A DNA stretch of 64,000 bases from Ferrovibrio sp. (GTDB taxonomy: Bacteria; Pseudomonadota; Alphaproteobacteria; Ferrovibrionales; Ferrovibrionaceae): positions 41,032 through 105,031 of the forward strand of contig NZ_JAOZVR010000052.1 in NCBI RefSeq assembly GCF_025869515.1, in the 5' to 3' direction. The notes under the pieces are model-generated. The model made no database searches and had not been told where the DNA came from. It saw only the letters and a list, made by a program, of their open reading frames with translations. Shown in pieces: positions 1-64,000 of the stretch (positions within the stretch are counted from its first letter, which is position 1; each line of letters opens with the position of its first letter). Both the position numbers and the translations under genes were made by a program.

Positions 1-332
1 GCCCGCCCAAACTGGCTTTTTTTTGGGGGGGGCCGGCCCCTTTTCCGCGCGCCCCCCAAACGCCCCCGACCTATCTCGTCTTCTTCAACATGGCGAGCGG
101 CGATGCCGCCACCATGATGGGCCCGCTGGCCGGCACGCTGCTGGCGATTTCGGCCGGCTCGGTGTTCATGGGCGCCAACTCCTATATCGGCAATGCACCG
201 AATTTCATGGTCAAGGCGATTGCCGAGGAGATGAATGTGAAGATGCCGAGCTTCTTCGGCTACATGGCCTGGAGCTGCGGCATCCTGCTGCCCTGTTTCG
301 TGATTGTTACCCTGCTGTTCTTCATGTCCTGA
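1..332 (+). CDS. C-terminal part of a Na+/H+ antiporter-type carrier (partial)
   Basis: This is the 3' end of an integral-membrane carrier cut by the window edge. From about base 66 the frame reads PTYLVFFNMASGDAA and continues to a TGA at 330-332. The stretches YIGNAPNFMVKAIAE and MPSFFGYM are shared with the complete paralog just downstream (431-1840), so the two are tandem duplicates of the same family (CitMHS_2 / putative sodium:proton antiporter). The first ~65 bases hold T and G homopolymers and do not align cleanly with the paralog, which has NAPTYL at this point, so they look like unreliable edge sequence. The true start lies outside the window. Substrate is not known from sequence. 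Confidence 0.75.
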   Translation, partial: PPKLAFFWGGPAPFPRAPQTPPTYLVFFNMASGDAATMMGPLAGTLLAISAGSVFMGANSYIGNAPNFMVKAIAEEMNVKMPSFFGYMAWSCGILLPCFVIVTLLFFMS

Positions 333-379
333 TCGCGGCAGGACCGCAGCAGGGTTGCCATCGGCGGTTGCGATCCCCA

Positions 380-408
380 TATCGCGTCGCAAGACACACG
401 ACGCGATA
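380..408. other. Perfect 10-bp inverted repeat between the tandem antiporters
   Basis: TATCGCGTCG at 380-389 and CGACGCGATA at 399-408 form a perfect 10-bp stem with a 9-nt loop. It lies 48 nt after the first antiporter stop and 22 nt before the next ATG. No T-run follows, so it could be a processing site, a weak terminator or an operator. The role is inferred only from position. Confidence 0.4.
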
Positions 409-430
409 ATCACACCGGGGGCGCGCCGCG

Positions 431-1840
431 ATGCCAGCCAGTCTTTCTTCTGCCTTTGCCATCATCCTGCTGCTGTGCAGCTTCGCCGCGCCGGCGCAGG
501 CCGCCGCCATCGACGGCGCCAGCCTCAGCCTGCTCTGGGGCCTGCCCTTTGCCGGCATCCTGCTGTCGATTGCGCTGTGTCCGTTGCTGGCGCCGTCTTT
601 CTGGCATCACCACTACGGCAAGATCGCCGCCTTCTGGGGCCTCGCCTTCCTGCTGCCGTTCGCGCTGCGCGACGGCATCGGCCCGGCCACGCATGTGGTT
701 CTTGAAGTGGCACTGCATGAATACCTGCCCTTCACCATCCTTCTGCTGGCGCTGTTCACCATTGCCGGCGGCGTGCGCATCATGGGCAACCTGCATGGTT
801 CGCCCAGCCTGAATACCGGACTTCTCGCCGCTGGCACGGTGCTGGCCAGCTGGATGGGCACCACCGGTGCCGCCATGCTGCTGATCCGGCCGCTGATCCG
901 CGCCAACGACAACCGCAAACACAATGTGCATGTCGTCGTGTTTTTCATTTTCCTGGTCGCCAATGTCGGCGGTGCACTGACGCCGCTCGGCGATCCGCCG
1001 CTGTTCCTCGGCTTCCTCAACGGCGTGCGCTTCTTCTGGACCATGGAGGCGCTGTTCGCTCCCACGCTGCTGCTCGGCATGATCCTGCTGGCGCTGTTCT
1101 ACGTGATCGACCGCCACTACTACATCAAGGAGGGCATCACCCGCGATCCGACGCCGGATACCGCAATCGGCATCGAGGGTGGCGTCAACATCTTCCTGCT
1201 GGCCGGCGTGATCGGCGCCGTGCTGCTGTCGGGCACCTGGACGCCCGACTGGAGCCTGTCTGTCGGCGGCGTGGAGGTGAAACCGCAGAATCTGACGCGC
1301 GATGTCATCCTGCTGGGACTCGCCGGTGTCTCGCTGCTGATCACCAGCCGGGCGACGCGCGACGGCAACGGCTTCAACTGGGAACCGATCCTGGAAGTGG
1401 CCAAGCTGTTTGCCGGCATTTTCCTCACCATCGTGCCGGTGATCGCCATCCTGCGCGCCGGCACCGACGGCCAGTTGCGCGACCTGATCGCGCTGGCCAC
1501 CGGCCCGGACGGCGCGCCGCGCGACGAGATGTATTTCTGGCTGACCGGCCTGCTGTCGGCCTTTCTCGACAATGCGCCGACCTATCTGGTGTTCTTCCAC
1601 ATGGCCGGCGGCGATGCCGCCGCGCTGATGGGGCCGCTCGCCACCACGCTGCTGGCGATCTCGATGGGCGCGGTCTACATGGGGGCGCTGACCTATATCG
1701 GCAATGCGCCGAATTTCATGGTCAAAGCCATCGCCGAACAGTCGGGCGTCCGCATGCCGAGCTTTTTCGGCTACATGCTGTGGAGCTTCCCGCTGCTGCT
1801 GGTGCCGTTTGCGCTGATCACCTGGCTCTGGTTCCTGTAA
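431..1840 (+). CDS. Sodium:proton antiporter-type membrane carrier (CitMHS_2-like)
   Basis: A 469-residue polytopic inner-membrane protein. Residues 1-25 resemble a cleavable signal peptide ending in AQA-A, followed by about a dozen hydrophobic segments. The internal stretch GGALTPLGDPPLFLGFLNGV and the C-terminal TYIGNAPNFMVKAIAE are typical of the putative citrate/Na+:H+ antiporter group of the ion transporter superfamily. It is a near-complete paralog of the truncated gene upstream. The ATG at 431 was chosen because it begins the signal-like segment. Whether it moves Na+/H+ or an organic anion cannot be read from the sequence. No operon partner follows; the next gene is rsfS. Confidence 0.8.
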   Translation: MPASLSSAFAIILLLCSFAAPAQAAAIDGASLSLLWGLPFAGILLSIALCPLLAPSFWHHHYGKIAAFWGLAFLLPFALRDGIGPATHVVLEVALHEYLPFTILLLALFTIAGGVRIMGNLHGSPSLNTGLLAAGTVLASWMGTTGAAMLLIRPLIRANDNRKHNVHVVVFFIFLVANVGGALTPLGDPPLFLGFLNGVRFFWTMEALFAPTLLLGMILLALFYVIDRHYYIKEGITRDPTPDTAIGIEGGVNIFLLAGVIGAVLLSGTWTPDWSLSVGGVEVKPQNLTRDVILLGLAGVSLLITSRATRDGNGFNWEPILEVAKLFAGIFLTIVPVIAILRAGTDGQLRDLIALATGPDGAPRDEMYFWLTGLLSAFLDNAPTYLVFFHMAGGDAAALMGPLATTLLAISMGAVYMGALTYIGNAPNFMVKAIAEQSGVRMPSFFGYMLWSFPLLLVPFALITWLWFL

Positions 1841-1885
1841 GGCGGGAACCGACAGACGGTCATCGGACTTTCATTGTCGATAAAG

Positions 1886-1915
1886 CCGAGTCGGGTTAGA
1901 CTGAACCCGATTCGG
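1886..1915. other. 12-bp stem hairpin between antiporter and rsfS
   Basis: CCGAGTCGGGTT at 1886-1897 pairs with AACCCGATTCGG at 1904-1915 around a 6-nt loop, with a single G-U pair. No U-tract follows. It begins 45 nt after the antiporter stop and ends 47 nt before the rsfS ribosome binding site. It could be a rho-independent-like 3' end, an RNA processing site in the rsfS leader, or a dyad operator. Position cannot distinguish these. Confidence 0.45.
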
Positions 1916-1962
1916 TCGGAGCTTCGGCACCCGGGCCGGACCGGCCAAATACCGGAGTTTGC

Positions 1963-1970
1963 AAAGGAGG
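1963..1970 (+). promoter_or_regulatory. Strong Shine-Dalgarno that decides the rsfS start
   Basis: AAAGGAGG is one of the strongest ribosome binding sites in the window. It sits exactly 7 nt before an ATC codon at 1978 that is in frame with rsfS and has no ATG near it. The site is the main reason for placing the rsfS start at a non-standard codon. Confidence 0.7.
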
Positions 1971-1977
1971 ATCGGCC

Positions 1978-2577
1978 ATCGCAAACACCACGACGCGCAA
2001 GCGCGCTACTGCAACCGCCGGCAGCAAGCCCAAGGTTGCATCCAAGTCCAAGACTCCCGCCGCTGCCAAGAAACCGGCTGCTGCGAAGCAAAAAAAGAGC
2101 AAGACGGTTACGACGTCAGTAACCAAGGCCGCCAAGGCCGCGAGCAAAACCCCGGCAGCCAAAGCGAAAACCGCGAAAAAGACAGTCCAGAAAGCGGAAA
2201 AGGCCGCCGCCCGCAAGGCAACCCTGCCTGCCGCGGTGGTCAAGCTGCATCAGATGATCCTCAAGTCGCTGGATGACGACAAGGCCGAAGAGGTGGTCTC
2301 GATCGAGCTCGCCGGCAAATCCACGATTGCCGATTACCTGGTGATCGCCTCGGGCCGCTCCTCGCGCCAGGTCGGCGCCATCGCCGAGCATCTGGTCGAG
2401 AAGATTTCCAGGGAAACCGGCCGCAAGGTGCGCGCCGAGGGCAAGGCGGTGGGCGACTGGGTGCTGATCGATACCGGCGACATCGTCGTGCATATCTTCC
2501 GCCCCGAGGTGCGCAGCTTCTACAATCTGGAAAAAATGTGGGGCGGCGCCGCGATCCCCGAACCTGCGGCAGCCTGA
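1978..2577 (+). CDS. rsfS: Ribosomal silencing factor RsfS with Lys/Ala-rich N-terminal extension
   Basis: RsfS binds ribosomal protein uL14 and blocks subunit joining when translation is down-regulated. The conserved domain spans about residues 87-190 (VKLHQMILKSLDDDKAEEVV, GKSTIADYLVIASGRS, GDWVLIDTGDIVVHIF). The frame is open back to a TAG at 1897. A strong AAAGGAGG at 1963-1970 lies 7 nt before an in-frame ATC at 1978, so translation probably starts there, giving 199 residues. The 86-residue extension has 21 lysines and many alanines, like a histone H1 tail. A minimal alternative start is GTG at 2236 (113 residues), which lacks a clear ribosome binding site. ATC may be a real rare start or a sequencing error for ATG. 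rlmH follows, as is usual. Confidence 0.85.
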   Translation: MANTTTRKRATATAGSKPKVASKSKTPAAAKKPAAAKQKKSKTVTTSVTKAAKAASKTPAAKAKTAKKTVQKAEKAAARKATLPAAVVKLHQMILKSLDDDKAEEVVSIELAGKSTIADYLVIASGRSSRQVGAIAEHLVEKISRETGRKVRAEGKAVGDWVLIDTGDIVVHIFRPEVRSFYNLEKMWGGAAIPEPAAA

Positions 2578-2622
2578 CGACTCCTTGTCGGCCTGCCGGG
2601 CTGACGGCATGAAGATTGCCCG

Positions 2623-3093
2623 ATGAAGATTACGATTGCCTGCGTCGGCAAGGCCGGCCGCGCCAAGCATGATGCCGCCCAGAGCCTGCTGGAAGGCTAT
2701 CGTGAGCGGCTGCCCTGGCCGGTCAGCATCCGCGAGGTGGAAGACCGCAAGCAGGGCGGCACGGCGGCCGAGCGCAAAAGCCGCGAGGCCGCACTGCTGC
2801 TGGCCGCCCTGCCCAAGGGTGCCGTGGTCGTGGCACTGGACGAGCGCGGCAAAAGCCTGACCAGCCGCCATTTTGCCGATCTGCTGGCGCAGTGGCGCGA
2901 TCATGGCGAGGCCGAGATCGCCTTCCTGATCGGCGGCGCCGACGGGCTGGACCCCGCCCTGGTGTCAAAAGCGCGACTGACGCTCTCGCTCTCTGCCATG
3001 ACCTGGCCGCATTTGCTGGCCAGGGTCATGCTGCTGGAACAGCTCTACCGGGCTTGGAGCCTGCAGACCGGGCATCCCTATCATCGTGATTAA
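2623..3093 (+). CDS. rlmH: 23S rRNA (pseudouridine1915-N3)-methyltransferase RlmH
   Basis: A 156-residue SPOUT-class SAM-dependent enzyme that methylates pseudouridine 1915 in helix 69 of 23S rRNA on assembled ribosomes. The length is the family standard. Family motifs visible are VALDERGKSLTSRHFADLL near residue 70, the SAM-binding FLIGGADGLDP near 103, and the C-terminal knot RVMLLEQLYRAWSLQTGHPY. The ATG at 2623 is preceded by a near-copy of the start region at 2609 (see the mini-ORF finding). It sits 45 nt downstream of rsfS, and the pair is conserved widely in bacteria, so co-transcription is likely. Confidence 0.97.
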   Translation: MKITIACVGKAGRAKHDAAQSLLEGYRERLPWPVSIREVEDRKQGGTAAERKSREAALLLAALPKGAVVVALDERGKSLTSRHFADLLAQWRDHGEAEIAFLIGGADGLDPALVSKARLTLSLSAMTWPHLLARVMLLEQLYRAWSLQTGHPYHRD

Positions 3094-3138
3094 CCGCCGG
3101 AATCGGGGTTTTCGATCAGTGTGATGGGAAAGCCCGGC

Positions 3139-3167
3139 GTGACGGGCGGGCTGGTCTGCGCTATGTA
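3139..3167 (+). promoter_or_regulatory. Possible sigma-70-type promoter for gpmI
   Basis: GTGACG at 3139-3144 (four of six matches to TTGACA), a 17-nt spacer and TATGTA at 3162-3167 lie 36 nt before the gpmI ATG. The -10 match is only fair and an overlapping TATAAA at 3166-3171 is also possible. Weak evidence; gpmI may simply be read through from rlmH. Confidence 0.25.
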
Positions 3168-3202
3168 TAAACCTTAGAAACCTTAGCCTTTTCGTCGAAG
3201 CC

Positions 3203-4780
3203 ATGACCCAGAGCCAAAACCGCCGCAAGCCCGTCGTCCTCTGCATCCTGGACGGCTGGGGCCTGCGCGACGATCCGACCGACAATGCGCTGGCCCAGGC
3301 GCGGCTGCCGAACTATCGCCGCCTGCTGGAAACCCGCCCCTTTGCCAGGGTGGGCACCTCGGGCCGCGATGTCGGGCTGCCGGATGGCCAGATGGGCAAT
3401 TCCGAAGTCGGCCATATGAATATCGGCGCCGGGCGCATCGCCGTGCCAGATCTGGGCCGCATCGACAACGCGGTGGCCGACGGCACGCTGCAGGATAACC
3501 CGGCCCTCACCGGCCTGATCGCCAAACTGAAGCAGAGCGGCGGCGCGCTGCACCTGCTCGGTCTGCTGTCGGATGGCGGCGTGCATTCACATCAGGACCA
3601 TATGGCGGCCGTGGCGAAAATCTTTTCCGCTGCCGGCATCAAGGTGAGCATCCACATGTTCGCCGATGGTCGCGACACGGCGCCGAAAAGCGCGCTGAAT
3701 TTCCTGAAAATCTTCCGCCAGCAGATCGGCGATGCGACCAACGTGTCCTTCGCCACCGTGTCGGGCCGCTTCTTCGCCATGGATCGCGACAAGCGCTGGG
3801 AGCGCGTGAGCCAGGCCTATGAGGCGCTTGTCGACGGCAAGGGCAAGACCGCCGCCAGCGCCGAGGCCGCCGTCGAACAGGGCTATGCCGCCGACGAGAG
3901 CGACGAGTTCATCGCGCCGACCGCCATGGATGGCTTCACCGGCATGCAGGACGGCGACGGCCTGCTGATGGCAAATTTCCGCGCCGACCGGGCGCGCGAG
4001 ATTCTCACCGCCCTGCTCGATCCGCATTTCGACGGCTTCAATCGCGGCCGCGTGGTGACGTTTGCCGGCGCCGTGGGCCTGACCGAATATTCCACCGCGC
4101 TAAATCCTTTCCTCGCCACGGCTTACGCGCCGGTGCGCTATCCCAATGTGCTGGGTGAAGTGCTGGCCAATGCCGGCAAAACCCAGCTGCGCATCGCCGA
4201 GACCGAGAAATACGCCCATGTCACCTTCTTCATGAATGGCGGCGAGGAGCAGCCGTTCGCCGGCGAGGACCGCATTCTCGTTCCTTCGCCGAAGGTGAAG
4301 ACCTATGACCTGCAGCCGGAGATGTCGGCGCCGGAACTGACCGACAAGCTGACCGCCGCGATCACGTCGGGCCAGTACGATCTGGTCATCGTCAACTACG
4401 CCAATCCCGACATGGTGGGCCATACCGGCTCGATGCCCGCCGCGATCAAGGCGGCCGAGACGATCGATGCCTGCATCGGCAAACTGGAAAAGGCCGTGAC
4501 CGAGATGGATGGCGTGATGCTGATCACCGCCGACCACGGCAACCTGGAAGAAATGCGCGACCGCGTCAGCGGCCAGGCCCATACCCAGCACACCACCAAT
4601 CCGGTGCCGCTGCTGCTGGTCGGCCCGCGCACGGATGCCTATGGTCTGAAGGACGGCCGGCTCTGCGACATCGCGCCGACGCTGCTGCATTTCCTCGGGC
4701 TCAGGCAGCCGGCCGAAATGACCGGCCACATCCTGGCCGTTGCCGGCACAACCCAGACCGCTGCCCGCCGCCTTGCGTAA
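3203..4780 (+). CDS. gpmI: 2,3-bisphosphoglycerate-independent phosphoglycerate mutase
   Basis: A 525-residue cytosolic Mn-dependent enzyme interconverting 3- and 2-phosphoglycerate in glycolysis and gluconeogenesis. Alkaline-phosphatase-fold signatures are present: N-terminal VVLCILDGWG with metal ligand D17, phosphorylatable Ser67 in GQMGNSEVGHMNIGAGR, and the C-terminal metal site TADHGNLEEM. The length matches the family. The ATG at 3203 gives a normal N-terminus. The 3' end overlaps the next gene (LytM/EnvC-like), an arrangement common in alphaproteobacteria and suggesting one operon continuing through ctpA. Confidence 0.97.
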   Translation: MTQSQNRRKPVVLCILDGWGLRDDPTDNALAQARLPNYRRLLETRPFARVGTSGRDVGLPDGQMGNSEVGHMNIGAGRIAVPDLGRIDNAVADGTLQDNPALTGLIAKLKQSGGALHLLGLLSDGGVHSHQDHMAAVAKIFSAAGIKVSIHMFADGRDTAPKSALNFLKIFRQQIGDATNVSFATVSGRFFAMDRDKRWERVSQAYEALVDGKGKTAASAEAAVEQGYAADESDEFIAPTAMDGFTGMQDGDGLLMANFRADRAREILTALLDPHFDGFNRGRVVTFAGAVGLTEYSTALNPFLATAYAPVRYPNVLGEVLANAGKTQLRIAETEKYAHVTFFMNGGEEQPFAGEDRILVPSPKVKTYDLQPEMSAPELTDKLTAAITSGQYDLVIVNYANPDMVGHTGSMPAAIKAAETIDACIGKLEKAVTEMDGVMLITADHGNLEEMRDRVSGQAHTQHTTNPVPLLLVGPRTDAYGLKDGRLCDIAPTLLHFLGLRQPAEMTGHILAVAGTTQTAARRLA

Positions 4781-5987
4781 ACTGATCCTTCCGCTCGCTG
4801 CAGCGGCGCTCCTTGGAGCGCTGCTGGGGCCGGTGAACAGCATTGCGCAGCCGGCCGCACCCCAGCAGGAATTGCAGGATGTGCAAAAGCGCCTGCAGGA
4901 AAGCCGCGAGCGCGAGCGCGAACTGGGCCGCGAAGCTGCCAAACTGGCGCAAAAGCAGCGCGATCTGCAAAAGAAACTGGTCGCTGCAGCCAGAAAGCTG
5001 CAGGCGCAGGAAGATCTGGTCTCGCAGAGCGAGGACAAGCTGGCCGGCCTGCTGGCCGACGAGGCCGCCGCCCGCGAGGCGCTGGAGGCCCGGCGCGGCG
5101 AGCTGGCGCAGACCCTGGCCAGCCTGGCGCAACTGAGCCGCCAGCCGCCGGAAGCCATGGTGCTGGCGCCCGGTTCGGCCCTCGACATGGTGCGGGCCAG
5201 CCAGCTGATGGCCGCCCTGGTGCCCGAGATCGAGAACCGTGCCACTGCCCTGCGCGACGAACTGACCCGTCTGGCCCGGCTGCGCCAGGGCGTCGCCGCC
5301 GAACAGGAGCGCCTGGGCAAGGCGATTGCCCAGCTTGACCATGAGCGCCGCGACCTCGAATTCCTGCAGGCCGAAACCACGGCTGCTGCCGCACAAACGG
5401 CGGAAGAGCGCGATTCCGCCCGCGAAACCAGCGGCCAGCTGGCCACCCAGGCCAAGGATCTGCGCGCCCTGGTGGACCGCCTGCTGGAGCAGGAGCGACG
5501 CGAAAGCGAGCGGCGGGCCGCCGAGGCGCGGGCCAAAATTCCACCCAAAGGCGGCGGCACCCCGGATCCGCCGGAAGCTTATGCTGCCCTGGAGGGTAGT
5601 GCCGCCCTGCCGGCGCGCGGGCGGATCGTGGGGCGCTTCGGGCAATCGGATGAAAACGGCGTGCCGTTGCGCGGAATCCGCATCGAGGCGCGCGCCGGCG
5701 GGCAGGTGATTGCGCCTGCTGACGGCAAAGTGATGTTCGCCGGGCCCTTCCGTGGCTACGGGCAACTCTTGATTATCGCCCATGGCGGTGGGTACCATAG
5801 CCTATTGGCGGGATTTGGACGGATCGACCGCTCTGTCGGTCAATGGGTGCTTGCCGGCGAACCGGTCGGCCTGTTGGCCAACTCCCCAGGCGAAAAACCC
5901 GTCCTATATCTCGAACTGAGGCGCAAAGGCGAAACGGTCAACCCGTTACCCTGGCTGGCCTCGGGCGACAGAAAGGTGAGCGGCTGA
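4740..5987 (+). CDS. EnvC-like murein hydrolase activator (degenerate M23/LytM)
   Basis: A periplasmic protein of about 404-415 residues: signal peptide, long coiled coil (about residues 35-260, rich in Glu/Arg/Gln heptads) and a C-terminal LytM (M23) domain (about 290-405). LytM zinc ligands are missing: the usual LHFELR is LYLELR and the usual metal-binding Asp region reads GIRIEARAG. This fits an EnvC-type non-enzymatic activator of cell-division amidases, not an endopeptidase. Translation starts at TTG 4740 or, more likely for a signal peptide, TTG 4773 (MRKLILPLAAAALLG). Both overlap the gpmI stop. The stop overlaps the ctpA start as TGATG. Confidence 0.85.
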   Translation: MPAQPRPLPAALRKLILPLAAAALLGALLGPVNSIAQPAAPQQELQDVQKRLQESRERERELGREAAKLAQKQRDLQKKLVAAARKLQAQEDLVSQSEDKLAGLLADEAAAREALEARRGELAQTLASLAQLSRQPPEAMVLAPGSALDMVRASQLMAALVPEIENRATALRDELTRLARLRQGVAAEQERLGKAIAQLDHERRDLEFLQAETTAAAAQTAEERDSARETSGQLATQAKDLRALVDRLLEQERRESERRAAEARAKIPPKGGGTPDPPEAYAALEGSAALPARGRIVGRFGQSDENGVPLRGIRIEARAGGQVIAPADGKVMFAGPFRGYGQLLIIAHGGGYHSLLAGFGRIDRSVGQWVLAGEPVGLLANSPGEKPVLYLELRRKGETVNPLPWLASGDRKVSG

Positions 5988-7300
5988 TGCGCAATTTCCT
6001 CCTCGGCGGTGTCTGTGCTTTCGCACTGATGGGATCGGTGGCGCTGTTTGCCGCGCCAAGCAAGGTCGGCGGCCTGCAGGCCAACGAGACCTATCGTCAG
6101 CTCAACCTGTTCGGCGAGATCTTCGAACGGGTGCGCAACGACTATTACAAGGAGACCAAGGACGAGGAGCTGATGGAGCATGCCATCAACGGCATGCTCT
6201 CGTCGCTGGACCCCTACTCGGTCTACATGCCGCCGCGCAGCTTCCAGGAAGCGCGCGTGCAGACCCGCGGCGAATTCGGTGGCCTGGGGATCGAAGTGAC
6301 CCAGGAGAACGGCCTGATCAAGGTAGTGTCGCCAATCGACGACACGCCGGCGCAAAAGGCCGGCGTGCTGCCCGGCGATCTGATCACCCATCTGGACGGC
6401 GATCCGGTGATGGGCAAGTCGCTGCAGGAATCGATCGAAAAGATGCGCGGTGCGCCTAACACCAATATCGTGCTGACCGTGCGGCGCGGTGCCGCCGACG
6501 CGGCCAAGAACTTCGACATCAAGATCACCCGCGCGGTGATCAAGACCCGGGTGGTGCGCGCCCGTCGCGAGGGCGAGTTCGCCTACCTGCGCATCTCGTC
6601 CTTCAACGAGCACACCACGCAGGACATGGCCGCCGCCATCGACAAGCTGAAGGCCGAGATCGGCCCCGAGCTGAAGGGCTATATCATCGACCTGCGCGAT
6701 AATCCGGGCGGCCTGCTCGATCAGGCCATCTCGGTGTCCGACAGCTTCCTGAACCAGGGCGAGATCGTGTCGACCCGTGCGCTGCGCGCCACGGCCGATG
6801 AAGGCCAGCGCTACAATGCCAAACGCGGCGACCTCGCCGACGGCAAGCCGATGGCGGTGCTGATCAACGGCGGCTCGGCCTCCGCATCCGAAATCGTTGC
6901 CGGCGCCCTGCAGGATCATCATCGCGCCGTTCTGGTGGGCAACACCACTTTCGGCAAAGGCCTGGTGCAGACCATGATCCCGCTCGGCGAATTCGGCGGC
7001 ATGAAGCTGACCACGGCGGGCTATTTCACGCCGTCTGGCCGTTCGATCGACAAGGTCGGCATCTCGGCCGATGTGGAAGCCTGGAACGAGCGCGACCGCC
7101 AGATCGCTGCGGCGCTGAAAGAGCGCCGGCAGATGACCGACACGCGCCAGACCGAGGAAGACAAGGCCGACAAGCAGGAACCGACCCAGGTGACGCCGCC
7201 GCACCAGGTGCCGACGCCGGGCCAGGACGGTCCCGATCTGGTGCTGCAGGCCGCGCTGGAAGTGCTGCGCGCGCCGCCCAAGCCGACCGCGCGCAAATGA
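5987..7300 (+). CDS. ctpA: Carboxyl-terminal processing serine protease (S41A)
   Basis: A 437-residue periplasmic or membrane-anchored protease that trims or degrades envelope proteins from their C-termini. It has an N-terminal signal or anchor (residues 1-23), a PDZ domain around 90-170 (GGLGIEVTQENG, PAQKAGVLPGDLITHLDGDPV), and an S41 core with the Ser-Lys dyad in NGGSASASEIVAGALQD (Ser near 299-301) and TFGKGLVQT (Lys324). The C-terminal ~60 residues are charged and low in complexity. The start ATG at 5987 overlaps the stop of the EnvC-like gene, implying translational coupling. Pairing of EnvC-like and CtpA genes is common and suggests a joint role in peptidoglycan remodelling. Confidence 0.95.
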   Translation: MRNFLLGGVCAFALMGSVALFAAPSKVGGLQANETYRQLNLFGEIFERVRNDYYKETKDEELMEHAINGMLSSLDPYSVYMPPRSFQEARVQTRGEFGGLGIEVTQENGLIKVVSPIDDTPAQKAGVLPGDLITHLDGDPVMGKSLQESIEKMRGAPNTNIVLTVRRGAADAAKNFDIKITRAVIKTRVVRARREGEFAYLRISSFNEHTTQDMAAAIDKLKAEIGPELKGYIIDLRDNPGGLLDQAISVSDSFLNQGEIVSTRALRATADEGQRYNAKRGDLADGKPMAVLINGGSASASEIVAGALQDHHRAVLVGNTTFGKGLVQTMIPLGEFGGMKLTTAGYFTPSGRSIDKVGISADVEAWNERDRQIAAALKERRQMTDTRQTEEDKADKQEPTQVTPPHQVPTPGQDGPDLVLQAALEVLRAPPKPTARK

Positions 7301-7341
7301 TTCGACTGGGCGACGGATCAGCAGAACGCTGAGACAACGCG

Positions 7342-8691
7342 ATGGCAGCCAAACTGCATGCCGATCCGGATGACCGGGCGATGGAGGCAGGATCGAAGCC
7401 AGGCCTGCTCAAGCGCCTGTTCGGCGGCAGGAAAAAGAAACCCGCCGCCGGCGAAATGAATGGCGGCAGCGACGACATGTTGGCCGGAGACGGCATGCTT
7501 GCTGTCGATGAAGATGCCGACCTGATCCAGACCATCACCGGCGAAGACCAGATGCCGCCGGAGCCGCCGCGCCGCCGCGGTATGAAGCACCGGATCACGA
7601 CCTTTTTCCGCATCATCGGCCTGATCCTGTGGCCACCCTTCCTGCGCGGCGACCTGCGCACGGTGAACCGCCGGCTGCTGATGGCCGCCTGGACAATCGT
7701 GCTGTTTGCACTCGCCGCCGGCGGCGGCTGGCTGGTCACCACCGGCGAGAAGCTCGCCTTCCTGCCTGGCTCGGAAGTCGTGATCGGCGTCGGTCGCCTG
7801 GTATTGCCGCCCGAAGCGCGGCTGGCACAGGACCAGAAGGCCAGCACCGCAGCGCCGCCGCCTGTCGTCGGCCGGTTGCCCAGCGGCCTGCTGGTGGCGC
7901 CAGACCCGACCCTGGCGGAACCGACCCCGCGCGGCCTGATCCCCAAGATCGGCGCCGACGGACGGCAGCCCTGGAGCGCCTATGCGCGCCCCTTTGACGA
8001 ACCGGCGACACGGCCGCGACTGGCTATCGTGCTGCATGACATGGGCCTGAACGCGCAGCTCACCATGCTGGCCGCCGAACGGCTGCCGCCGGCGATCAGC
8101 TTTGCCTTCAGCCCCTATGCGCCCGATCTGGCCGTTCAGGTGGATATGGCGCGCACCGCAGGGCATGAGGTGCTGCTCGGACTGCCGATGGAACCATTCG
8201 ATTATCCGGCCAGCGATCCCGGCCCCTATACCCTGCTGACATCGCTGAGCGAGCAGGAGAATACGCGGCGGCTCGACTGGGTGCTGGCACGCGCGCCCGG
8301 CTATATCGGCTTCAGCAACCTGATGGGCGGCAAATACACCTCATCGCCCGAGCACATGCGCATCATCGCCACCAGGCTGAAGCAGCGCGGCCTGATGTTC
8401 GTCGATGCGCGCACGGCACCGCGCAGCGTGGCGGCGCGTATCGTGCGCGAGGCCGGCGGCGTCTATGCCTTCGTCAACCGCCAGATCGACGCCCAGCCGA
8501 CTGCGCAACTGATCGATGCGCGGCTGGAAGAGCTGGAACGCACGGCGCGCAGCAGCGGCATCGCCATCGGTGGTGCCCTGCCCTATCCCGTCACGCTCGA
8601 CCGGCTGCTCGCCTGGAGCAGCGGGCTGGAAGCCAAGGGGATTGCGCTGGCGCCGGTCTCTGCCATCGCCAATCGCCAGACGCCGGAGTAA
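7342..8691 (+). CDS. Divergent polysaccharide deacetylase family protein (DUF610/YibQ-like)
   Basis: A 449-residue protein with a cytoplasmic basic N-terminus, one transmembrane helix at about 113-133 and an exported C-terminal domain (about 225-445) of the divergent polysaccharide deacetylase family. Visible family stretches are RLAIVLHDMGLN, FAFSPYAPDL, EVLLGLPMEPFDYP, PGYIGFSNLMGGKYTS and GLMFVDARTAP. The first conserved acidic pair is HD here, where many relatives have DD. Its biochemical activity is not established. It lies between ctpA and rppH, its usual place in alphaproteobacteria, which supports a cell-wall role. The ATG at 7342 starts 41 nt after ctpA. Confidence 0.88.
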   Translation: MAAKLHADPDDRAMEAGSKPGLLKRLFGGRKKKPAAGEMNGGSDDMLAGDGMLAVDEDADLIQTITGEDQMPPEPPRRRGMKHRITTFFRIIGLILWPPFLRGDLRTVNRRLLMAAWTIVLFALAAGGGWLVTTGEKLAFLPGSEVVIGVGRLVLPPEARLAQDQKASTAAPPPVVGRLPSGLLVAPDPTLAEPTPRGLIPKIGADGRQPWSAYARPFDEPATRPRLAIVLHDMGLNAQLTMLAAERLPPAISFAFSPYAPDLAVQVDMARTAGHEVLLGLPMEPFDYPASDPGPYTLLTSLSEQENTRRLDWVLARAPGYIGFSNLMGGKYTSSPEHMRIIATRLKQRGLMFVDARTAPRSVAARIVREAGGVYAFVNRQIDAQPTAQLIDARLEELERTARSSGIAIGGALPYPVTLDRLLAWSSGLEAKGIALAPVSAIANRQTPE

Positions 8692-8701
8692 AGGGTTCAT
8701 C

Positions 8702-9193
8702 ATGACGAGTGCAGCCGACAGCGACGCGCGGCCCTATCGCGATGGCGTGGGCGTTGCTCTACTTAATGCCGATGACATGGTTTTCGTCGGTCAGCGCATC
8801 GACCAGACCGCCGAAGCCTGGCAGATGCCGCAGGGCGGCATCGATCCCGGCGAAGACCCGCTGCAGGCCGCCCTGCGCGAGATGGAGGAAGAAATCGGCG
8901 TGCCGGCGACTCTGGCCGAGGTGATCGCGGAAAGCCGCGGCTGGCTCAGCTATGATCTGCCGCGCGACCTGGCCGACAAGGTGTGGAAGGGCAAATACCG
9001 CGGCCAGCGTCAGAAATGGTATCTGGCACGTTTCAAGGGCCGTGACAGCGACATCAACATCCAGACCGCGCATCCGGAATTCAACCAGTGGCGCTGGCTG
9101 CCGTTCCGGCAGCTGCCAGAGATGATCGTGCCGTTCAAACGGCCGATCTATGAGCTGATCGTCGCCGAATTCGCCGACCGCGTCCGCACCTGA
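8702..9193 (+). CDS. rppH: RNA pyrophosphohydrolase RppH (Nudix)
   Basis: A 163-residue cytosolic Nudix hydrolase that removes pyrophosphate from the 5' end of mRNAs and so licenses 5'-end-dependent decay. The Nudix box runs from GGIDPGEDP at residue 45 to REMEEEIGV at 67 with all catalytic glutamates in place. Further family signatures are AWQMPQGG, KYRGQRQKWYLARF and EFNQWRWLPFRQLP. The ATG at 8702 was chosen because it gives the conserved short N-terminus PYRDGVGVALLN. It lies 10 nt after the DUF610 stop, so it is the last gene of the envelope operon. Confidence 0.96.
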   Translation: MTSAADSDARPYRDGVGVALLNADDMVFVGQRIDQTAEAWQMPQGGIDPGEDPLQAALREMEEEIGVPATLAEVIAESRGWLSYDLPRDLADKVWKGKYRGQRQKWYLARFKGRDSDINIQTAHPEFNQWRWLPFRQLPEMIVPFKRPIYELIVAEFADRVRT

Positions 9194-9209
9194 AGCCGGG
9201 AAAGCATCA

Positions 9210-10010
9210 ATGAACAAAGGCGACATCCTGCTGCTGCATGGAGCCTTTGTCGGTGGCTGGGTATTCGAGCGGCTGCGCGGCGAACTGAACCGGCGCGGCT
9301 GGCGCACGCATGCGCCCGACCTGCCCTTCCATGGCAGCGAATTCGCCGCCGCGCCGCCGCATCCCGATCTGGCGCGCCAGGGCCTGGCCGACTATCGCAA
9401 TGCCATGGCCGCCGAGATCCATCGCATCACCCGGTCTTCGTCGCTGGCTTCGCATCCGGCGCCGGTGCTGATCGGCCACTCGCTCGGCGGCCTGCTGGCG
9501 CAGCAGCTGGCGGCACAGAATCTGGCCTGCGCCGCCGTGCTGCTGGCGCCGGTGGCGCCATGGGGCACGCTGCCGCACAGCAAATGGGAGCTGGAAACCG
9601 TTGCCGGACTGCTGAAGGCCGGCAGTCTCACGCGCAAAGGCCTATCACCCGATTTCGAGATTGCGGCGCATTACTCGATGGATCGCATCCCGCCGGCGCT
9701 GCAGCGCGACATCTTCGCCCGCATGGTGCCGGAATCGGGCCGCGTGCTGTTCGAGACCCTGCTGTGGTGGCTCGACTGGCATGCCGCCAGCCATGTTGCG
9801 GCCCATCGCATCCAGGTACCGCTGCTGGTGATCGGCGGCAGCGACGACAAGGTGACGCCGGCAGCCACCTGCCGCGCGGTGGCGCGGCAGTATCCCGGCC
9901 GCGCCGTGTTTCGCGAGATTCCCGATCTGAGCCACATCATCTTCGGCGAACCGAAGGAAGACGAAGTGATCGCTCTGGTCGCCGACTGGCTGGATGACCA
10001 CGCCCAGTGA
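9210..10010 (+). CDS. Alpha/beta hydrolase
   Basis: A 266-residue cytosolic alpha/beta-hydrolase-fold protein. The full triad can be seen: nucleophile Ser91 in GHSLGG, Asp in GGSDDKVTP near 212, and His in DLSHIIFG near 243. The oxyanion HG dipeptide is LLLHGAF near residue 10. Substrate is unknown; the fold covers esterases, lipases and lactonases. It starts 16 nt after rppH on the same strand, so it may be co-transcribed, but it is not part of the conserved block and is probably lineage-specific. Confidence 0.85.
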   Translation: MNKGDILLLHGAFVGGWVFERLRGELNRRGWRTHAPDLPFHGSEFAAAPPHPDLARQGLADYRNAMAAEIHRITRSSSLASHPAPVLIGHSLGGLLAQQLAAQNLACAAVLLAPVAPWGTLPHSKWELETVAGLLKAGSLTRKGLSPDFEIAAHYSMDRIPPALQRDIFARMVPESGRVLFETLLWWLDWHAASHVAAHRIQVPLLVIGGSDDKVTPAATCRAVARQYPGRAVFREIPDLSHIIFGEPKEDEVIALVADWLDDHAQ

Positions 10011-10032
10011 GGCGGCAGGTCCGGTGACGCAG

Positions 10033-10593
10033 TCAGCCCGGTGGGGTCTCCACCGGCACGCCGCAGCCCAGAACGATATTCACCGTTTCGCCATCCGTGG
10101 ATAACGGCAGCAGAACAGCCTGGAAGCGGCGGCGCTGATCGCCGACCAGATAGTCGTAGGACAGCGTGCGCATCTGGCCATCGGTCACGACACCGCGATA
10201 CAGCGCCAGCAATTCGTCGCGGAAACCGACATTGGCGATATCCTCCAGCCAATGTCCGGTCAGGTCGCCGCCGTGATAAAAGACGAATTCGGTACCGAAC
10301 AACCGATAGCGGAACCGCATGCCGCCCTCGGTATCGCGCACCACGTCCACCATCAGCAGGTATCCGAGCAGGGCTTTCAGTTCGAGCGGATCGAAATCGG
10401 CGCGCGCCGGGTAGCGGCGTCCGCGCCGCTTGTTTGCCCAATATCCGGCAAGGCCGACCAGCCTGGCATCCAGATCGGATTCGGCGACCGGCGTTATGTG
10501 CCGTATTCCTGATTGAGCGCTTCGCCCCATGGATACAAGCCTAGCCTGATCGCCGAAATCGGCAACAGGCTTTGACGTCGCAACGGCCTGCAA
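10033..10593 (-). CDS. PAS_5-type PAS domain protein (copy 1)
   Basis: A 186-residue protein made almost entirely of one PAS_5-type domain: DPLELKALLGYLLMVDV, then MRFRYRLFGTEFVFYHGGDLTGHWLEDI, and a C-terminal FQAVLLPLSTDG. No output domain, membrane segment or signal peptide is visible. Such stand-alone PAS proteins are abundant in Rhodospirillales and presumably sense small ligands or bind partner proteins; no function is proven. It lies 14 nt downstream of a close paralog (10608-11102), so the two are a tandem duplicate, probably co-transcribed. Confidence 0.75.
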   Translation of the reverse strand: MQAVATSKPVADFGDQARLVSMGRSAQSGIRHITPVAESDLDARLVGLAGYWANKRRGRRYPARADFDPLELKALLGYLLMVDVVRDTEGGMRFRYRLFGTEFVFYHGGDLTGHWLEDIANVGFRDELLALYRGVVTDGQMRTLSYDYLVGDQRRRFQAVLLPLSTDGETVNIVLGCGVPVETPPG

Positions 10594-10607
10594 CCGGTCG
10601 CCGGCGC

Positions 10608-11102
10608 TTAGTATATCGCGACGGGTAGGCCGCTGCTGAGGATCATGTCGATGCCCCGGCCGTCGCTGGCGAGCGGCAGGATCACCGCCTGGAAGCGATG
10701 CCGCCGGCTGTCCAGCATATAATCATAAGACAGCATCGGGGTTGCGGCAGTGGCGACGACATGATTGTAAAGGCCGACCAGCTGCTGGCGATAGACCGCA
10801 TTGCCGATCTCGTCGACCCAGCGCCCGGTCAGGTCGCCGCCATGATAGAAGATGAACTCGGTCCCGAACAGCCGATAGCGGAACCGCTGCTGTCCATCAG
10901 GCTGCGGCACCACATCGATCAGATTGATATTGCCGAGCAGGCTGCGCAGGTCGAGCGGATCGATATCGGCTCGCGACGGTAACCGCCCGACGCGACATTT
11001 GTCACGCCAGTATTGCAGCAGGTTCTGGAGACGGGGATCGAGCTCCGATTCCGGAATCGGGCCCTGCGGTGGCGGTGTCGACGGAGCGACCGTTTCAATC
11101 AT
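10608..11102 (-). CDS. PAS_5-type PAS domain protein (copy 2)
   Basis: A 164-residue stand-alone PAS_5 protein, first gene of the pair with 10033-10593. The shared core is RFRYRLFGTEFIFYHGGDLT, followed by LSYDYMLDSRRHRFQAVILP. The Pro-rich first 15 residues differ from the paralog. Copy 1 ends in GCGVPVETP and this one in SSGLPVAIY, and both differ from the second PAS_5 pair at 20405-21550, which ends in ACQIFA. The duplication therefore seems to have happened separately at each locus. Role unknown. Confidence 0.75.
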   Translation of the reverse strand: MIETVAPSTPPPQGPIPESELDPRLQNLLQYWRDKCRVGRLPSRADIDPLDLRSLLGNINLIDVVPQPDGQQRFRYRLFGTEFIFYHGGDLTGRWVDEIGNAVYRQQLVGLYNHVVATAATPMLSYDYMLDSRRHRFQAVILPLASDGRGIDMILSSGLPVAIY

Positions 11103-11180
11103 GCCGCATCATTCTAGGCTCATGGGCGGCGCTGGCAATGTCGAAACGAAATAATGTCGACTCGCGGTCAGGACAAACGG

Positions 11181-12005
11181 CTAAACCGCCGCCAGGGCCA
11201 GGCGTTTCTGGCGCCACTGCAGCATGCGCCAGACCAGCGCGGCGAAGCCGCGGCTGAACACGCCCTGGGGATCGAGGCCGCAGGCCTTCAGCGCCATGCT
11301 CAGGCCGCGCTGGATATGACCGAAGCGGTAGACCTTGCTGGCGCGCAACTCGTAGGCCGCGCTCTGCTGTTCGCGATCGTAGCTGCCTTCGCAGCCGTTG
11401 CCGCACCAGTAGGCCATCGCCAGCTCATCGTCACTGGCCTCCTGCATGCGGCCCAGCGCGATGGCAAGCCGGCGCAGGCGACCCATCGGACGGGTCTTCT
11501 GATAGCGCTGCAGATGATCGTAAAACAGTTTGTAATGGCGGAATTCATCGGCGGCGATCTTGCCGGCCACGATTTTCAGCACCGGTTCGTCGGTGGCGTC
11601 GCGGATCGCACTGTAAAAGCTGGACGTGCCGCATTCGACCACGCAGCGGGCCACCAGTTCGCCATTGCGACTGCCGCGCACCGAGGCCGTCGCCTCCAGC
11701 GGCAGGCGATAACCTTCGGTGAAACGCCGCATCGCCAGATCCGGGTCGAAGACCGGATCGGCCAGCCGGGCCCAGCGTGCCAGCGCGGCGCCATGCTGCC
11801 GCTCCTCAATGCCCCATTGCCGCACCACGGCGCAGAATTCGGCATCGTCGGCGAAAACGTTGCAGAGATAAGTGACGTAATCGTCGGCGTTATGCTCAAC
11901 CAGGGCAGCGGCCTTCACGGCACGCAGCAGCTCGGGATCGACCCGGGCGGGGTTGAAGGCATCCCACGGAATATCGTCGAGCGTCCAGGAACCGGCCATG
12001 TCCAT
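11181..12005 (-). CDS. Di-iron ferritin-like protein resembling acyl-ACP desaturases
   Basis: A 274-residue helical protein with the six-ligand di-iron pattern of the ferritin-like superfamily: E37, E68xxH71 (in WGIEERQHG), E124, and E154xxH157 (in ADEFRHYKLF). WGIEERQHG is close to the EENRHG signature of soluble acyl-ACP desaturases, and the spacing also fits. The protein is shorter than plant desaturases (~360 residues), so substrate and reaction are uncertain; desaturase, N-oxygenase and peroxidase roles are all possible. No ferredoxin or acyl carrier protein gene is adjacent. It is divergent from arsC. Confidence 0.7.
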   Translation of the reverse strand: MDMAGSWTLDDIPWDAFNPARVDPELLRAVKAAALVEHNADDYVTYLCNVFADDAEFCAVVRQWGIEERQHGAALARWARLADPVFDPDLAMRRFTEGYRLPLEATASVRGSRNGELVARCVVECGTSSFYSAIRDATDEPVLKIVAGKIAADEFRHYKLFYDHLQRYQKTRPMGRLRRLAIALGRMQEASDDELAMAYWCGNGCEGSYDREQQSAAYELRASKVYRFGHIQRGLSMALKACGLDPQGVFSRGFAALVWRMLQWRQKRLALAAV

Positions 12006-12109
12006 CTATTTAGCCATCGGTCATAAAATTGCAACTCTTGTAGTGTCGCGCTAAGTACCGGTTAATACGCCATTCTTGGCGAAAATACGGCGACACAACG
12101 GTGACTTTC

Positions 12110-12451
12110 ATGGCCGACGGCATCCTCTATCACAATCCGCGCTGCTCCAAATCGCGCCAGGCGCTGGCCATCCTCAAGGCCAGCGGACTGGAGCCGCAGA
12201 TTGTCGAATACCTGAAAACCCCGCCCGATGCGGTCACCCTGCAGCGCCTGCTCGGCCAGCTTGGCCTGAAGGCAAAAGACGTGCTGCGCGCAAAGGAAGC
12301 CGTGGCGGCCGGCATCGACCCCGACGCCAGCGAGGGCGTCCTGATCGCCGGTCTGGCCGCCCACCCCGAAGCGCTCGAACGGCCGATTTTCGTGCGTAAG
12401 GGCAAGGCCGTGCTCGGGCGTCCGCCGGAAAAGGTGCTGGAAATTCTTTAG
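12110..12451 (+). CDS. arsC: Arsenate reductase, ArsC/Spx-like (glutaredoxin-dependent type)
   Basis: A 113-residue thioredoxin-fold protein of the ArsC family. The active-site Cys12 lies in YHNPRCSKSR, and the C-terminal ERPIFVRKGKAVLGRPPEKV holds the conserved RP-loop residues that help bind arsenate. The family reduces arsenate to arsenite using glutathione and glutaredoxin. Some members have other roles, and no ars regulator, ArsB or ACR3 is nearby, so arsenic resistance is inferred from family only. The ATG at 12110 is preferred over an in-frame GTG at 12101. Confidence 0.88.
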   Translation: MADGILYHNPRCSKSRQALAILKASGLEPQIVEYLKTPPDAVTLQRLLGQLGLKAKDVLRAKEAVAAGIDPDASEGVLIAGLAAHPEALERPIFVRKGKAVLGRPPEKVLEIL

Positions 12452-12517
12452 TCCGCTGGCCTTGGCTCAAGCCGCGCGCTAGGTTTGTCAGCATACAAAC
12501 GGAAGCGCCCCCTCGCC

Positions 12518-13441
12518 ATGACCGATAAATCGATCGATGCGCCCGCCCCGGCGGTTGCAGCTGCCAGCGGCATTTCCGCCTATTCGCTTGGCCTGCTGGC
12601 GCTGCTGACCTTCTTCTGGGGCATCAACTGGCCGATCATGAAGATCGCTCTCGCGGAAATGCCGGTCTTCACCTTCCGTGCGCTGTGCCTGGGAGGCGGC
12701 GCCATCGGCCTGTTCGCCATCGCGCTGCTGAAACGTATGCCGCTTGGCATTCCGCGCGGCCATGTCTGGCATCTGGTGTGGATCAGCCTGTTCAACATCA
12801 CCGGCTGGAATGTCTTCGTGCTCTACGGCCTGTCGATGCTGCCGGCTGGGCGCACCACCATTCTCGCCTTCACCATGCCGCTGTGGCTGATCCCGATGAG
12901 CGTGCTGCTGCTGCATGAGCGGCTGACCGGCTGGAAGCTGGCGGGCCTGGGCATCGGCCTCACCGGCCTGATCGTGCTGGTGGGCGGTGAATGGGAAGCG
13001 ATGGCGGCGGCACCGCTCGGCGTGCTGCTGGTGCTGGCGGCCGCGGTATGCTGGGCGATCGGCACCATGCTGACCAAGCTGTGGCTGGTGCCGATGACGG
13101 CGGTGCCCTTCGTCGGCTGGCAGATGGTGCTGGGCGGCATCCCGATCTTCGTTCTGGCGCCGCTGCTGGAATTCGACCGCTGGTATATCTATTCCTTCTG
13201 GCCGTGGATGGCGGCGCTCTACAACGCCACGGTCTGCTTCGTCTTCTGTTATTGGGCCTGGAATGTGCTGGTGCGCGTGCTGCCGGCCGGCATCAGCGGG
13301 CTTTCGACGCTGATGATCCCGGTCGTGGGCGTGTTTTCCTCCATGCTGATGCTGGGCGAGCAGCCGCGCTGGCCGGAATTCGCCGCATTGGCGCTGGTTG
13401 CCGTCGCACTCGGGATGATCCTCAAGCCGGCGCGGTCTTAA
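12518..13441 (+). CDS. EamA/DMT-family permease
   Basis: A 307-residue inner-membrane protein with ten predicted helices arranged as two EamA repeats (about residues 22-150 and 165-300). The first repeat starts with LALLTFFWGINWPIMK and the second with GVLLVLAAAVCWAIGTMLTK, both typical of drug/metabolite transporters. The family exports metabolites such as amino acids, but the substrate cannot be read from sequence. ATG 12518 is preferred over an upstream in-frame TTG at 12485. It is convergent with the formate dehydrogenase operon, with 21 nt between the stops. Confidence 0.88.
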   Translation: MTDKSIDAPAPAVAAASGISAYSLGLLALLTFFWGINWPIMKIALAEMPVFTFRALCLGGGAIGLFAIALLKRMPLGIPRGHVWHLVWISLFNITGWNVFVLYGLSMLPAGRTTILAFTMPLWLIPMSVLLLHERLTGWKLAGLGIGLTGLIVLVGGEWEAMAAAPLGVLLVLAAAVCWAIGTMLTKLWLVPMTAVPFVGWQMVLGGIPIFVLAPLLEFDRWYIYSFWPWMAALYNATVCFVFCYWAWNVLVRVLPAGISGLSTLMIPVVGVFSSMLMLGEQPRWPEFAALALVAVALGMILKPARS

Positions 13442-13462
13442 TCAAAGACTGGCGGCTGTCGC

Positions 13463-16225
13463 CTACTCGGCCGCCTCGGTTGCGCGCACGGCTTCAACCC
13501 TCGCCGCACAGAACTTGAATTCCGGAATCTTGCCGAAGGGATCGAGCTGCGGGTTGGTCAGCAGGTTGGCCGCTGCCTCGAAGAAGGCAAAGGGGATGAA
13601 TACCATGCCCTCGGCCACGTCGCGGTCGATGCGGCATTTCAACTCAATGGCGCCGCGCCGGGTGGAGACGCGGATATGCTGGCCGGCGGCCACGCCGAGC
13701 CTGCCGGCATCGCGCGGATGCAGCATGGCAATCGCCTCGGGTTCCAGCGCATCGAGCTGGCTGGCGCGGCGCGTCATCGCACCGGTATGCCAGTGTTCCA
13801 GCAGGCGGCCAGTGGACAACACCATCGGATACTGCGCGTCGGGCAGTTCGGCCGGCGGCGACACCTTCGTCGTCACGATGCGGGCGCGGCCCGACGCCGT
13901 GGGGAAACCGTCACCGAAAATGATCTCCTGCCCGTGCGGATAGGTGACGGCACCTTCGCTTTCCAGCCGGTCCCAGGTGATGCCGGCAAGCGAGGGCATC
14001 AGGGAGGCCATCTCGGCATAGACATCCTTCGGATGCGCGTAAAGCCAGTTCAACCCCATGCGCTGCGCGATCGCCTGCACCAGCTGCCAGTCCTGTCGTG
14101 CCTCGCCAGGCGGATGTAAAGCGGCCCGGCCGATCTGCACGCGGCGGTCGGTGTTGGTGAAGCTGCCGTCCTTTTCGGCGAAGGCCGAAGCCGGCAGGAT
14201 CACATCGGCATGGAAAGCGGTCTCGGTGAGGAAGATATCCTGCACCACCAGATGATCGAGTTTGGCCAGCGCCTCGCGCGCATGCGTGGCGTCGGGGTCC
14301 GACATGGCCGGATTCTCACCCATGATATACATGGCACGGATCTCGCCCTGCAGGATGGCCGTCATGATCTCGACCACCGTGAGGCCGCGTTTCGGCGCGA
14401 TATGCGCACTCACCGGGCCCGGACCCCAGACCGCCTCGAAAGCCGCGCGCTTCGCCACGTCTTCCACCGACTGGTAGTCCGGCAGCACCATGGGGATGAG
14501 GCCCGCATCCGAAGCCCCCTGAACATTATTCTGGCCGCGCAGGGGATGCAGGCCGGTGCCGGGCCTGCCGACCTGGCCGGTGATCAGGCCCAATGCGATC
14601 AGGCAGCGGGCATTATCAGTGCCATGCACATGCTGCGACACGCCCATGCCCCAGAAGATCAGCGAGGCTTTCGAGGTGGCATACATCCGTGCCACGTCAC
14701 GCAGCACATCGGGTGCGATGCCGCAGAGCGGGGACATCGCTTCCGGTGTCGCGTCCTTCACGGCCAGTTCCAGGTCGGGGAAGCCGTCGACGAAACGCTG
14801 GATATAGGCCGGATCGGTCAGGCCTTCGGTGATGATGACGTTAAGCAGTGCATTGAGCAGCGCCACATCGGAGCCCGGCTTGAAGCGCAGATGGTGGGTG
14901 GCGAATCTGGTCAACGCCTGGCCGCGCGGATCCATCACGATCAGGCGCGCGCCATTCTGCCGCACGGCATTCTTGATGAAGGTCGCCGCCACCGGATGAT
15001 TGATGGCGGGATTGGCGCCGATCACGATGATGACCTCGGCATCCATGGCGGCCGCGAACGGCGCGGTGACGGCGGCCGAGCCGACGCCTTCCATTAAAGC
15101 CGCCACCGAAGAGGCGTGGCACAGCCGGGTGCAGTGATCGACATTGTTGGTGCCGAAGCCCATGCGCACCAGCTTCTGGAACAGATAGGCTTCCTCGTTC
15201 GAACCCTTGGCCGAGCCGAAGCCGGCCATCGCCTGCGGACCCACGCTGTCGCGCACTTTCACCAGGCCGGCGGCCGCGCGTTCCAGCGCCTCGTCCCAGC
15301 TCGCTTCGCGGAAATGCGTATACGGGTTGGCCGGATCGACGATATCCTCGCCCTGCTTGGGCACGCCATCCTTGCGGATCAGCGGCCGGGTCAGACGATG
15401 CGGATGGTTGATGTAGTCGAAGCCGAAGCGGCCCTTGACGCAAAGCCGGCCGCGATTGGCCGGGCCATCCTTGCCGGTGACATACTGGATCCTGTCATCC
15501 TTGACGTGATAGGTGAGCTGGCAGCCGACCCCGCAGAAGGGGCACAGGCTGTCGACCGCCGTAGTGGCCTTCTCGACAGCATGGTTATGTTCATCCACCA
15601 GAGTGGCCGGCAGCAGCGCGCCGGTCGGGCAGGCCTGCACGCATTCACCGCAGGCCACGCAGGTGCTGTTGCCCATCGGGTCATTGAAATCGAACACGAT
15701 CTCGCTGTGATGGCTGCGAAACGCCATGCCGATCACGTCGTTGCCTTGCACCTCGCGGCAGGCCCGCACACAGAGATTGCACTGGATGCAGGCATCCAGA
15801 TTGACCGCCATGGCGCCATGGCTGCGGTCCGATGCCGGCTGATGATCGCGCGCCGGGAAGCGGCTTGCGGTGACATTCAGCGCCTCGGCCCAGTGCCAGA
15901 ATTTCGAGTCCGGATCATGCGTGTCGGTGCGTTTCGGCTGATCGGCAACCAACAGCTCCAGCACCAGCTTGCGCGCCGTGGCGGCCCGCTCGCTGGCGGA
16001 GACCACTTTCATGCCCTCGGTCGGCGCGCGCTTGCAGCTCGGCGCCAGCACGCGCTCGCCCTCGATCTCCACCATGCAGGCACGGCAGTTGCCGTCGGCG
16101 CGGTAGCCCGGCTGCGGCGTGTAGCACAGATGCGGGATATCGGTGCCAAGACGCTTCGCCACCTGCCAGATGGTCTCGCCCGGCTGAGCCTCGACCGGTT
16201 TTCCGTCGAGATGGAAGCGGATCAT
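13463..16225 (-). CDS. fdsA: NAD-dependent formate dehydrogenase, molybdopterin alpha subunit
   Basis: A 920-residue catalytic subunit oxidising formate to CO2. From the N-terminus it has a NuoG-like [2Fe-2S] domain (GNCRACMVE, with SCKR further on), a His/Cys cluster region, two [4Fe-4S] motifs (CIQCNLCVRAC and CVACGECVQACPTGA, about 145-205), then the Mo-bisMGD domain starting at CPFCGVGCQLTY (~230). The Mo ligand is a cysteine in DHCTRLCHASS, so this is not a selenoprotein. The C-terminal guanine-dinucleotide-binding domain (PMVLSTGRLLEHWH) is intact. Its ATG overlaps the stop of the fused beta subunit by 4 nt. fdhD and a delta subunit are absent nearby. Confidence 0.95.
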   Translation of the reverse strand: MIRFHLDGKPVEAQPGETIWQVAKRLGTDIPHLCYTPQPGYRADGNCRACMVEIEGERVLAPSCKRAPTEGMKVVSASERAATARKLVLELLVADQPKRTDTHDPDSKFWHWAEALNVTASRFPARDHQPASDRSHGAMAVNLDACIQCNLCVRACREVQGNDVIGMAFRSHHSEIVFDFNDPMGNSTCVACGECVQACPTGALLPATLVDEHNHAVEKATTAVDSLCPFCGVGCQLTYHVKDDRIQYVTGKDGPANRGRLCVKGRFGFDYINHPHRLTRPLIRKDGVPKQGEDIVDPANPYTHFREASWDEALERAAAGLVKVRDSVGPQAMAGFGSAKGSNEEAYLFQKLVRMGFGTNNVDHCTRLCHASSVAALMEGVGSAAVTAPFAAAMDAEVIIVIGANPAINHPVAATFIKNAVRQNGARLIVMDPRGQALTRFATHHLRFKPGSDVALLNALLNVIITEGLTDPAYIQRFVDGFPDLELAVKDATPEAMSPLCGIAPDVLRDVARMYATSKASLIFWGMGVSQHVHGTDNARCLIALGLITGQVGRPGTGLHPLRGQNNVQGASDAGLIPMVLPDYQSVEDVAKRAAFEAVWGPGPVSAHIAPKRGLTVVEIMTAILQGEIRAMYIMGENPAMSDPDATHAREALAKLDHLVVQDIFLTETAFHADVILPASAFAEKDGSFTNTDRRVQIGRAALHPPGEARQDWQLVQAIAQRMGLNWLYAHPKDVYAEMASLMPSLAGITWDRLESEGAVTYPHGQEIIFGDGFPTASGRARIVTTKVSPPAELPDAQYPMVLSTGRLLEHWHTGAMTRRASQLDALEPEAIAMLHPRDAGRLGVAAGQHIRVSTRRGAIELKCRIDRDVAEGMVFIPFAFFEAAANLLTNPQLDPFGKIPEFKFCAARVEAVRATEAAE

Positions 16226-17892
16226 CTGAACCGCTCCAGCACGCTGAGCAGCGGATTGGGCGCCGCCTGGCCGAGACCGCAGATCGAGGCATCGCGCATC
16301 ACCTGCGCCAGATCGCGCAGCAGCGGCTCATCCCATTTCGGCTGTGCCATCAGCGTGGCGGCCTTTTCGGTGCCGACGCGGCAGGGCGTGCACTGGCCGC
16401 AGGATTCATGGCGGAAGAACTTCATCAGGTTGAGTGCGGCATCCTTCACGTCGTCCTGGTCCGACAGCACGATGACAGCGGCCGAGCCGATGAAGCAGCC
16501 GTATTTTTCCAGGGTGCCGAAATCGAGCGGAATGTCGTTCATGCTGGCGGGCAAAATGCCGCCCGAGGCGCCGCCGGGCAGATAGGCCATGAATTGATGG
16601 CCCGGCAACATGCCACCGCTGTAATCCTCGATCAGTTCGGTGATCGTCAGTCCGGCCGGGGCCAGCTTGACGCCGGGATTGCGCACGCGGCCCGAGACCG
16701 AATAGCTGCGCAGGCCGCTGCTGCCGTTGCGGCCGTGGCTGTTCCACCAGGCGGCGCCCTTGTCGGCAATCGCCGCCACCCAGTAGAGCGTCTCGACATT
16801 GTTGATCAGGGTCGGCCTGCCGAACAGGCCGACCTGGAAGGGATAGGGCGGCTTCTGGCGCGGCAGGCCGCGCTTGCCCTCGATGCTTTCCAGCATCGCC
16901 GATTCCTCGCCGCAGATATAGGCGCCGGCGCCACGCCGCAGTTCGATGCGCAGATCACCAAGCAGCCCGGCTTCGCGCAGGGCCTGCAGTTCATCGGCCA
17001 CCACGACATGCAAGGCGGGATACTCGTCGCGCAGATAGATATAGGCCGCGTCCGCCTCGATCACATGCGCGGCGATCAGCAGGCCTTCGAGGAAGCCATG
17101 CGGATCGGCCTCAAGAAACCAGCGGTCCTTCAGCGTGCCGGGTTCGCCTTCGTCACCGTTCACCGCCAGCAGGCGCGGCCCAGGCTGCGCCAGCAGCGCG
17201 CGCCACTTCCGCGCCGTGGGGAATCCGGCGCCGCCCATGCCACGCAGATTGGCCGTCTCAAGCTCGGTCAGCAGCGCCTCGCGCGTCAGCGCGCCGCTGC
17301 GCAGCCTCGAAAGCACGGCATAACCGCCCTGGGTGCGATAGGCCGCGAGGCCTTTATATGGTGGCAGCACCGGCTGCACGGCGCGCTCTGCATGCGCCAC
17401 CTGCACATGCTCCAGCGTGGCAGGTGCCAGCACGTTCCTGCCATAGGTGACGCAGGGGGCGCGGTCGCACTGGCCCATGCAGGGCGCACGCTCGATGCGC
17501 ATATCCGGGCCAAGCGCTTCAAGCTGCGCGGCCAGTGCATCGGCGCCGGCCATGCAGCAGCTCAAGGAGTCGCAGATGCGCAGCGTCACCATGGCTGGCT
17601 CATCGCCCTCGACGATGCGGAAATGCGCATAGAAGGTGGCGGTCTCGAACACTTCTGCCAGCGGCAGGCGCATGGCTTCGGCCAGCGCCACCAGCAAAGC
17701 TGCCGGCAGATGGCCTTTCGCATCGTTGACCGCATGCAGATATTCGATCAGCAGATCGCGCCGGGCCGGATCGGGTGCAGTAATGGCGCGCAGCGCGGCA
17801 TGATCGGCATCGGAGGCCTGGCGGCCGCGCGGCAAGGCACGGCCGGAACGGCCGCCACGATGCTGGCGGGGCGTGGGCGCAGCAATATTCAT
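16222..17892 (-). CDS. fdsB: NAD-dependent formate dehydrogenase, fused gamma-beta (NuoE-NuoF-like) subunit
   Basis: About 556 residues passing electrons from the formate site to NAD+. Residues ~25-160 are a thioredoxin-like NuoE/FdsG domain with [2Fe-2S] cysteines in ICDSLSCCMAGA and APCMGQCDRAPC. The rest is NuoF/FdsB: GMGGAGFPTARKW and NGDEGEPGTLKDR (FMN/NADH site), AYICGEESAMLES, and the [4Fe-4S] motif ESCGQCTPCRVGT. In the classical fds operon these are two genes; here they are fused. ATG 17892 was chosen because the protein aligns from MNIAAPTPRQ onward; upstream in-frame starts at 17931 and 17958 cannot be excluded. It is the first gene of the two-gene operon. Confidence 0.92.
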   Translation of the reverse strand: MNIAAPTPRQHRGGRSGRALPRGRQASDADHAALRAITAPDPARRDLLIEYLHAVNDAKGHLPAALLVALAEAMRLPLAEVFETATFYAHFRIVEGDEPAMVTLRICDSLSCCMAGADALAAQLEALGPDMRIERAPCMGQCDRAPCVTYGRNVLAPATLEHVQVAHAERAVQPVLPPYKGLAAYRTQGGYAVLSRLRSGALTREALLTELETANLRGMGGAGFPTARKWRALLAQPGPRLLAVNGDEGEPGTLKDRWFLEADPHGFLEGLLIAAHVIEADAAYIYLRDEYPALHVVVADELQALREAGLLGDLRIELRRGAGAYICGEESAMLESIEGKRGLPRQKPPYPFQVGLFGRPTLINNVETLYWVAAIADKGAAWWNSHGRNGSSGLRSYSVSGRVRNPGVKLAPAGLTITELIEDYSGGMLPGHQFMAYLPGGASGGILPASMNDIPLDFGTLEKYGCFIGSAAVIVLSDQDDVKDAALNLMKFFRHESCGQCTPCRVGTEKAATLMAQPKWDEPLLRDLAQVMRDASICGLGQAAPNPLLSVLERFR

Positions 17893-17992
17893 CTGTAAAC
17901 GACGCTGGTCAAAGAACGGGCCGGCAATCATCCGCCCGCCAGGCGGCCGGATCAACACCGCAATCGTGTCGACCGATAGGGATTTCCTATCG

Positions 17993-19360
17993 TTATTCCG
18001 TTATTTGCAGGTCGCCGCCGAGCCGGCGCATCAGGTCGGCGAAACCGGGAAAGCTGGTCTCCATCACGCGGGCATCGTCGATGCCGACGCCGTCTTTTGC
18101 CGCCAGTCCGAGCACGAGGAAGGACATGGCGATGCGGTGATCCAGTTCGGTCTCGATGCTGGCGCCGCCCGGGACAATGCCCTGCGGCGGCCTGCCCTGG
18201 CCGCGAATCAGGATGCCGTCCTCGAATTCCTCCAGTTCAACGCCGCAGGCTTTCAGCCCGCGCGCCATCACCGCCAGCCGGTCGCTTTCCTTCACCCGCA
18301 GTTCCCTGGCGCCGCGCACGATGGTGTCGCCCTCGGCGCAGGCGGCGGCCACGAACAGGATCGGATATTCGTCGATCATGCTGGGGGCGCGTTCCGGCGG
18401 CACCGTGATGCCCTTGAGCGCGGAATGGCGGATGGTGATATCGGCCACCGGCTCGCCGCCTTCGCTGCGCTTATTCGTGAAGCTGAAATCGGCACCCATC
18501 TCCTGCAGCGTGGTGAACACGCCGGTGCGCAGCGGATTGAGGCCGACATTTTGCAAAGTAATCTCAGATCCCGGCACGATCAGCGCCGCCACCATCGGAA
18601 ACGCTGCCGAGGACGGATCGCCCGGCACGGCAATCGTGGCGGGTTTGAATTCCGGCTGGCCGGTCAGGCGGATGATACGGCCGCCGCTTTTGGTCGGCTG
18701 CACATCCACGGTGGCGCCGAAATGGCGCAGCATGTGTTCGGTATGGTCGCGGGTCGGCTCGGGCTCGATCACCGTGGTGATGCCCGGCGCGTTCAGGCCG
18801 GCGAGCAGCACGGCGGTCTTGACCTGCGCCGAAGCCACCGGCAGTTCGTATTCGATCGGCAGTGGGTGTGCAGTCCCCACGACAGTGAGGGGAAGACGCC
18901 CGCCGCTGCGGCCGACGAAGCGCGCGCCGATGCGCTGCAGCGGCTCGACCACGCGGCCCATCGGGCGGCGGCGCAGCGAGGCATCGCCGGTGAAGGTGGC
19001 GGCGAAATCGTGGCTGGCGACCAGGCCCATGACCAGGCGGGCGCCGGTGCCGGCATTGCCCATATCGAGCACGTCGGCCGGTTCGCTCAGCCCCCCCACG
19101 CCGACGCCCCAGACCGTCCAGTTGCCGTCTCCCAGCCGTTCCACCTCGGCGCCCATGGCGCGCATGGCGGCGGCGGTGCGCAGCACGTCCTCGCCCTCCA
19201 GCAGGCCGCTGACCCGGGTTTCGCCCACGCTGAGCGCCCCGAAAATCAGGGCCCGGTGGGAAATTGACTTGTCGCCCGGCACTTTAGCGGTGCCGGCAAG
19301 GCCTTTGGTGCCCGGCCGGGACCGGAGCGGGCGGGCTTTCTGGTCGGAACTGGCGGTCAT
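17993..19360 (-). CDS. aroA: 3-phosphoshikimate 1-carboxyvinyltransferase (EPSP synthase), class II
   Basis: A 455-residue cytosolic enzyme of the shikimate pathway, joining shikimate-3-phosphate and PEP to form EPSP. Motifs visible are [19 protein letters not shown] (residues 26-44), GNAGTGARL (101-109), the RPMGRV segment, [45 protein letters not shown] and LRVKESDRL. The overall wording is that of CP4-like class II enzymes. The position that is Ala100 in CP4 (GNAATG) is Gly104 here. The ATG at 19360 faces TIGR02300 divergently. The usual downstream cmk and rpsA are not present; the formate dehydrogenase operon follows instead. Confidence 0.97.
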
Positions 19361-19417
19361 GCGGGAAATGGTCCGGGCGGCAAACGGCGACAGTGAAAAA
19401 TACCCGCCGTTAACGGG

Positions 19418-19445
19418 TTGACAGGGCGCGCTTCTTTAACACAAT
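19418..19445 (+). promoter_or_regulatory. Probable sigma-70-type promoter for the FYDLN protein gene
   Basis: A perfect -35 hexamer TTGACA at 19418-19423 is followed after 16 nt by CACAAT at 19440-19445 (four of six -10 matches). It lies in the divergent space between aroA and the TIGR02300 gene, pointing toward the latter and about 77 nt before its ATG. Confidence 0.45.
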
Positions 19446-19522
19446 CGCGCCGCTCCGGCCAGCCGGCCGGCTGCCGCGTCCGGGCCCCCGTTTCCCGGCG
19501 CCGATACATGGAGATTTGCTCA

Positions 19523-19849
19523 ATGGCTAAAGCCGAATGGGGCACCAAGCGCCGCTGCCTGAGTTGTGGCGCTGCATTCTACGATCTCGGCAAGTCGCCG
19601 ATCCTGTGCCCGAAATGCGGTACCGAGTTCAATCCTGAAGCGGCCGTGAAATCGTCGCGCCGCCCGGCCAAGGTGGAAGAACCGAAGAAAGTCGTTCCCA
19701 AGCCGCCGGTCCCGGATGCCATCGACGATGAGGTTGAGGATACCGGTCTGGGCGACGACATCCTCGAGGATGCCGACGAGTTCGAGGAAGACGATGTCGC
19801 CGAGGAAATCGACGTCGAGACCCCAACCGACGAGACCGAAGAACGCTAA
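19523..19849 (+). CDS. TIGR02300 / FYDLN-acid domain protein
   Basis: A 108-residue protein found almost only in alphaproteobacteria. The N-terminus holds a four-cysteine probable zinc ribbon (C12, C15, C29, C32) enclosing the FYDLGKSP signature. The second half is a highly acidic tail rich in Asp and Glu (about residues 66-108). Function is unknown; a nucleic-acid- or ribosome-associated zinc protein is a fair guess only. ATG 19523 was chosen because GGAG at 19510-19513 precedes it by 9 nt; ATG 19508 is an in-frame alternative. The tRNA-Ala gene follows after a hairpin. Confidence 0.9.
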   Translation: MAKAEWGTKRRCLSCGAAFYDLGKSPILCPKCGTEFNPEAAVKSSRRPAKVEEPKKVVPKPPVPDAIDDEVEDTGLGDDILEDADEFEEDDVAEEIDVETPTDETEER

Positions 19850-19853
19850 GAAA

Positions 19854-19877
19854 TCGTGGCCCCTTTCGGGGCCACGA
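19854..19877 (+). terminator. Perfect 10-bp hairpin after the FYDLN gene
   Basis: TCGTGGCCCC (19854-19863) and GGGGCCACGA (19868-19877) pair perfectly around TTTC, starting 5 nt after the stop codon. There is no U-run after the stem, so it may act as a weak terminator or an mRNA 3'-end stabiliser between this gene and tRNA-Ala. Confidence 0.5.
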
Positions 19878-19970
19878 AGCACTTGCAAAGCAGCGGAGGG
19901 CGGCTTATGGTCCGCCCCCGCCGACGGACCCCGGGCAATCGCAAGAACGCCCTTAAGTCCGTGATTTTAT

Positions 19971-20046
19971 GGGGCCATAGCTCAGCTGGGAGAGCGCCTG
20001 CATGGCATGCAGGAGGTCAGCGGTTCGATCCCGCTTGGCTCCACCA
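19971..20046 (+). tRNA. tRNA-Ala(GGC)
   Basis: A 76-nt cloverleaf with encoded CCA. The acceptor stem GGGGCCA/TGGCTCC contains the G3-U70 wobble pair that identifies alanine tRNAs. The D-arm is AGCTCAGCTGGGAGAGC, the anticodon stem CCTGC/GCAGG with loop ATGGCAT gives anticodon GGC (codons GCC/GCU), and the T-arm contains GGTTCGATCC. No integrase or duplicated tRNA 3' end is present, so it does not look like an occupied attachment site. Confidence 0.97.
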
Positions 20047-20086
20047 AATCCTTACCAGTGCCGGGTCCTTCCTGAGGACCGTCGAA

Positions 20087-20115
20087 AACGCCTGGCCTTG
20101 CGGCCGGGCGTTTTT
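20087..20115 (+). terminator. Rho-independent terminator of tRNA-Ala
   Basis: AACGCCTGGCC pairs with GGCCGGGCGTT around a short TTGC-containing loop and runs into TTTTT at 20111-20115. It lies about 40 nt after the tRNA. It can also act on the opposite strand because AAAA precedes the stem, which would serve the small membrane-protein gene ending at 20118. Confidence 0.8.
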
Positions 20116-20117
20116 CG

Positions 20118-20309
20118 TTACGGCAGCAGACACAGAATGCCGTAGCAGGCTCCCAGCCAGTCGCGGAACACGAAATACAGCACGACATCGAGCGCCAGCA
20201 GGATCAGCAGGCCGGGCAACAGGGCGTATTTGAGGAAATAGACCAGGGCCCAGCGGGTAAACCGTGGCGCCGGGATCACCATGCCGTGGATGCGTTCAGG
20301 ACGGGCCAT
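20118..20309 (-). CDS. Small conserved-looking membrane protein (63 aa)
   Basis: Sixty-three residues starting MARPERIHGMVIPAPRFTRW, then two hydrophobic segments (about residues 22-48 and 50-63, including LLPGLLILLALDVVLYFVF). The charged N-terminus, tryptophan/tyrosine interface residues and compact length suggest a true small inner-membrane protein. I do not recognise a named family. It is divergent from a PAS_5 gene and shares a bidirectional terminator with tRNA-Ala. Function unknown. Confidence 0.6.
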   Translation of the reverse strand: MARPERIHGMVIPAPRFTRWALVYFLKYALLPGLLILLALDVVLYFVFRDWLGACYGILCLLP

Positions 20310-20404
20310 GCGTCTGTTTATCCGAAAGCAGGACCGGCTCGATAGCCCCTGAACGCTAAGCCGGCCGCTTTACAGCCTGCGCCAGCCCCGCGAAGCTGGC
20401 AGCC

Positions 20405-20950
20405 ATGACCGATCCGTCGCCCGGCCGCTCCACCTTTTCGACTGCCAGCCTGCTGCGGCGCGACTTCACGGCTGCCGACTGCCGGGAACCGGCCATCGGG
20501 CAGCTCTATGATTACTGGCGGAGCCGGCGCGGCACACACCGCTTTCCGGCACGCCAGGATCTCGATCCGATCGAGATGAAATATGCGCTGGGCGGCATCA
20601 CGATTTTCGAGGTGCATCGCGATGTGCCGCATGCCGGCGGCTTTCGCTTTCGCTACCGCCTGATCGGATCAGCCATCGTGGCGCGCGACGGCTTCGACCA
20701 TACCGGCCGCTGGCTCGACGAACTGCCGCTGCTGCAATACCGCGCGCTGCTGCTCGGCCGGCTCGAGATGCTGGCGCGCGATCCGGTGCCGCTGCTGGTG
20801 CACAACAAACAGTTCTACGATGAGCGCTGGTATGATTACGAAGCCATCTGGCTGCCACTCGCCAGCGATCATGAGCATGTCGACATGCTGATGGCCTGCC
20901 AGATTTTCGCCAGGCGGCCGTCCAGCCATGTCGGCCTGCCGGTGGCCTGA
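20405..20950 (+). CDS. PAS_5-type PAS domain protein (copy 3)
   Basis: A 181-residue stand-alone PAS_5 protein. Visible motifs are LDPIEMKYALGGITIFEVH, FRFRYRLIGSAIVARDGFDH and TGRWLDELP in the first half, then WYDYEAIWLPLASDHEHVDM and ACQIFARR near the end. It pairs with 21038-21550, which shares the same C-terminal WYDYE-IWLP-ASD and ACQIFA signatures, so this is a second tandem duplication separate from 10033-11102. No effector domain is visible, and the partner and ligand are unknown. Confidence 0.75.
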   Translation: MTDPSPGRSTFSTASLLRRDFTAADCREPAIGQLYDYWRSRRGTHRFPARQDLDPIEMKYALGGITIFEVHRDVPHAGGFRFRYRLIGSAIVARDGFDHTGRWLDELPLLQYRALLLGRLEMLARDPVPLLVHNKQFYDERWYDYEAIWLPLASDHEHVDMLMACQIFARRPSSHVGLPVA

Positions 20951-21037
20951 CTGTCTGGATTCCGGGCGAGGCTTGCAGGACATGCAGCCTCTCCCCATAT
21001 TCCCGCTTGCGCTCTGTGATTTCTCATCTGTCTGGTC

Positions 21038-21550
21038 ATGCCCGATCCGCTTTCCAAAACCGCCGCCGCCCATCCGCCGGCCGAACTGATCTGGAATCCC
21101 GAACCGGAGGATTTCCGCGCAGCCGGCAGCGCGGCGGTCTATCGCTACTGGCTCGACCAGCGGCACGGCCGGCGCTTTCCCGGCCGCGCCGATATCGACC
21201 CGCTGGCAATGCGCGGCGCGCTGGGCAATATCGCGCTGATCGAGGTGCAGCATGACCCGCAGCGTTTCCGCATTCGCCTGGCCGGCACCTATCAGGCGCA
21301 GCGGCTCGGCTTCGACCCGACCGGCATGTGGCTCGACGAGCTGCCGGCACCGGAATACCGGCAGCTGCTGATCGACCGCCTGCAGGCCCTGCTGGCGCGG
21401 CCCGAGCCCCTGCTGGTGCGCAATCGCCAGCTGATGGATGACCGCTGGTACGACTACGAAACCATCTGGCTGCCGATGGCGAGCGACGGCGACAGCATCG
21501 ACATGGTGATGGCCTGCCAGATTTTCGCCGACGCGCCCCAGGGCGGCTGA
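21038..21550 (+). CDS. PAS_5-type PAS domain protein (copy 4)
   Basis: A 170-residue PAS_5 protein downstream of copy 3 (88 nt). Core motifs are RRFPGRADIDPLAMRGALGN, FRIRLAGTYQAQRLGFDPTG, WLDELPAPEYRQLL and YDYETIWLPMASDGDSIDMV. It is most similar to copy 3. The FemAB-like gene follows after 79 nt, so read-through is possible. No biochemical function can be assigned beyond probable sensing or binding. Confidence 0.75.
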   Translation: MPDPLSKTAAAHPPAELIWNPEPEDFRAAGSAAVYRYWLDQRHGRRFPGRADIDPLAMRGALGNIALIEVQHDPQRFRIRLAGTYQAQRLGFDPTGMWLDELPAPEYRQLLIDRLQALLARPEPLLVRNRQLMDDRWYDYETIWLPMASDGDSIDMVMACQIFADAPQGG

Positions 21551-21629
21551 AGATCGATTGCTGAAGACCGGTGGATAGCGGCATCGGCGCTTGCCTCGGT
21601 GCTGCCGCCCCGGCATACCAGACGGCAGC

Positions 21630-22637
21630 ATGACCACGGCATCCCTGCATCTCGAAGCCTGCACACAGCCGGCCGACTGGGCCGCGGCGCAGACCGCCCT
21701 GCGGCTCAGCGCGCTGGAACAGAGCTGGTGCTATGGCGCGGCCACGGCTGCGGTCACGCAGGGCAAGGTGCTGCCGGAACGCTGGCTGATCCGCCGCGCG
21801 GATGACAGTCTGGCCGGACTGGCGCAGGTCTTCGTGCGCCGCATTCCTCCATTCGGCCGCTTCGTGCGGCTGGTGCGCGGACCGCTTTTCGTGCCCGGAC
21901 TGGCGCGCGCGGAGCGCGATGCGGCACTGGCGCTGATCCGCGCCGCTTATCCGTGGCGCCGGCGCTGCCTGCTGTGGTGGCTGCCGGAACTGAATGGCGG
22001 CGTGGAGTCCGAAGCAGCGATGGCCGAGCTCGGCATGCGACCGATGATGACCGGTTATTCCTCGATCCGTTACGACCTGCGGCCGGCGCCCGAGCGCCTG
22101 CGCAGCCAGCTCGACGGCAAATGGCGCAACACGCTCAAGACCGCCGAAAAATCCGCCCTGCTGATGGAAACCGCCAGCGTCGCCGCCGGCAGCTGGAATG
22201 CGGAGGCCTTCGCCGCGCTGCTGGGCGAGCATGCGCGCCACCGGCTGGAGGCCGGCTTCCTCGGCCCCGATGCGCGCTTCTATGCCGCCTTCACCGACGC
22301 GGTGAAAACAGCACCCAAAAACGGACTGGCCGGCGAGGATGCGCTGCTGGTCTGGGCCCATGCCGGCACCCATCTGGGCCGCGTGCGGCCGATTGCCGGC
22401 ATCCTGGTGCTGCGGCATGGCAATGCCGCCACCTATGCGATGGGCTGGAGCAACGAGGCCGGCCGGCTGGTGAAGGCGCATTACCGGCTGCTGTGGCAGG
22501 CGGTGCTGACGCTCCGCGCGCAGGGCGTCACCGATTTCGATCTCGGCGGCGTCGACACCCAGCGCGGCGCCGGCGTGGCCCGGTTCAAACTGGGCCTCAA
22601 CGGGTCCGTTTTCACCCTCACCGGCAGCTATATGTAG
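21630..22637 (+). CDS. FemAB/GNAT-like acyltransferase (peptidoglycan-bridge type fold)
   Basis: A 335-residue cytosolic protein with the doubled GNAT fold of FemAB-like proteins (Acetyltransf_6). Features are SWCYGAA-AVTQGK near residue 30, FVRLVRGPLFVPG near 80, LDGKWRNTLKTAEKS near 158 (the conserved KWRN-L-KA stretch), and the C-terminal FDLGGVDTQRGAGVARFKLGL. True FemX enzymes add amino acids to lipid II, but many proteobacterial members act in exopolysaccharide or unknown pathways, so substrate is open. ATG 21630 was chosen over an upstream in-frame ATG at 21591 because homology begins there. Confidence 0.8.
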   Translation: MTTASLHLEACTQPADWAAAQTALRLSALEQSWCYGAATAAVTQGKVLPERWLIRRADDSLAGLAQVFVRRIPPFGRFVRLVRGPLFVPGLARAERDAALALIRAAYPWRRRCLLWWLPELNGGVESEAAMAELGMRPMMTGYSSIRYDLRPAPERLRSQLDGKWRNTLKTAEKSALLMETASVAAGSWNAEAFAALLGEHARHRLEAGFLGPDARFYAAFTDAVKTAPKNGLAGEDALLVWAHAGTHLGRVRPIAGILVLRHGNAATYAMGWSNEAGRLVKAHYRLLWQAVLTLRAQGVTDFDLGGVDTQRGAGVARFKLGLNGSVFTLTGSYM

Positions 22638-22686
22638 GGTCGCTACAAACGCGGAATTGTGACAGCGGCACGGCCACTTAAAAAAA

Positions 22687-22927
22687 TCCCCCGATAAACC
22701 GATCCGGGGGTCGATTCCGCTTGCATCGGGGGGGAAATGGCCCCATACCCCCCTCCCAGAGACTGTTTGGAAAGTTGCGAACTGGCCGTTGGCCCCTTAC
22801 CGGAGCCAACCGGAACCACGGGGCTTTCCCAACAGTCTCTCTGCCAATCGGATACCCCCTTACTGTTACCGGGGGTGCACATTTTTCTCAGGATTGCGGA
22901 CAGCAATCCCCGTGGTGGAGAGACAGT
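22687..22927 (+). promoter_or_regulatory. Structured 5' leader of speD, candidate cis-regulatory RNA
   Basis: The 290-nt gap before speD is packed with potential RNA helices. CCCCCG/CGGGGG pairs at 22688-22693 and 22705-22710. A G7/C6 hairpin pairs 22728-22734 with 22748-22753. A long stem pairs 22758-22774 with 22824-22840 (16 of 17 pairs) and encloses a GTTGGC/GCCAAC hairpin. ACCCCC/GGGGGT pairs at 22854-22859 and 22871-22876, followed shortly by TTTTT at 22882-22886. GGATTGC/GCAATCC pairs at 22891-22897 and 22903-22909. The ribosome binding site GGAG is at 22917-22920. GTCTCTCT at 22835-22842, in the 3' arm of the long stem, can instead pair with GGAGAGAC at 22917-22924. That would give a switch between open and closed translation. 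I do not recognise a named riboswitch class. Confidence 0.6.
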
Positions 22928-23359
22928 ATGAGCAAGAACAACCTGAAGCCCGCCCTGCATGCCGTGCCGACCGACGAGGCCGCGGCCGAAGAGCATTTCA
23001 TCTGCAAGGATGGCATGCGCTATGCCGGCATGCATCTGATCATCGATCTGTGGGGCGGCAAGCACCTGGATAACCTGGCGCTGGTGAAGCAGACGCTGAC
23101 CGAGGCCGTGTCCGAGATCGGCGCGACTCTGCTCAATATCGACCTGCATCATTTCGAGCCCAATGGTGGCATCTCCGGCGTGGCCGTGCTGGCCGAGAGC
23201 CATATGTCGATCCACACCTGGCCAGAAAAGGGCTATGCAGCGCTCGACGTCTTCGTCTGCGGCGACTGCCAGCCGCAGAAGGCAATCCCGGTGCTGCGCC
23301 GCGCCTTCCTGCCCGACAACATCCAGTGCACCGAACTGAAACGGGGCCTGGTCCTGTGA
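22928..23359 (+). CDS. speD: S-adenosylmethionine decarboxylase proenzyme (prokaryotic class 1)
   Basis: A 143-residue proenzyme that self-cleaves between E90 and S91 in LAESHMSIHTWPE to form the pyruvoyl cofactor. It decarboxylates SAM, giving the aminopropyl donor for spermidine. H96 and C111 match the catalytic His and Cys of short bacterial AdoMetDCs (15-residue spacing). The length fits with a short N-terminal addition. ATG 22928 follows GGAG at 22917-22920. The stop overlaps the speE GTG start as GTGA, so SpeD and SpeE are translationally coupled. The long structured leader upstream suggests post-transcriptional control. Confidence 0.97.
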   Translation: MSKNNLKPALHAVPTDEAAAEEHFICKDGMRYAGMHLIIDLWGGKHLDNLALVKQTLTEAVSEIGATLLNIDLHHFEPNGGISGVAVLAESHMSIHTWPEKGYAALDVFVCGDCQPQKAIPVLRRAFLPDNIQCTELKRGLVL

Positions 23360-24321
23360 CCACCTGGTTCAACGAAACCCTCTACAAGGGCTTCCGCCAG
23401 AGTCACGAAGTCAGGAAGGTCCTCTTCGAGGGCAAATCGAAATACCAGCAGATCGGCGTGTTCGAGAGCGGCCGCTTCGGCCGCGTGCTCGCGCTGGATG
23501 GCGTGGTGCAGTGCACCGAGGGCGATGAATTCGTCTACCACGAGATGCTGACCCATCTGCCGATCCTGGCCCATGGCGCTGTGCAGTCGGTACTGATCAT
23601 CGGCGGCGGCGACGGCGGCATCCTGGAAGAAGTGCTGAAGCACACGGCGATCAGGCGCGTCACCATGGTCGAGATCGACGGCGACGTGATCGAGGTCGCC
23701 AAGAAGTATCTGCCGAAAATCTGCGGCAAGGCATTCTCGGACAAGCGCACCAACCTGATCGTCGGCGACGGCGCCGCCTATGTGGCCGAGACGAAAGAGC
23801 GTTACGACCTGGTGATCGTGGATCGCCCGGATCCGGTCGGCCCGGCCACCGTGCTGTTCAGCGAAGGCTTCTACCGCAACTGCCGCCGCGTCATGAAGCC
23901 GAATGGCATTCTCGTCGCGCAGAACGGCGTGCCGCATATGCAGGGCCCGGAACTGACCGAAGCCGTGAAACTGTTCCAGAAGATCTGGGTGCAGTCCGGC
24001 ACCTATCTGGCCGTGGTGCCGACCTATGTCTGCGGCTTCATGTCGATGACCTGGGCGTCTGACCGCGACATCACCGATGTCGATCCGCGCAAGGTCTTCG
24101 CCCGTTTCGACAAGGCGCGCCTGCCGGCGCTGAACTACTACAACCCGGAAATCCATTTCGGCGCGTTTGCCCTGCCCAATTTCGTCGCCCGCCTGCTGCC
24201 CATGCCGAAGAAAGCCGCAGCAAAGAAAGCGACGGCAAAGACGAAAACCGCGCCGAAGAAAGCTGCGAAGCCGCCGGCCCCGAAAAAGAAGACTGCGCCG
24301 AAGAAGAAGGCGAAGCGCTGA
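23356..24321 (+). CDS. speE: Spermidine synthase with Lys-rich C-terminal tail
   Basis: A 321-residue aminopropyltransferase making spermidine from putrescine and decarboxylated SAM. The dcSAM-binding GGGDGG is at 83-88, the acidic EID follows at 106-108, and the catalytic segment DRPDPVGPA carries D156 and D159. The catalytic domain ends near residue 282. The remaining 38 residues contain 16 lysines plus alanine and proline (AAKKATAKTKTAPKKAAK region), which is not part of the usual enzyme and resembles a histone H1 or nucleic-acid-binding tail. Translation starts at GTG 23356, overlapping the speD stop. A strong terminator follows. Confidence 0.95.
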   Translation: MTTWFNETLYKGFRQSHEVRKVLFEGKSKYQQIGVFESGRFGRVLALDGVVQCTEGDEFVYHEMLTHLPILAHGAVQSVLIIGGGDGGILEEVLKHTAIRRVTMVEIDGDVIEVAKKYLPKICGKAFSDKRTNLIVGDGAAYVAETKERYDLVIVDRPDPVGPATVLFSEGFYRNCRRVMKPNGILVAQNGVPHMQGPELTEAVKLFQKIWVQSGTYLAVVPTYVCGFMSMTWASDRDITDVDPRKVFARFDKARLPALNYYNPEIHFGAFALPNFVARLLPMPKKAAAKKATAKTKTAPKKAAKPPAPKKKTAPKKKAKR

Positions 24322-24358
24322 AGTTCAGTAGAAGCAGAAGCGAGTACCGACTTATCAC

Positions 24359-24387
24359 CGCCCGCCGGCACGTCCGGCGGGCGTTTT
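24359..24387 (+). terminator. Rho-independent terminator of the speDE operon
   Basis: A 10-bp perfect stem CGCCCGCCGG/CCGGCGGGCG (24359-24368 and 24374-24383) with a 5-nt loop runs directly into TTTT. It lies 38 nt after speE and 20 nt before the convergent permease stop. Confidence 0.88.
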
Positions 24388-24406
24388 GCTGTTCACGTCG
24401 CGCCAC

Positions 24407-26377
24407 TCAAACCTTCATCGGCAGGATCACCATCGGCACGCCGCGCAGATGCAGCAGGCGCTGCAGCGACAATGCCGTGGTGTTGTGCAGCAGGCGGATG
24501 AAGACGTTGTCGTGGTGGAACAGCAGTTTCGAAGCGAAGAACACCGTGTTGGGATATTTCTTCAGCACCTCGCCGGCCAGCCTGTCGAGCTGGTCGACGG
24601 TTTCCGTGCCATAGGCAACATAGGCATCGCTGGCGATGCCGCGCCGCGCGCACCAGCTGGCAAAACGCTCCAGCCGCGCCTCGATCTCGGCCCGCATGCG
24701 CGCGAGCTTTTCCTGGCCATGGAACTGTTCGATATCGATCTCGCCCACGGTGATGAAAATCACGTTCCTGAACTGGTTTGGAAACAGCGTGAGCGCCGCC
24801 AGCAGGGTATGCATCGCCACGCCGTCGCGACTCCCTAAGAACAGCGCCGCGGTACGCGCCTTGGGATCGGGCACCAGATCCTGCCGCGGTGCCGCACTCT
24901 GGCCGTTGCCGAACAGGACATCGGCCTCGGCCAGCTGCCGGTTGATACCGTCGTAATGACGCTTGATCGCCAGGCCGACCAGGAAGACGAAACCGGTGGC
25001 CAGCACGGTGAACCAGGCGCCGTCGGCGAACTTCTCCACCAGCGTCACCAGCAGGATGCCGAAGGTGACGATGAAGCCGAGCAGCGACTGCGCCAGGCCG
25101 AACAACCAGCGCTTGCCCTCGCGGTGCGTGAGCCAGTAGCGGCACAGGCCGGCGAGGCAGAGCGAGAAAGTCAAAAACACGTTGATCGAATAGAGCACCA
25201 CGAGGAGATGCACCTCGCCACCGGTGATCCACAGTGCGCCAACCGCCGCCAGGCCCATCACCACGATGCCGTCCTGCGTCACCAGGCGATCCGACAGCTG
25301 GCTGAACTGATGCGGCATCCAGCGGTCGACCGCCATATTGGCCAGCACCGCCGGGCCGCCGAGGAAGCCGGTATTGGCGGCGACGAACAGCAGGGCCGCG
25401 GCAAAGGCCAGCGTGACGGCGAGCAGCACCGGCACCAGATGGCCGCTGCCGAACAGCTCGGCCAGAACGGATTCGAACACCGTGGCATTCAGCGTACGGC
25501 CGTCCTGCTTGGTCACGCCCCAGAGCAGATAGAGCACGATCAGACCGGCAGCCGTAATCGCCAGCGACAGCGCCATATACAGCATGGTCCAGCGGCCGGT
25601 ACGCACGCGCGGCTCGCGCAGCATGCCGACATTGTTCGATACCGCTTCGATGCCGGTATAGGTGCCGCCGCCCATGGCGAAGGCCTTCAGCAGCAGGGCG
25701 ATCACGCCGATCATGCCGATCTCGGCCGAGAAGCTGCGCGTATCGGCGATGGTATCGGGAATCAGGGCCGGCAGGCTGCCGGCATGCAGGCCAATGCCGA
25801 CCGCGATCAGCACCACATGGGTGAGCAGGAAGCCGAGGAACAGCGGCACCAGCAGCGCGATCGGTTCCTTCATGCCGCGCAGGTTCAGGCCGGTGAGCAG
25901 GGCCACGACAAAGAATTCGACCGGCAGCTTCCACATCTGCCAGTGCGGCGGCACCAGGCTGAACAGCGCATCGACGCCGCTCGCCACCGAGATGGCAATG
26001 GTGAGCACATAATCGATGATCAGCGCCGACCCCGACAGCAGGCCGGCATGGCTGCCGATCAGTTCGGTGGCGACCTTGTAACCACCGCCGCCATTGGGAA
26101 AAAGTTCGATCACCTGATTGTAGGCGAAAGCGATGATGAAAACGGTCAGCGCGGTGGCAACGGCGAGATAGAGCGCCAGATGCGTATGCTCGCCGAGCGC
26201 CAGGAAGGCTTCTTCCGGTCCGTAGTTGGCCGAGGACAGCCCGTCGGCACCGAGGCCGACCCAGGCCAGGAAAGCCGCCAGTGCGATATGCTGGCGCACC
26301 TTGGGAGAGAGCGGATCGAGCGGTGCGCCCAGAAACAGGCGCTTGAGCCTGTCCAGGCTCAGCCAGTGCATGGTCAT
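24407..26377 (-). CDS. APC-superfamily permease, KimA (YdaO)-like potassium/amino acid transporter
   Basis: A 656-residue protein with about 12 transmembrane helices (residues ~30-470) and a ~180-residue cytosolic C-terminal domain. FLAWVGLGADGLSSANYGPEE, the GGGGYKVATELIG loop and GGGTYTGIEAVSNN are typical of the KimA/YdaO branch, whose Bacillus member is a high-affinity K+/H+ symporter. The C-terminal domain (AALFLGSRDGVAMHTLLAAL) is a USP-like fold region. ATG 26377 is preferred; in-frame starts at 26371 and 26428 are alternatives. Substrate is inferred from family only. It is convergent with speE. Confidence 0.78.
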   Translation of the reverse strand: MTMHWLSLDRLKRLFLGAPLDPLSPKVRQHIALAAFLAWVGLGADGLSSANYGPEEAFLALGEHTHLALYLAVATALTVFIIAFAYNQVIELFPNGGGGYKVATELIGSHAGLLSGSALIIDYVLTIAISVASGVDALFSLVPPHWQMWKLPVEFFVVALLTGLNLRGMKEPIALLVPLFLGFLLTHVVLIAVGIGLHAGSLPALIPDTIADTRSFSAEIGMIGVIALLLKAFAMGGGTYTGIEAVSNNVGMLREPRVRTGRWTMLYMALSLAITAAGLIVLYLLWGVTKQDGRTLNATVFESVLAELFGSGHLVPVLLAVTLAFAAALLFVAANTGFLGGPAVLANMAVDRWMPHQFSQLSDRLVTQDGIVVMGLAAVGALWITGGEVHLLVVLYSINVFLTFSLCLAGLCRYWLTHREGKRWLFGLAQSLLGFIVTFGILLVTLVEKFADGAWFTVLATGFVFLVGLAIKRHYDGINRQLAEADVLFGNGQSAAPRQDLVPDPKARTAALFLGSRDGVAMHTLLAALTLFPNQFRNVIFITVGEIDIEQFHGQEKLARMRAEIEARLERFASWCARRGIASDAYVAYGTETVDQLDRLAGEVLKKYPNTVFFASKLLFHHDNVFIRLLHNTTALSLQRLLHLRGVPMVILPMKV

Positions 26378-26514
26378 GATGTCACAACGGGGGAGAGGGA
26401 GAGGCGGTTGCCTGTCGCAGGCATTCATGCGCGAATGCGGCGCGGATGCTCTGCCGGAAACCGGATTCCGTCAAGCTGCAGAAATCGCATAGCCGCAATG
26501 CAGTGCCGGAGTGA

Positions 26515-27735
26515 TTATTTTCGCACTTTCACGGCAAAAACAAAGCCGGCGGCGGATACCAGCATAGCCGCCAGCATGGTCCATATAACCGCGGCGTAAC
26601 CGCCGGTCAGTTCCCAGATCAGCGCGGCCAGCGATGGCGCGATGGCGGCGGCGATGCTGGCCGGCAGCACCAGTGCGCCGCTGATGGCACCAAAACCTTC
26701 ATGGCCGAGCAGATCGGGCACCGATGTGCCGCGCAGGATAGTCATCATGCCGTTGGCGCCGCCATAGACGGCGGCCATGACAAACAGCACCGGTACCACG
26801 GTCGGGAATGCGGCCAGCAGCAGCATGGCGGTCACGAACAGCGCCATGACGATATAGCCGGTGGTGACGGTTTCGATCTTGCGGCCGAACAGCAGCAGGA
26901 TTCGCCCGCCCACCTGGGCCGGGCCGATCACCGTGATGACGGCAACGGCAACGGCAAGCGTAATGCCGAATTCATTCAGCATCGGCAGGAAATGGAAAAT
27001 CAGCATGGCATGCGCCAGCAGATAAAAGGTGAAGCAGACCGCCAGGCCCCAGAATACCGGATTGCGCAACGCCTTGTGCATGGGGCGGCCGGGTATGGCA
27101 TTGCCGGTATCGGCCGCTTTCCCCTGCGGCAGCATCGGATTCTCACGGTCGCGCAGCAGCAGGACATGCACCGGCAGGCAGAACACCAGATTGCACGCAG
27201 CCATCAGCAGCAGCGCGTCGCGCCAGCCGAGCGCTGCGATGGCCCAGGCGATCAGCGGCGTGAACACCGTGCTGGCGAAACCACCGGTCAGCGTCAGCAT
27301 GGTGATGCGGATTTTGAAACTGTCGGGGAACATCCGCGTCAGCACGGCAAAGACCGGCGTGTACAGCGTGCCGGCCTGAGCCAGGCCAAGGCCAAACCAG
27401 ATCGCGTAGAAGGCCACGGGATGACCGACATAAGCCCAGGCGGTGAACAGCAGCACCGCCAGCGCGGAGCCGAGACTCATCACCATCCGGCCGCCATGGC
27501 GATCGATGATGCGGCCGACCGGATAGGCGGCGAAACCGGCCGTCAGCAGGCCGAGCGAGAGCGCGCCGTTCAGCAGGCCACGGCTCCAGCCCAGCTCCGT
27601 CTCCATCGACACGACGAAGAGCGGGAAGCCGTAGAAGATGGTGCCCCAGGACACCAGTTGGGCGAAAGACAGGGCGGCGACCAGCGGCCAACCATCCTGG
27701 CGCCAGCGTTTTATGTTCTCAGCGACGCGACTCAT
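26515..27735 (-). CDS. MFS transporter
   Basis: A 406-residue twelve-helix major facilitator protein. The conserved loop between helices 2 and 3 reads GRIIDRHGGRMVM, and the first helix holds AALSFAQLVSWGTIFYG. The overall pattern resembles the monocarboxylate/oxalate-formate type group, but no substrate can be named. ATG 27735 was chosen because the cytosolic MSRVAENIKRWRQDGWP directly precedes helix 1; an upstream in-frame ATG at 27789 would add a short arginine-containing stretch. No partner gene: the KimA-like gene follows after 137 nt, and a palindromic repeat lies upstream. Confidence 0.85.
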   Translation of the reverse strand: MSRVAENIKRWRQDGWPLVAALSFAQLVSWGTIFYGFPLFVVSMETELGWSRGLLNGALSLGLLTAGFAAYPVGRIIDRHGGRMVMSLGSALAVLLFTAWAYVGHPVAFYAIWFGLGLAQAGTLYTPVFAVLTRMFPDSFKIRITMLTLTGGFASTVFTPLIAWAIAALGWRDALLLMAACNLVFCLPVHVLLLRDRENPMLPQGKAADTGNAIPGRPMHKALRNPVFWGLAVCFTFYLLAHAMLIFHFLPMLNEFGITLAVAVAVITVIGPAQVGGRILLLFGRKIETVTTGYIVMALFVTAMLLLAAFPTVVPVLFVMAAVYGGANGMMTILRGTSVPDLLGHEGFGAISGALVLPASIAAAIAPSLAALIWELTGGYAAVIWTMLAAMLVSAAGFVFAVKVRK

Positions 27736-27834
27736 TGCCAGCGTTATAGCCTGCCAGTGCCGCAGGCGGCAGGCGTTTTTCATAGACACAGCGAAAGAAT
27801 GTAGACCTCAGCCAACATTGGCCAAAATCAATCC

Positions 27835-27923
27835 GTCACCCTCGGATTCATTCCGAGGGTCCATTGGCGCGTCCCGAGGCGCGGATGGTGCAGATGGACC
27901 CTGGGGACAAGCCCCAGGGTGAC
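27835..27923. repeat. Double-palindrome intergenic repeat, copy a
   Basis: Two palindromes form this element: GTCACCCTCGG...CCGAGGGTCCAT at the left and ATGGACCCTGGGG...CCCCAGGGTGAC at the right. The outer ends (GTCACC and GGTGAC) are themselves inverted repeats, so the whole can fold as one long cruciform. The middle segment differs from the other five copies. It lies between the Rieske oxygenase stop and the MFS start. Confidence 0.8.
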
Positions 27924-27940
27924 ATGAATGAAGAGGTGCC

Positions 27941-28990
27941 CTACTCCGCCGCGCTTTGCAGGGGCACCGGCATACCCGCGTAAACCTCGCCCTCGCCATG
28001 CTGGCGGAACAGTTCAAGCAGGCGCCTGCGCATGATCAACCCGCCCTTGTCGGACGGCATATGCGCCTCGATGCGGCGGCTGATGTCGATGCAGGCATCG
28101 GCATCGGTGGCCTCCAGGATCTCTTTGTCCTCCGCCGTGATCACCGCATCCCAGTCGATCAGCTCCTGCGTGCTGCACTGTTCTTCCGTGTCGTTGCGGT
28201 AAAGCCACTGCACCAGCTGGATCTTGCCGTCTTCCATCGGCGTGGCGCAGTTGAAGATGATGTGCCGCAACCCGCCGGGATATTCCATATCGAGCCGGCG
28301 GCAGAATGGCATGTACCAGTGATTGCGCATATGCCGCGTGGTGGTGGGCGCCGTGGTGCCGGTGACGCGATGGGCAATCGGCGGATTGGCAATCGGCACG
28401 ATCGATTCGGCATAAAAGCCGTAATCGGTCTCTCGCATCTCGTACTTCTCCGGTTTCGGCTGGTCGAGCTGGCCGAAGGTGGATTTATGCACGAAGGAGA
28501 AATGCGCGTTGTCGAAAGAATTCTCCAGCATGCGCAGCGGCGCGCAATTCCACTGCTCGTAAAACTGGTCGATGCGGCGGAAACCCGGATCGCTGTCTTC
28601 CGGGATGTCGAAAATCTCGGCCAGCGGCTCATCGAGCGCCACCCAGGCATAGCCATAACGCGGCTGGCAGCGGTAGCTGGGCGTCTTCAGCGTGCCCGAC
28701 ACGGCGGCGTTATCGGGGTATTGCGGAATCTTGATGCACTGGCCGCTGCGGTCGTAGGTCCAGCCGTGATAGCCGCAGACGATGTTGCCGTTCTCGCACC
28801 AGCCTTTCGACAGCTTCGCCGTGCGGTGGCAGCAGCGGTCGGCCAGGGCGGCCGGCTGTCCCTCGGCATCAAGGAACAGCACCAGGTCCTCGCCCATCAG
28901 GCGGAAGGATTTCGGGCCGCTGTTTAAATCGGCAAGTTTGACGGTGGCGTACCAGAATTTACGCAGGGTCTTCTGCTTGGTCGTCAGCAT
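27941..28990 (-). CDS. Rieske [2Fe-2S] ring-hydroxylating-type oxygenase
   Basis: A 349-residue oxygenase alpha subunit. The Rieske centre ligands are C53/H55 and C72/H75 in RCCHRTAK and VCGYHGWTYD. The C-terminal catalytic domain carries the mononuclear iron region ENSFDNAHFSFVH with D160, H163 and H168. The compact length and GYAWVALDEP wording place it in the broad VanA / pheophorbide-oxygenase-like group, which demethylates or hydroxylates small aromatics or terpenoids. The actual substrate is unknown. No reductase or ferredoxin gene lies alongside, so it must borrow electrons. ATG 28990 begins the conserved MLTTKQKTLRKFWYATV. Confidence 0.88.
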   Translation of the reverse strand: MLTTKQKTLRKFWYATVKLADLNSGPKSFRLMGEDLVLFLDAEGQPAALADRCCHRTAKLSKGWCENGNIVCGYHGWTYDRSGQCIKIPQYPDNAAVSGTLKTPSYRCQPRYGYAWVALDEPLAEIFDIPEDSDPGFRRIDQFYEQWNCAPLRMLENSFDNAHFSFVHKSTFGQLDQPKPEKYEMRETDYGFYAESIVPIANPPIAHRVTGTTAPTTTRHMRNHWYMPFCRRLDMEYPGGLRHIIFNCATPMEDGKIQLVQWLYRNDTEEQCSTQELIDWDAVITAEDKEILEATDADACIDISRRIEAHMPSDKGGLIMRRRLLELFRQHGEGEVYAGMPVPLQSAAE

Positions 28991-28991
28991 G

Positions 28992-29004
28992 GGACACGGT
29001 GTCC
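28992..29004. promoter_or_regulatory. Perfect palindrome immediately upstream of the Rieske oxygenase
   Basis: GGACAC-G-GTGTCC is a 13-bp perfect dyad 1 nt before the oxygenase start codon (minus strand). It could be a repressor site or sequester the translation start region. No regulator gene is adjacent. Confidence 0.3.
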
Positions 29005-29168
29005 TGTCGCTCGGGCCCCGGACTCCCGGCCGATTCTCTCGGGAATCAGCGCCAGGATGGGGGATGGGGCCACCAGCCGGCCTACCGCAAATGGTCGCCT
29101 CCGCTGGCAGGGTCGAAACCCTCTCCCTGTAATATGCAAAACCCGAGCCGATTCGTCAGGATGGATTC

Positions 29169-29196
29169 TTGAAATCGCGCGCAAAAGCGATACATT
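29169..29196 (+). promoter_or_regulatory. Candidate promoter for the Tat-exported protein gene
   Basis: TTGAAA at 29169-29174 (five of six -35 matches), a 16-nt spacer and TACATT at 29191-29196 lie just before the ATG at 29218. An overlapping TATAAC at 29196-29201 is an alternative -10 element. Confidence 0.4.
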
Positions 29197-29217
29197 ATAA
29201 CAAAGATTATCCCAGCC

Positions 29218-29724
29218 ATGAGGCTCGCCATGCGCCGCCGCCAGTTCCTCACCGCCGCCAGCCTGTCTGCCGCTGCGGGTTTTGCCTGCACCAGCCCTGC
29301 GCTCGCCCTGTCGCTGGAAACCGCGCCGGCCACAGTGGCCGACCATCTGCGCGTGCCGGCCCCGGCAGTGAAGGGCGCGCTGGACTGGGACCGGCTGGCC
29401 GCGGCCGGCGAGAGTCTGTTCCGCGACGGCACGATCAGCCGCTTCCCTACCGCCCTGCGCCGGCTCGATGGCCAGCAGGTGGTGCTGGCCGGTTTCATGA
29501 TGCCGTTCCGCGAAGCCAAGACGCATCAGGAGTTCATGCTGGGCGCCATGCAGTTCCATTGCGCCACCTGCATGCTGGGCGATCTGCGCCGCATCGTTGC
29601 CGTGAAGGCGGCCCGGCCGGTGGCCTATGACGAGCGGCCGCTGGCGATCCGCGGCACGCTGCGCCTGTTGGAAGACGAGGCCTCGCCGCTCTATTACCGG
29701 CTCGACGCGGCGACAGCGGCTTGA
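29218..29724 (+). CDS. Tat-exported protein of unknown function with CxxC motif
   Basis: A 168-residue protein beginning MRLAMRRRQFLTAASLSAAA, a clear twin-arginine signal with an ALA-type cleavage site near residue 31. The mature part contains LDGQQVVLAGFMMPFREAKT and FHCATCMLGDLRR, in which CATC could bind metal or form a disulfide. The sequence resembles the loosely defined DUF3299-type lipoprotein group, but I cannot confirm it. ATG 29230 is an alternative start that keeps the RRR motif. It lies 227 nt from the divergent Rieske oxygenase. Function unknown. Confidence 0.7.
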   Translation: MRLAMRRRQFLTAASLSAAAGFACTSPALALSLETAPATVADHLRVPAPAVKGALDWDRLAAAGESLFRDGTISRFPTALRRLDGQQVVLAGFMMPFREAKTHQEFMLGAMQFHCATCMLGDLRRIVAVKAARPVAYDERPLAIRGTLRLLEDEASPLYYRLDAATAA

Positions 29725-29867
29725 TCTGACCGCCCTTGATCTGATCGGGGCTTTTCGCTCACAATCGCCGTCCCGGCGGCGGCTTCCATACGATTCGCAC
29801 CTGCGCGATGCCCCCATGGCTGCATGGGGCATTGCCGCGTCTCTTTCTTTCCGTTCGGATTTTACCC

Positions 29868-30770
29868 ATGACCGTCTCCACCGCCGCGCAAAGCAAACTG
29901 CGCGCCACCCTGATCGGCACCATCGCCATCCTGCTCTGGGCGTCGCTCGCCCTGTTCACCACGCTGACGCCGAGCGTGCCGGCGCTGCAGCTCACCGCCA
30001 TGACCTTTTCGCTCTCGGCGCTGGCCGCGATCGCGATGTGGCTTCTGCGCGGCGACGGTGTGCTGAAGCATTTCCGCCTGGCACCGGCGGCCTGGGCGCT
30101 CGGCGTCTGCGGCCTGTTCGGCTATCACGCGCTGTATTTCCTGGCGCTGAAACTGGCGCCACCGCTGGAGGCCAGCCTGATCAACTATCTCTGGCCTTTG
30201 CTGATCGTGCTGTTCTCGGCTTTGCTGCCGGGCGAGCGGCTGCGCTGGTTCCATCTCGCCGGTGCCGCCTGCGGCCTGGTCGGCACGGTGATCCTGATCG
30301 CCGGCAAGGGCGAACTGGGTTTCGACTGGCGCTTTGCCGCCGGCTATGCCGCCGCCTTCGCCTGTGCCTTCACCTGGTCGGGCTATTCGGTGCTGAGCCG
30401 TCGCTTCGCCACCGTGCCGACCGATGCGGTCGGCGCCTTCTGCGCCGCCACGGCCGTATTGTCCTGGATCGGGCATTTCATGTTCGAGACCACGGCCTGG
30501 CCGGCGGATCTGCCGGAATGGGCCGCCGTCATCGCGCTGGGGCTGGGCCCGGTCGGCCTGGCCTTCTTCTGCTGGGATCACGGCATGAAGCGCGGCGACG
30601 TGCGCGCGCTCGGCACCATGGCCTATGCGGCGCCGCTGCTCTCGACACTGCTGCTGATCCTGTTCGGCCAGGGCGCGCTGACCCTGCCGGTGATCGCCGC
30701 CTGCGCGCTGATCGTCGGCGGTGCCGTGCTAGGCACGGCCGACCTCAGATCTCATGGCGGACGTCGCTGA
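29868..30770 (+). CDS. EamA/DMT-family permease (YddG-like)
   Basis: A 300-residue inner-membrane carrier with two EamA repeats and ten helices. Visible stretches are TLIGTIAILLWASLALFTT, APPLEASLINYLWPLLIVLF (the LINYLWP signature shared with aromatic amino acid exporters of the YddG type) and FFCWDHGMKRGDVRALGTMAYAAPLLS written here in part only: CWDHGMKRGDVRALG. ATG 29868 starts the accepted N-terminus. The 3' end overlaps the convergent MFS gene by 42 nt. Confidence 0.87.
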   Translation: MTVSTAAQSKLRATLIGTIAILLWASLALFTTLTPSVPALQLTAMTFSLSALAAIAMWLLRGDGVLKHFRLAPAAWALGVCGLFGYHALYFLALKLAPPLEASLINYLWPLLIVLFSALLPGERLRWFHLAGAACGLVGTVILIAGKGELGFDWRFAAGYAAAFACAFTWSGYSVLSRRFATVPTDAVGAFCAATAVLSWIGHFMFETTAWPADLPEWAAVIALGLGPVGLAFFCWDHGMKRGDVRALGTMAYAAPLLSTLLLILFGQGALTLPVIAACALIVGGAVLGTADLRSHGGRR

Positions 30771-31967
30771 TACATCCGCCTCGCGCGCCGCTTCGGTGGG
30801 CGAACCGCCCGGGAAGACCAGCGCCGAGAGGAAGATGCTGAGGCCCAGCACGGCCAGCACGCCGAACAGCGTGTCGAAACCGCCGCCGCGGTCGTAGACC
30901 AGCGCGATCAGCGGCACCGCCATGGCACTGGCGCCGAACGACAGCAGGTAGCGCAGCGAAAACGCCCGCGCCCGCCATTCATCCGAGGTATAGCGCGCCA
31001 CCATGGTGTCGTTGATCGTCACCTGGCCGAAGACGGCGAACATGACGCCGAGGCAGGGCAGGATCAGCCACCAGCTGTCGGTGAAGCCGGCGAGCAGCAG
31101 GCAGGGCGCCTGCAGGAAGGACACGGCCACGAAGATCTGCTTCAGCGTGTAGCGGTCGACCAGCCGGCCGATGATCAGCTGCGCCATCGCACCGGCAAGA
31201 TAGACCACGAAGACCAGCAGGCTGATGCCGACCGGCGTGCCGATCAGGTCGTGCATGCGTTCGCTGAACAGCTTGGGCAGCGCAATCGTCGCCGCATTGA
31301 ACACCACGCCGCCGCTGACACCCACCACGGCCAGCACGGCGAAAGCGCGGATGGCAATGGCACGCGGCACCTTCACCTGCGGCTTGCCCTTGCGCGGCGG
31401 GCTGGCATGGTCAGGCACCATGAGCAGATAGGCGATGCCGCAGCCAATGGAGACCAGACCCGGAATGATGAAGGCGAAACGCCAGCCGAGGAACTGCGCA
31501 ATCGCGCCGGTGATCAGCGCGGCGCAGGCGACGCCGACATTGCCCCAGACGCCATTGGTGCCGAGTTCGCGGCCGAGCTTTTCCGCACTGAGCGATTCCG
31601 CATGGGCTGTGAGCATCGCGGTGCCGACCGGATGATAGATCGAGGCGAACAGGCCGATCAGCGTCAGTGCCACCGCCAGCATCCACAGCGATGTGGTGCT
31701 GCCGGCGAAAATTGCCGCCGCGCCGATGCCGATGAAAAATACGCCGAGCATGCTGCGCCGGCTCCATGTGTCGCCGAGCCAGCCGGACGGGATCGAGCCG
31801 GCACCGAAGGCGATGAAGCCGCCGATGGACAGCGCCAGCAGCTCGCCGTAACTGCGGCCGAAATCCGCCTCCATCGCCAGCACGGCGGTGGGGAAGATCA
31901 GCATGAACATATGGTCGAACAGATGGGCGATATTGACGTAACTGATCACCCGGCGGGCCAGCGGCAT
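30729..31967 (-). CDS. MFS transporter, probable exporter
   Basis: A 412-residue twelve-helix major facilitator protein. The first loop reads GWLGDTWSRRSMLGVFF and helix 4 has LIGLFASIYHPVGTAMLTAH, wording typical of the fosmidomycin-resistance-like exporters; GTNGVWGNVGVACA follows. It is divergent from an AraC-type regulator 83 nt away, which likely controls it. The 3' end overlaps the convergent EamA gene by 42 nt. Substrate unknown. Confidence 0.87.
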   Translation of the reverse strand: MPLARRVISYVNIAHLFDHMFMLIFPTAVLAMEADFGRSYGELLALSIGGFIAFGAGSIPSGWLGDTWSRRSMLGVFFIGIGAAAIFAGSTTSLWMLAVALTLIGLFASIYHPVGTAMLTAHAESLSAEKLGRELGTNGVWGNVGVACAALITGAIAQFLGWRFAFIIPGLVSIGCGIAYLLMVPDHASPPRKGKPQVKVPRAIAIRAFAVLAVVGVSGGVVFNAATIALPKLFSERMHDLIGTPVGISLLVFVVYLAGAMAQLIIGRLVDRYTLKQIFVAVSFLQAPCLLLAGFTDSWWLILPCLGVMFAVFGQVTINDTMVARYTSDEWRARAFSLRYLLSFGASAMAVPLIALVYDRGGGFDTLFGVLAVLGLSIFLSALVFPGGSPTEAAREADVSATSAMRSEVGRA

Positions 31968-32003
31968 GGACGGAAACTCCCCTTGATCCGGGAAGAATAA
32001 CCC

Positions 32004-32048
32004 TGTCTGATAAGCATCGTCCTGCCTGTTTCTATCGAGAATCAGACA
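32004..32048. promoter_or_regulatory. Inverted repeat in the araC-like / MFS divergent promoter
   Basis: TGTCTGAT at 32004-32011 and its exact complement ATCAGACA at 32041-32048 are separated by 29 nt in the 83-nt gap between the MFS gene and the AraC-type gene. Centre-to-centre distance is 37 nt, about 3.5 helical turns. It is a good candidate operator for the adjacent AraC regulator, controlling both directions. Confidence 0.45.
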
Positions 32049-32050
32049 TA

Positions 32051-32827
32051 ATGGCCGTCAAGCGCAGCACCAATGCCGAGGATTACCAGCGCGTCGCCCG
32101 GCCGGTGGCGGCGATGCCGAAGGACTTCCCGCATGGCCATCATATCGCGCCGCACAGCCATGAGCGTGGCCAGGTGATCTATGCCACCACCGGCGTGATG
32201 CGGGTGAGTACGACTCAGGGAACATGGGTGGTGCCGCCGCAGCGCGCGCTGTGGATTCCGCCCGGCGTCGCACACGAAATCCGCATGAGCGGCGCGGTGG
32301 CGATGCGCACGCTGTATATCGCGGCCGACACCGCAGCCAGCCTGCCGCCGGCCTGCCGGGTGATCGAGGTTTCCGACCTGCTGCGTGCGCTGATCCTCGC
32401 CGCCATGGAGGAGCCGGTGGATTACGCCGCCGGCAGCCGCGGCGAAGCGATTGCGCAGCTGCTGCTGCACGAGCTGCGCGGCGTGGCCGTGGTCCCGCTG
32501 CATCTGCCGCTACCACAGGATGCGCGGCTGCAAACCATCTGCCGACGCATGCAGGAGAACCTGCGCGCCGAACTGGATATCGAGACGCTGGCGCACGACG
32601 CGGGGATGTCGAGCCGCAGCCTGGCGCGGCTGTTCCAGCGTGAAACCGGCCTGGGCTTCCAGGCCTGGCGCCAGCAGGCGCGGCTGGCCGAGGCGCTGGC
32701 GCAGTTGAGCAGCGGCAAGCCGGTGGCAGTGGTGGCGCGCGATCTCGGCTATGCCTCGCCCGCGGCCTTCACGGCGATGTTCAGGCGCTCACTGAGGACG
32801 ACGCCGGGCAGATACTTCTCAAAATGA
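32051..32827 (+). CDS. AraC-family transcriptional regulator with N-terminal cupin
   Basis: A 258-residue regulator. The N-terminal cupin (about residues 20-95) has GHHIAPHSHERGQVIYAT and WVVPPQRALWIPPGVAHE. The C-terminal AraC double helix-turn-helix (about 160-255) has LDIETLAHDAGMSSRSLARL and RDLGYASPAAFTAMFRRSLR, complete with the second HTH. Members of this subgroup usually control a neighbouring exporter. It is divergent from the MFS gene and an inverted repeat lies between them. ATG 32051 is directly after one arm of that repeat. Confidence 0.92.
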   Translation: MAVKRSTNAEDYQRVARPVAAMPKDFPHGHHIAPHSHERGQVIYATTGVMRVSTTQGTWVVPPQRALWIPPGVAHEIRMSGAVAMRTLYIAADTAASLPPACRVIEVSDLLRALILAAMEEPVDYAAGSRGEAIAQLLLHELRGVAVVPLHLPLPQDARLQTICRRMQENLRAELDIETLAHDAGMSSRSLARLFQRETGLGFQAWRQQARLAEALAQLSSGKPVAVVARDLGYASPAAFTAMFRRSLRTTPGRYFSK

Positions 32828-32829
32828 AC

Positions 32830-32946
32830 GTCATCCTCGGGCCCAGAAGCTCTTCTTGGCCGAGGATCCATCCCAACCCTCCGCGCATCGGCCATGTGTA
32901 TATTGGCCTTGGGCAGATGGACCCTCGGAATAAATCCGAGAGTGAC
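32830..32946. repeat. Double-palindrome intergenic repeat, copy b
   Basis: The left palindrome is GTCATCCTCGGG...CCGAGGATCCATC, the middle reads CCCAACCCTCCGCGCATCGG, and the right palindrome is GATGGACCCTCGG...CCGAGAGTGAC. The middle is the reverse complement of that in copies c-e. It begins a few bases after the AraC-type gene stop, so it occupies the gap to the cupin gene. Confidence 0.85.
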
Positions 32947-32959
32947 GATGTTGGAGTGA

Positions 32960-33382
32960 CTAAGGCGCCCAGCCCTTTGGCGCCAGTTCGAAGCCGGCGA
33001 AGTCGAAACCCGGCGCGACTGTACATCCAACCAGAGTCCACGCACCAAGACTCTCCGCCGCCTGCCACCAGCCGGTCGGCACGATGCCCTGCGGCCGTTC
33101 GCCGTTCGCCAGATCGCTGCCAAGCATGATCTGCTGCACGGCGGCGCCTGCTGTTTCGGCGATGCGGAGCCGCAGCGGCGCGCCGGCATGCCAGTGCCAG
33201 ATCTCCACGGCATCCACTTTATGCCAATGGGATTTCTCCCCTTGCATCAGCAGGAAATAGATCGCCGTCGAGCGGCTGCGGCCCTGCGCATCCGTGGCGG
33301 CATCGCGGAAGGTCTCAACGTAATGTCCGCCTTCGGGATGCGGCTGCAGGCCGAGCAGCGCGATCACGTCCTCTGCGGTCAT
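32960..33382 (-). CDS. DUF985 / cupin_5 family protein
   Basis: A 140-residue single cupin domain of the DUF985 type: LGLQPHPEGGHYVETFRD, the STAIYFLLMQGEKSHWHKV stretch and EIWHWHAGAPLRLRI carry the histidines expected at the cupin metal site, then GWWQAAESLGAWTLVGCTVA. ATG 33382 overlaps the stop of exoD by 4 nt, so it is the third gene of the rmuC-exoD-cupin operon. The enzymatic role of the family is unknown; sugar isomerase-like activity is sometimes suggested. Confidence 0.88.
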   Translation of the reverse strand: MTAEDVIALLGLQPHPEGGHYVETFRDAATDAQGRSRSTAIYFLLMQGEKSHWHKVDAVEIWHWHAGAPLRLRIAETAGAAVQQIMLGSDLANGERPQGIVPTGWWQAAESLGAWTLVGCTVAPGFDFAGFELAPKGWAP

Positions 33383-34020
33383 GAAAAAATCCGGTCGAGG
33401 ATCGCCAGCCCGACATCGAGCAGGAACCAGACCCAGCCGGTGGCCACCACGCTGGTGGCGATGGCGGCGATGATCAGCGCGCCGTCGCGCTCGACCTGGC
33501 CGAGCGCGGCCAGGATGATCGCCCAGGCCGGGATCAGGTTGCCGAACGGGATCGGCAGCGACAGCAGCAGCGCATTCCACAGGATCAGCGCGCCGATCAG
33601 CCGGCTGGCCGCGCGGCCGGAAAGATGCGTCAGGCGCGGCTTGATGAAGCGCTCCATCCAGATGATGTAGCGCAGGGTCGGTCGCAGCAGCTTGGCCACG
33701 TCGCCGCGGCTGAAACTGCGTGCCCGCCAGCCGGCCGGAAACCACGGCGTGCTGAAGCCGAGCAGCATCTGCGCCGACAGCAGCAGCAGCGGCAGGCCGA
33801 GAATGGCCGACAGGCCGGGCGCGATCGGCGCCGGGATGCCGTTGGGCAGCGCGAAAACCAGCACCAGGAAACCGAAGCTGCGCAGCCCGAAAGCGCGCAG
33901 CAGTTCGTCCAGGCTGATCCGGTCGTCTGCCCAGCCGTCGCAGAGCCCGGCGACGATCTCGCTGACCTTCTGACCGTTGCCGTTCTGGCCGTTGCCATTG
34001 CTGCCGGGCGTCTCGTTCAT
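33379..34020 (-). CDS. exoD: ExoD-family exopolysaccharide synthesis membrane protein
   Basis: A 213-residue inner-membrane protein. After a Gly/Asn-rich N-terminus (residues 1-17) the ExoD domain begins with SEIVAGLCDGWADDRISLDE, followed by FLVLVFALPNGIPAPIAPG, LLSAQMLLGFSTPWFPAGWR and PFGNLIPAWAIILAALGQVE. ExoD influences exopolysaccharide production and alkaline tolerance in rhizobia; its mechanism is unsettled. It overlaps rmuC upstream and the cupin downstream by 4 nt each, so all three are probably translated from one mRNA. Confidence 0.92.
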   Translation of the reverse strand: MNETPGSNGNGQNGNGQKVSEIVAGLCDGWADDRISLDELLRAFGLRSFGFLVLVFALPNGIPAPIAPGLSAILGLPLLLLSAQMLLGFSTPWFPAGWRARSFSRGDVAKLLRPTLRYIIWMERFIKPRLTHLSGRAASRLIGALILWNALLLSLPIPFGNLIPAWAIILAALGQVERDGALIIAAIATSVVATGWVWFLLDVGLAILDRIFS

Positions 34021-35366
34021 GTCTCGGTCAGTCCCGGCAGGCGCGGCGCGGCGACTTCCTCCACATCGGCCTCGATCACGTCATCGGTGCGATGCACATT
34101 GACCTCGAAACTGGGCAATGCCGCCGGCGCCGTCTTCGAGGGCCGGATGCCGAGCTGCGCCAGCTTGCGCATGCGCGGCAGCAGCCGGGCGTTGACCGAA
34201 CGGCTGAAGCTTTCGAACTGTTCCGTCGCCTGTTGCAGGCCGCGGCCGACCTTTTCGGCCAGGCTGAGCGCGGTGGCGGTGGAATCGACCAGCGCATTCA
34301 CCGCATCGATGATCTTGTCGAGATTCTCGGCCTGCTTGCCGCTGTCGATCTGCATGCGTGAGAAGGCGATCAGCGCAAACAGCGCCGAGGGACCGGTCAC
34401 CATCACATTGGCGGCGATCGCGCGCTGCTCGAAATCCGGCGCCGCCTGGCGCAGCTTCTCGACCGCCGCGTCATTGGGCAGCGTCATGGCGATGATGCTG
34501 CGCTTCAGGTTGCCGCTGCGCCTGTTGTCGTTCCAGGTCGCCAGCACCGCATTGCCGTAATCCTTGGCGGTCAGCGCGCGCAGGTGCTGGCCCATGCGCT
34601 GGGCGAGCTGGGCCAGTGCCGCGGCCTCGGCACCTTCGCCTTCGGCCTCGGCGTGATCGAGCAGCACTTTCGAGGCTTTCGAATCGATCACCAGCACGGC
34701 ATCGCCGGGCAGGAAAACGATGGCATCGGGGCGCAGGCTGCCGCGCTCGCCGTCGCCGGCGGCATGATACTGCAGGATGTAATCGATGCCCGGCTGCAGG
34801 CCGAAGGCCTTGAATGTGTTTTCCAGCCCGATCTCGGCCAGCCGGCCGGCGCCGCCGGGATGCGACAGCATGCGGTGGATGGCATCGACGCGGCGGTTGT
34901 CCTGCTGCTGCTGTGCCACCGTGCCGGCGACGATCTGCGCCACCTCGGTCATCTGCTTGGTCAGGCCTTCGGTGACCTGCTGCACCTTTTTCTGCGACTC
35001 TTCCTTATGCGCCTCGGCCTCGCGCTTGTGGTCGGCCAGCAGCTTGTTGGACAGCTGGGACGCCGATTCCAGCGCCGCGGCGCGGGCGGCCATCGTGGCG
35101 GTTTCGGCCAGTTTCTCGAAGGCCTGGCTTTTCACCGCCAGCTCGCTGCGCAGGCCCGCCGCCTGGCGTTCGGCCTCCAGCCGGGCGGCCTGGGCGGAGG
35201 CTGCCTCGTCGCGGGCGGCATCCAGCTGGTCGCGCAATTCGGCCAGCAGGGCGGCCTCGCCGGCCCCTCCGCCGGCCTTCCGCAGCAGTAAAACCAGCAG
35301 AATCAGCACGATGGCCAGGCCGGCGATACTGGCGATTCCAAGAATCGGCATTATATCCATGGGCAT
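34017..35366 (-). CDS. rmuC: DNA recombination protein RmuC
   Basis: A 449-residue protein: one N-terminal transmembrane helix (about 8-29), a long coiled coil (about 38-170) and the RmuC nuclease-like domain (about 180-390) with the stretch LRPDAIVFLPGDAVLVIDSK and LPNDAAVEKLRQAAPDF. RmuC limits DNA inversion at short inverted repeats and belongs to the PD-(D/E)xK-like fold; D-x(n)-D-x-K can be read in RPDAIVFL...IDSK. Start codons at 35366, 35360 and 35351 are all possible. It is divergent from def, a conserved arrangement in alphaproteobacteria. Confidence 0.93.
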   Translation of the reverse strand: MPMDIMPILGIASIAGLAIVLILLVLLLRKAGGGAGEAALLAELRDQLDAARDEAASAQAARLEAERQAAGLRSELAVKSQAFEKLAETATMAARAAALESASQLSNKLLADHKREAEAHKEESQKKVQQVTEGLTKQMTEVAQIVAGTVAQQQQDNRRVDAIHRMLSHPGGAGRLAEIGLENTFKAFGLQPGIDYILQYHAAGDGERGSLRPDAIVFLPGDAVLVIDSKASKVLLDHAEAEGEGAEAAALAQLAQRMGQHLRALTAKDYGNAVLATWNDNRRSGNLKRSIIAMTLPNDAAVEKLRQAAPDFEQRAIAANVMVTGPSALFALIAFSRMQIDSGKQAENLDKIIDAVNALVDSTATALSLAEKVGRGLQQATEQFESFSRSVNARLLPRMRKLAQLGIRPSKTAPAALPSFEVNVHRTDDVIEADVEEVAAPRLPGLTET

Positions 35367-35457
35367 GGACGTTAAATAACAGCGGGCTTGACGGATCGCC
35401 AGCCCGCAGCCTATGTGACGCCCGGATTATCCTTTGGAATTGGCGGAAAACGCGGTT

Positions 35458-35976
35458 ATGGCCCAGTTGCCGATCATTGTTGCTCCGGACCCCCGGCTGG
35501 AAGCTGTCTCGACCCCGGTCGAGCAGGTGACGGACGAAGTGCGCCAGCAGCTCGACGACATGCTGGAGACCATGTATGCCGCGCCCGGCATCGGCCTGGC
35601 CGCCATCCAGGTCGGCATCGCCCAGCGCATGCTGGTGATCGACATTTCACGCGAGGGCGAGGAGAAAAACCCGCTCTTCATCATCAACCCGGAAATCACC
35701 TGGGTCTCGGACGACGACCAGCTCTATGAAGAGGGCTGCCTGTCGCTGCCGGAGCAGTATGCCGAAGTCGAGCGTCCGGCCGAAGTGAAGGTCAGCTATC
35801 TCGACCGCGATGGCCGGCAGCAGGAGCTGCATGCCGAAGGCCTGCTCGCAGTCTGCCTGCAGCATGAGATGGATCATCTCGACGGCATCCTGTTCGTCGA
35901 TCATATCTCCGCGCTGAAGCGCAACATGATCCTGCGCAAGCTGCTGAAGCAGAAGCGCCTCGCCACCGCCGGCTGA
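35458..35976 (+). CDS. def: Peptide deformylase
   Basis: A 172-residue metalloenzyme removing formyl groups from nascent proteins at the ribosome exit. The three family motifs are complete: GIGLAAIQVG (44-53), EGCLSLP (92-98, metal ligand C94) and QHEMDHLDG (135-143, ligands H136 and H140, catalytic E137). ATG 35458 gives the normal MAQLPIIVAPDPRL N-terminus; an upstream TTG at 35434 is less likely. fmt begins 17 nt downstream, so both ends of the formyl-methionine cycle are co-expressed. Confidence 0.97.
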   Translation: MAQLPIIVAPDPRLEAVSTPVEQVTDEVRQQLDDMLETMYAAPGIGLAAIQVGIAQRMLVIDISREGEEKNPLFIINPEITWVSDDDQLYEEGCLSLPEQYAEVERPAEVKVSYLDRDGRQQELHAEGLLAVCLQHEMDHLDGILFVDHISALKRNMILRKLLKQKRLATAG

Positions 35977-35993
35977 GCCGGCCGGACTTCGCC

Positions 35994-36932
35994 ATGACCA
36001 AGCTGCGTCTGATCTTCATGGGCACGCCGGATTTCGCCGTGCCGGTGCTGGATGCCTTTCTGCAGGCCGGCGACGAGATCGTCGCCGTCTACAGCCAGCC
36101 GCCGCGCCCGGCCGGCCGCGGCCAGAAGCTCACCCCCTCGCCGGTCCAGGCTTTCGCCGAAGGCCACGGCCTGCCGGTGCGCCATCCGGTCAGCCTGAAA
36201 ACCCCGGAGGCCCAGGCTGACTTCGCCGCATTGAAAGCCGATGCCGTCATCGTGGTGGCCTATGGCCTGCTGCTGCCGAAACCCATTCTCGATGCACCGA
36301 AATTCGGCTGCTTCAATCTGCATGCCTCGCTGCTGCCGCGCTGGCGCGGCGCCGCGCCGATCCAGCGCGCGCTCATGGCCGGCGATGCCGAGACCGGTGT
36401 CTGCGCCATGCAGATGGATATCGGCCTCGATACCGGCCCGGTACTGCTGCGCGAGACGGTGAAGATCGGCCCGCGCATGACGGTGAGCGAATTGCACGAT
36501 GAGCTGGCCCGCATCGGCGCGCCGCTGATGCTGCGGGCCGTGCACGATTTCGCCGACGGAAAGATCGCGCCGCAGCCGCAGGCGACTGAAGGCGTCACCT
36601 ATGCCGCCAAGCTGAGCAGGGATGACGGCCGCATCGACTGGACGAAATCCGCCGTCGAGATCGACCGCCTGGTACGCGCACTCAATCCCGGCGTCGGCAC
36701 GGTGTTCGAGCTGAACGGCGAGCGCATCAAGCTGCTGGCCTGCGAGCCTGTAAGTGCCACCGGTATGCCCGGCACGATGATCGACGATGCCGGCACGGTC
36801 GCCTGCGGCACAGGCGCATTGCGCCTGCTGAAGCTGCAGCGGCCGAGCAAATCGCCGGTCGCCATCGCCGATTTCCTGCGCGGCCTGCCGCTGCCCCAAG
36901 GTACATCTCTCCTGGGGACACGGCTTGGTTAG
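35994..36932 (+). CDS. fmt: Methionyl-tRNA formyltransferase
   Basis: A 312-residue enzyme formylating initiator Met-tRNA with 10-formyl-THF. N-terminal Rossmann domain RLIFMGTPDFAVPVLDAFL, active-site stretch FNLHASLLPRWRGAAPIQRA with N108 and H110, and D146 in GLDTGPVLL are intact. A C-terminal OB-fold tRNA-binding domain runs from about 210. It is coupled to def upstream. A palindromic repeat separates it from truA, so truA may be transcribed with it or independently. Confidence 0.97.
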   Translation: MTKLRLIFMGTPDFAVPVLDAFLQAGDEIVAVYSQPPRPAGRGQKLTPSPVQAFAEGHGLPVRHPVSLKTPEAQADFAALKADAVIVVAYGLLLPKPILDAPKFGCFNLHASLLPRWRGAAPIQRALMAGDAETGVCAMQMDIGLDTGPVLLRETVKIGPRMTVSELHDELARIGAPLMLRAVHDFADGKIAPQPQATEGVTYAAKLSRDDGRIDWTKSAVEIDRLVRALNPGVGTVFELNGERIKLLACEPVSATGMPGTMIDDAGTVACGTGALRLLKLQRPSKSPVAIADFLRGLPLPQGTSLLGTRLG

Positions 36933-36949
36933 GTTATTCAACAAAGACC

Positions 36950-37050
36950 GTCACCCTCGGATTTATTCCGAGGGTCCATCTGTCCAGGAATATCTATCGG
37001 CCGATACGCGGACGGTTGGGATGGATCCTCGGGACAAGCCCGAGGATGAC
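36950..37050. repeat. Double-palindrome intergenic repeat, copy c
   Basis: The left arm reads GTCACCCTCGGATT...CCGAGGGTCCATC, the middle CCGATACGCGGACGGTTGGG, and the right arm GATCCTCGGGACAAGC...CGAGGATGAC. It fills the fmt-truA gap and ends 9 nt before the truA start codon, so it lies inside any shared transcript and could affect stability or truA translation. Confidence 0.85.
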
Positions 37051-37059
37051 GCTTAGGTC

Positions 37060-37800
37060 ATGCCGCGCTATCGCCTGACACTGGAATATGACGGCAGCGG
37101 CTTCGCCGGCTGGCAGCGCCAGAAGGACGTGCGCTCGGTGCAGCAGACCTTCGAGGAGGCTGTGCAGGCAATCAGCGGCGGCCTGACGGTGGATACCATC
37201 GTCGCCGGCCGCACCGATGCCGGCGTGCATGCGCGCGGCCAGGTGGTGCATTTCGATCTCGACCGCGACTTCACGCCCGACCGCATCCGCGACGGGCTGA
37301 ATTTCTACCTGCGCGAAAACCGCATCGCCGTGCTGGACGCCGCCATTGTCGACGCCGATTTCAGCGCCCGGCTGTCGGCGACGCGGCGGCACTATCTCTA
37401 TCGCATCCTCAACCGCCGGCCGCCGCCGGCCATCGAGGCCGGCAGCGTCTGGCACGTGCCGGTGCCGCTGGACGCCGAGGCCATGCATGCGGCGGCGCAG
37501 CGCCTGCTCGGCCATCACGACTTCAACAGCTTCCGCTCCACCGAATGCCAGGCCAAGTCGTCGCTGCGCACGCTGGACGCCCTGCGCGTCATGCGCGCCG
37601 ATGACGAGATTCATGTCACGACCAGTTCGCGCAGCTTCCTGCACAACCAGGTGCGCATCCTGACCGGCACGCTGAAACTGGTCGGCGAAGGCCGCTGGAC
37701 GGCGGATGATGTGAGTGCGGCGCTGGCAAAGGCCGACCGCCGCGCGGCGGGACCGACCGCGCCGCCCGAAGGCCTGTGCCTGATGCAGGTGGATTACTGA
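37060..37800 (+). CDS. truA: tRNA pseudouridine(38-40) synthase TruA
   Basis: A 246-residue enzyme isomerising uridines 38-40 in the tRNA anticodon arm. The catalytic Asp53 sits in [18 protein letters not shown]. Further signatures are [12 protein letters not shown] (10-21), [15 protein letters not shown] near 108 and [17 protein letters not shown] near 193. It is the third gene of the def-fmt-truA set. The start ATG at 37060 is 9 nt after intergenic repeat c, so the ribosome binding region overlaps the repeat. Confidence 0.97.
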
Positions 37801-37839
37801 AGCAGCGTCAGCTGCGCCAGCCGATCGCCCCGCGGAGCG

Positions 37840-38442
37840 TCAGCTGCGCCAGCCAATGGCTTTCGCCCAGTCGTCGAAATCCCTGCGCCGCGAGGCGGCT
37901 TCGGCGGGCGGCGGCGGCGTTTCGCCATTCTGCTGCGCTTCGGCGCGGCGCTGCCGGATGCCTTCGGCGAGCGGGATCAGGTCGCAGAGCGCGCGGCGCG
38001 CTTCCACCGTGGCTTCGTCGGCAATCGGCACCGGGCTCAGCTCGCCCTTGTCGTCCCAGTCGAACTGCGTGCCATAGACCTGCGGCCGGCCTTCGAGCCA
38101 GCAGATGCGGTCGGTCAGCAGCGCCACCTGCCAGCGCGGCACATCGCCCTTCGCCGCCGCCGCCTCCAGCACCTCGAGGCAGGCACGCATGAAACGCGGC
38201 AGGCCGATCGCCTGCTGCACGATCATCCAGGCCGCCGCGGCGCCGTCTTCGCCGGCCTTCGACTTGCCGGGCCAGCCCTGCGCATCGACGATATCGGCGA
38301 GCGCCTTGGCGTGACTGTTATGCAGGTTGCGCAGCTGCTCGTTATACCCCTGGAACAGCGAGCCGTCGGCGGCCAGCACCGCGCGCAGGCGCCGTGAGTC
38401 CTCCACCATGCCGATCAGCCTCTGACGCAAACTCTGGTCCAT
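37840..38442 (-). CDS. DUF6624-like protein of unknown function
   Basis: About 200 residues, without signal peptide or membrane segments. Distinctive stretches are LHNSHAKALADIVDAQGWPG, DGAAAAWMIVQQAIGLPRFM, and VALLTDRICWLEGRPQVYGT followed by QFDWDDKGELSPVPI. The N-H-x-A-L...GWP and D-R-x-x...G-x-x-Q-x-Y-G-T-Q pattern fits DUF6624, a family without known function. ATG 38442 gives MDQSLRQRLIGM; an upstream in-frame start at 38523 is less likely. The 3' end (IGWRS-stop) is duplicated just downstream at 37803-37825. It is convergent with truA. Confidence 0.7.
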   Translation of the reverse strand: MDQSLRQRLIGMVEDSRRLRAVLAADGSLFQGYNEQLRNLHNSHAKALADIVDAQGWPGKSKAGEDGAAAAWMIVQQAIGLPRFMRACLEVLEAAAAKGDVPRWQVALLTDRICWLEGRPQVYGTQFDWDDKGELSPVPIADEATVEARRALCDLIPLAEGIRQRRAEAQQNGETPPPPAEAASRRRDFDDWAKAIGWRS

Positions 38443-38607
38443 CCCTTGATCCCTATCTGCCGCTGCGTGGAAACCAGGCCGCGGGCGATATGATTCGCTG
38501 CTGCATACCCTGCCGTGCTGCATCGCCCAAGTCCAGCCGCGATGGCGGATTCGCCCGAAAACCGCCGATTCGAAACATGGTAAATATCGTCAGGGAAAGG
38601 TGTTCGC

Positions 38608-39183
38608 CTAAAGCAGCAGATCAACCAGCCGGTGCACCGCCATGCTGACGATCAGGTCGAGCGCCGCGATGGCCAGCGCCAGCGACAGGGTAGCGCCGAG
38701 ACCGAGGCGGGCGATGCGCATGACGATGTAAAGCCAGGCCAGCAGCAGGGCCGTGCTCCAGCCGGCCAGCACGCTGCCCGGCAGCAGGTCCCCGCTGGCC
38801 CCGGCGAGGATCGGCAGCGTCGCCGCCGTGGTGATGCCCTGGGCCCAGTTGTAGAGGATGACGAAAATGCCGAACCGCGCGCCGAGATGGAACAGGCGGC
38901 TTAACCCGGCGACAAGGGCGAAATAGACCGCCCAGGCGGCGAGGAATTTCACCCCCTGCACCAGCGCATAGCCGAGCCGGTCCTCGCCCCAATAGGCCAG
39001 GTCGGCGGCATCGGGCTGCATCAGCACGGCATAGGCAAACAGCGTGGCGAGCGGCAGCCAGAAGCTGCGCCAGAAGCCGTCCAGCGACAGGTCGTAGCAG
39101 AGCAATGCGCGGTCATCGCCGCGCAGCAGCAGGCCGAGGCCCTTCAGGGCAGAGAGGATTTCGGCCTTATGCGGCAAGGCCAT
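38608..39183 (-). CDS. Multi-pass membrane protein of unknown function
   Basis: A 191-residue protein with five or six hydrophobic helices (for example FWLPLATLFAYAVLM, FLAAWAVYFALVAGLSRLFH, FGIFVILYNWAQGITTAATL and LLLAWLYIVMRIA). The layout resembles Yip1-type integral membrane proteins, but I cannot confirm the family. Its ATG at 39183 lies inside the 3' end of dapE (overlap 17 nt), so translation is coupled to dapE. Such a membrane gene after dapE occurs in many alphaproteobacteria. Function unknown. Confidence 0.72.
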   Translation of the reverse strand: MALPHKAEILSALKGLGLLLRGDDRALLCYDLSLDGFWRSFWLPLATLFAYAVLMQPDAADLAYWGEDRLGYALVQGVKFLAAWAVYFALVAGLSRLFHLGARFGIFVILYNWAQGITTAATLPILAGASGDLLPGSVLAGWSTALLLAWLYIVMRIARLGLGATLSLALAIAALDLIVSMAVHRLVDLLL

Positions 39184-40384
39184 CGAAGAACCGCTGCAGC
39201 ATGCCTTCATAGACTTTGGAGAGCGCGCGGATATCCTCGACACCGGCGCGTTCGTCGACCTTGTGCATGGTCTGGCCGACCAGGCCGAATTCCACCACCG
39301 GGCAATAGGCCTGGATGAAACGCGCATCCGAGGTGCCACCGGTCGTGCTCAATTCAGGCATCCGCCCGGTGCCCGCTTTCACCGCCTCCGCCATCGCCGC
39401 GACAAACGGCCCCGGCGCGGTGAGGAAAGGCTTGGCGCCGTCTTCCAGCACCAGGTCGAAACGCGTGCCGAGCAGCGCGCGGTTCTCGCCCTGGCCGCCG
39501 CAGATGGCCTCGCAGGTGCGGGTGATCCAGCTTTTCAGGCCCTCCGAGCTCTGCTCGGTGTTGTAGCGGATGTTCAGCACCGCCTTCGCATTGGCCGGAA
39601 TCACGTTGTTGGCCGGATTGCCAACATCGATGCTGGTGATCTCCAGATTGGAGGGCTCGAAATGCGCGTTGCCGGTATCGAGCCGACGGCTCTTCAGCGC
39701 CGAAAGGATATCAAGCAGCTTGGGAATCGGATTATCGGCCAGATGCGGATAGCCGACATGGCCCTGCACGCCATGCACGGTGAGCCGCGCGGTCAGCGAG
39801 CCGCGCCGGCCGATCTTCATCATCTCGCCGAGCTGCAGCGGGTTGGTCGGCTCGCCGACGACGCAGACGCTGAGCGTTTCGCCCTTCTCCTTAAGCCAGT
39901 CGAGCACCCGCGTGGTGCCATTGATCGCCGGACCTTCCTCGTCGCCGGTGATCAGCAGGCTGATGCCACCGGGAATCTGGCCCTGGCGCGCGGCGATGAA
40001 ACGGCCGGCGGCGGCGGCAAAGGCGGCAATCGCCGATTTCATGTCGGTAGCGCCACGGCCATAGAGCTGGCCGTCGCGGATTTCGGCGCCGAAGGGGTCG
40101 GCGGTCCAGGCAGCATGGTCGCCCACGGGCACCACATCGGTATGGCCGGCGAAGCAGAAGTTAACCTCACCCTCGCCCCAGCGGGCATAGAGGTTTTCCA
40201 CATCCGGGGTGCCGCTTGCTGAGAATTTGAGCCGCTCGCAGCGAAAGCCCAGCGGGACCAGCGCCGCCTCCAATACGCCCAGCGCCCCCTGGTCGGCCGG
40301 GGTCACGCTCGGACAACGGATCAGGTCCTGGGCCAGGGTCACGGGATCGGGAAGGGACTGGGGTGGCAGAGGGGCAGCGGACAC
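39167..40384 (-). CDS. dapE: Succinyl-diaminopimelate desuccinylase
   Basis: A 405-residue di-zinc M20 peptidase-family enzyme releasing LL-diaminopimelate for lysine and peptidoglycan synthesis. Metal-binding segments are FAGHTDVVPVG, YGRGATDMKS, ITGDEEGPAINGT and the C-terminal VGQTMHKVDER. GTG 40384 (VSAAPLPPQSL) is preferred because AGAAAGG lies 7 nt upstream; a TTG at 40438 would add 18 residues and is less convincing. It is divergent from secA. Confidence 0.96.
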   Translation of the reverse strand: MSAAPLPPQSLPDPVTLAQDLIRCPSVTPADQGALGVLEAALVPLGFRCERLKFSASGTPDVENLYARWGEGEVNFCFAGHTDVVPVGDHAAWTADPFGAEIRDGQLYGRGATDMKSAIAAFAAAAGRFIAARQGQIPGGISLLITGDEEGPAINGTTRVLDWLKEKGETLSVCVVGEPTNPLQLGEMMKIGRRGSLTARLTVHGVQGHVGYPHLADNPIPKLLDILSALKSRRLDTGNAHFEPSNLEITSIDVGNPANNVIPANAKAVLNIRYNTEQSSEGLKSWITRTCEAICGGQGENRALLGTRFDLVLEDGAKPFLTAPGPFVAAMAEAVKAGTGRMPELSTTGGTSDARFIQAYCPVVEFGLVGQTMHKVDERAGVEDIRALSKVYEGMLQRFFDGLAA

Positions 40385-40498
40385 GGACGGGCCTTTCTGT
40401 GAAAGCGCGATGTAACCCCTTGAATTGGCGCGGGTCAATGCGGGCCAATCGGCGGATTGGCTCCGTCCCTGGTGGGGTTATGACGCAGGGCCCCTTCG

Positions 40499-40529
40499 TT
40501 GACATGGAGGGGGGCAATGCATATCTAAT
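40499..40529 (+). promoter_or_regulatory. Probable secA promoter
   Basis: A perfect TTGACA (40499-40504), 17-nt spacer and TATCTAAT (40522-40529) precede secA by about 75 nt in the 217-nt divergent gap with dapE. Confidence 0.55.
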
Positions 40530-40601
40530 GCCCCGGTTTCCGTTGCGCCGGTTCTCGTTGCGCGACGTGGATTTAGCGCATTTCCCAGGGGTACGGCATA
40601 G

Positions 40602-43334
40602 ATGTTCGGCGCGATCGCCAAGAAGCTGTTCGGTTCGGCCAACGACCGCGCCGTCAAAAGCTACCTCAAGTCCGTCCAGGCGATTAACGACCTGGAAGCC
40701 ACGATGGCCCCTCTGAGCGACGACGAATTGCGGGCCAAGACCGCCGAATTCCGTCAGCGCCTGGCCGGCCAGGATGGCAAACCGGGCACCGATCTGGACG
40801 ACCTGCTGCCCGAAGCCTTTGCCGTGGTGCGCGAGGCCGCCAAGCGCGTGCTGGGCCAGCGCCATTACGACGTGCAGCTGATCGGCGGCATGGTGCTGCA
40901 TGACGGCCGCATCGCCGAGATGAAGACCGGCGAAGGCAAGACGCTGGTCGCCACGCTCGCCGTCTATCTCAATGCCCTGCCCGGCAAGGGCGTGCATGTC
41001 GTCACCGTCAACGACTACCTCGCCAGCCGCGACGCCGAATGGATGGGCCGGGTCTATCGCTTCCTGGGCTTAAGCGTCGGCGTCATCGTGCATGGCCTGG
41101 ACGACAGTGAGCGCCGCGCCGCCTATGCCTGCGACGTCACCTACGGCACCAACAACGAATACGGTTTCGACTACCTGCGCGACAACATGAAGTTCCGTCG
41201 CGAGGACATGGTGCAGCGTCCGTTCAGCTTCGCCATCGTCGACGAGGTCGACAGCATCCTGATCGACGAAGCGCGCACGCCGCTGATCATTTCCGGCCCC
41301 TCGGAAGACACCACCGACCTCTATGTGAAGGTCAATGCGCTGATCCCGCAGCTGGTGCCCGAGGATTTCGAGAAGGACGAGAAGCAGCGCACCGTCAACT
41401 TCACCGAAAACGGCACCGGGCATATCGAAGAGATTCTGCGCGATGCCGGCCTGCTGAAATCCGAATCGCTGTACGATGTCGAGAACATCGCCGCCGTGCA
41501 CCATGCCAACCAGGCGCTGCGCGCCCATGTGCTGTTCACCCGCGATGTCGATTACATCGTGAAGGACGACAAGGTCATCATCATCGACGAGTTCACCGGC
41601 CGCATGATGGAAGGCCGCCGCTATTCCGACGGCCTGCACCAGGCGCTGGAAGCCAAGGAAGGTGTCGCCGTCCAGACCGAGAACCAGACTCTGGCCTCGA
41701 TCACCTTCCAGAATTACTTCCGCATGTATCCCAAGCTGGCCGGCATGACCGGCACGGCCTCGACGGAAGCCGCAGAATTCGCCGACATCTATCGCCTGGA
41801 AGTGGTCGAAATCCCGACCAACGTAGCCGTAGCCCGCCTCGATGGCGACGACGAGGTGTATCGTTCGGCGCGCGAGAAATACGAAGCCATCGTCACCCTG
41901 ATCGGCGAATGCCGCGAAAAGGGCCAGCCGCTGCTGGTCGGCACCGTGTCGATCGAGAAGTCGGAACTGCTGTCCGACTTCCTGAAGCAGAAGAACATCC
42001 CGCATCATGTGCTGAATGCGCGCCACCATGACCAGGAAGCCTTCATCGTCGCCCAGGCCGGCCGTCTCGGCGCGGTGACGATTGCCACCAACATGGCTGG
42101 CCGCGGCACGGATATTCAGCTCGGCGGCAATGCCGACATGCGCATCCTGCAGGAAACCCAGGGTATGGAAGGCGAGCTGAAGGCCAAGATGGAGGCGCAG
42201 ATCCGCGCCGAAGTGGCGGTCGAGAAGGACAAGGTGCGCGCCGCCGGCGGTCTGTACGTGATCGGCACCGAGCGCCATGAAAGCCGCCGTATCGACAACC
42301 AGCTGCGCGGCCGATCCGGCCGCCAGGGCGATCCCGGCGCGTCGAAATTCTTCCTCTCGCTGGAAGACGACCTGCTGCGCATCTTCGGCTCCGAGCGCAT
42401 GGACAGCATGCTGCAGCGGCTCGGCCTGAAAGAAGGCGAGGCGATCATCCACCCCTGGATCAACAAGGCGCTGGAAAAAGCGCAGCAGAAAGTCGAGGCG
42501 CGGAATTACGAAATCCGCAAGAACCTGCTGAAATACGACGACGTGATGAATGACCAGCGCAAGGTCATTTACGAGCAGCGCATCGAGATCATGGGCGCGG
42601 ATCATGTCGCCGATACCGTGCGCGACATGCGCGAGGAAATCGCCAACGATCTGGTCACCCGCCATATCCCCGAACGCGCCTATGCCGAACAGTGGGATTC
42701 GGAAGGCCTGCAGGCCGAAGTGATGCGTGTGTTCGGCCTCGATCTGCCGATCGCCGACTGGGCCAGGGAAGAAGGCATCGCCGACCAGCAGATCCGCGAA
42801 CGCCTGCTGGATGCCATCGAGCGCCGCATGGCCGAGAAGGCCGCCAATTTCGGCCCCGACGTGATGCGCATGGTGGAGCGCAGCCTGCTGCTGCAGGTGC
42901 TCGACCAGACCTGGAAGGAACACCTGCATCACCTGGACTACCTGCGCCAGGCCATCGGGCTGCGCGCCTATGCGCAGAAGGATCCGCTCAACGAATACAA
43001 GCGCGAGGCCTTCTCGCTGTTCGAGCAGATGCTGAACCGCGTGCGCGAGCAGGTGACATCCATCCTGTCGCGCGTCGAGGTGCGTGCCGAGGAACCGCCG
43101 GCCGAGCTGTTCTCGCGCCCCTCGGCACCCCAAAGCCAAGCCTGGCATGAAAGCCGCGGCGAAGCGCTGGAAGGCGGCGATGCCGACGAGGCCGGCCTGC
43201 CGGCCCGCCCGGTGGCGCAGGCCCGCGGCGCCACGGTCGACCCCAGCGACGAGTCGACCTGGAAGGCAACCCCGCGCAATGCGCCCTGCCCCTGCGGTTC
43301 GGGCAAGAAATACAAATACTGCCACGGCAAGTGA
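40602..43334 (+). CDS. secA: Preprotein translocase ATPase SecA
   Basis: A 910-residue motor driving unfolded proteins through SecYEG. Visible are Walker [21 protein letters not shown] near 107, [20 protein letters not shown] (DEAD-like motif II) near 213, the preprotein cross-linking domain, [16 protein letters not shown] in the second nucleotide-binding fold, and the helical scaffold. The C-terminal zinc tail [16 protein letters not shown] that contacts SecB and lipids is intact. Length is normal. A 53-residue membrane protein gene starts on the very next base after the stop. Confidence 0.98.
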
Positions 43335-43496
43335 ATGGCACGAAAAGCGGCATTCTGGGTGTCGCTTGTAGCTATACTCGCCGTATGTGAACTTGCATTC
43401 GGATTGTTCGGCGACTTCTTCCGCGTTGATCGCTGCCTTGATGCTGGTGGACGCTGGGATTACGAACAGCGAATGTGCGAAGGCAACCAGTATTGA
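43335..43496 (+). CDS. Small membrane protein directly after secA (53 aa)
   Basis: An ATG immediately after the secA TGA opens 53 codons: a basic start MARKAAFW, one hydrophobic helix (VSLVAILAVCELAFGLFG, about 9-26), then a short extracytoplasmic part with C34 in DRCLDAGGRWDYE and C48 in QRMCEGNQY. The DxCLDxGGxWxxxxxxC pattern recurs in small proteobacterial membrane or lipoprotein-like polypeptides and suggests a disulfide. Zero spacing from secA implies translational coupling. Too short for most gene callers. Function unknown. Confidence 0.72.
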   Translation: MARKAAFWVSLVAILAVCELAFGLFGDFFRVDRCLDAGGRWDYEQRMCEGNQY

Positions 43497-43508
43497 ATGC
43501 CCTCAACC

Positions 43509-43597
43509 GTCATCCTCGGGCTTGTCCCGAGGATCCATCTGCGTGTTCCGATACGCGGAGGGTTGGGATGGACCCTCGGGACAAGCCCGAGGGTGAC
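43509..43597. repeat. Double-palindrome intergenic repeat, copy d
   Basis: The most symmetric copy: left GTCATCCTCGGGCTTGTCCC...GGATCCATC, middle CCGATACGCGGAGGGTTGGG, right GACCCTCGGGACAAGCCCGA...GGGTGAC. It follows the small protein gene after 12 nt. Confidence 0.88.
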
Positions 43598-43636
43598 GAC
43601 CTGTATTGATCGTTCCGCCTGTGTCATCATCGCGGC

Positions 43637-44635
43637 ATGACCACACTCACCCTCGCCCAGGCCAACCGCTTCGCCGCCCTGCCGCTGCGCAATCTCGCCA
43701 TCGAATATCCCAACAGCCTGGCGCATTTCGTCCATGGTCCGGACGACATGCAACCGCCGCACCGGCTGCATCCGATTTTCTGGGGCAGTTACGACTGGCA
43801 TTCCTGCGTGCATGGCTGGTGGCTGCTGACGCGCTGCCTGCGCCGGCATCCCGATCTCGCCGCCGCGCCGCAGGCACTCGCGCTCTATGCGCGTTTCTTC
43901 ACAGCCGCGGCCGGCGCAGGCGAGGCCGCCTATCTCGATGCGCCGGGCCGCGGCACCTGGCAGCGGCCTTACGGCTGGGGCTGGCTGCTGGCGCTCAGCG
44001 CCGAACTCGCGCTGTGGGATCACCCGCAGGCCCGGCAGTGGCGCGCCGCGCTGCAACCGCTGGAGCAGCGCATCGTCGCGCGCTTTCCCGCCTATATGGA
44101 CAAGCTCACCTACCCGATCCGCGTCGGCACCCATTTCAATACCGCGTTTGGCCTGCTGCTGGCGCTGCACTATGCGCGCATCACCGACGAACCGACGCTG
44201 ACCCCGGCGATTGCCGCCTATGCCGAACGGGTGTTCCGCGCCGATGTCGATTATCCGGCGCATTACGAACCCAATGGCGACGATTTCCTCTCCGGCGGCC
44301 TGGTCGAGGCGCTGCTGATCGCCGAGCTGATGCCGCAAACCGACTTTGCCGCCTGGTGGAACCGCTTCCTGCCCAATGCCACAACCGTTTTCAAACCCGC
44401 CATCGTCGCCGACCGCTCCGATGCCAAGGGCGTGCATCTCGATGGCCTCAATCTTTCGCGCGCCTGGTGCCTGCGCGGCATCGCCGACGGCCTGCCGGGC
44501 GACCAGTCCGGGCTGCTGCAATCGGCGGCCGCGCATGAAGCCGCCAGCCTGCCTTTCCTCGAAAGCGGGGAGTATGGCGGCGAGCACTGGCTGGCAACCT
44601 ATGCAGCGCTCAGCATCGAAGGATTGGCAGCCTGA
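43637..44635 (+). CDS. DUF2891 family protein
   Basis: A 332-residue cytosolic protein fitting DUF2891: ALPLRNLAIEYPNSLAHFV, HPIFWGSYDWHSCVHGWWLL, WGWLLALSAELALW, GTHFNTAFGLLLAL and DGLNLSRAWCLRGIADGLP. Alternating helices with repeated aromatic and charged residues suggest an (alpha/alpha)6-barrel like glycan-active enzymes, but no activity is demonstrated for this family. It stands alone between the repeat and a convergent secreted protein gene. Confidence 0.85.
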   Translation: MTTLTLAQANRFAALPLRNLAIEYPNSLAHFVHGPDDMQPPHRLHPIFWGSYDWHSCVHGWWLLTRCLRRHPDLAAAPQALALYARFFTAAAGAGEAAYLDAPGRGTWQRPYGWGWLLALSAELALWDHPQARQWRAALQPLEQRIVARFPAYMDKLTYPIRVGTHFNTAFGLLLALHYARITDEPTLTPAIAAYAERVFRADVDYPAHYEPNGDDFLSGGLVEALLIAELMPQTDFAAWWNRFLPNATTVFKPAIVADRSDAKGVHLDGLNLSRAWCLRGIADGLPGDQSGLLQSAAAHEAASLPFLESGEYGGEHWLATYAALSIEGLAA

Positions 44636-44650
44636 CCCTGACGCCGCCGC

Positions 44651-45292
44651 TCAGGAACCGAAGCGGTGCACGCCCGGTCCCTGCGCCTTGCCAAGTCCAT
44701 CAAAGGAAAGCCGTGACAGCGCCAGCCGCGCATCGGCGTCCGACAGGGTGTAGCCCTTGGCCGCGCAGTAATAGCCCATGATCTGATCAGTGCCGCTGGT
44801 ACTGGCTGCGGCGGAGTTGAATGGCAGGGACGACGCGCTGCCATACAGTCCGCCGAAGGCGAAGCAGGATTTGCCCAGCGCCGAGAAGCGCCGGTACTCC
44901 GTCAGCCCGACCGGCGACGGCGCCTTCAGTCTTTGCGGGTCGGTCCAGGTGACCGTCTGACCCTTGAACTCGACATAGAAAGCCGGCAGCAACCCGTCGA
45001 AATTCGGCGCATCGGTAAAATAGGTCGCCTCTGCGGCGATGGAAAAAACATAGATATGCGCAAAGGCGGCATCGCCGCCGATCTTGTTGAACATGTAGCC
45101 GAAGTGCCGGACATTGCGCTTGGTGCTGGCGGTATTGACGCCTTCGAAAGCCCGGCTCGGCTGGGCCGACAGGCCAGGCGGGTCGAAGTTCAGCCGGCTC
45201 TGCGATGGCGGAAAATCGGTCCACTGCATTTGTGCCTGGGCCGCGCCGGCGGCTGACAACAGAACAGCAACAGCAATCAAAACGGCTCTCAT
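44651..45292 (-). CDS. Secreted protein of unknown function
   Basis: A 213-residue protein with signal peptide MRAVLIAVAVLLSAAGAAQA (cleavage after about residue 20). Mature part includes WTDFPPSQSRLNF, KRNVRHFGYMFNKIGGDAAF, YVFSIAAEATYFTDAPNF and DQIMGYYCAAKGYTLSDADA with two cysteines near the end. No known domain recognised. ATG 45292 was chosen to begin the signal peptide; an in-frame ATG at 45322 is upstream. It is divergent from the small gene at 45517. Confidence 0.7.
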   Translation of the reverse strand: MRAVLIAVAVLLSAAGAAQAQMQWTDFPPSQSRLNFDPPGLSAQPSRAFEGVNTASTKRNVRHFGYMFNKIGGDAAFAHIYVFSIAAEATYFTDAPNFDGLLPAFYVEFKGQTVTWTDPQRLKAPSPVGLTEYRRFSALGKSCFAFGGLYGSASSLPFNSAAASTSGTDQIMGYYCAAKGYTLSDADARLALSRLSFDGLGKAQGPGVHRFGS

Positions 45293-45404
45293 CGGCTCCC
45301 CCGTATCTTTCGATCCACCCATTCCCTTCGACCTTGGGAAAATCTAACTTGCTTAGCAGCGGACCGTAAACGGTATTGCCATGTCGGCCGGTTTTTGTGG
45401 CGCG

Positions 45405-45429
45405 CTGCATACAGATATCCTGCATACAG
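45405..45429. repeat. Direct repeat CTGCATACAG x2
   Basis: CTGCATACAG occurs at 45405-45414 and again at 45420-45429 in the 224-nt gap between two divergent unknown genes (45292 and 45517). The 15-nt period could mark a regulator binding site; nothing else is recognisable in this gap. Confidence 0.35.
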
Positions 45430-45516
45430 CCGTCATCACTCGTAATTCCGTCGTGGTCTGCCAACGTCATGCTAATATCGGCACGACACCCACAGCGGAG
45501 CCATTTGTTACGCACC

Positions 45517-45789
45517 ATGCCGACAGACCTGCGCGATATTGCCTATGACACGGTGGAGAACGCCGACATTGCCCGGCAGGAAAATGTCGGCGGCAAGCTG
45601 CGGCGGCTGAAGCGCTATGGCATTTTTTACCGTCGCCTGAATTCACGCGAACGCCTCGGCGGTCTGCTGAGCCGCATGATTGATGTCGGCATGGTGGATG
45701 GTGGCCAGCTGCTCAGTCTGCTGGTCCTGGCCTGGGGCGCCATCACCAATCGTCTGCGCCGCCGGAAAACCTCCGATCCAGCGCCCTAG
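45517..45789 (+). CDS. Small protein of unknown function (90 aa)
   Basis: Ninety residues: an acidic/polar N-terminus (PTDLRDIAYDTVENADIARQ), a basic patch GGKLRRLKRYGIFYRRLNSRE, then a hydrophobic segment QLLSLLVLAWGAITN (about residues 65-79) and a basic tail RLRRRK. No named family recognised. ATG 45517 is chosen; an in-frame TTG at 45505 is possible. Its stop overlaps the stop of the convergent gene by 4 nt. Confidence 0.5.
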   Translation: MPTDLRDIAYDTVENADIARQENVGGKLRRLKRYGIFYRRLNSRERLGGLLSRMIDVGMVDGGQLLSLLVLAWGAITNRLRRRKTSDPAP

Positions 45790-46715
45790 CGATCGCGCGG
45801 ATCGCGCCGCCGCTCCAGTTCATTGTCGATACGTCGCGTCTCGTCCCATTCGATGATCTTCTGTGCCGGCCCCACATAGCGGCGGGAAATCTGGCGCATC
45901 ATCTTGGGCAGGACGCGCCGTAACGCCCGCCGCCCATCCGTCAGATCGTCATTGCCGTCTTCCAGCGCCCTGCGCGCCTGCTGCAACTCCTCGGGCGTCA
46001 TCTTGTCGTAATGCCATTGCGGCTGGGTTGCGATTTCGGCGGCCAGCGCGTGCAGGCGACCGGCCAGCTTCGGATCGCTCTCGCGCAGATCCTGTATTTT
46101 CTGCAGCGATGCCGCGCGGTCGCGCCCCGTCGTATAGCGGATGAAATTCACCGCGCCGAGGGCCGGCAGCACGGCCGGATTTTCCATATCGATCCCATCC
46201 GGATCGAGGCCGAGCTGTGCAGCCAGATCGCGTGTGACCGTCGCCGTGGTTGCACGGCTTTTCATTTCACCATCCGACACATGAACACCCTGCGGCGGGC
46301 GATAGAGATTCTGCAGCCAGCTGAATGTCTCGCCGCCCGGACCGGCCCAGCCATCGACGGTGAGGCCATTGTCCGTCTGCAGGCGGCGCAGGGCCGCGTC
46401 GTCGCGGTTGCCCCAGTAGCCGGTCGGGCCGCCGGTGGCCTCGGCATCGAGCACACCCTCGCGATGCAGCAGCGCCTGGGTCTTGAAAACGTCGCCGCGC
46501 TGGTTCGCCTGCCCGGTACCGACCGTGCCGTTGAGATCGAACAGCCGTTCGCCGAACAGGCTGTTCAGCGGGGCACCGTTCATCCAGGCACCGCGCGCCG
46601 CTTCCCAGGCCGGATCGCCGGCGCCGATGCGGCCGAAGGGATCGGAGTCCGGCTCCGGCGCCGGATTGGGGCCGAACAGGGTGCTGAAATCCATCTCGTC
46701 GAGCGGCGCGGCCAT
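45786..46715 (-). CDS. Peptidoglycan-binding-like protein of unknown function
   Basis: A 309-residue protein without signal peptide. The middle (about residues 75-135) reads VFKTQALLHREGVLDAEATG and GYWGNRDDAALRRLQTDNGL then TVDGWAGPGGETFSWLQNLY, matching the repeat pattern of PG_binding_1 domains (helix, D-G-x-x-G, G-x-x-T). The N-terminus is acidic and proline-rich, and the C-terminal half is helical and charged, with no catalytic motif. An AT-rich stretch lies just upstream, unlike the rest of the window. It may be a secreted or phage-like accessory protein, but no neighbour supports that. Confidence 0.6.
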   Translation of the reverse strand: MAAPLDEMDFSTLFGPNPAPEPDSDPFGRIGAGDPAWEAARGAWMNGAPLNSLFGERLFDLNGTVGTGQANQRGDVFKTQALLHREGVLDAEATGGPTGYWGNRDDAALRRLQTDNGLTVDGWAGPGGETFSWLQNLYRPPQGVHVSDGEMKSRATTATVTRDLAAQLGLDPDGIDMENPAVLPALGAVNFIRYTTGRDRAASLQKIQDLRESDPKLAGRLHALAAEIATQPQWHYDKMTPEELQQARRALEDGNDDLTDGRRALRRVLPKMMRQISRRYVGPAQKIIEWDETRRIDNELERRRDPRDR

Positions 46716-46891
46716 CGGGAAATCTCCATCGGAATATCAGAAAGAACAAAATATGAATATATAATATGTTATTATTCCTATAATTGCAACAAAAACGTTC
46801 CTCTTAATTCCCATTCCGGCTAACCCACGGGAAGCCTTGCCAATCCCGGCGCCGTTATGGCTGGCTGATCCCAGAAGCAGGAGGAAACCGC
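46716..46891. other. AT-rich intergenic stretch
   Basis: A 176-nt gap whose first ~90 nt are strikingly AT-rich (ATGAATATATAATATG at 46752-46767 and ATTATTCC onward) in an otherwise high-GC region. It contains several TATAAT-like hexamers and probably acts as the divergent promoter of the PG-binding-like gene and lysE-type gene. No open frame of note. Confidence 0.6.
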
Positions 46892-47518
46892 ATGCCCGTC
46901 AGCCCCGAACTCTGGCTCGCCTTCGCCGCCGCCGCGACCGTGATGATCCTGATCCCCGGGCCCACCACGCTGATGGTGCTGGGCCACACCATGGCCGGCG
47001 GGCCACGCCGCGGCGCGCTCAGCCTGATCGGCGTCACGCTCGGCGATATCTGCGCCATCACGCTGTCCATGCTGGGCTTCAGCGCCCTGCTCGCCACCTC
47101 GGCCGAAGCCTTCACCGCCATGAAGTGGATCGGCGCCGCCTATCTGCTCTGGCTCGGCATCAAGCTGTGGCGTGCGCCACCGATGGGCTTGACACCCGTC
47201 AGCGCCGGCGCGTCCACCGCCCGCGATGCCATCCTGCAGACCTTCATCGTCACGCTGCTGAATCCGAAGGGCATCCTGTTCTTCGCCGCCTTCCTGCCGC
47301 AGTTCATCGACCCGACCCGGCCACTCTGGCCGCAGGTGGCGGTGCTGACCCTGACCATGAATGTGCTGGCGGCCAGCATCCAGGGCTGCTGGATCGCCAT
47401 GATGGGCCAGGCACGCAACCGCATGGCCAGTCCGCGCGTGCTGAAGACCATGAACCGCGCGGGTGGCGCCATGCTGATCGGCGCCGGCATGCTGACCGCC
47501 ACCCTGAAGCGCAGCTGA
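46892..47518 (+). CDS. LysE-family amino acid/metabolite exporter
   Basis: A 208-residue inner-membrane protein with six helices. Signatures are AATVMILIPGPTTLMVLGHT (LysE/RhtB first helix with the GPT motif), GVTLGDICAITLSMLGF, AYLLWLGIKLWR and FIVTLLNPKGILFFAAFLPQ. The family exports amino acids, homoserine lactone or related compounds. It is followed after 2 nt by an epoxide-hydrolase-like gene, implying a shared transcript. Confidence 0.92.
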   Translation: MPVSPELWLAFAAAATVMILIPGPTTLMVLGHTMAGGPRRGALSLIGVTLGDICAITLSMLGFSALLATSAEAFTAMKWIGAAYLLWLGIKLWRAPPMGLTPVSAGASTARDAILQTFIVTLLNPKGILFFAAFLPQFIDPTRPLWPQVAVLTLTMNVLAASIQGCWIAMMGQARNRMASPRVLKTMNRAGGAMLIGAGMLTATLKRS

Positions 47519-47520
47519 CC

Positions 47521-48708
47521 ATGCTGCGCCTCGCGCCAGCGGCGGAAAAATTCACCATCGCGATCCCCGAGGCGGCGCTGGCCGACCTCAAACAGCGGCT
47601 GGCACGCACGCGGTTCCCCGCCGAGCCCGCCGATGCCGCCTGGCAATACGGCAGCAACGGCGCGTATATGCGCCGCTTCATCAGGCACTGGCAGACGCAG
47701 TTCGACTGGCGCCAGTGGGAAGCGCGGCTGAATGCCTTCCTGCAGTATCGCGTGCAGCTCAAGCGGCCCGATACCGGCAGGCTGCAGACCATTCATTTCC
47801 TGATCGAGCCGGGTTCAGGAGACGCACCGCGCCCGCTGCTGCTGACCCATGGCTGGCCCGGCTCGGTGCTGGAATTCATCGATGTGATCGAGAAGCTGGC
47901 GCATCCCGAACGCTTCGGCGGCAAGGTGGAAGACGCCTTCACCGTGATCTGCCCCACCCTGCCGGGCTATGGCTTCTCGATGCCGCTGGAGAAACCCATC
48001 GCGCCGCGCGCCATCGCCAAGCTGTGGCGCGACCTGATGGTGGAGGTGCTGGGCTTCAGCCGCTTCCTGGTGCAGGCCGGCGACTGGGGCTCGATCGTGT
48101 CGAGCTGGCTCGGCGCCGATTACCCGGAGCAGGCCACGGCGCTGCATCTCAACATGGTGCCGCTGCGTCCGCCGCTGGACAAAGACTCAGCCCCGGTCAC
48201 CGCGGCGGAAAAGGAATGGATCGCCCGCACCAGGAAGCTCCAGGCCAGCGAGGCCGGCTACTTCGCCATCCAGAGCACGAAGCCTTCCACACTGGGATTC
48301 GCCCTGAGTGACAGCCCGGCCGGCCTCGCCGCCTGGTTCGTCGAGAAATTCCACGGCTTCCCGCGCGCCCCGGCCGAACAGGCGCCGCCCTTCGATCTCG
48401 ACCACCTGATCGCCAATGTGGCGCTCTACTGGCTCACCGATACCGCCGCGACCTCGACCTGGATGTATTATGCCGCGGTCAGAGCCGGCGACATGGCGCT
48501 CAAGCCCGGCGAATTCGTGCGCAGCCCCACCGGCTTCCTGCTGCCGCCCTGGGACCTGGTGCCGCCGCCGCCGAAAGGCTGGCTCGAGCGCGGCTACAAC
48601 GTGACGCATCGCGTTGACCTCGAACGCGGCGGACATTTCGTGGCGATGGAACAGCCGGAGGCTTTCGTCGCCGATGTGCAGGATTTCTTCCGCAACATGG
48701 CAGTATGA
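47521..48708 (+). CDS. Epoxide hydrolase-like alpha/beta hydrolase (EHN domain)
   Basis: A 395-residue protein with an N-terminal EHN domain (PEAALADLKQRLARTRFP onward, about 14-120) and an alpha/beta-hydrolase core. The oxyanion HGWPGS is near residue 110, the nucleophile is the Asp of QAGDWGS near 187, and the catalytic His is in GGHFVAME near 378. Asp in place of Ser is the mark of epoxide hydrolases. ATG 47521 starts 2 nt after the LysE gene, and the stop overlaps the MaoC gene start by 4 nt. Substrate unknown. Confidence 0.9.
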   Translation: MLRLAPAAEKFTIAIPEAALADLKQRLARTRFPAEPADAAWQYGSNGAYMRRFIRHWQTQFDWRQWEARLNAFLQYRVQLKRPDTGRLQTIHFLIEPGSGDAPRPLLLTHGWPGSVLEFIDVIEKLAHPERFGGKVEDAFTVICPTLPGYGFSMPLEKPIAPRAIAKLWRDLMVEVLGFSRFLVQAGDWGSIVSSWLGADYPEQATALHLNMVPLRPPLDKDSAPVTAAEKEWIARTRKLQASEAGYFAIQSTKPSTLGFALSDSPAGLAAWFVEKFHGFPRAPAEQAPPFDLDHLIANVALYWLTDTAATSTWMYYAAVRAGDMALKPGEFVRSPTGFLLPPWDLVPPPPKGWLERGYNVTHRVDLERGGHFVAMEQPEAFVADVQDFFRNMAV

Positions 48709-49172
48709 CGATGAGCAAAAGCGAGCGCTGGTTTGAGGATTACACCCTCGGCGAGATCATCAAGGCCGATGGCCGCACGATCTCGGAGCCCGAGATCCTC
48801 GCCTTTGCCTTCACCTACGATCCGCAGCCGTTTCACATCGACAAACTGGCCGCCGAGCAGTCGCCGTATAAAGGCCTGATCGCCTCGGGCTGGCAGACCG
48901 CGCTGCTGGGCTTCCGCATGCTGCTGGATGCCGGCCTGCTCGGCAAGGGCAGCATGGGATCGCCGGGACTCGACGAAATCCGCTGGTTCCTGCCGGTGCG
49001 GCCGGGCGACACGCTCTACGGTCGCGCCAGCATCGAGGACAAGCGCGAGAGCGCGTCGAAGCCGGATCGCGGCATCGTGAGAATGAAATACTGGATCGAG
49101 AACCAGAAGGGCGAGACGGTGATGAGCTTCTATGGTACCCAGATGGTGCTGAAGCGCCCCGCTGGGCCCTGA
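48705..49172 (+). CDS. MaoC-like (R)-enoyl hydratase/dehydratase
   Basis: A 155-residue single hot-dog fold domain. The hydratase signature is FTYDPQPFHID near residue 43, with the conserved Asp and His for water addition to enoyl-CoA-type substrates. GLIASGWQTALLGFRML and GSPGLDEIRWFLPVRPGDTL are family stretches. It overlaps the epoxide-hydrolase-like gene by 4 nt (ATGA), and the SARP-type gene starts 22 nt later. The exact substrate is not deducible. Confidence 0.9.
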   Translation: MTMSKSERWFEDYTLGEIIKADGRTISEPEILAFAFTYDPQPFHIDKLAAEQSPYKGLIASGWQTALLGFRMLLDAGLLGKGSMGSPGLDEIRWFLPVRPGDTLYGRASIEDKRESASKPDRGIVRMKYWIENQKGETVMSFYGTQMVLKRPAGP

Positions 49173-49194
49173 CCGCGCCATCGAAGACCTGACA

Positions 49195-50817
49195 ATGCCG
49201 AAACCGAAAGCTGTGCAGCCCCAGCCGAACAGCAAACTGACGCTGACGTTGGCCGGCTTGCTGTCGGCACGGCTTGACGGCAGCGCGCTCGAACTGCCGC
49301 CATCGAAGAAGGCGCGCGCCCTGCTGGCCTATCTGGCGGTCACGCGCAGGCCGCAGCGGCGCGAGCATCTGGTCGGCCTGCTGTGGAACGAAACCGAGGA
49401 CGGCCGCGAGGGACTGCGCTGGTGCCTGAGCCGGCTGCGCAAGGTATTGGAACCGGACGGGGTGAGTCGCCTCTCCGCCGACCGGGATACCGTCGCATTG
49501 ATACCCGACCGGGCGGACTGCGATATCTGGGCCCTGCAGAAAATCGGCACCGTCACTCCGACGGCCACTTCGACGACCGATCTTCTGGCCGCCGCCGATC
49601 TGGCGCAGGGCGATTTCCTTGCCGGCCTCAACCTGCCGGACTGCTACGAATTCCGGCTCTGGTGCATGGCCGAACGCGAAAACCTGCGCCGCATCCAGGC
49701 GGCGATCCTCGCCACGCTTTGCGACCGGCTCGGCGTCGGCGACCAGGCGCTGGCCTATGCGCGCCGCCGCGTGGTTCTGGAGCCGGACGAGGAGACCGCC
49801 CATCTCGCCCTGCTCGACCTGCTGCTGGCGCTCGGGCGCCAGCCGGAAGCCGAGGCGCATGTCGAAACCGCCCGCCGCCAGTTCGAGGCTGCGGGCCTGG
49901 CCCCGCCGCACAGGCTGATCCGCCGCTGGGCCGATCGCCGGACGGCGCCGCGCCCGCCGGCCGCGTCCGGCACGTCGGCGGCCGCAGGGCAGAAGGTGCA
50001 GTTCTGCATCACCGGCGACGGCGTGCGCATCGCCTACGCCGTCGCCGGCAGCGGCCCGCGCCTGCTGAAAACCGCGAACTGGCTGAGCCATCTGGAGCAC
50101 GACCAGCAAAGCCCGGTCTGGCAGCATCTGATCGATACGCTGGCGCATGGACGGCAGCTGGTGCGCTACGACCGGCGCGGCGGCGGCCTGTCCGACTGGT
50201 CCTGCGAACGTTTCGGCTTCGGGGAGGCCATTCTCGACGCCGAGGCGGTGATCGGTGCGCTGGACGACCGGCCCTATGACCTGTTCGGACTTTCCGGCGG
50301 CTGCGCCATCGCCGTCGCACTGGCGGCGCGCCACCCCGACCGGGTGCGGCGCATGATCCTGATGGGTGGATCGACGCTGGGTTTTCATCGCCGCACGAAG
50401 CCGGAACGCGAAACGCGCGAGGCGCTGGTCGCGCTGACCCGGCAGGGCTGGGGCGTCGACAATCCGGCCTTCCGGCAGGTCTTCACCTCGATGATGTTTC
50501 CCGATGCGACGCCGGAGCAGTGCGTCTGGTTCAACGATCTGCAGCGGGTTTCGGCATCGCCGGAGAACGCGGCGAGGATCATGGACGAGTTCGGCCTCTA
50601 CGACGTCACCGACTACCTCGCCGAGGTCCGGTGTCCGACACTGGTGTTGCACAGCCGCGACGATGCCATGGTCTCGATGGAACTCGGTCGGCAGCTCGCC
50701 GCCGGTATTCCGAATGCGCAATTCGTCTCCCTGCCCAGCCGCAATCATATCATCCTGGAATCCGAACCGGCCTGGGCCATCCTCAGGGCCGAAATCGAGG
50801 CTTTCCTCGCCGACTAG
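49195..50817 (+). CDS. SARP/BTAD-type regulator fused to an alpha/beta hydrolase
   Basis: A 540-residue two-part protein. Residues ~15-100 form an OmpR-like winged helix (ELPPSKKARALLAYLAVTRR, LVGLLWNETEDGREGLRWCL), and ~110-245 a BTAD tetratricopeptide-like domain (EPDEETAHLALLDLLLALGR). After a Pro/Ala linker, residues ~260-540 are an alpha/beta hydrolase: nucleophile Ser in LFGLSGGCAIA near 362, Asp in HSRDDAMVS near 488, His in SRNHIILESE near 517. The hydrolase part probably senses or degrades a small ligand that tunes DNA binding; this is inference. Its stop overlaps the convergent MFS gene stop by 4 nt. Confidence 0.85.
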   Translation: MPKPKAVQPQPNSKLTLTLAGLLSARLDGSALELPPSKKARALLAYLAVTRRPQRREHLVGLLWNETEDGREGLRWCLSRLRKVLEPDGVSRLSADRDTVALIPDRADCDIWALQKIGTVTPTATSTTDLLAAADLAQGDFLAGLNLPDCYEFRLWCMAERENLRRIQAAILATLCDRLGVGDQALAYARRRVVLEPDEETAHLALLDLLLALGRQPEAEAHVETARRQFEAAGLAPPHRLIRRWADRRTAPRPPAASGTSAAAGQKVQFCITGDGVRIAYAVAGSGPRLLKTANWLSHLEHDQQSPVWQHLIDTLAHGRQLVRYDRRGGGLSDWSCERFGFGEAILDAEAVIGALDDRPYDLFGLSGGCAIAVALAARHPDRVRRMILMGGSTLGFHRRTKPERETREALVALTRQGWGVDNPAFRQVFTSMMFPDATPEQCVWFNDLQRVSASPENAARIMDEFGLYDVTDYLAEVRCPTLVLHSRDDAMVSMELGRQLAAGIPNAQFVSLPSRNHIILESEPAWAILRAEIEAFLAD

Positions 50818-52043
50818 GTCGCCGCCGGCTTCGCCAGCTGCTCTTGCGGCCGCTCCTTCACCGGAAGATTGACCAGCATCGCGACAAAGCCAAGCGCGGC
50901 GCAAAGCCACCACATCAGGTCATAGGAGCCGGTGCGGTCGTAGATGAAGCCGCCGAGCCAGGCACCGACGAAAGAGCCGAACTGGTGGCCGCAGGACACC
51001 ACGCCGAGCAGCGTGCCGATATAATACGGCCCGAAAATCTGGCCCAGCAGACCGGCCGTCGGCGGAATCGACGACATCCAGAAAATGCCGAGGACCGCCA
51101 TCAGTGCCAGCACCAGCGGCTGGTCGAGTGTCAGCAGCACGAAGGCCAGCATGGTGGCGGCGCGCAGACCGTAGATCCAGATCAGCAGCTTGCGCTTGCT
51201 GCGGGTCTGGCCGAGCGCGCCGGCCGTATAGGAGGCAAACAGGTTGGTGATGCCGAGCGCGCCCATCGCCATGGCGCCCACTTCCGCCGGCAGGCCGATA
51301 CTGACGATATAGCCGGGAATATGCGTGAAGCCGAAGCCGGCATGCAGGCCGCAGATGGTGAAGCCGAACACGATCAGCCAGAAGCTGCGGCTGTGTGCGG
51401 CCAGCGTCAGCGTTTCCGACACGCTGCTGCGCGGTGCCGCGATGGCCTCCTTGCGCACCGTCAGCAGCACCATGGCCGCGGGCACGATGAGGACGGTGCC
51501 GCCGGCCAGGATCAGCAAGGCCGTCTGCCAGTCGAACGCCATGATGAAGGCCTGGCTCAGCGTCGCCAGCACGATCTGGCCCAGCGACGATGCCGTGATC
51601 GCCAGTCCGGCGATCCAGCTCTGCATCGCCGGCGGTACGATGCGCGTGACGGCGCCGACGCAGATCGTCCAGGATGCGCCGGCCACGCCGAGCCCGTTGA
51701 AAACGCCGCCGAAAACGTAAAAAGCAAGCGGCGTATCGGCCCAGGCCATGCCGGTCAGGCCGATCACGTAAAACAGCGCGCCGCTGCACAGCACGCGCAC
51801 ATTGCCCTTGCTGTCGGCCCAGGCGCTGAAGAAGGGCTGCGACAGGCCCCAGACCAGATTCTGGATCGCCAGCGCCAGGCCGAAGGTTTCGCGGTCCCAG
51901 CCGCGCGCCTGCAGCACCGGTTCGAGGAAAATCCCCAGACTGGTACGCGTGCCGAAGGACAGGAACGCGACCAGCGACGCCGCAACGATGCAGGCGTGGA
52001 CGACGGTCGACGGGCGGACAGTACCGGCGGCAGCTGCGGTCAT
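50814..52043 (-). CDS. MFS transporter
   Basis: A 409-residue twelve-helix transporter. N-terminal helix VVHACIVAASLVAFLSFGTR, loop AWADSKGNVRVLCSGALFYV and GLGVAGASWTICVGAVTRIV in helix 4-5 resemble the MCT/OFA-like branch. ATG 52043 is preferred to an in-frame ATG at 52106 that would overlap the upstream gene. It lies 4 nt after the alpha/beta hydrolase stop and so belongs to the di-iron-hydrolase-MFS operon; its cargo is probably a product or substrate of those enzymes. Confidence 0.87.
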   Translation of the reverse strand: MTAAAAGTVRPSTVVHACIVAASLVAFLSFGTRTSLGIFLEPVLQARGWDRETFGLALAIQNLVWGLSQPFFSAWADSKGNVRVLCSGALFYVIGLTGMAWADTPLAFYVFGGVFNGLGVAGASWTICVGAVTRIVPPAMQSWIAGLAITASSLGQIVLATLSQAFIMAFDWQTALLILAGGTVLIVPAAMVLLTVRKEAIAAPRSSVSETLTLAAHSRSFWLIVFGFTICGLHAGFGFTHIPGYIVSIGLPAEVGAMAMGALGITNLFASYTAGALGQTRSKRKLLIWIYGLRAATMLAFVLLTLDQPLVLALMAVLGIFWMSSIPPTAGLLGQIFGPYYIGTLLGVVSCGHQFGSFVGAWLGGFIYDRTGSYDLMWWLCAALGFVAMLVNLPVKERPQEQLAKPAAT

Positions 52044-52047
52044 GACA

Positions 52048-52944
52048 TCAGTCTCCCGCAGTGACGCGGCGGGGGGCCACCGCGACCGGGGTGTTCGCCG
52101 CATCATGGTGGCACTGCCAGCTGGCGATCAGGCCGGCCAGCTGTTTCGCATGGCTGAGCGGAATCATATGCCCCGCATCGGGCAGGCTGCAGCGCTCGGC
52201 CCGGGGCAGGCTGCGTTCCAGCAGGGTGGCGATATGCTGCACCGGCGCCGGCGACTGCAGGCCGTTCACGATCAGGGTCGGAATCTGCAGATTCCTGACG
52301 TCGGACAGACGCGTCGGTTCGGCATACAGCGCCGAGAAGTCATTGGCGATGACGTCGACCTGCTGCGCCATCGTCTGCTGCATCTCCGGCGGCAGGCCGC
52401 GCCATTTGCCGGCGCCATTCCAGTAATCGACAAAAGCCGCCATGCCGAGCCGGCGCGACTCGGCGGTGCCGATGGCGGCGCCCGACAGGATCGTCTGCGC
52501 CACTTCGGTGATCTCACCGAGCAGCCGCGCCTCGGTCGTGCCGGCATTCTTGAGCAGGTAGAAGCAGGTCGGTTCGATCACGGTCAGGCTGCGCAACCGC
52601 TCCGGCATCCGAAGCGCAAGGTGCAGCGCTGCGGCGCCGCCGAAGGAATGGCCGACCAGATCGAAGGGTTCATCAAGGGCGCCGACGGCCTGGCATACCA
52701 GGTCGACGACATCGTCGAGCATGAAGCCCGATGAATACGGCCAGCGCGCTGTCCTGCCGCAACCGAAAAATTCCGGCCGCAGGATCCGCCGCGGCGGCAT
52801 ATTGTCCATGCCCGACCAGGCATCCATCACTCTGGTCCAGACCTGCCGGTCAGCGCCGGAGCAATGCAGCAGCACGAGCGGCCGGCCGTCACCGGTATCG
52901 CCGCAGCCGATCGGGAAGCCCGCCGGCATCACATTGTCAGTCAT
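52048..52944 (-). CDS. Alpha/beta hydrolase
   Basis: A 298-residue hydrolase-fold protein. HCSGADRQVW marks the oxyanion region, nucleophile Ser is in LVGHSFGGAAALHLAL near 99, and His is in DAGHMIPLSHAKQL near 268. The acid residue is not obvious: the usual D-position loop reads VNGLQSPAPVQH. ATG 52944 is chosen over 52959. It is the second gene of the operon between the di-iron protein (59 nt upstream) and the MFS transporter (4 nt downstream). Confidence 0.85.
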   Translation of the reverse strand: MTDNVMPAGFPIGCGDTGDGRPLVLLHCSGADRQVWTRVMDAWSGMDNMPPRRILRPEFFGCGRTARWPYSSGFMLDDVVDLVCQAVGALDEPFDLVGHSFGGAAALHLALRMPERLRSLTVIEPTCFYLLKNAGTTEARLLGEITEVAQTILSGAAIGTAESRRLGMAAFVDYWNGAGKWRGLPPEMQQTMAQQVDVIANDFSALYAEPTRLSDVRNLQIPTLIVNGLQSPAPVQHIATLLERSLPRAERCSLPDAGHMIPLSHAKQLAGLIASWQCHHDAANTPVAVAPRRVTAGD

Positions 52945-53003
52945 CGTCCTGGTCCTCAAAGGCGGGCTGCCCGCTGGCGCGGCTGCCGGCGGGCAGTGCG
53001 CGA

Positions 53004-53930
53004 CTACATGATCGGTGCGAGCGCGGCCTGGATGCGCTGGAACTGCGCCTCGGTGATCATGCTGCCGAGCAATTCCTGGAACCGCGGCACCTGCACGCCG
53101 GACAGGATGTAGGTCCAGCGATAGGCCTTCAGCAGTCCCGCCTGCAGCGTGACTGCATCGGCCTCACCGAGTGTCCGCTTGTTGATGTTGCGGAAATAGG
53201 CGGCATCGGCCTTCGCCTGCCCCTGCAGGATGCCGTCGACGGCACCGACCAGGGCGATGAGGTCGTCGACCGCGACATCCTTCTCGGCAGCCGGAATGCG
53301 GGCGTCCTCGCGAATCCATTCCAGCTCGTCCAGCACCGCATGCTGCGATTCCTCGCGCCAGTGATGCAGGAAAATGTCCTTGAACAGCGGCGACAGGCCG
53401 GTGTCCGGTTCGATGCTCTCGCGATAATGCACCAGGGTGAAAAGCTCGATATGGCAGGTCAACGCCAGCACGGCCCAGTTCGATTTCGACAGCACCACCT
53501 CTGCCACCGCATTGCCGTCCGCGGTGCGGATATAGCCTTCGGGCATATCTTTCGCGATCATCTGCTCGATGCGGCGGAACAGTTCCTGGTGTTTCAGTTC
53601 TTCCGCGCTGAAGCGCACCAGCGCTTCCAGCGCCACCTGGTCGCCCAAGGCGTAGCCGCGGCTGATGTCGAGAATCTTGGCGTTGATGCAGCGCTCGATC
53701 ATGCCGAACAAATAGGCGTAGGTGCGGCCCTGCACCTGGCTGAGCAGGCGCTTCTCGTCATCCGACAGGAAGCCGAATTCCGCAATCAGCGAGAGGCCGT
53801 CGGGCAGAAACTTGCGGGAATAATCGAAACTGCGTCCCTGGAGCACATCCTTGTCGATATCCCAGTTCACTTTCCTGGAATTCTCGATGCAGCGGGCATA
53901 ACGCTCGGTCTGGACGATGGAGATATTCAT
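53004..53930 (-). CDS. Di-iron (ferritin-like) oxygenase-type protein
   Basis: A 308-residue helical protein with the di-iron ligand pattern E79, E111xxH114 (SAEELKHQELF), E162 (HIELFTLVHY) and E194xxH197 (WREESQHAVL). The full set of six ligands suggests an active oxygen-dependent di-iron site of the AurF / acyl-desaturase / ferritin-like superfamily; it is only distantly related to 11181-12005. Substrate unknown. It is the first gene of a three-gene operon with an alpha/beta hydrolase and an MFS transporter, and its product may be handled by them. Confidence 0.75.
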   Translation of the reverse strand: MNISIVQTERYARCIENSRKVNWDIDKDVLQGRSFDYSRKFLPDGLSLIAEFGFLSDDEKRLLSQVQGRTYAYLFGMIERCINAKILDISRGYALGDQVALEALVRFSAEELKHQELFRRIEQMIAKDMPEGYIRTADGNAVAEVVLSKSNWAVLALTCHIELFTLVHYRESIEPDTGLSPLFKDIFLHHWREESQHAVLDELEWIREDARIPAAEKDVAVDDLIALVGAVDGILQGQAKADAAYFRNINKRTLGEADAVTLQAGLLKAYRWTYILSGVQVPRFQELLGSMITEAQFQRIQAALAPIM

Positions 53931-54105
53931 GATGGTCTGGCTCCTGCTCTTGATTCGGCCGGCGACTGCCCGGCCGGCAGGAGGTGTAGACGGCAGGGGT
54001 TGTAATGATCGTGTGAAATATCGTGTAAATTTTCACCGGCCGGCTTGACCGCAGGCCCCGGCCGCCCTTTTTCAACCTTCGAAACGCAGGGGGGGAAACA
54101 CCATC
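53931..54105. promoter_or_regulatory. Divergent promoter region of di-iron operon and GST gene
   Basis: The 175-nt gap contains ATCGTGTGAA at 54007-54016 and ATCGTGTAAA at 54020-54029, a near-perfect direct repeat of 13-nt period, overlapping a GTGAAAT...ATTTTCAC dyad. This is a plausible regulator site. No gene is seen in this gap. Confidence 0.35.
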
Positions 54106-54744
54106 ATGTCCGTCACGCTCTATTACGGCTCCGGCTCGGCCTATGCCTGGCGCGTCTGGCTCGCGCTGGAACACAAGGGCGTGCCGTATGACCTGAAGGT
54201 GCTGTCCTTCAGCGAAGGCGACCTGAAGACTCCGGACTACACCGCGCTCAATCCGCGCCAGCGCGTGCCAACCCTGGTGGATGATGGCTTTACGGTCCGC
54301 GAATCGGCCGCCATCATGGAATATGTCGAGGAGCGCTGGCCGCAGGCGCCGTTATTCTCGAAAGACCTGCGCGAGCGCGCCACGCAGCGCCGCATGATCC
54401 GCGAGGCCGACGACGATGTGGGCAGCAAGGTGGGCGAACTCTTCGGCGCGGTCTTCGCACCTCCGGAGAAAGCCGATGCGGCGAAGCTCGCCGACGCCGT
54501 CAATGCCGTGAAGACCGAGGTGGCGTTCTGGGAACCGCAGATCGCCGGCGACTATGTGAATGGCGGCGCGGTGTCGGCGGTCGACTACACGCTCTATCCG
54601 CATCTCGCCATCATCGGCCGCTTCCGGCTGCGCAAGCCCGAGGCGATTCCGGCCGATCTCTTCGGCCCGAAGCTCGCCGCCTGGATGGACCGTATGAAGG
54701 CGCTGCCGATCATCCAGAAGACCTGGCCCCCGCATTGGAAGTGA
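54106..54744 (+). CDS. Glutathione S-transferase family protein
   Basis: A 212-residue GST: thioredoxin-like N-domain with YYGSGSAYAWRVWLALEHKG and LNPRQRVPTLVDDGFTVRES (cis-proline VPTL and the ES glutathione-binding pair), then an all-helical C-domain with SAVDYTLYPHLAII. Substrate unknown. Its 3' end is followed by intergenic repeat e and is not linked to the SBP gene. Confidence 0.92.
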   Translation: MSVTLYYGSGSAYAWRVWLALEHKGVPYDLKVLSFSEGDLKTPDYTALNPRQRVPTLVDDGFTVRESAAIMEYVEERWPQAPLFSKDLRERATQRRMIREADDDVGSKVGELFGAVFAPPEKADAAKLADAVNAVKTEVAFWEPQIAGDYVNGGAVSAVDYTLYPHLAIIGRFRLRKPEAIPADLFGPKLAAWMDRMKALPIIQKTWPPHWK

Positions 54745-54787
54745 GGCGCACTGGAAGTAAGAACCGATTTATCCCGCACCATAAACC

Positions 54788-54882
54788 GTCACCCTCGGAT
54801 TTATTCCGAGGGTCCATTTACCCAAGCCAATCTGCACTGACCGATATGCGGAGGGTTGGGATGGAATAAATCCGAGGGTGAC
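54788..54882. repeat. Double-palindrome intergenic repeat, copy e (internally deleted)
   Basis: The left palindrome GTCACCCTCGGATTTATTCC is normal and the middle CCGATATGCGGAGGGTTGGG is present, but in the right palindrome the expected ATGGACCCTCGGAATAAATC reads ATGGAATAAATC, missing about 8 nt of the inner arm. Confidence 0.82.
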
Positions 54883-55029
54883 GGTTCTTACAGGTGGCAG
54901 ACCCGTTAACCCGTCCTGGCGCCGCTTCGGGCATCTGCACAGAATTTACGCAATAATATTTCGTGACGAAAAAGAAGGCTCATCCTAGGCTCGTGCATAC
55001 AATCACAAGCCAAAAAGGGGCGCCTTCCC

Positions 55030-56079
55030 ATGTCTGCTACCCGTTTCCACCTGACCCGCCGCGCGCTGCTGGCCGGCACCGGCGCCGCCGCTGCCGCCGC
55101 CTTCGTGCCCAAACGCGTCTTTGCGCAGTCGGGCAAGACCAGCGTGAAATTCTCGCTCAACCTGCCGCGCAACGGCACCAACTCGCCCTTCATCTATGCG
55201 CTGGAGAAAGGCTACTTCGCCGCCGAGGGCATCGAGATCACGGCAATGGACCCGGCGTCGGGCGCCGATGCCCTGCAGCGCGCCGCCACCAACACCTACG
55301 ATGTCAGCTTCGCCGATCTCACCTCGCTGGCGGAATTCTACGCCACCTTCCCCGACTCCGTGCCGCTCGCGGTGTTCAACATCTACAAGATCACGCCGGC
55401 CGCCATCGTCAGCTGGAAGGCCAACAAGATCGAAAAGCCGGCCGACCTGATCGGCAAGACCGTCGGCGGGCCGCTGACCGACAACGCCTACAAGCTGTTC
55501 CCGGTTTTCTTCAAGGCCAACGGCCTCGATCCCGCCGCGGTGAAATTCAACAATGTCGACCTGCGCCTGCGCGAAAGCCAGCTGATGCGCCGCGAAGTGG
55601 ATGCCGTCACCGGTTTCGATTCCACCGTCTGGATCAACCTGAAGAAGCTCGGCGTGAAACGCGAGGATGTCTCGATCATGCTCTATGCCGAACACGGGCT
55701 GGATTTCTATTCCAACTCCGTCGTGGTCTCGCGCAAATTCCTGAAAGACAACGAGGCGGCGATCCCCGGCCTCTGCCGCGCGGTCTGCAAGGGCTGGCAG
55801 GATGCCATGAAGAATCCAAAGGCGGTGACCGATGCGCTGGTGAAGGCCGATGCCCTGGTCAATCCCGAGATCGAGCAGGACCGCCTGCAATGGGTGCTGG
55901 ACAACCAGGTGAAAACGACGGAAGGCCGGGCCATCGGGCTCGGCGCGGTGGAGCCCGGCCGGCTGCAGCGCACCATCGCCACCATCGCCCAGGCCTATAG
56001 CCTGCCGAAGGTGGCGCCGGTGGAGGCGATCTGGTCGGGCAAATACCTGCCGCCGCTGGAGCTGCGCAAGGTCGCCTGA
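55030..56079 (+). CDS. ABC transporter substrate-binding protein (NitT/TauT type)
   Basis: A 349-residue periplasmic binding protein. The first residues TRRALLAGTGAAAAAAFVPK form a Tat-like signal with cleavage near residue 34 (VFA-Q). The mature protein belongs to the NMT1/SsuA-like group: GYFAAEGIEITAMDPASGAD, DVSFADLTSLAEFYATF and KIEKPADLIGKTVGGPLTDN. No permease or ATPase gene lies near, so it must pair with a distant system. Ligand could be a pyrimidine precursor, sulfonate or similar. Confidence 0.9.
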   Translation: MSATRFHLTRRALLAGTGAAAAAAFVPKRVFAQSGKTSVKFSLNLPRNGTNSPFIYALEKGYFAAEGIEITAMDPASGADALQRAATNTYDVSFADLTSLAEFYATFPDSVPLAVFNIYKITPAAIVSWKANKIEKPADLIGKTVGGPLTDNAYKLFPVFFKANGLDPAAVKFNNVDLRLRESQLMRREVDAVTGFDSTVWINLKKLGVKREDVSIMLYAEHGLDFYSNSVVVSRKFLKDNEAAIPGLCRAVCKGWQDAMKNPKAVTDALVKADALVNPEIEQDRLQWVLDNQVKTTEGRAIGLGAVEPGRLQRTIATIAQAYSLPKVAPVEAIWSGKYLPPLELRKVA

Positions 56080-56086
56080 TCTCGCG

Positions 56087-56131
56087 TCAGCGCAGCCCAC
56101 GTTTCAGCGCAGCCCACGCTTCAGCGCAGCG
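56087..56131. repeat. Tandem duplication at a gene 3' end (17-nt period)
   Basis: TCAGCGCAGCCCACG at 56087-56101, again at 56104-56118, then the partial TCAGCGCAGCG at 56121-56131. On the minus strand each unit carries CTGCGCTGA, the last codons and stop of the EamA gene ending at 56121. Confidence 0.7.
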
Positions 56132-56993
56132 TCGTCACCAGGCAGATGACGCCGAGCACGGTGAGCCCTGCCCCGGTCAGCATGCGGGGCAGGGCCGCGC
56201 GCAACGCGATGTGGCCGATCAGCCCGTGAATGGCCAGCGTGAACAGCGGAAAGGTGGCGACCAGCGGCGCCACGATGGCGACCTCGCCCATCTGCAGCGC
56301 ACTGAACATGCAGAGCACCGCCGCGCCGTTGCAGATCCCTAAGCCGACGAACCACGGCGCGCCCGGCCGCCGCAGCTGCAGCACCGGCCGGCGCAGCACC
56401 AGGCAGGCCGAGAAAATCATCGTCACCGAGACGACATAGCCGATGGCGGCGGCGGCCAGCGGATCGGGCCACAGCACGAGGCCGAGTTTGGCGACCGGCT
56501 GCACGAAGCCGCGGATCGCCGCCCCCAGCACGGCAAAGCCCACCGCCAGCCAGAGCGGACCCTGCACGGCACCGCCGCTGCGCGGGGCGCGCAGCAGCAC
56601 CAGCAGGCCGAGGGCGATGATCAGCAGTCCGAGCCATTGCAGCGGCCGTGGCAGTTCGCCGGGCAGCAGCGCGGCGAGCGCCACGGCGAAAACCGGCGAG
56701 AGATTGCCGATGCTGGCGGTCAGCACCGGGCCGACGCGCCGGTTGGCCTCGAAGCCGAGCAGGGTGACGGCGGCGGGAAACAGGATGCCGCTGAGCGCGA
56801 AATACCCTGCGGCTTCGCTGTTCCAGGCGGCGGGATCGAAGCGCGCGGCAAACAGCAGGCACAGGAGCGCGGTGGCGCTCGGCAGGCTGATCGCCGCGCC
56901 GGTCAGCGGCTCGATCCGGCGCAGGCCCTGCTGGCCCAGCACCAGCGCGAGGCCGAGCAGGAAGGCGGCGGCAAGGGCAAGACCGACCACCAT
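56121..56993 (-). CDS. EamA/DMT-family permease
   Basis: A 290-residue carrier with about ten helices in two EamA repeats. Visible stretches are VGLALAAAFLLGLALVLGQQ at the N-terminus, LLGFEANRRVGPVLTASIGN (end of the first repeat) and FSALQMGEVAIVAPLVATFP. ATG 56993 is selected because AGGAG lies 6 nt upstream on its strand; an in-frame ATG at 57146 would extend it without support. Cargo unknown. Its 3' end is tandemly duplicated. Confidence 0.87.
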   Translation of the reverse strand: MVVGLALAAAFLLGLALVLGQQGLRRIEPLTGAAISLPSATALLCLLFAARFDPAAWNSEAAGYFALSGILFPAAVTLLGFEANRRVGPVLTASIGNLSPVFAVALAALLPGELPRPLQWLGLLIIALGLLVLLRAPRSGGAVQGPLWLAVGFAVLGAAIRGFVQPVAKLGLVLWPDPLAAAAIGYVVSVTMIFSACLVLRRPVLQLRRPGAPWFVGLGICNGAAVLCMFSALQMGEVAIVAPLVATFPLFTLAIHGLIGHIALRAALPRMLTGAGLTVLGVICLVTTLR

Positions 56994-57345
56994 GCAGCGC
57001 TCCTTCCTGGGCAAATGGTTTTGGCGTGAGAACTTAAGCATGGTGAGGAGAGAAACTCTATTCACCAAAGTTGTCCTGACCAGGCCAGGAAACGCGCTTG
57101 GCTCGGCGCAGTTGCAGCGGATGTCACTCGCCTCAAAGGTCGTCACCCTCGGGCCCAGAAATTATTTCTTGGCCGAGGGTCCATCCCATCCCTCCGCGTA
57201 TCGGCCTGTAGAATATGGGCATGAACAGATGGACCCTCGGAATAAATCCGAGGGTGACGATTTGTGTAAATGCTCAAAATCCCAGACATTGTACGGATGC
57301 AAATCCGCGCGTGACGACCGCCGCCGCTGACGGCATGCTGCCTGT
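56994..57345. other. 352-nt gene-free stretch
   Basis: Divergent gap between the EamA gene and an alpha/beta hydrolase. It contains intergenic repeat f (57142-57258) and otherwise promoter-like but featureless sequence. No further open frame with coding character was seen. Confidence 0.7.
57142..57258. repeat. Double-palindrome intergenic repeat, copy f
   Basis: Left palindrome GTCACCCTCGGGCCC...GGCCGAGGGTCCATC, middle CCCATCCCTCCGCGTATCGG, right palindrome GATGGACCCTCGG...CCGAGGGTGAC. Orientation of the middle matches copy b and is opposite to c-e. Confidence 0.87.
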
Positions 57346-57945
57346 ATGACCCATCTCCTCTTCCTGCCCGGGGCCGGCGGCGCCGCCGAATTCTGGCATC
57401 CGCTCGGAAGGCTGCTGCCGGACACTTACGCCAAAACCTATCTGAACTGGCCCGGCCTCGGCCATGAAGCGCATCGCCCCGGCCTCGACAGCCTCGACGC
57501 CCTGACGGCTTACGCGGCCGCGCGACTGCAGGACGACACCGTGATCGTCGCCCAGTCAATGGGCGGCATTTTCGCCCTGCGGCTGGCGCTGCTCTATCCG
57601 CAGCGCGTGAAGAAGCTGGTGCTGACGGCGGCCAGCGGCGGCATCGATGTGATGCGTTTCGGCGCCAGCGACTGGCGCCCGGCCTATCGCGCCGAATATC
57701 CGCAGGCCGCGACCTGGATCACCGCGGCGCGCGCCGACCACACGGCGGAAATCAGCAGCATCGCGCAGCCGGCCCTGCTGCTGTGGGGCGATGCCGACAC
57801 GGTCAGCCCGGTGGCGGTGGGCCGGCATCTGGCCGGGCTGTTGCGCGACAGCCGGCTGCAGGTGATCGCCGGCGGCACGCATTCCTTCGCGCAGGATCGC
57901 GCCGCCGAGATCGCGCCGCTGGTGGAAAATTTCCTCAAGGCTTGA
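57346..57945 (+). CDS. Alpha/beta hydrolase (short)
   Basis: A 199-residue minimal alpha/beta hydrolase. LFLPGAGGAAEFWHPL carries the oxyanion region, nucleophile Ser is in VIVAQSMGGIFALRLAL near 71, Asp in LLWGDADTVSP near 148, His in GGTHSFAQDRA near 177. The lid domain is very short compared with related esterases. Substrate unknown. A 10-11-bp repeat array and a shared terminator follow. Confidence 0.87.
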   Translation: MTHLLFLPGAGGAAEFWHPLGRLLPDTYAKTYLNWPGLGHEAHRPGLDSLDALTAYAAARLQDDTVIVAQSMGGIFALRLALLYPQRVKKLVLTAASGGIDVMRFGASDWRPAYRAEYPQAATWITAARADHTAEISSIAQPALLLWGDADTVSPVAVGRHLAGLLRDSRLQVIAGGTHSFAQDRAAEIAPLVENFLKA

Positions 57946-58017
57946 AGAGGACGACAGGCGACGCCATCTGATCCGCGCGGCCGCTGTCGGACATCGTGAA
58001 TCGGTTTTTCAGTCGCG

Positions 58018-58132
58018 GGATCGAACGGGATCCAACCGGATCGAACGGGATCCAACTGGATCGAACTGGCCCCGAACGGGATCGAACGGGATCCAACCGG
58101 CCTCGAACGGGCTTGAACCGGCTCGCAACCGG
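58018..58132. repeat. Array of 11 degenerate 10-11-bp units (GGATCGAACG-like)
   Basis: Eleven consecutive units of the form GG-N3/4-(C/G)(A/C)AAC-x run from 58018 to 58130: five ten-mers, then ten- and eleven-mers, for example GGATCGAACG, GGATCCAACC, GGCCTCGAACG. The mean period is about 10.3 bp, close to a DNA helical turn, so the AAC segments fall on one face. The units are not identical and there are no spacers. It lies between the hydrolase stop and the terminator. Confidence 0.85.
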
Positions 58133-58137
58133 ACATG

Positions 58138-58169
58138 AAAAAGCCCGCAGCGGATGCGGCGGGCTTTTT
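58138..58169. terminator. Bidirectional rho-independent terminator
   Basis: AAAAAGCCCGC (58138-58148) and GCGGGCTTTTT (58159-58169) form a perfect 11-bp stem with A and T tracts on both sides. It closes the hydrolase gene on the plus strand and accA on the minus strand. Confidence 0.92.
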
Positions 58170-58192
58170 GAAATCAGCGGCTTAGCTGCGGA

Positions 58193-59146
58193 TCACAGCC
58201 CGCTTGCGCCCATATCGAGGAATTTGCGCCGACGCGCCTCGCGCAACGCACCCGGTTCCTGGCCGACCAGGCCGCGCAGGCCGCTGTCCAGTGCATCGCC
58301 AAGCGCGGCAATCGCCTGGGCCGGATTGCGATGGGCGCCGCCGAGCGGCTCCTTCACGATCTCGTCGATCACCTTGAGCTTGAGCAGGTCTTCGGCGGTG
58401 ATGCGCAGCGCCTCGGCGGCATCCTGCGCCCTGGAATTGTCGTTCCACAGGATCGCGGCGCAGCCTTCCGGCGAGATCACCGAATAGATCGCGTGTTCGA
58501 ACATCAGCACGCGGTTGGCGGCCGCCAGCGCCACCGCGCCGCCCGAACCGCCCTCGCCGACAATAGCGGCGACCAGCGGCACGCGGATGTCGAGGCAGCA
58601 GTCGATGGCGCGCGCGATCGCCTCGGCCTGGCCGCGCTCTTCGGCCTGCACGCCGGGATAGGCGCCGGCGGTGTCGACCAGCGTGATCACCGGCAGGCGG
58701 AAACGGTCGGCCATGCGCATCAGGCGGATCGCCTTGCGATAGCCTTCCGGCTTGGCCATGCCGAAATTGTGCTTGAGCCGGCTTTCGGTGGTGCGGCCTT
58801 TTTCATGGCCCATGATCATCACGGCGCGGCCGCGGAACCGCGCGATGCCGCCGGTGATGGCGCCATCCTCGGCGAAGGCGCGGTCGCCGGCCAGCGGCAC
58901 GTAGTCTTCCACCAGGCCGGAGACATAATCGGCGAAATGCGGGCGGTCCTGGTGGCGCGCCACCTGGGTCTTCTGCCAGGCCCCGAGCTTGGCATAGGTC
59001 GCCTGCAGCTGCTGCGAGGCCTTGGCCTCCAGCCGCTCGAGATCGTCGGCGATGTCGCTGTTGCCCTGATCGCTGAGCTGCTTGAGTTCGGCGATTTTCG
59101 CCTCAAGTTCGGCGATTGGCTTTTCGAATTCGAGATAGGATCGCAT
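58193..59146 (-). CDS. accA: Acetyl-CoA carboxylase carboxyltransferase alpha subunit
   Basis: A 317-residue cytosolic subunit that, with AccD, moves the carboxyl group from biotin to acetyl-CoA to make malonyl-CoA. Family stretches are [94 protein letters not shown] and [14 protein letters not shown] 59146 ([11 protein letters not shown]) is preferred over 59164. It is divergent from purH. Confidence 0.97.
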
Positions 59147-59292
59147 GGGGGCCTCGTTTAGCATGGATCGGGGTCCTGTACAAACCCTGCAAGTCCTTGT
59201 TTAAGACCGACTTTACACCGCTTTTGCGCGTGCGGCCGGCATGCTATAGCCCTGCCCGCCCATTCCTCTCTGCCTGTCCGAGGCCCCTGCCC

Positions 59293-60882
59293 ATGTCATC
59301 CGCCGATCTCATTCCCGTTCGCCGCGCGCTGCTTTCGGTCTCTGACAAGACCGGCCTGATCGCGTTCGGCCAGGCGCTCGCCGGCTTCGGCATCGAGATC
59401 CTGTCCACCGGCGGCACCTACAAGGCCCTGAAGGATGCCGGCGTCGCGGTGAAAGAGGTGGCCGAGCATACCGGCTTCCCCGAGATGATGGACGGCCGGG
59501 TGAAAACGCTGCACCCCACCATCCATGGCGGCATCCTCGCCTTGCGCGACCATCCCGAGCACAGGGCGGCGATGGACAAGCACGACATCCCGCCGATCGA
59601 CCTGGTGGTGGTGAACCTCTATCCCTTCGCCGCCACCGTGGCCAAGGGCGCCGATTTCCCCACCTGTATCGAGAATATCGATATCGGCGGCCCGGCGATG
59701 ATCCGCTCGGCGGCGAAGAATCACGGCTTCGTCAATGTCGTGGTCGATGTCGCCGACTATGCCAGGATCGTCGAGGCGCTGAAGGCCAACAACGGCGCCA
59801 CGCCGCTCTCCTTACGCCGCGAACTCGCCGCCAAGGCCTATGCCCATACCGGCGCCTATGACTCGATGATCGCCACCTGGTTCGCGCGCCAGAACGGCGA
59901 GACCTTCCCGCCGACTTTGCTGCTCTCGGCCGAGCGCAAGCAGACTTTGCGCTATGGCGAGAACCCGCATCAGCAGGCGGCCTTCTATGTGACCGGCGAC
60001 AAGCGTCCGGGCGTCGCCACCGCGCAGCAGCTGCAGGGCAAGGAACTCAGCTACAACAACCTGAACGACACCGATGCCGCCTTCGAGCTGGTGTCGGAAT
60101 TCGCCGACCAGCCGACGATTGCCATCATCAAGCATGCCAATCCCTGCGGCGTGGCGATGGCCGACAGTCTGGCGGCGGCCTGGGATGCGGCGCTGCGCTG
60201 CGACAGCACCTCGGCCTTCGGCGGCATCGTCGCCATGAACCGCAAACTGGACAAGGCGACGGCCGAGAAGATCGGCGCCATCTTCACCGAGGTGATCGTG
60301 GCGCCCGAGGCCGATGAGGATGCCAAGGCGTTTCTGGCGGCGAAGAAGAACCTGCGCCTGCTCATCACCGGCGGCATGGCCGATCCGGTGGCGGCCGGCT
60401 GGTTCGTCAAATCGGTCGCCGGCGGCTATCTGGTGCAGACCCGCGACGCCGGCCGCATCACCGAGGCCGAACTGAAAGTCGTGACCAAGCGCGCGCCCAC
60501 GCAGCAGGAACTGGCCGACATGCTGTTCGCCTTCCGCGTCGGCAAGCATGTGAAGTCGAACACCATTGTTTACGCCAAAAACGGCGCCACCGTGGGCATC
60601 GGCGCCGGCCAGATGAGCCGAGTCGACAGCGCGCGCATCGCCTATCGCAAGGCGCAGGATGCCGCGACAGCCGCCGGCCTGAGCGATGCACTCACCAAAG
60701 GCTCGGTCGCCGCGTCTGACGCCTTTTTCCCCTTCGCCGACGGGCTGGAAGTGCTGGTGGAAGCCGGTGCCACGGCCGTGATCCAGCCGGGCGGTTCGAT
60801 CCGCGACCAGGAAGTGATCGATGCCGCCGACAAGGCCGGCCTCGCCATGGTCTTCACCGGCATGCGCCACTTCCGCCACTAA
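59293..60882 (+). CDS. purH: Bifunctional AICAR formyltransferase / IMP cyclohydrolase
   Basis: A 529-residue enzyme for the last two steps of IMP synthesis. The N-terminal MGS-like IMP cyclohydrolase domain (about 8-150) has [20 protein letters not shown] and [15 protein letters not shown], and the C-terminal transformylase domain has [13 protein letters not shown], the catalytic Lys-His in [10 protein letters not shown] and [13 protein letters not shown] 59293 gives the normal N-terminus [23 protein letters not shown] gene follows after 15 nt on the same strand. Confidence 0.97.
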
Positions 60883-60897
60883 AAGAAAGCCGCCGCG

Positions 60898-61551
60898 ATG
60901 TACAAGCTCTACTGGGCCCCGGGCACGGCGGCGATGGCACCGCAGGCGGTGCTGGAAGAAATCGGCGCGCCCTACGAAGCCGTGAAACTGGATATCGCCG
61001 CCCGGGAGCATGACCAGCCGGCCTACCGGACGCTCAATCCGACCGGCCGCATCCCGACGCTGGTGCATGACGGTTTCGTCATCTTCGAGACCGCCGCGAT
61101 CTGCCAGTATCTCTGCGACCTGCATCCCGAAGCGCAGCTGGCGCCGCCGGTCGGCATGCAGCTGCGCGGCCGCCATTACCAGTGGCTGACTTACATGACC
61201 AATACTCTGCAGGTCGGCTTCATCGACTGGTTCCATCCCGACTGGACCTTCAGTGATCCCGTGGCGCAGGCAGCACTCAAGGCGCAGGCCGAGGACCGGC
61301 TCTACCGCAATTTCCAGGTGCTGGACGACGGTATCGGACCGACAGCATCCTATATGCTGGGATCGAGTTTCAGCCTGTGCGACATCTATCTCGCCATGCT
61401 GACGCGCTGGAGCCGTTTTCTGGCCCGGCCGATGTGGCAGTGGGCGAATATCGAACGCGTGGTCGGCGCCACCTACACCCGCCCGGCTTTCCAGCGCATG
61501 CTGCAGAAGCAGGGCATCGGCTGGGCCGAAAACTGGCCCGCCATAGGCTGA
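60898..61551 (+). CDS. Glutathione S-transferase family protein
   Basis: A 217-residue GST: YWAPGTAAMAPQAVLEEIGA, LNPTGRIPTLVHDGFVIFET (cis-Pro IPTL and the ET glutathione-binding residues) in the N-domain; FSLCDIYLAMLTRWSRFL in the helical C-domain. It begins 15 nt after purH and may be co-transcribed, although the pairing has no known meaning. Substrate unknown. Confidence 0.93.
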   Translation: MYKLYWAPGTAAMAPQAVLEEIGAPYEAVKLDIAAREHDQPAYRTLNPTGRIPTLVHDGFVIFETAAICQYLCDLHPEAQLAPPVGMQLRGRHYQWLTYMTNTLQVGFIDWFHPDWTFSDPVAQAALKAQAEDRLYRNFQVLDDGIGPTASYMLGSSFSLCDIYLAMLTRWSRFLARPMWQWANIERVVGATYTRPAFQRMLQKQGIGWAENWPAIG

Positions 61552-61726
61552 TCCCCGCGCTGCAGCAAGAACCGTCCCGCGTATAGGCCGCGCGGGTAAC
61601 CAACTCACCCGATATACTCCAGGTTCAAACGCGCGGCGATTCAACAACCCCTCTTGCCGGGGGAGGTCCGGCGCGCCAATATGAAAACCGGGATGGGGCG
61701 TTATCTCTTTTATCTGGAGATTCCGC

Positions 61727-62971
61727 ATGCTTCTTGGTGTCGTCTTTAGAAAACTGATCAAGGCCGGGTCGCTGACGATGATCAACCATCGCGGCGAGCG
61801 CCGGCATTTCGGCCAGCCGCCGGGACCCGAAACGGTGGTGATCCGGCTGACCAAACCGAGCACCGAATGGCGCATCGCGCTGAACCCGAAACTGGCGGTC
61901 GGCGAAGCCTATATGGATGGCGACCTGGTGCTCGAACAGGGCAGCATCTACGACTTCCTCGCCCTGGTGGTCAGCAACATCGGCATTCACGGCACGATTC
62001 CGCTGTCGGGTGTGCAGCGCATGTACGAGCGCACCATGCGGCTGTGGTACCAGTTCAATCCCGAATCCGCCGCCCGCCGCCGGGTGCAGCATCACTATGA
62101 CCTCGACGGCCGGCTCTACGATCTCTTCCTCGATACCGACAAGCAGTATTCCTGCGCCTATTTCACGACGCCGGATGCCACGCTGGAACAGGCGCAGCTG
62201 GCCAAGAAGCGCCATATCGCCGCCAAGCTGAACCTGCAGCCCGGCATGACCGTGCTGGAGATCGGCTGCGGCTGGGGCGGGCTGGCGCTGTATCTGGCCG
62301 AGACCTGCGGCGTCAACGTGGTCGGCATCACCCTGAGTCATGAGCAGCATGCCATCGCCCAGCGCCGCGCCCAGGAGCGCGGCCTGAGCGACCGTGTGAG
62401 ATTCGAGCTGATTGACTACCGCAAGATGGATGGCCAGTTCGACCGTATCGTCAGCGTCGGCATGTTCGAGCATGTCGGCGTGCCGCATTACCGCGCCTAT
62501 TTCGACGGCATCTGCCGCCTGCTGAAGAACGACGGCGTGGCGCTGGTGCATTCGATCGGCCGCTCGGAAGGGCCCGGCACCACGCCGGCCTTCATCCGTA
62601 AATACATCTTCCCGGGCGGCTACATTCCGGCGCTGTCGGAAGTGGTGCCGGTGATCGAGAAGAGCCAGCTCTGGGTCACCGACATGGAAATCCTGCGCCT
62701 GCACTATGCCGAGACGCTGAAACACTGGCGCTCGCGCTTCCTCGCGCAATGGGACAAGGCGCAGGCGCTGTATGACGCGCGCTTCTGCCGCATGTGGGAA
62801 TTCTATCTGGCGGCGTCGGAAATCGCCTTCCGGCTCTGGGGCCAGATGGTGTTCCAGGTGCAGCTGACCAAACAGGTCGATGCCCTGCCGATCACCCGCG
62901 ACTACATGCACGATGCCGAACTGGCGCTGGCCGGCCGCGAGAAGCCGCAGCGCTTCGCCAAGACGGCGTAG
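61727..62971 (+). CDS. cfa: Cyclopropane-fatty-acyl-phospholipid synthase
   Basis: A 414-residue SAM-dependent enzyme that adds a methylene bridge to unsaturated acyl chains in membrane lipids. SAM-binding motif LEIGCGWGGLALYLAE near 180, then GITLSHEQHAIAQRRAQERG, SVGMFEHVGVPHYRAYFDG (the catalytic/bicarbonate region) and YIFPGGYIPALSEVVPVIE. N-terminal lipid-binding region LAVGEAYMDGDLVLEQGSIY is typical. ATG 61727 follows GGAG by about 9 nt. It is convergent with the MFS gene at the window end. Confidence 0.95.
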   Translation: MLLGVVFRKLIKAGSLTMINHRGERRHFGQPPGPETVVIRLTKPSTEWRIALNPKLAVGEAYMDGDLVLEQGSIYDFLALVVSNIGIHGTIPLSGVQRMYERTMRLWYQFNPESAARRRVQHHYDLDGRLYDLFLDTDKQYSCAYFTTPDATLEQAQLAKKRHIAAKLNLQPGMTVLEIGCGWGGLALYLAETCGVNVVGITLSHEQHAIAQRRAQERGLSDRVRFELIDYRKMDGQFDRIVSVGMFEHVGVPHYRAYFDGICRLLKNDGVALVHSIGRSEGPGTTPAFIRKYIFPGGYIPALSEVVPVIEKSQLWVTDMEILRLHYAETLKHWRSRFLAQWDKAQALYDARFCRMWEFYLAASEIAFRLWGQMVFQVQLTKQVDALPITRDYMHDAELALAGREKPQRFAKTA

Positions 62972-62979
62972 CCATCGTA

Positions 62980-63005
62980 CCGGCGCGTCTTTACGGGCGC
63001 GCCGG
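62980..63005. terminator. Hairpin between cfa and the convergent MFS gene
   Basis: CCGGCGCG (62980-62987) and CGCGCCGG (62998-63005) pair perfectly with a 10-nt loop, overlapping the MFS 3' end. No long T-run follows, so terminator activity is only likely from its convergent position. Confidence 0.4.
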
Positions 63006-64000
63006 CTCCTCCACCTTCCACAGCAGCACGAAACCGGCGGCGAGGAACACCAGGATCACGATGGTGGCGATGCGCTGCGTGGCGAACACCGCCGTGGTGA
63101 TGCCGATCAGCAGCGGCGCCAGAAACGTGGTGGCGCGGCCCGACAGCGCGAAGATGCCGAAGAACTCGCCCACCATGTCGGGCGGCGACAGCCGCGCCAC
63201 CAGCGTGCGGCTGGCGGCCTGCATGGTGCCCATGCCGAGACCGAGCAAGGCGGCGCAGAGGAAAAACACCTGCTCGCCGGGCGATGAGAACAGGCCGGCA
63301 CCGGCAGCGCGCGGTGCCACCTCGATGAAGAACAGCACGCTGCCCGGTCCGATCGAGGCGATGCCCAGCGTGCCGAACGCGACCAGCAGAATGGCCAGTT
63401 GTACGGCGCGCTTGGACCCCCAGCGATCCTCCAGCCAGCCGCCAAGGATCACGGCAGGAATCGCGATCACGTTGAGCGCAATGCCGAACAGGCCGAGTTC
63501 GGTGGTGCCCCAGCCGAAAATGCCGGCGGCATAAATGCCGCCGAAGCCGATCACCGCCACCAGGCCGTCGTAATAGATCATGTAGCTGATCAGGAAACGC
63601 AGCAGGTTGCGATAGCGCCGCATGTGGCGGATCGTGTTGATCACGCGGCCGATGCCGTCGCGCACCACATCGCGGAACGGCCGGCCGGAACCGGGCCGGT
63701 CCGGCGTGAACAAAAACATCGGCAGCACGAAAATACCGAGCCAGATCGCCGCCGCCGGGCCGATGACACGCTCGGCCTCGAAGGCATCGCGCTTCAGGCC
63801 CAGCAGGGCCTCGCCCGGCGGCGGCGTGATGCCGATCAGTTCAGGCTGCGACACGATCAGCACGGTGAACAGCGCGATCAGGCCGCCGACATAGCCCATG
63901 CCCCAGCCGATGCCGCTGAGCCGTCCGACATGGCGCGGGGTTTCCAGCGCCGGCAGCAAGGCGTTGTTGAACATGATCGAATATTCGGCGGCGATATTGG
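62991..64000 (-). CDS. MFS transporter, UMF1/Atg22-like (partial, runs off the window)
   Basis: The C-terminal ~336 residues of a twelve-helix transporter open to the window end. The visible start IAAEYSIMFNNALLPALETP and GRLSGIGWGMGYVGGLIALF are characteristic of UMF1/Atg22-like proteins, followed by FLISYMIYYDGLVAVIGFGG and the loop WLEDRWGSKRAVQLAI. The true N-terminus lies beyond base 64000. Substrate unknown. Confidence 0.85.
   Translation of the reverse strand, partial: NIAAEYSIMFNNALLPALETPRHVGRLSGIGWGMGYVGGLIALFTVLIVSQPELIGITPPPGEALLGLKRDAFEAERVIGPAAAIWLGIFVLPMFLFTPDRPGSGRPFRDVVRDGIGRVINTIRHMRRYRNLLRFLISYMIYYDGLVAVIGFGGIYAAGIFGWGTTELGLFGIALNVIAIPAVILGGWLEDRWGSKRAVQLAILLVAFGTLGIASIGPGSVLFFIEVAPRAAGAGLFSSPGEQVFFLCAALLGLGMGTMQAASRTLVARLSPPDMVGEFFGIFALSGRATTFLAPLLIGITTAVFATQRIATIVILVFLAAGFVLLWKVEEPARP

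Follow-up and report, generated by a model that had tools for sequence, protein, structure and literature searches.

The speD leader of Ferrovibrio carries a conserved, irregular hairpin whose basal stem, P1, shares bases with a second helix that covers the speD ribosome binding site. The explanation that on balance we favour is that the speDE mRNA carries a cis-acting translational switch, specific to the genus, which is in the ON state as long as the P1 base is closed. The leader lies in a window of 64,000 nucleotides, the whole stretch of DNA analysed here, and belongs to a set of nine leaders from the genus (L010 to L018). An earlier note on this DNA had proposed a translational RNA switch; the conserved structured leader before speD and the alternative pairing over the ribosome site held up, and the additional transcription attenuation suggested for 22882-22886 did not.

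Gene context and distribution

The two genes of the pathway and the elements of the leader are given in Table 1. The stop codon of speD and the start codon of speE share GTGA (overlap at 23356-23359), and speE is therefore probably translationally coupled to speD. Elsewhere in the same genome (G000) there are three PF02784 matches, one of which (L063) we read as an ornithine decarboxylase gene; no curated model scores above its cut-off for this gene, the best being lysA, and no Rfam RNA was found at its locus. Upstream of speD, 20405-20950 and 21038-21550 encode adjacent, similar proteins with weak similarity to a MopJ cell-cycle regulator model (51.5 and 62.7 bits, cut-off 200).

Table 1 Genes and leader elements at the speDE locus (window coordinates).
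Feature	Coordinates	Strand	Description	Model match
Putative sigma-70-type promoter	22721..22749	+	TTGCAT, 17 nt, CATACC	
5' arm of P1	22758..22774	+	Sits at the putative transcription start	
Internal loop, P2 and terminal loop	22775..22823	+	Asymmetric loop UNGCG(A/C)A / CGGGG, conserved; terminal loop length varies	
3' arm of P1	22824..22840	+	Final bases double as part of the anti-Shine-Dalgarno stretch	
Anti-Shine-Dalgarno stretch	22835..22846	+	GUCUCUCUGCCA; 9 to 17 pairs with the ribosome site in 9/9 leaders	
Spacer hairpin 1	22853..22877	+	Arms 22853-22859/22871-22877; sequence kept only in G000, G001, G002 and G005	
Spacer hairpin 2	22891..22909	+	Arms 22891-22897/22903-22909; sequence kept in G000, G001, G002 and G005	
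Ribosome binding site	22913..22924	+	UGGUGGAGAGAC; GGAG 7 nt before AUG; partner of the anti-Shine-Dalgarno stretch	
speD	22928..23359	+	Adenosylmethionine decarboxylase, 143 aa	TIGR03330, 132 bits (cut-off 75.65)
speE	23356..24321	+	Spermidine synthase, GTG start	NF002010, 354.7 bits (cut-off 260)

The hairpin core lies upstream of speD in nine of ten Ferrovibrio genomes, at a single place in each, and in the tenth (72% complete) neither speD nor the leader was detected. By DNA similarity the leader is found in 9 of 61 genomes, every one a Ferrovibrio, and speD is present in the same nine members of the genus. A covariance model, for which the best 150 candidates per genome were scored in the genus and order set, matches 10 of the 18 genomes of the order, including a weak stray in G014 (E 0.05) that was set aside, being on a different contig from the one that carries G014 speD. 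In samples of the class and the phylum, searched with stricter filters, the model matches 4 of 385 genomes, all Ferrovibrio, and 1 of 398, the window's own. Of 96 genomes, 39 gave a speD match, and 30 of those 39 lie outside Ferrovibrio; an unfiltered search of 21 of these 30 loci returned nothing convincing, the best match (15.4 bits, E 0.15) lying elsewhere than upstream of speD. Within the reach of these searches, the RNA is confined to the genus Ferrovibrio, and among the best 150 candidates scored there is no second copy of the leader elsewhere in the genome.

In the nine genus genomes the model also matches the opposite strand at the same place, because the hairpin is nearly self-complementary. 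Weak matches elsewhere in the window were rejected: 45676-45753 (20.0 bits), which lies inside an open reading frame and folds no better than shuffles (z 0.82), and 43509-43597 (21.1 and 20.3 bits on the two strands), a palindromic hairpin. The latter, at 43508-43598, is near-perfect, with 25 contiguous pairs and z -9.95, and stands just before an open reading frame at 43637; it has the look of a dispersed alphaproteobacterial palindromic repeat.

No known riboswitch class had been recognised in the earlier note, and the Rfam scan that it proposed gave the same answer. No riboswitch family matches at gathering score within the 64-kb window, and 22640-22945 searched against all 4227 Rfam families gives 9 matches at E up to 10, none convincing. 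The open-access literature yielded no printed description of the leader and no Ferrovibrio paper on a riboswitch or spermidine.

Structure and covariation of the hairpin core

The stem proposed earlier between 22758-22774 and 22824-22840 is present with 16 standard pairs and one T-C mismatch (22768/22830), and the nested hairpin and two downstream hairpins described with it all appear in the minimum-energy fold. Folding of the 245-nt leader beats 200 of 200 dinucleotide shuffles (z -3.85), and the 81-nt core in the window (22759-22839) reaches z -5.6. Across the nine leaders the core gives z -4.1 to -5.8 (200 shuffles each), with no shuffle as low in eight of them and a single one in L017. P2 is interrupted by the bulges AA (or UA) and C. 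Every leader also has a spacer hairpin in its computed minimum-energy fold, the sequence of which is not kept. The consensus fold is not the computed optimum everywhere, since in the modelled ensemble L016-L018 form the outer U-A pair of P2 at just 16-17% and L015 forms its core at just 36-42%.

Aligned over the nine leaders, the core has 54 invariant columns out of 100, and the leader outside it is hardly alignable between subgroups; in the speD comparison, 27 of 57 fourfold sites are invariant. The near-invariant bases include those of the internal loop, UNGCG(A/C)A and CGGGG, and a CCAC stretch. P1 (15 pairs and one mismatch in the aligned core) is kept in all nine leaders, and 13 of its 15 pairs never vary; the outermost aligned pair changes on both sides from G-C to A-U in three leaders, and one pair is either A-U or G-U. 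The inner stretch of P2 has three pairs changed on both sides. For P1 and P2 together, 98.3% of cells are paired and 4 pairs are doubly changed, and sliding the partners lowers the paired cells to less than 50%. Among 500 shuffles none was as high in paired percentage or in covariation score, 1 in doubly changed cells and 31 in doubly changed pairs, and further pair types are not above chance (481 of 500 as high). The nine sequences are related and have little power, and the signal is limited to four pairs. Compensatory changes, on which the earlier note had made its proposal depend, are present, and they are few.

The P1 sequence is kept beyond what pairing needs, which suggests specific recognition. 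Recognition at the level of DNA, by a transcription factor that binds an inverted repeat with no role for RNA, would fit the upper P1 arms, which form an invariant inverted repeat. We consider this very improbable, since the distance between the arms ranges with core length from 48 to 67 bases, there are invariant bases in the bulges of the predicted RNA fold, both P1 and P2 show covariation, and the helix with the ribosome site is itself kept. The controlling factor of the proposed switch could be an RNA-binding protein, perhaps an autogenous regulator, that recognises the irregular hairpin and clamps or opens its base. We put this forward tentatively: the invariant helix sequence, the invariant bulges and the single place per genome all argue for it, and against it no candidate protein was found among the three upstream neighbours, scanned with one library.

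Alternative pairing with the ribosome binding site

As proposed earlier, GTCTCTCT at 22835-22842 is complementary to GGAGAGAC at 22917-22924, which belongs to the speD ribosome site, and the helix extends to 12 pairs (22835-22846 with 22913-22924). An alternative pairing that covers the speD ribosome site is kept in 9/9 leaders of the genus, the longest runs in L010 to L018 being 12, 9, 9, 9, 11, 11, 17, 14 and 16 (14 for each of the last three under a narrower search range). The pairing in the window is equalled against the ribosome site by 5 of 5000 random window 17-mers and by 4 of 5000 shuffled copies. Runs of at least 11 are matched by 0 to 8 of 5000 random window 17-mers and 0 to 27 of 5000 shuffled copies, and chance matches to the 9-pair runs of L011-L013 are less unusual, at 141 to 157 of 5000 random stretches and 230 to 244 of 5000 shuffled ones. 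Anti-Shine-Dalgarno stretches pair better with the ribosome sites of their own leaders than with exchanged ones (sum 108 versus a mean of 98.9; 6 of 5000 permutations as high), a difference inflated by the kinship of the leaders.

Two positions of the alternative helix are changed on both sides, most clearly in L015, in which UGCC:GGUG of the other leaders becomes CACG:CGUG. For the seven distinct rows the controls are modest: 18, 143, 67 and 448 of 500 shuffles reach the observed paired cells, doubly changed pairs, covariation score and further types, respectively, and the helix slid by -3 has an equal number of doubly changed pairs.

The earlier note held that P1 and the alternative helix are mutually exclusive. 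This applies to the shared GUCUC(U) and not to the neighbouring UCUGCCA:UGGUGGA, which can form with P1 closed and coexists with closed P1 in the minimum-energy folds of L010, L012 and L013; exclusivity is therefore only partial, because the two helices compete solely for GUCUC(U). A second alternative pairing joins ACCACGGGG (22815-22823, in the invariant core) to CCCCGUGGU (22908-22916, just 5' of the ribosome site), with 9 pairs, all perfect, in L010-L013, 8 in L015 and at most 5 contiguous pairs in L014 and L016-L018. It was set aside as energetically costly, since forcing it takes 7.7 to 23.0 kcal/mol.

The closed-P1 fold and the fold with the ribosome site covered lie 0.1 to 3.3 kcal/mol apart in all nine leaders, and L015 has a third fold, more stable than either by about 1 kcal/mol. 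Eight of the nine leaders have a less accessible ribosome site, by computation, when the first five bases of P1 are kept open than when P1 is made to close, and in L016 access falls from 0.46 to 0.0001; L012 behaves in the opposite way (0.0064 with P1 closed, 0.0169 with the base held open). The ribosome sites of L010, L012 and L013 are partly paired even with P1 closed, and their computed access stays below 2% in either state. When the two pairs next to the internal loop are given a bonus of -8 kcal/mol in a model of secondary structure only, access shifts by at most 2% in eight of the nine leaders; the exception is L015, in which it rises from 0.0037 to 0.0084. In this model the switch point is the base of P1; some ten or more pairs separate the exchanged bases from the conserved loop above them.

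Such energies could also belong to a structure that responds to nothing, a constitutive hairpin that protects the 5' end and tunes translation while expression is held at a level fixed by the helix over the ribosome site. The near-equal fold energies could simply set that level, and computed access spans about a thousandfold between species (0.0004 to 0.57). We nevertheless regard this as doubtful, as 54 invariant columns, some of them unpaired, would seem to exceed the needs of stability.

Putative promoter and transcript start

The spacing of the promoter in Table 1 is identical in 9/9 genus leaders, and a pyrimidine-only stretch follows CATACC. The first purine after the -10 element is the first base of the aligned core in three leaders and the base before it in six. 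In another genus of the same family, a speD leader that lacks this RNA (L019) has, by eye, TTGCTT-17-CATATC before speD. We call the promoter putative because TTGCAT-17-CATACC is absent from the output of an E. coli-type consensus scan, which gives GTGACA-17-AAAAAT at 22659-22687; a longer transcript from that site could also occur. With the nearer promoter, 22687-22757 is probably promoter DNA and not leader RNA, and transcription would start at P1, upstream of 22840; a start downstream of that position would have spoken against the switch as the earlier note framed it. In the window, the AGAGAC at the putative mRNA 5' end is identical to the AGAGAC of the ribosome site. If the nearer promoter is right, the mRNA 5' end thus copies the ribosome site and both compete for one partner.

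At 22657-22687 there is a TGTGA-type box followed 15-17 nt later by an A tract, an arrangement that, by eye, comes back in varied form ahead of the speD promoter across the genus leaders. These elements may represent an UP element, a binding site for an activator or a further promoter.

Attenuation of transcription at 22882-22886 finds no backing in the leaders. There is no recognisable terminator, a scan of 22600-23000 finding 0 (shuffles mean 0.6); four bases separate the hairpin from the U run; and the U run is not conserved, a spacer run of at least five T being seen, by eye, in only 6/9 leaders.

A frame open from 22721 to 23359, running into speD, raises the question of a leader peptide or an N-terminal extension of SpeD, an idea with next to no probability that we rule out on account of the shifting frame and the missing start codons. 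Core lengths of 80, 81, 81, 82, 82, 84, 84, 94 and 99 shift the frame, and length modulo 3 (0 in five leaders, 2 in one and 1 in three) is not conserved, which argues against a peptide. The core contains an AUG in 5/9 leaders and none in L010-L013, and a good ribosome site precedes the ATG at 22928.

Discussion

The translational switch that we favour would work through the first bases of the transcript. Transcription would start at the first base of P1, and the hairpin would fold as soon as it is transcribed. As the ribosome site emerges, it and the mRNA 5' end would become rivals for the P1 3' arm through strand exchange. Closure of the P1 base would leave the ribosome site more accessible and the mRNA ON; opening of that base would have the site covered by at least 9 pairs and the mRNA OFF. 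The controlling factor, whether metabolite or protein, probably recognises the invariant core, formed by the internal loop and the P1 sequence. We infer that an effector exists, and the candidates are a metabolite, a protein or the state of the 5' end itself. speE would follow through the overlap of start and stop codons.

An extended form of this switch, which we think unlikely as a whole, is a novel switch RNA in which the mRNA 5' end acts as a decoy of its own ribosome site. Translation of speDE would then read the state of the first nucleotides, which could depend on where transcription starts, on 5' processing or on an effector clamping P1; that effector might be a metabolite of the pathway, bound by an undescribed hairpin aptamer.

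Two features of a translational riboswitch are found here, a conserved structured core with covariation, at four pairs, and an alternative pairing that covers the ribosome site and excludes P1, for GUCUC(U) only. In the modelled folds, the textbook aptamer-plus-platform reading appears weaker than the earlier note assumed, because stabilising the loop has no effect on the switch in 8/9 leaders. With the switch at the base of P1 in the model, a ligand bound in the internal loop would have to reach that base through tertiary or kinetic effects, which the model does not capture. It is still possible, though far from established in our estimate, that the core binds SAM, decarboxylated SAM, putrescine or spermidine, upon which P1 closes and the ribosome site opens. 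The unpaired core bases are invariant, a gene of the pathway lies downstream, and ON-type translational riboswitches have a similar architecture, in which the 3' arm of P1 competes with a helix over the ribosome site. Against this, the core persists in both modelled folds and the loop bonus clearly shifts access in one of nine leaders (L015), the predicted sign is ON whereas feedback by the product spermidine should be OFF, and the near-invariant P1 is left unexplained by a ligand loop alone. A metabolite effector is thus plausible from the downstream gene and not favoured by the geometry, and a protein fits the invariant helix as well.

Among known systems, the add-type adenine riboswitch also has a P1 whose 3' arm competes with a helix covering the ribosome site, and it too is ON at closed P1. 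Its binding junction adjoins P1, in contrast to the conserved loop of the Ferrovibrio leader, which tops P1 at the end remote from the exchanged bases. The speF motif is, like the RNA described here, an alphaproteobacterial leader of a polyamine gene. It has no match in the Ferrovibrio leader even at E up to 10, and four segments surrounding PF02784 decarboxylase genes (L063, L065, L066 and L067) likewise give none at gathering score. It is named as an orphan riboswitch candidate in PMC7266159.

The spermidine riboswitch is a variant of SAM-I found before polyamine genes including speD and speE (PMC10853860). It has an aptamer of the SAM-I type with stems P1-P4, and the example studied there acts on a transcription terminator and is OFF with ligand (PMC10853860). 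The two RNAs are alike as cis-regulatory elements before polyamine genes with two exclusive folds, and unlike in build: four stems and a terminator in the one, one irregular hairpin with the ribosome site as partner and no recognisable terminator in the other. The SAM-I family is absent among the 9 Rfam matches at E up to 10 in 22640-22945.

Bacterial RNA sensors of polyamine metabolism seem rare, and the literature searched holds a single spermidine class, the SAM-I variant. If the switch proposed here is real, it would add a second solution, compact and independent, that controls speDE in a non-model alphaproteobacterium, and would offer a clean example of a ribosome site gated by the first transcribed bases.
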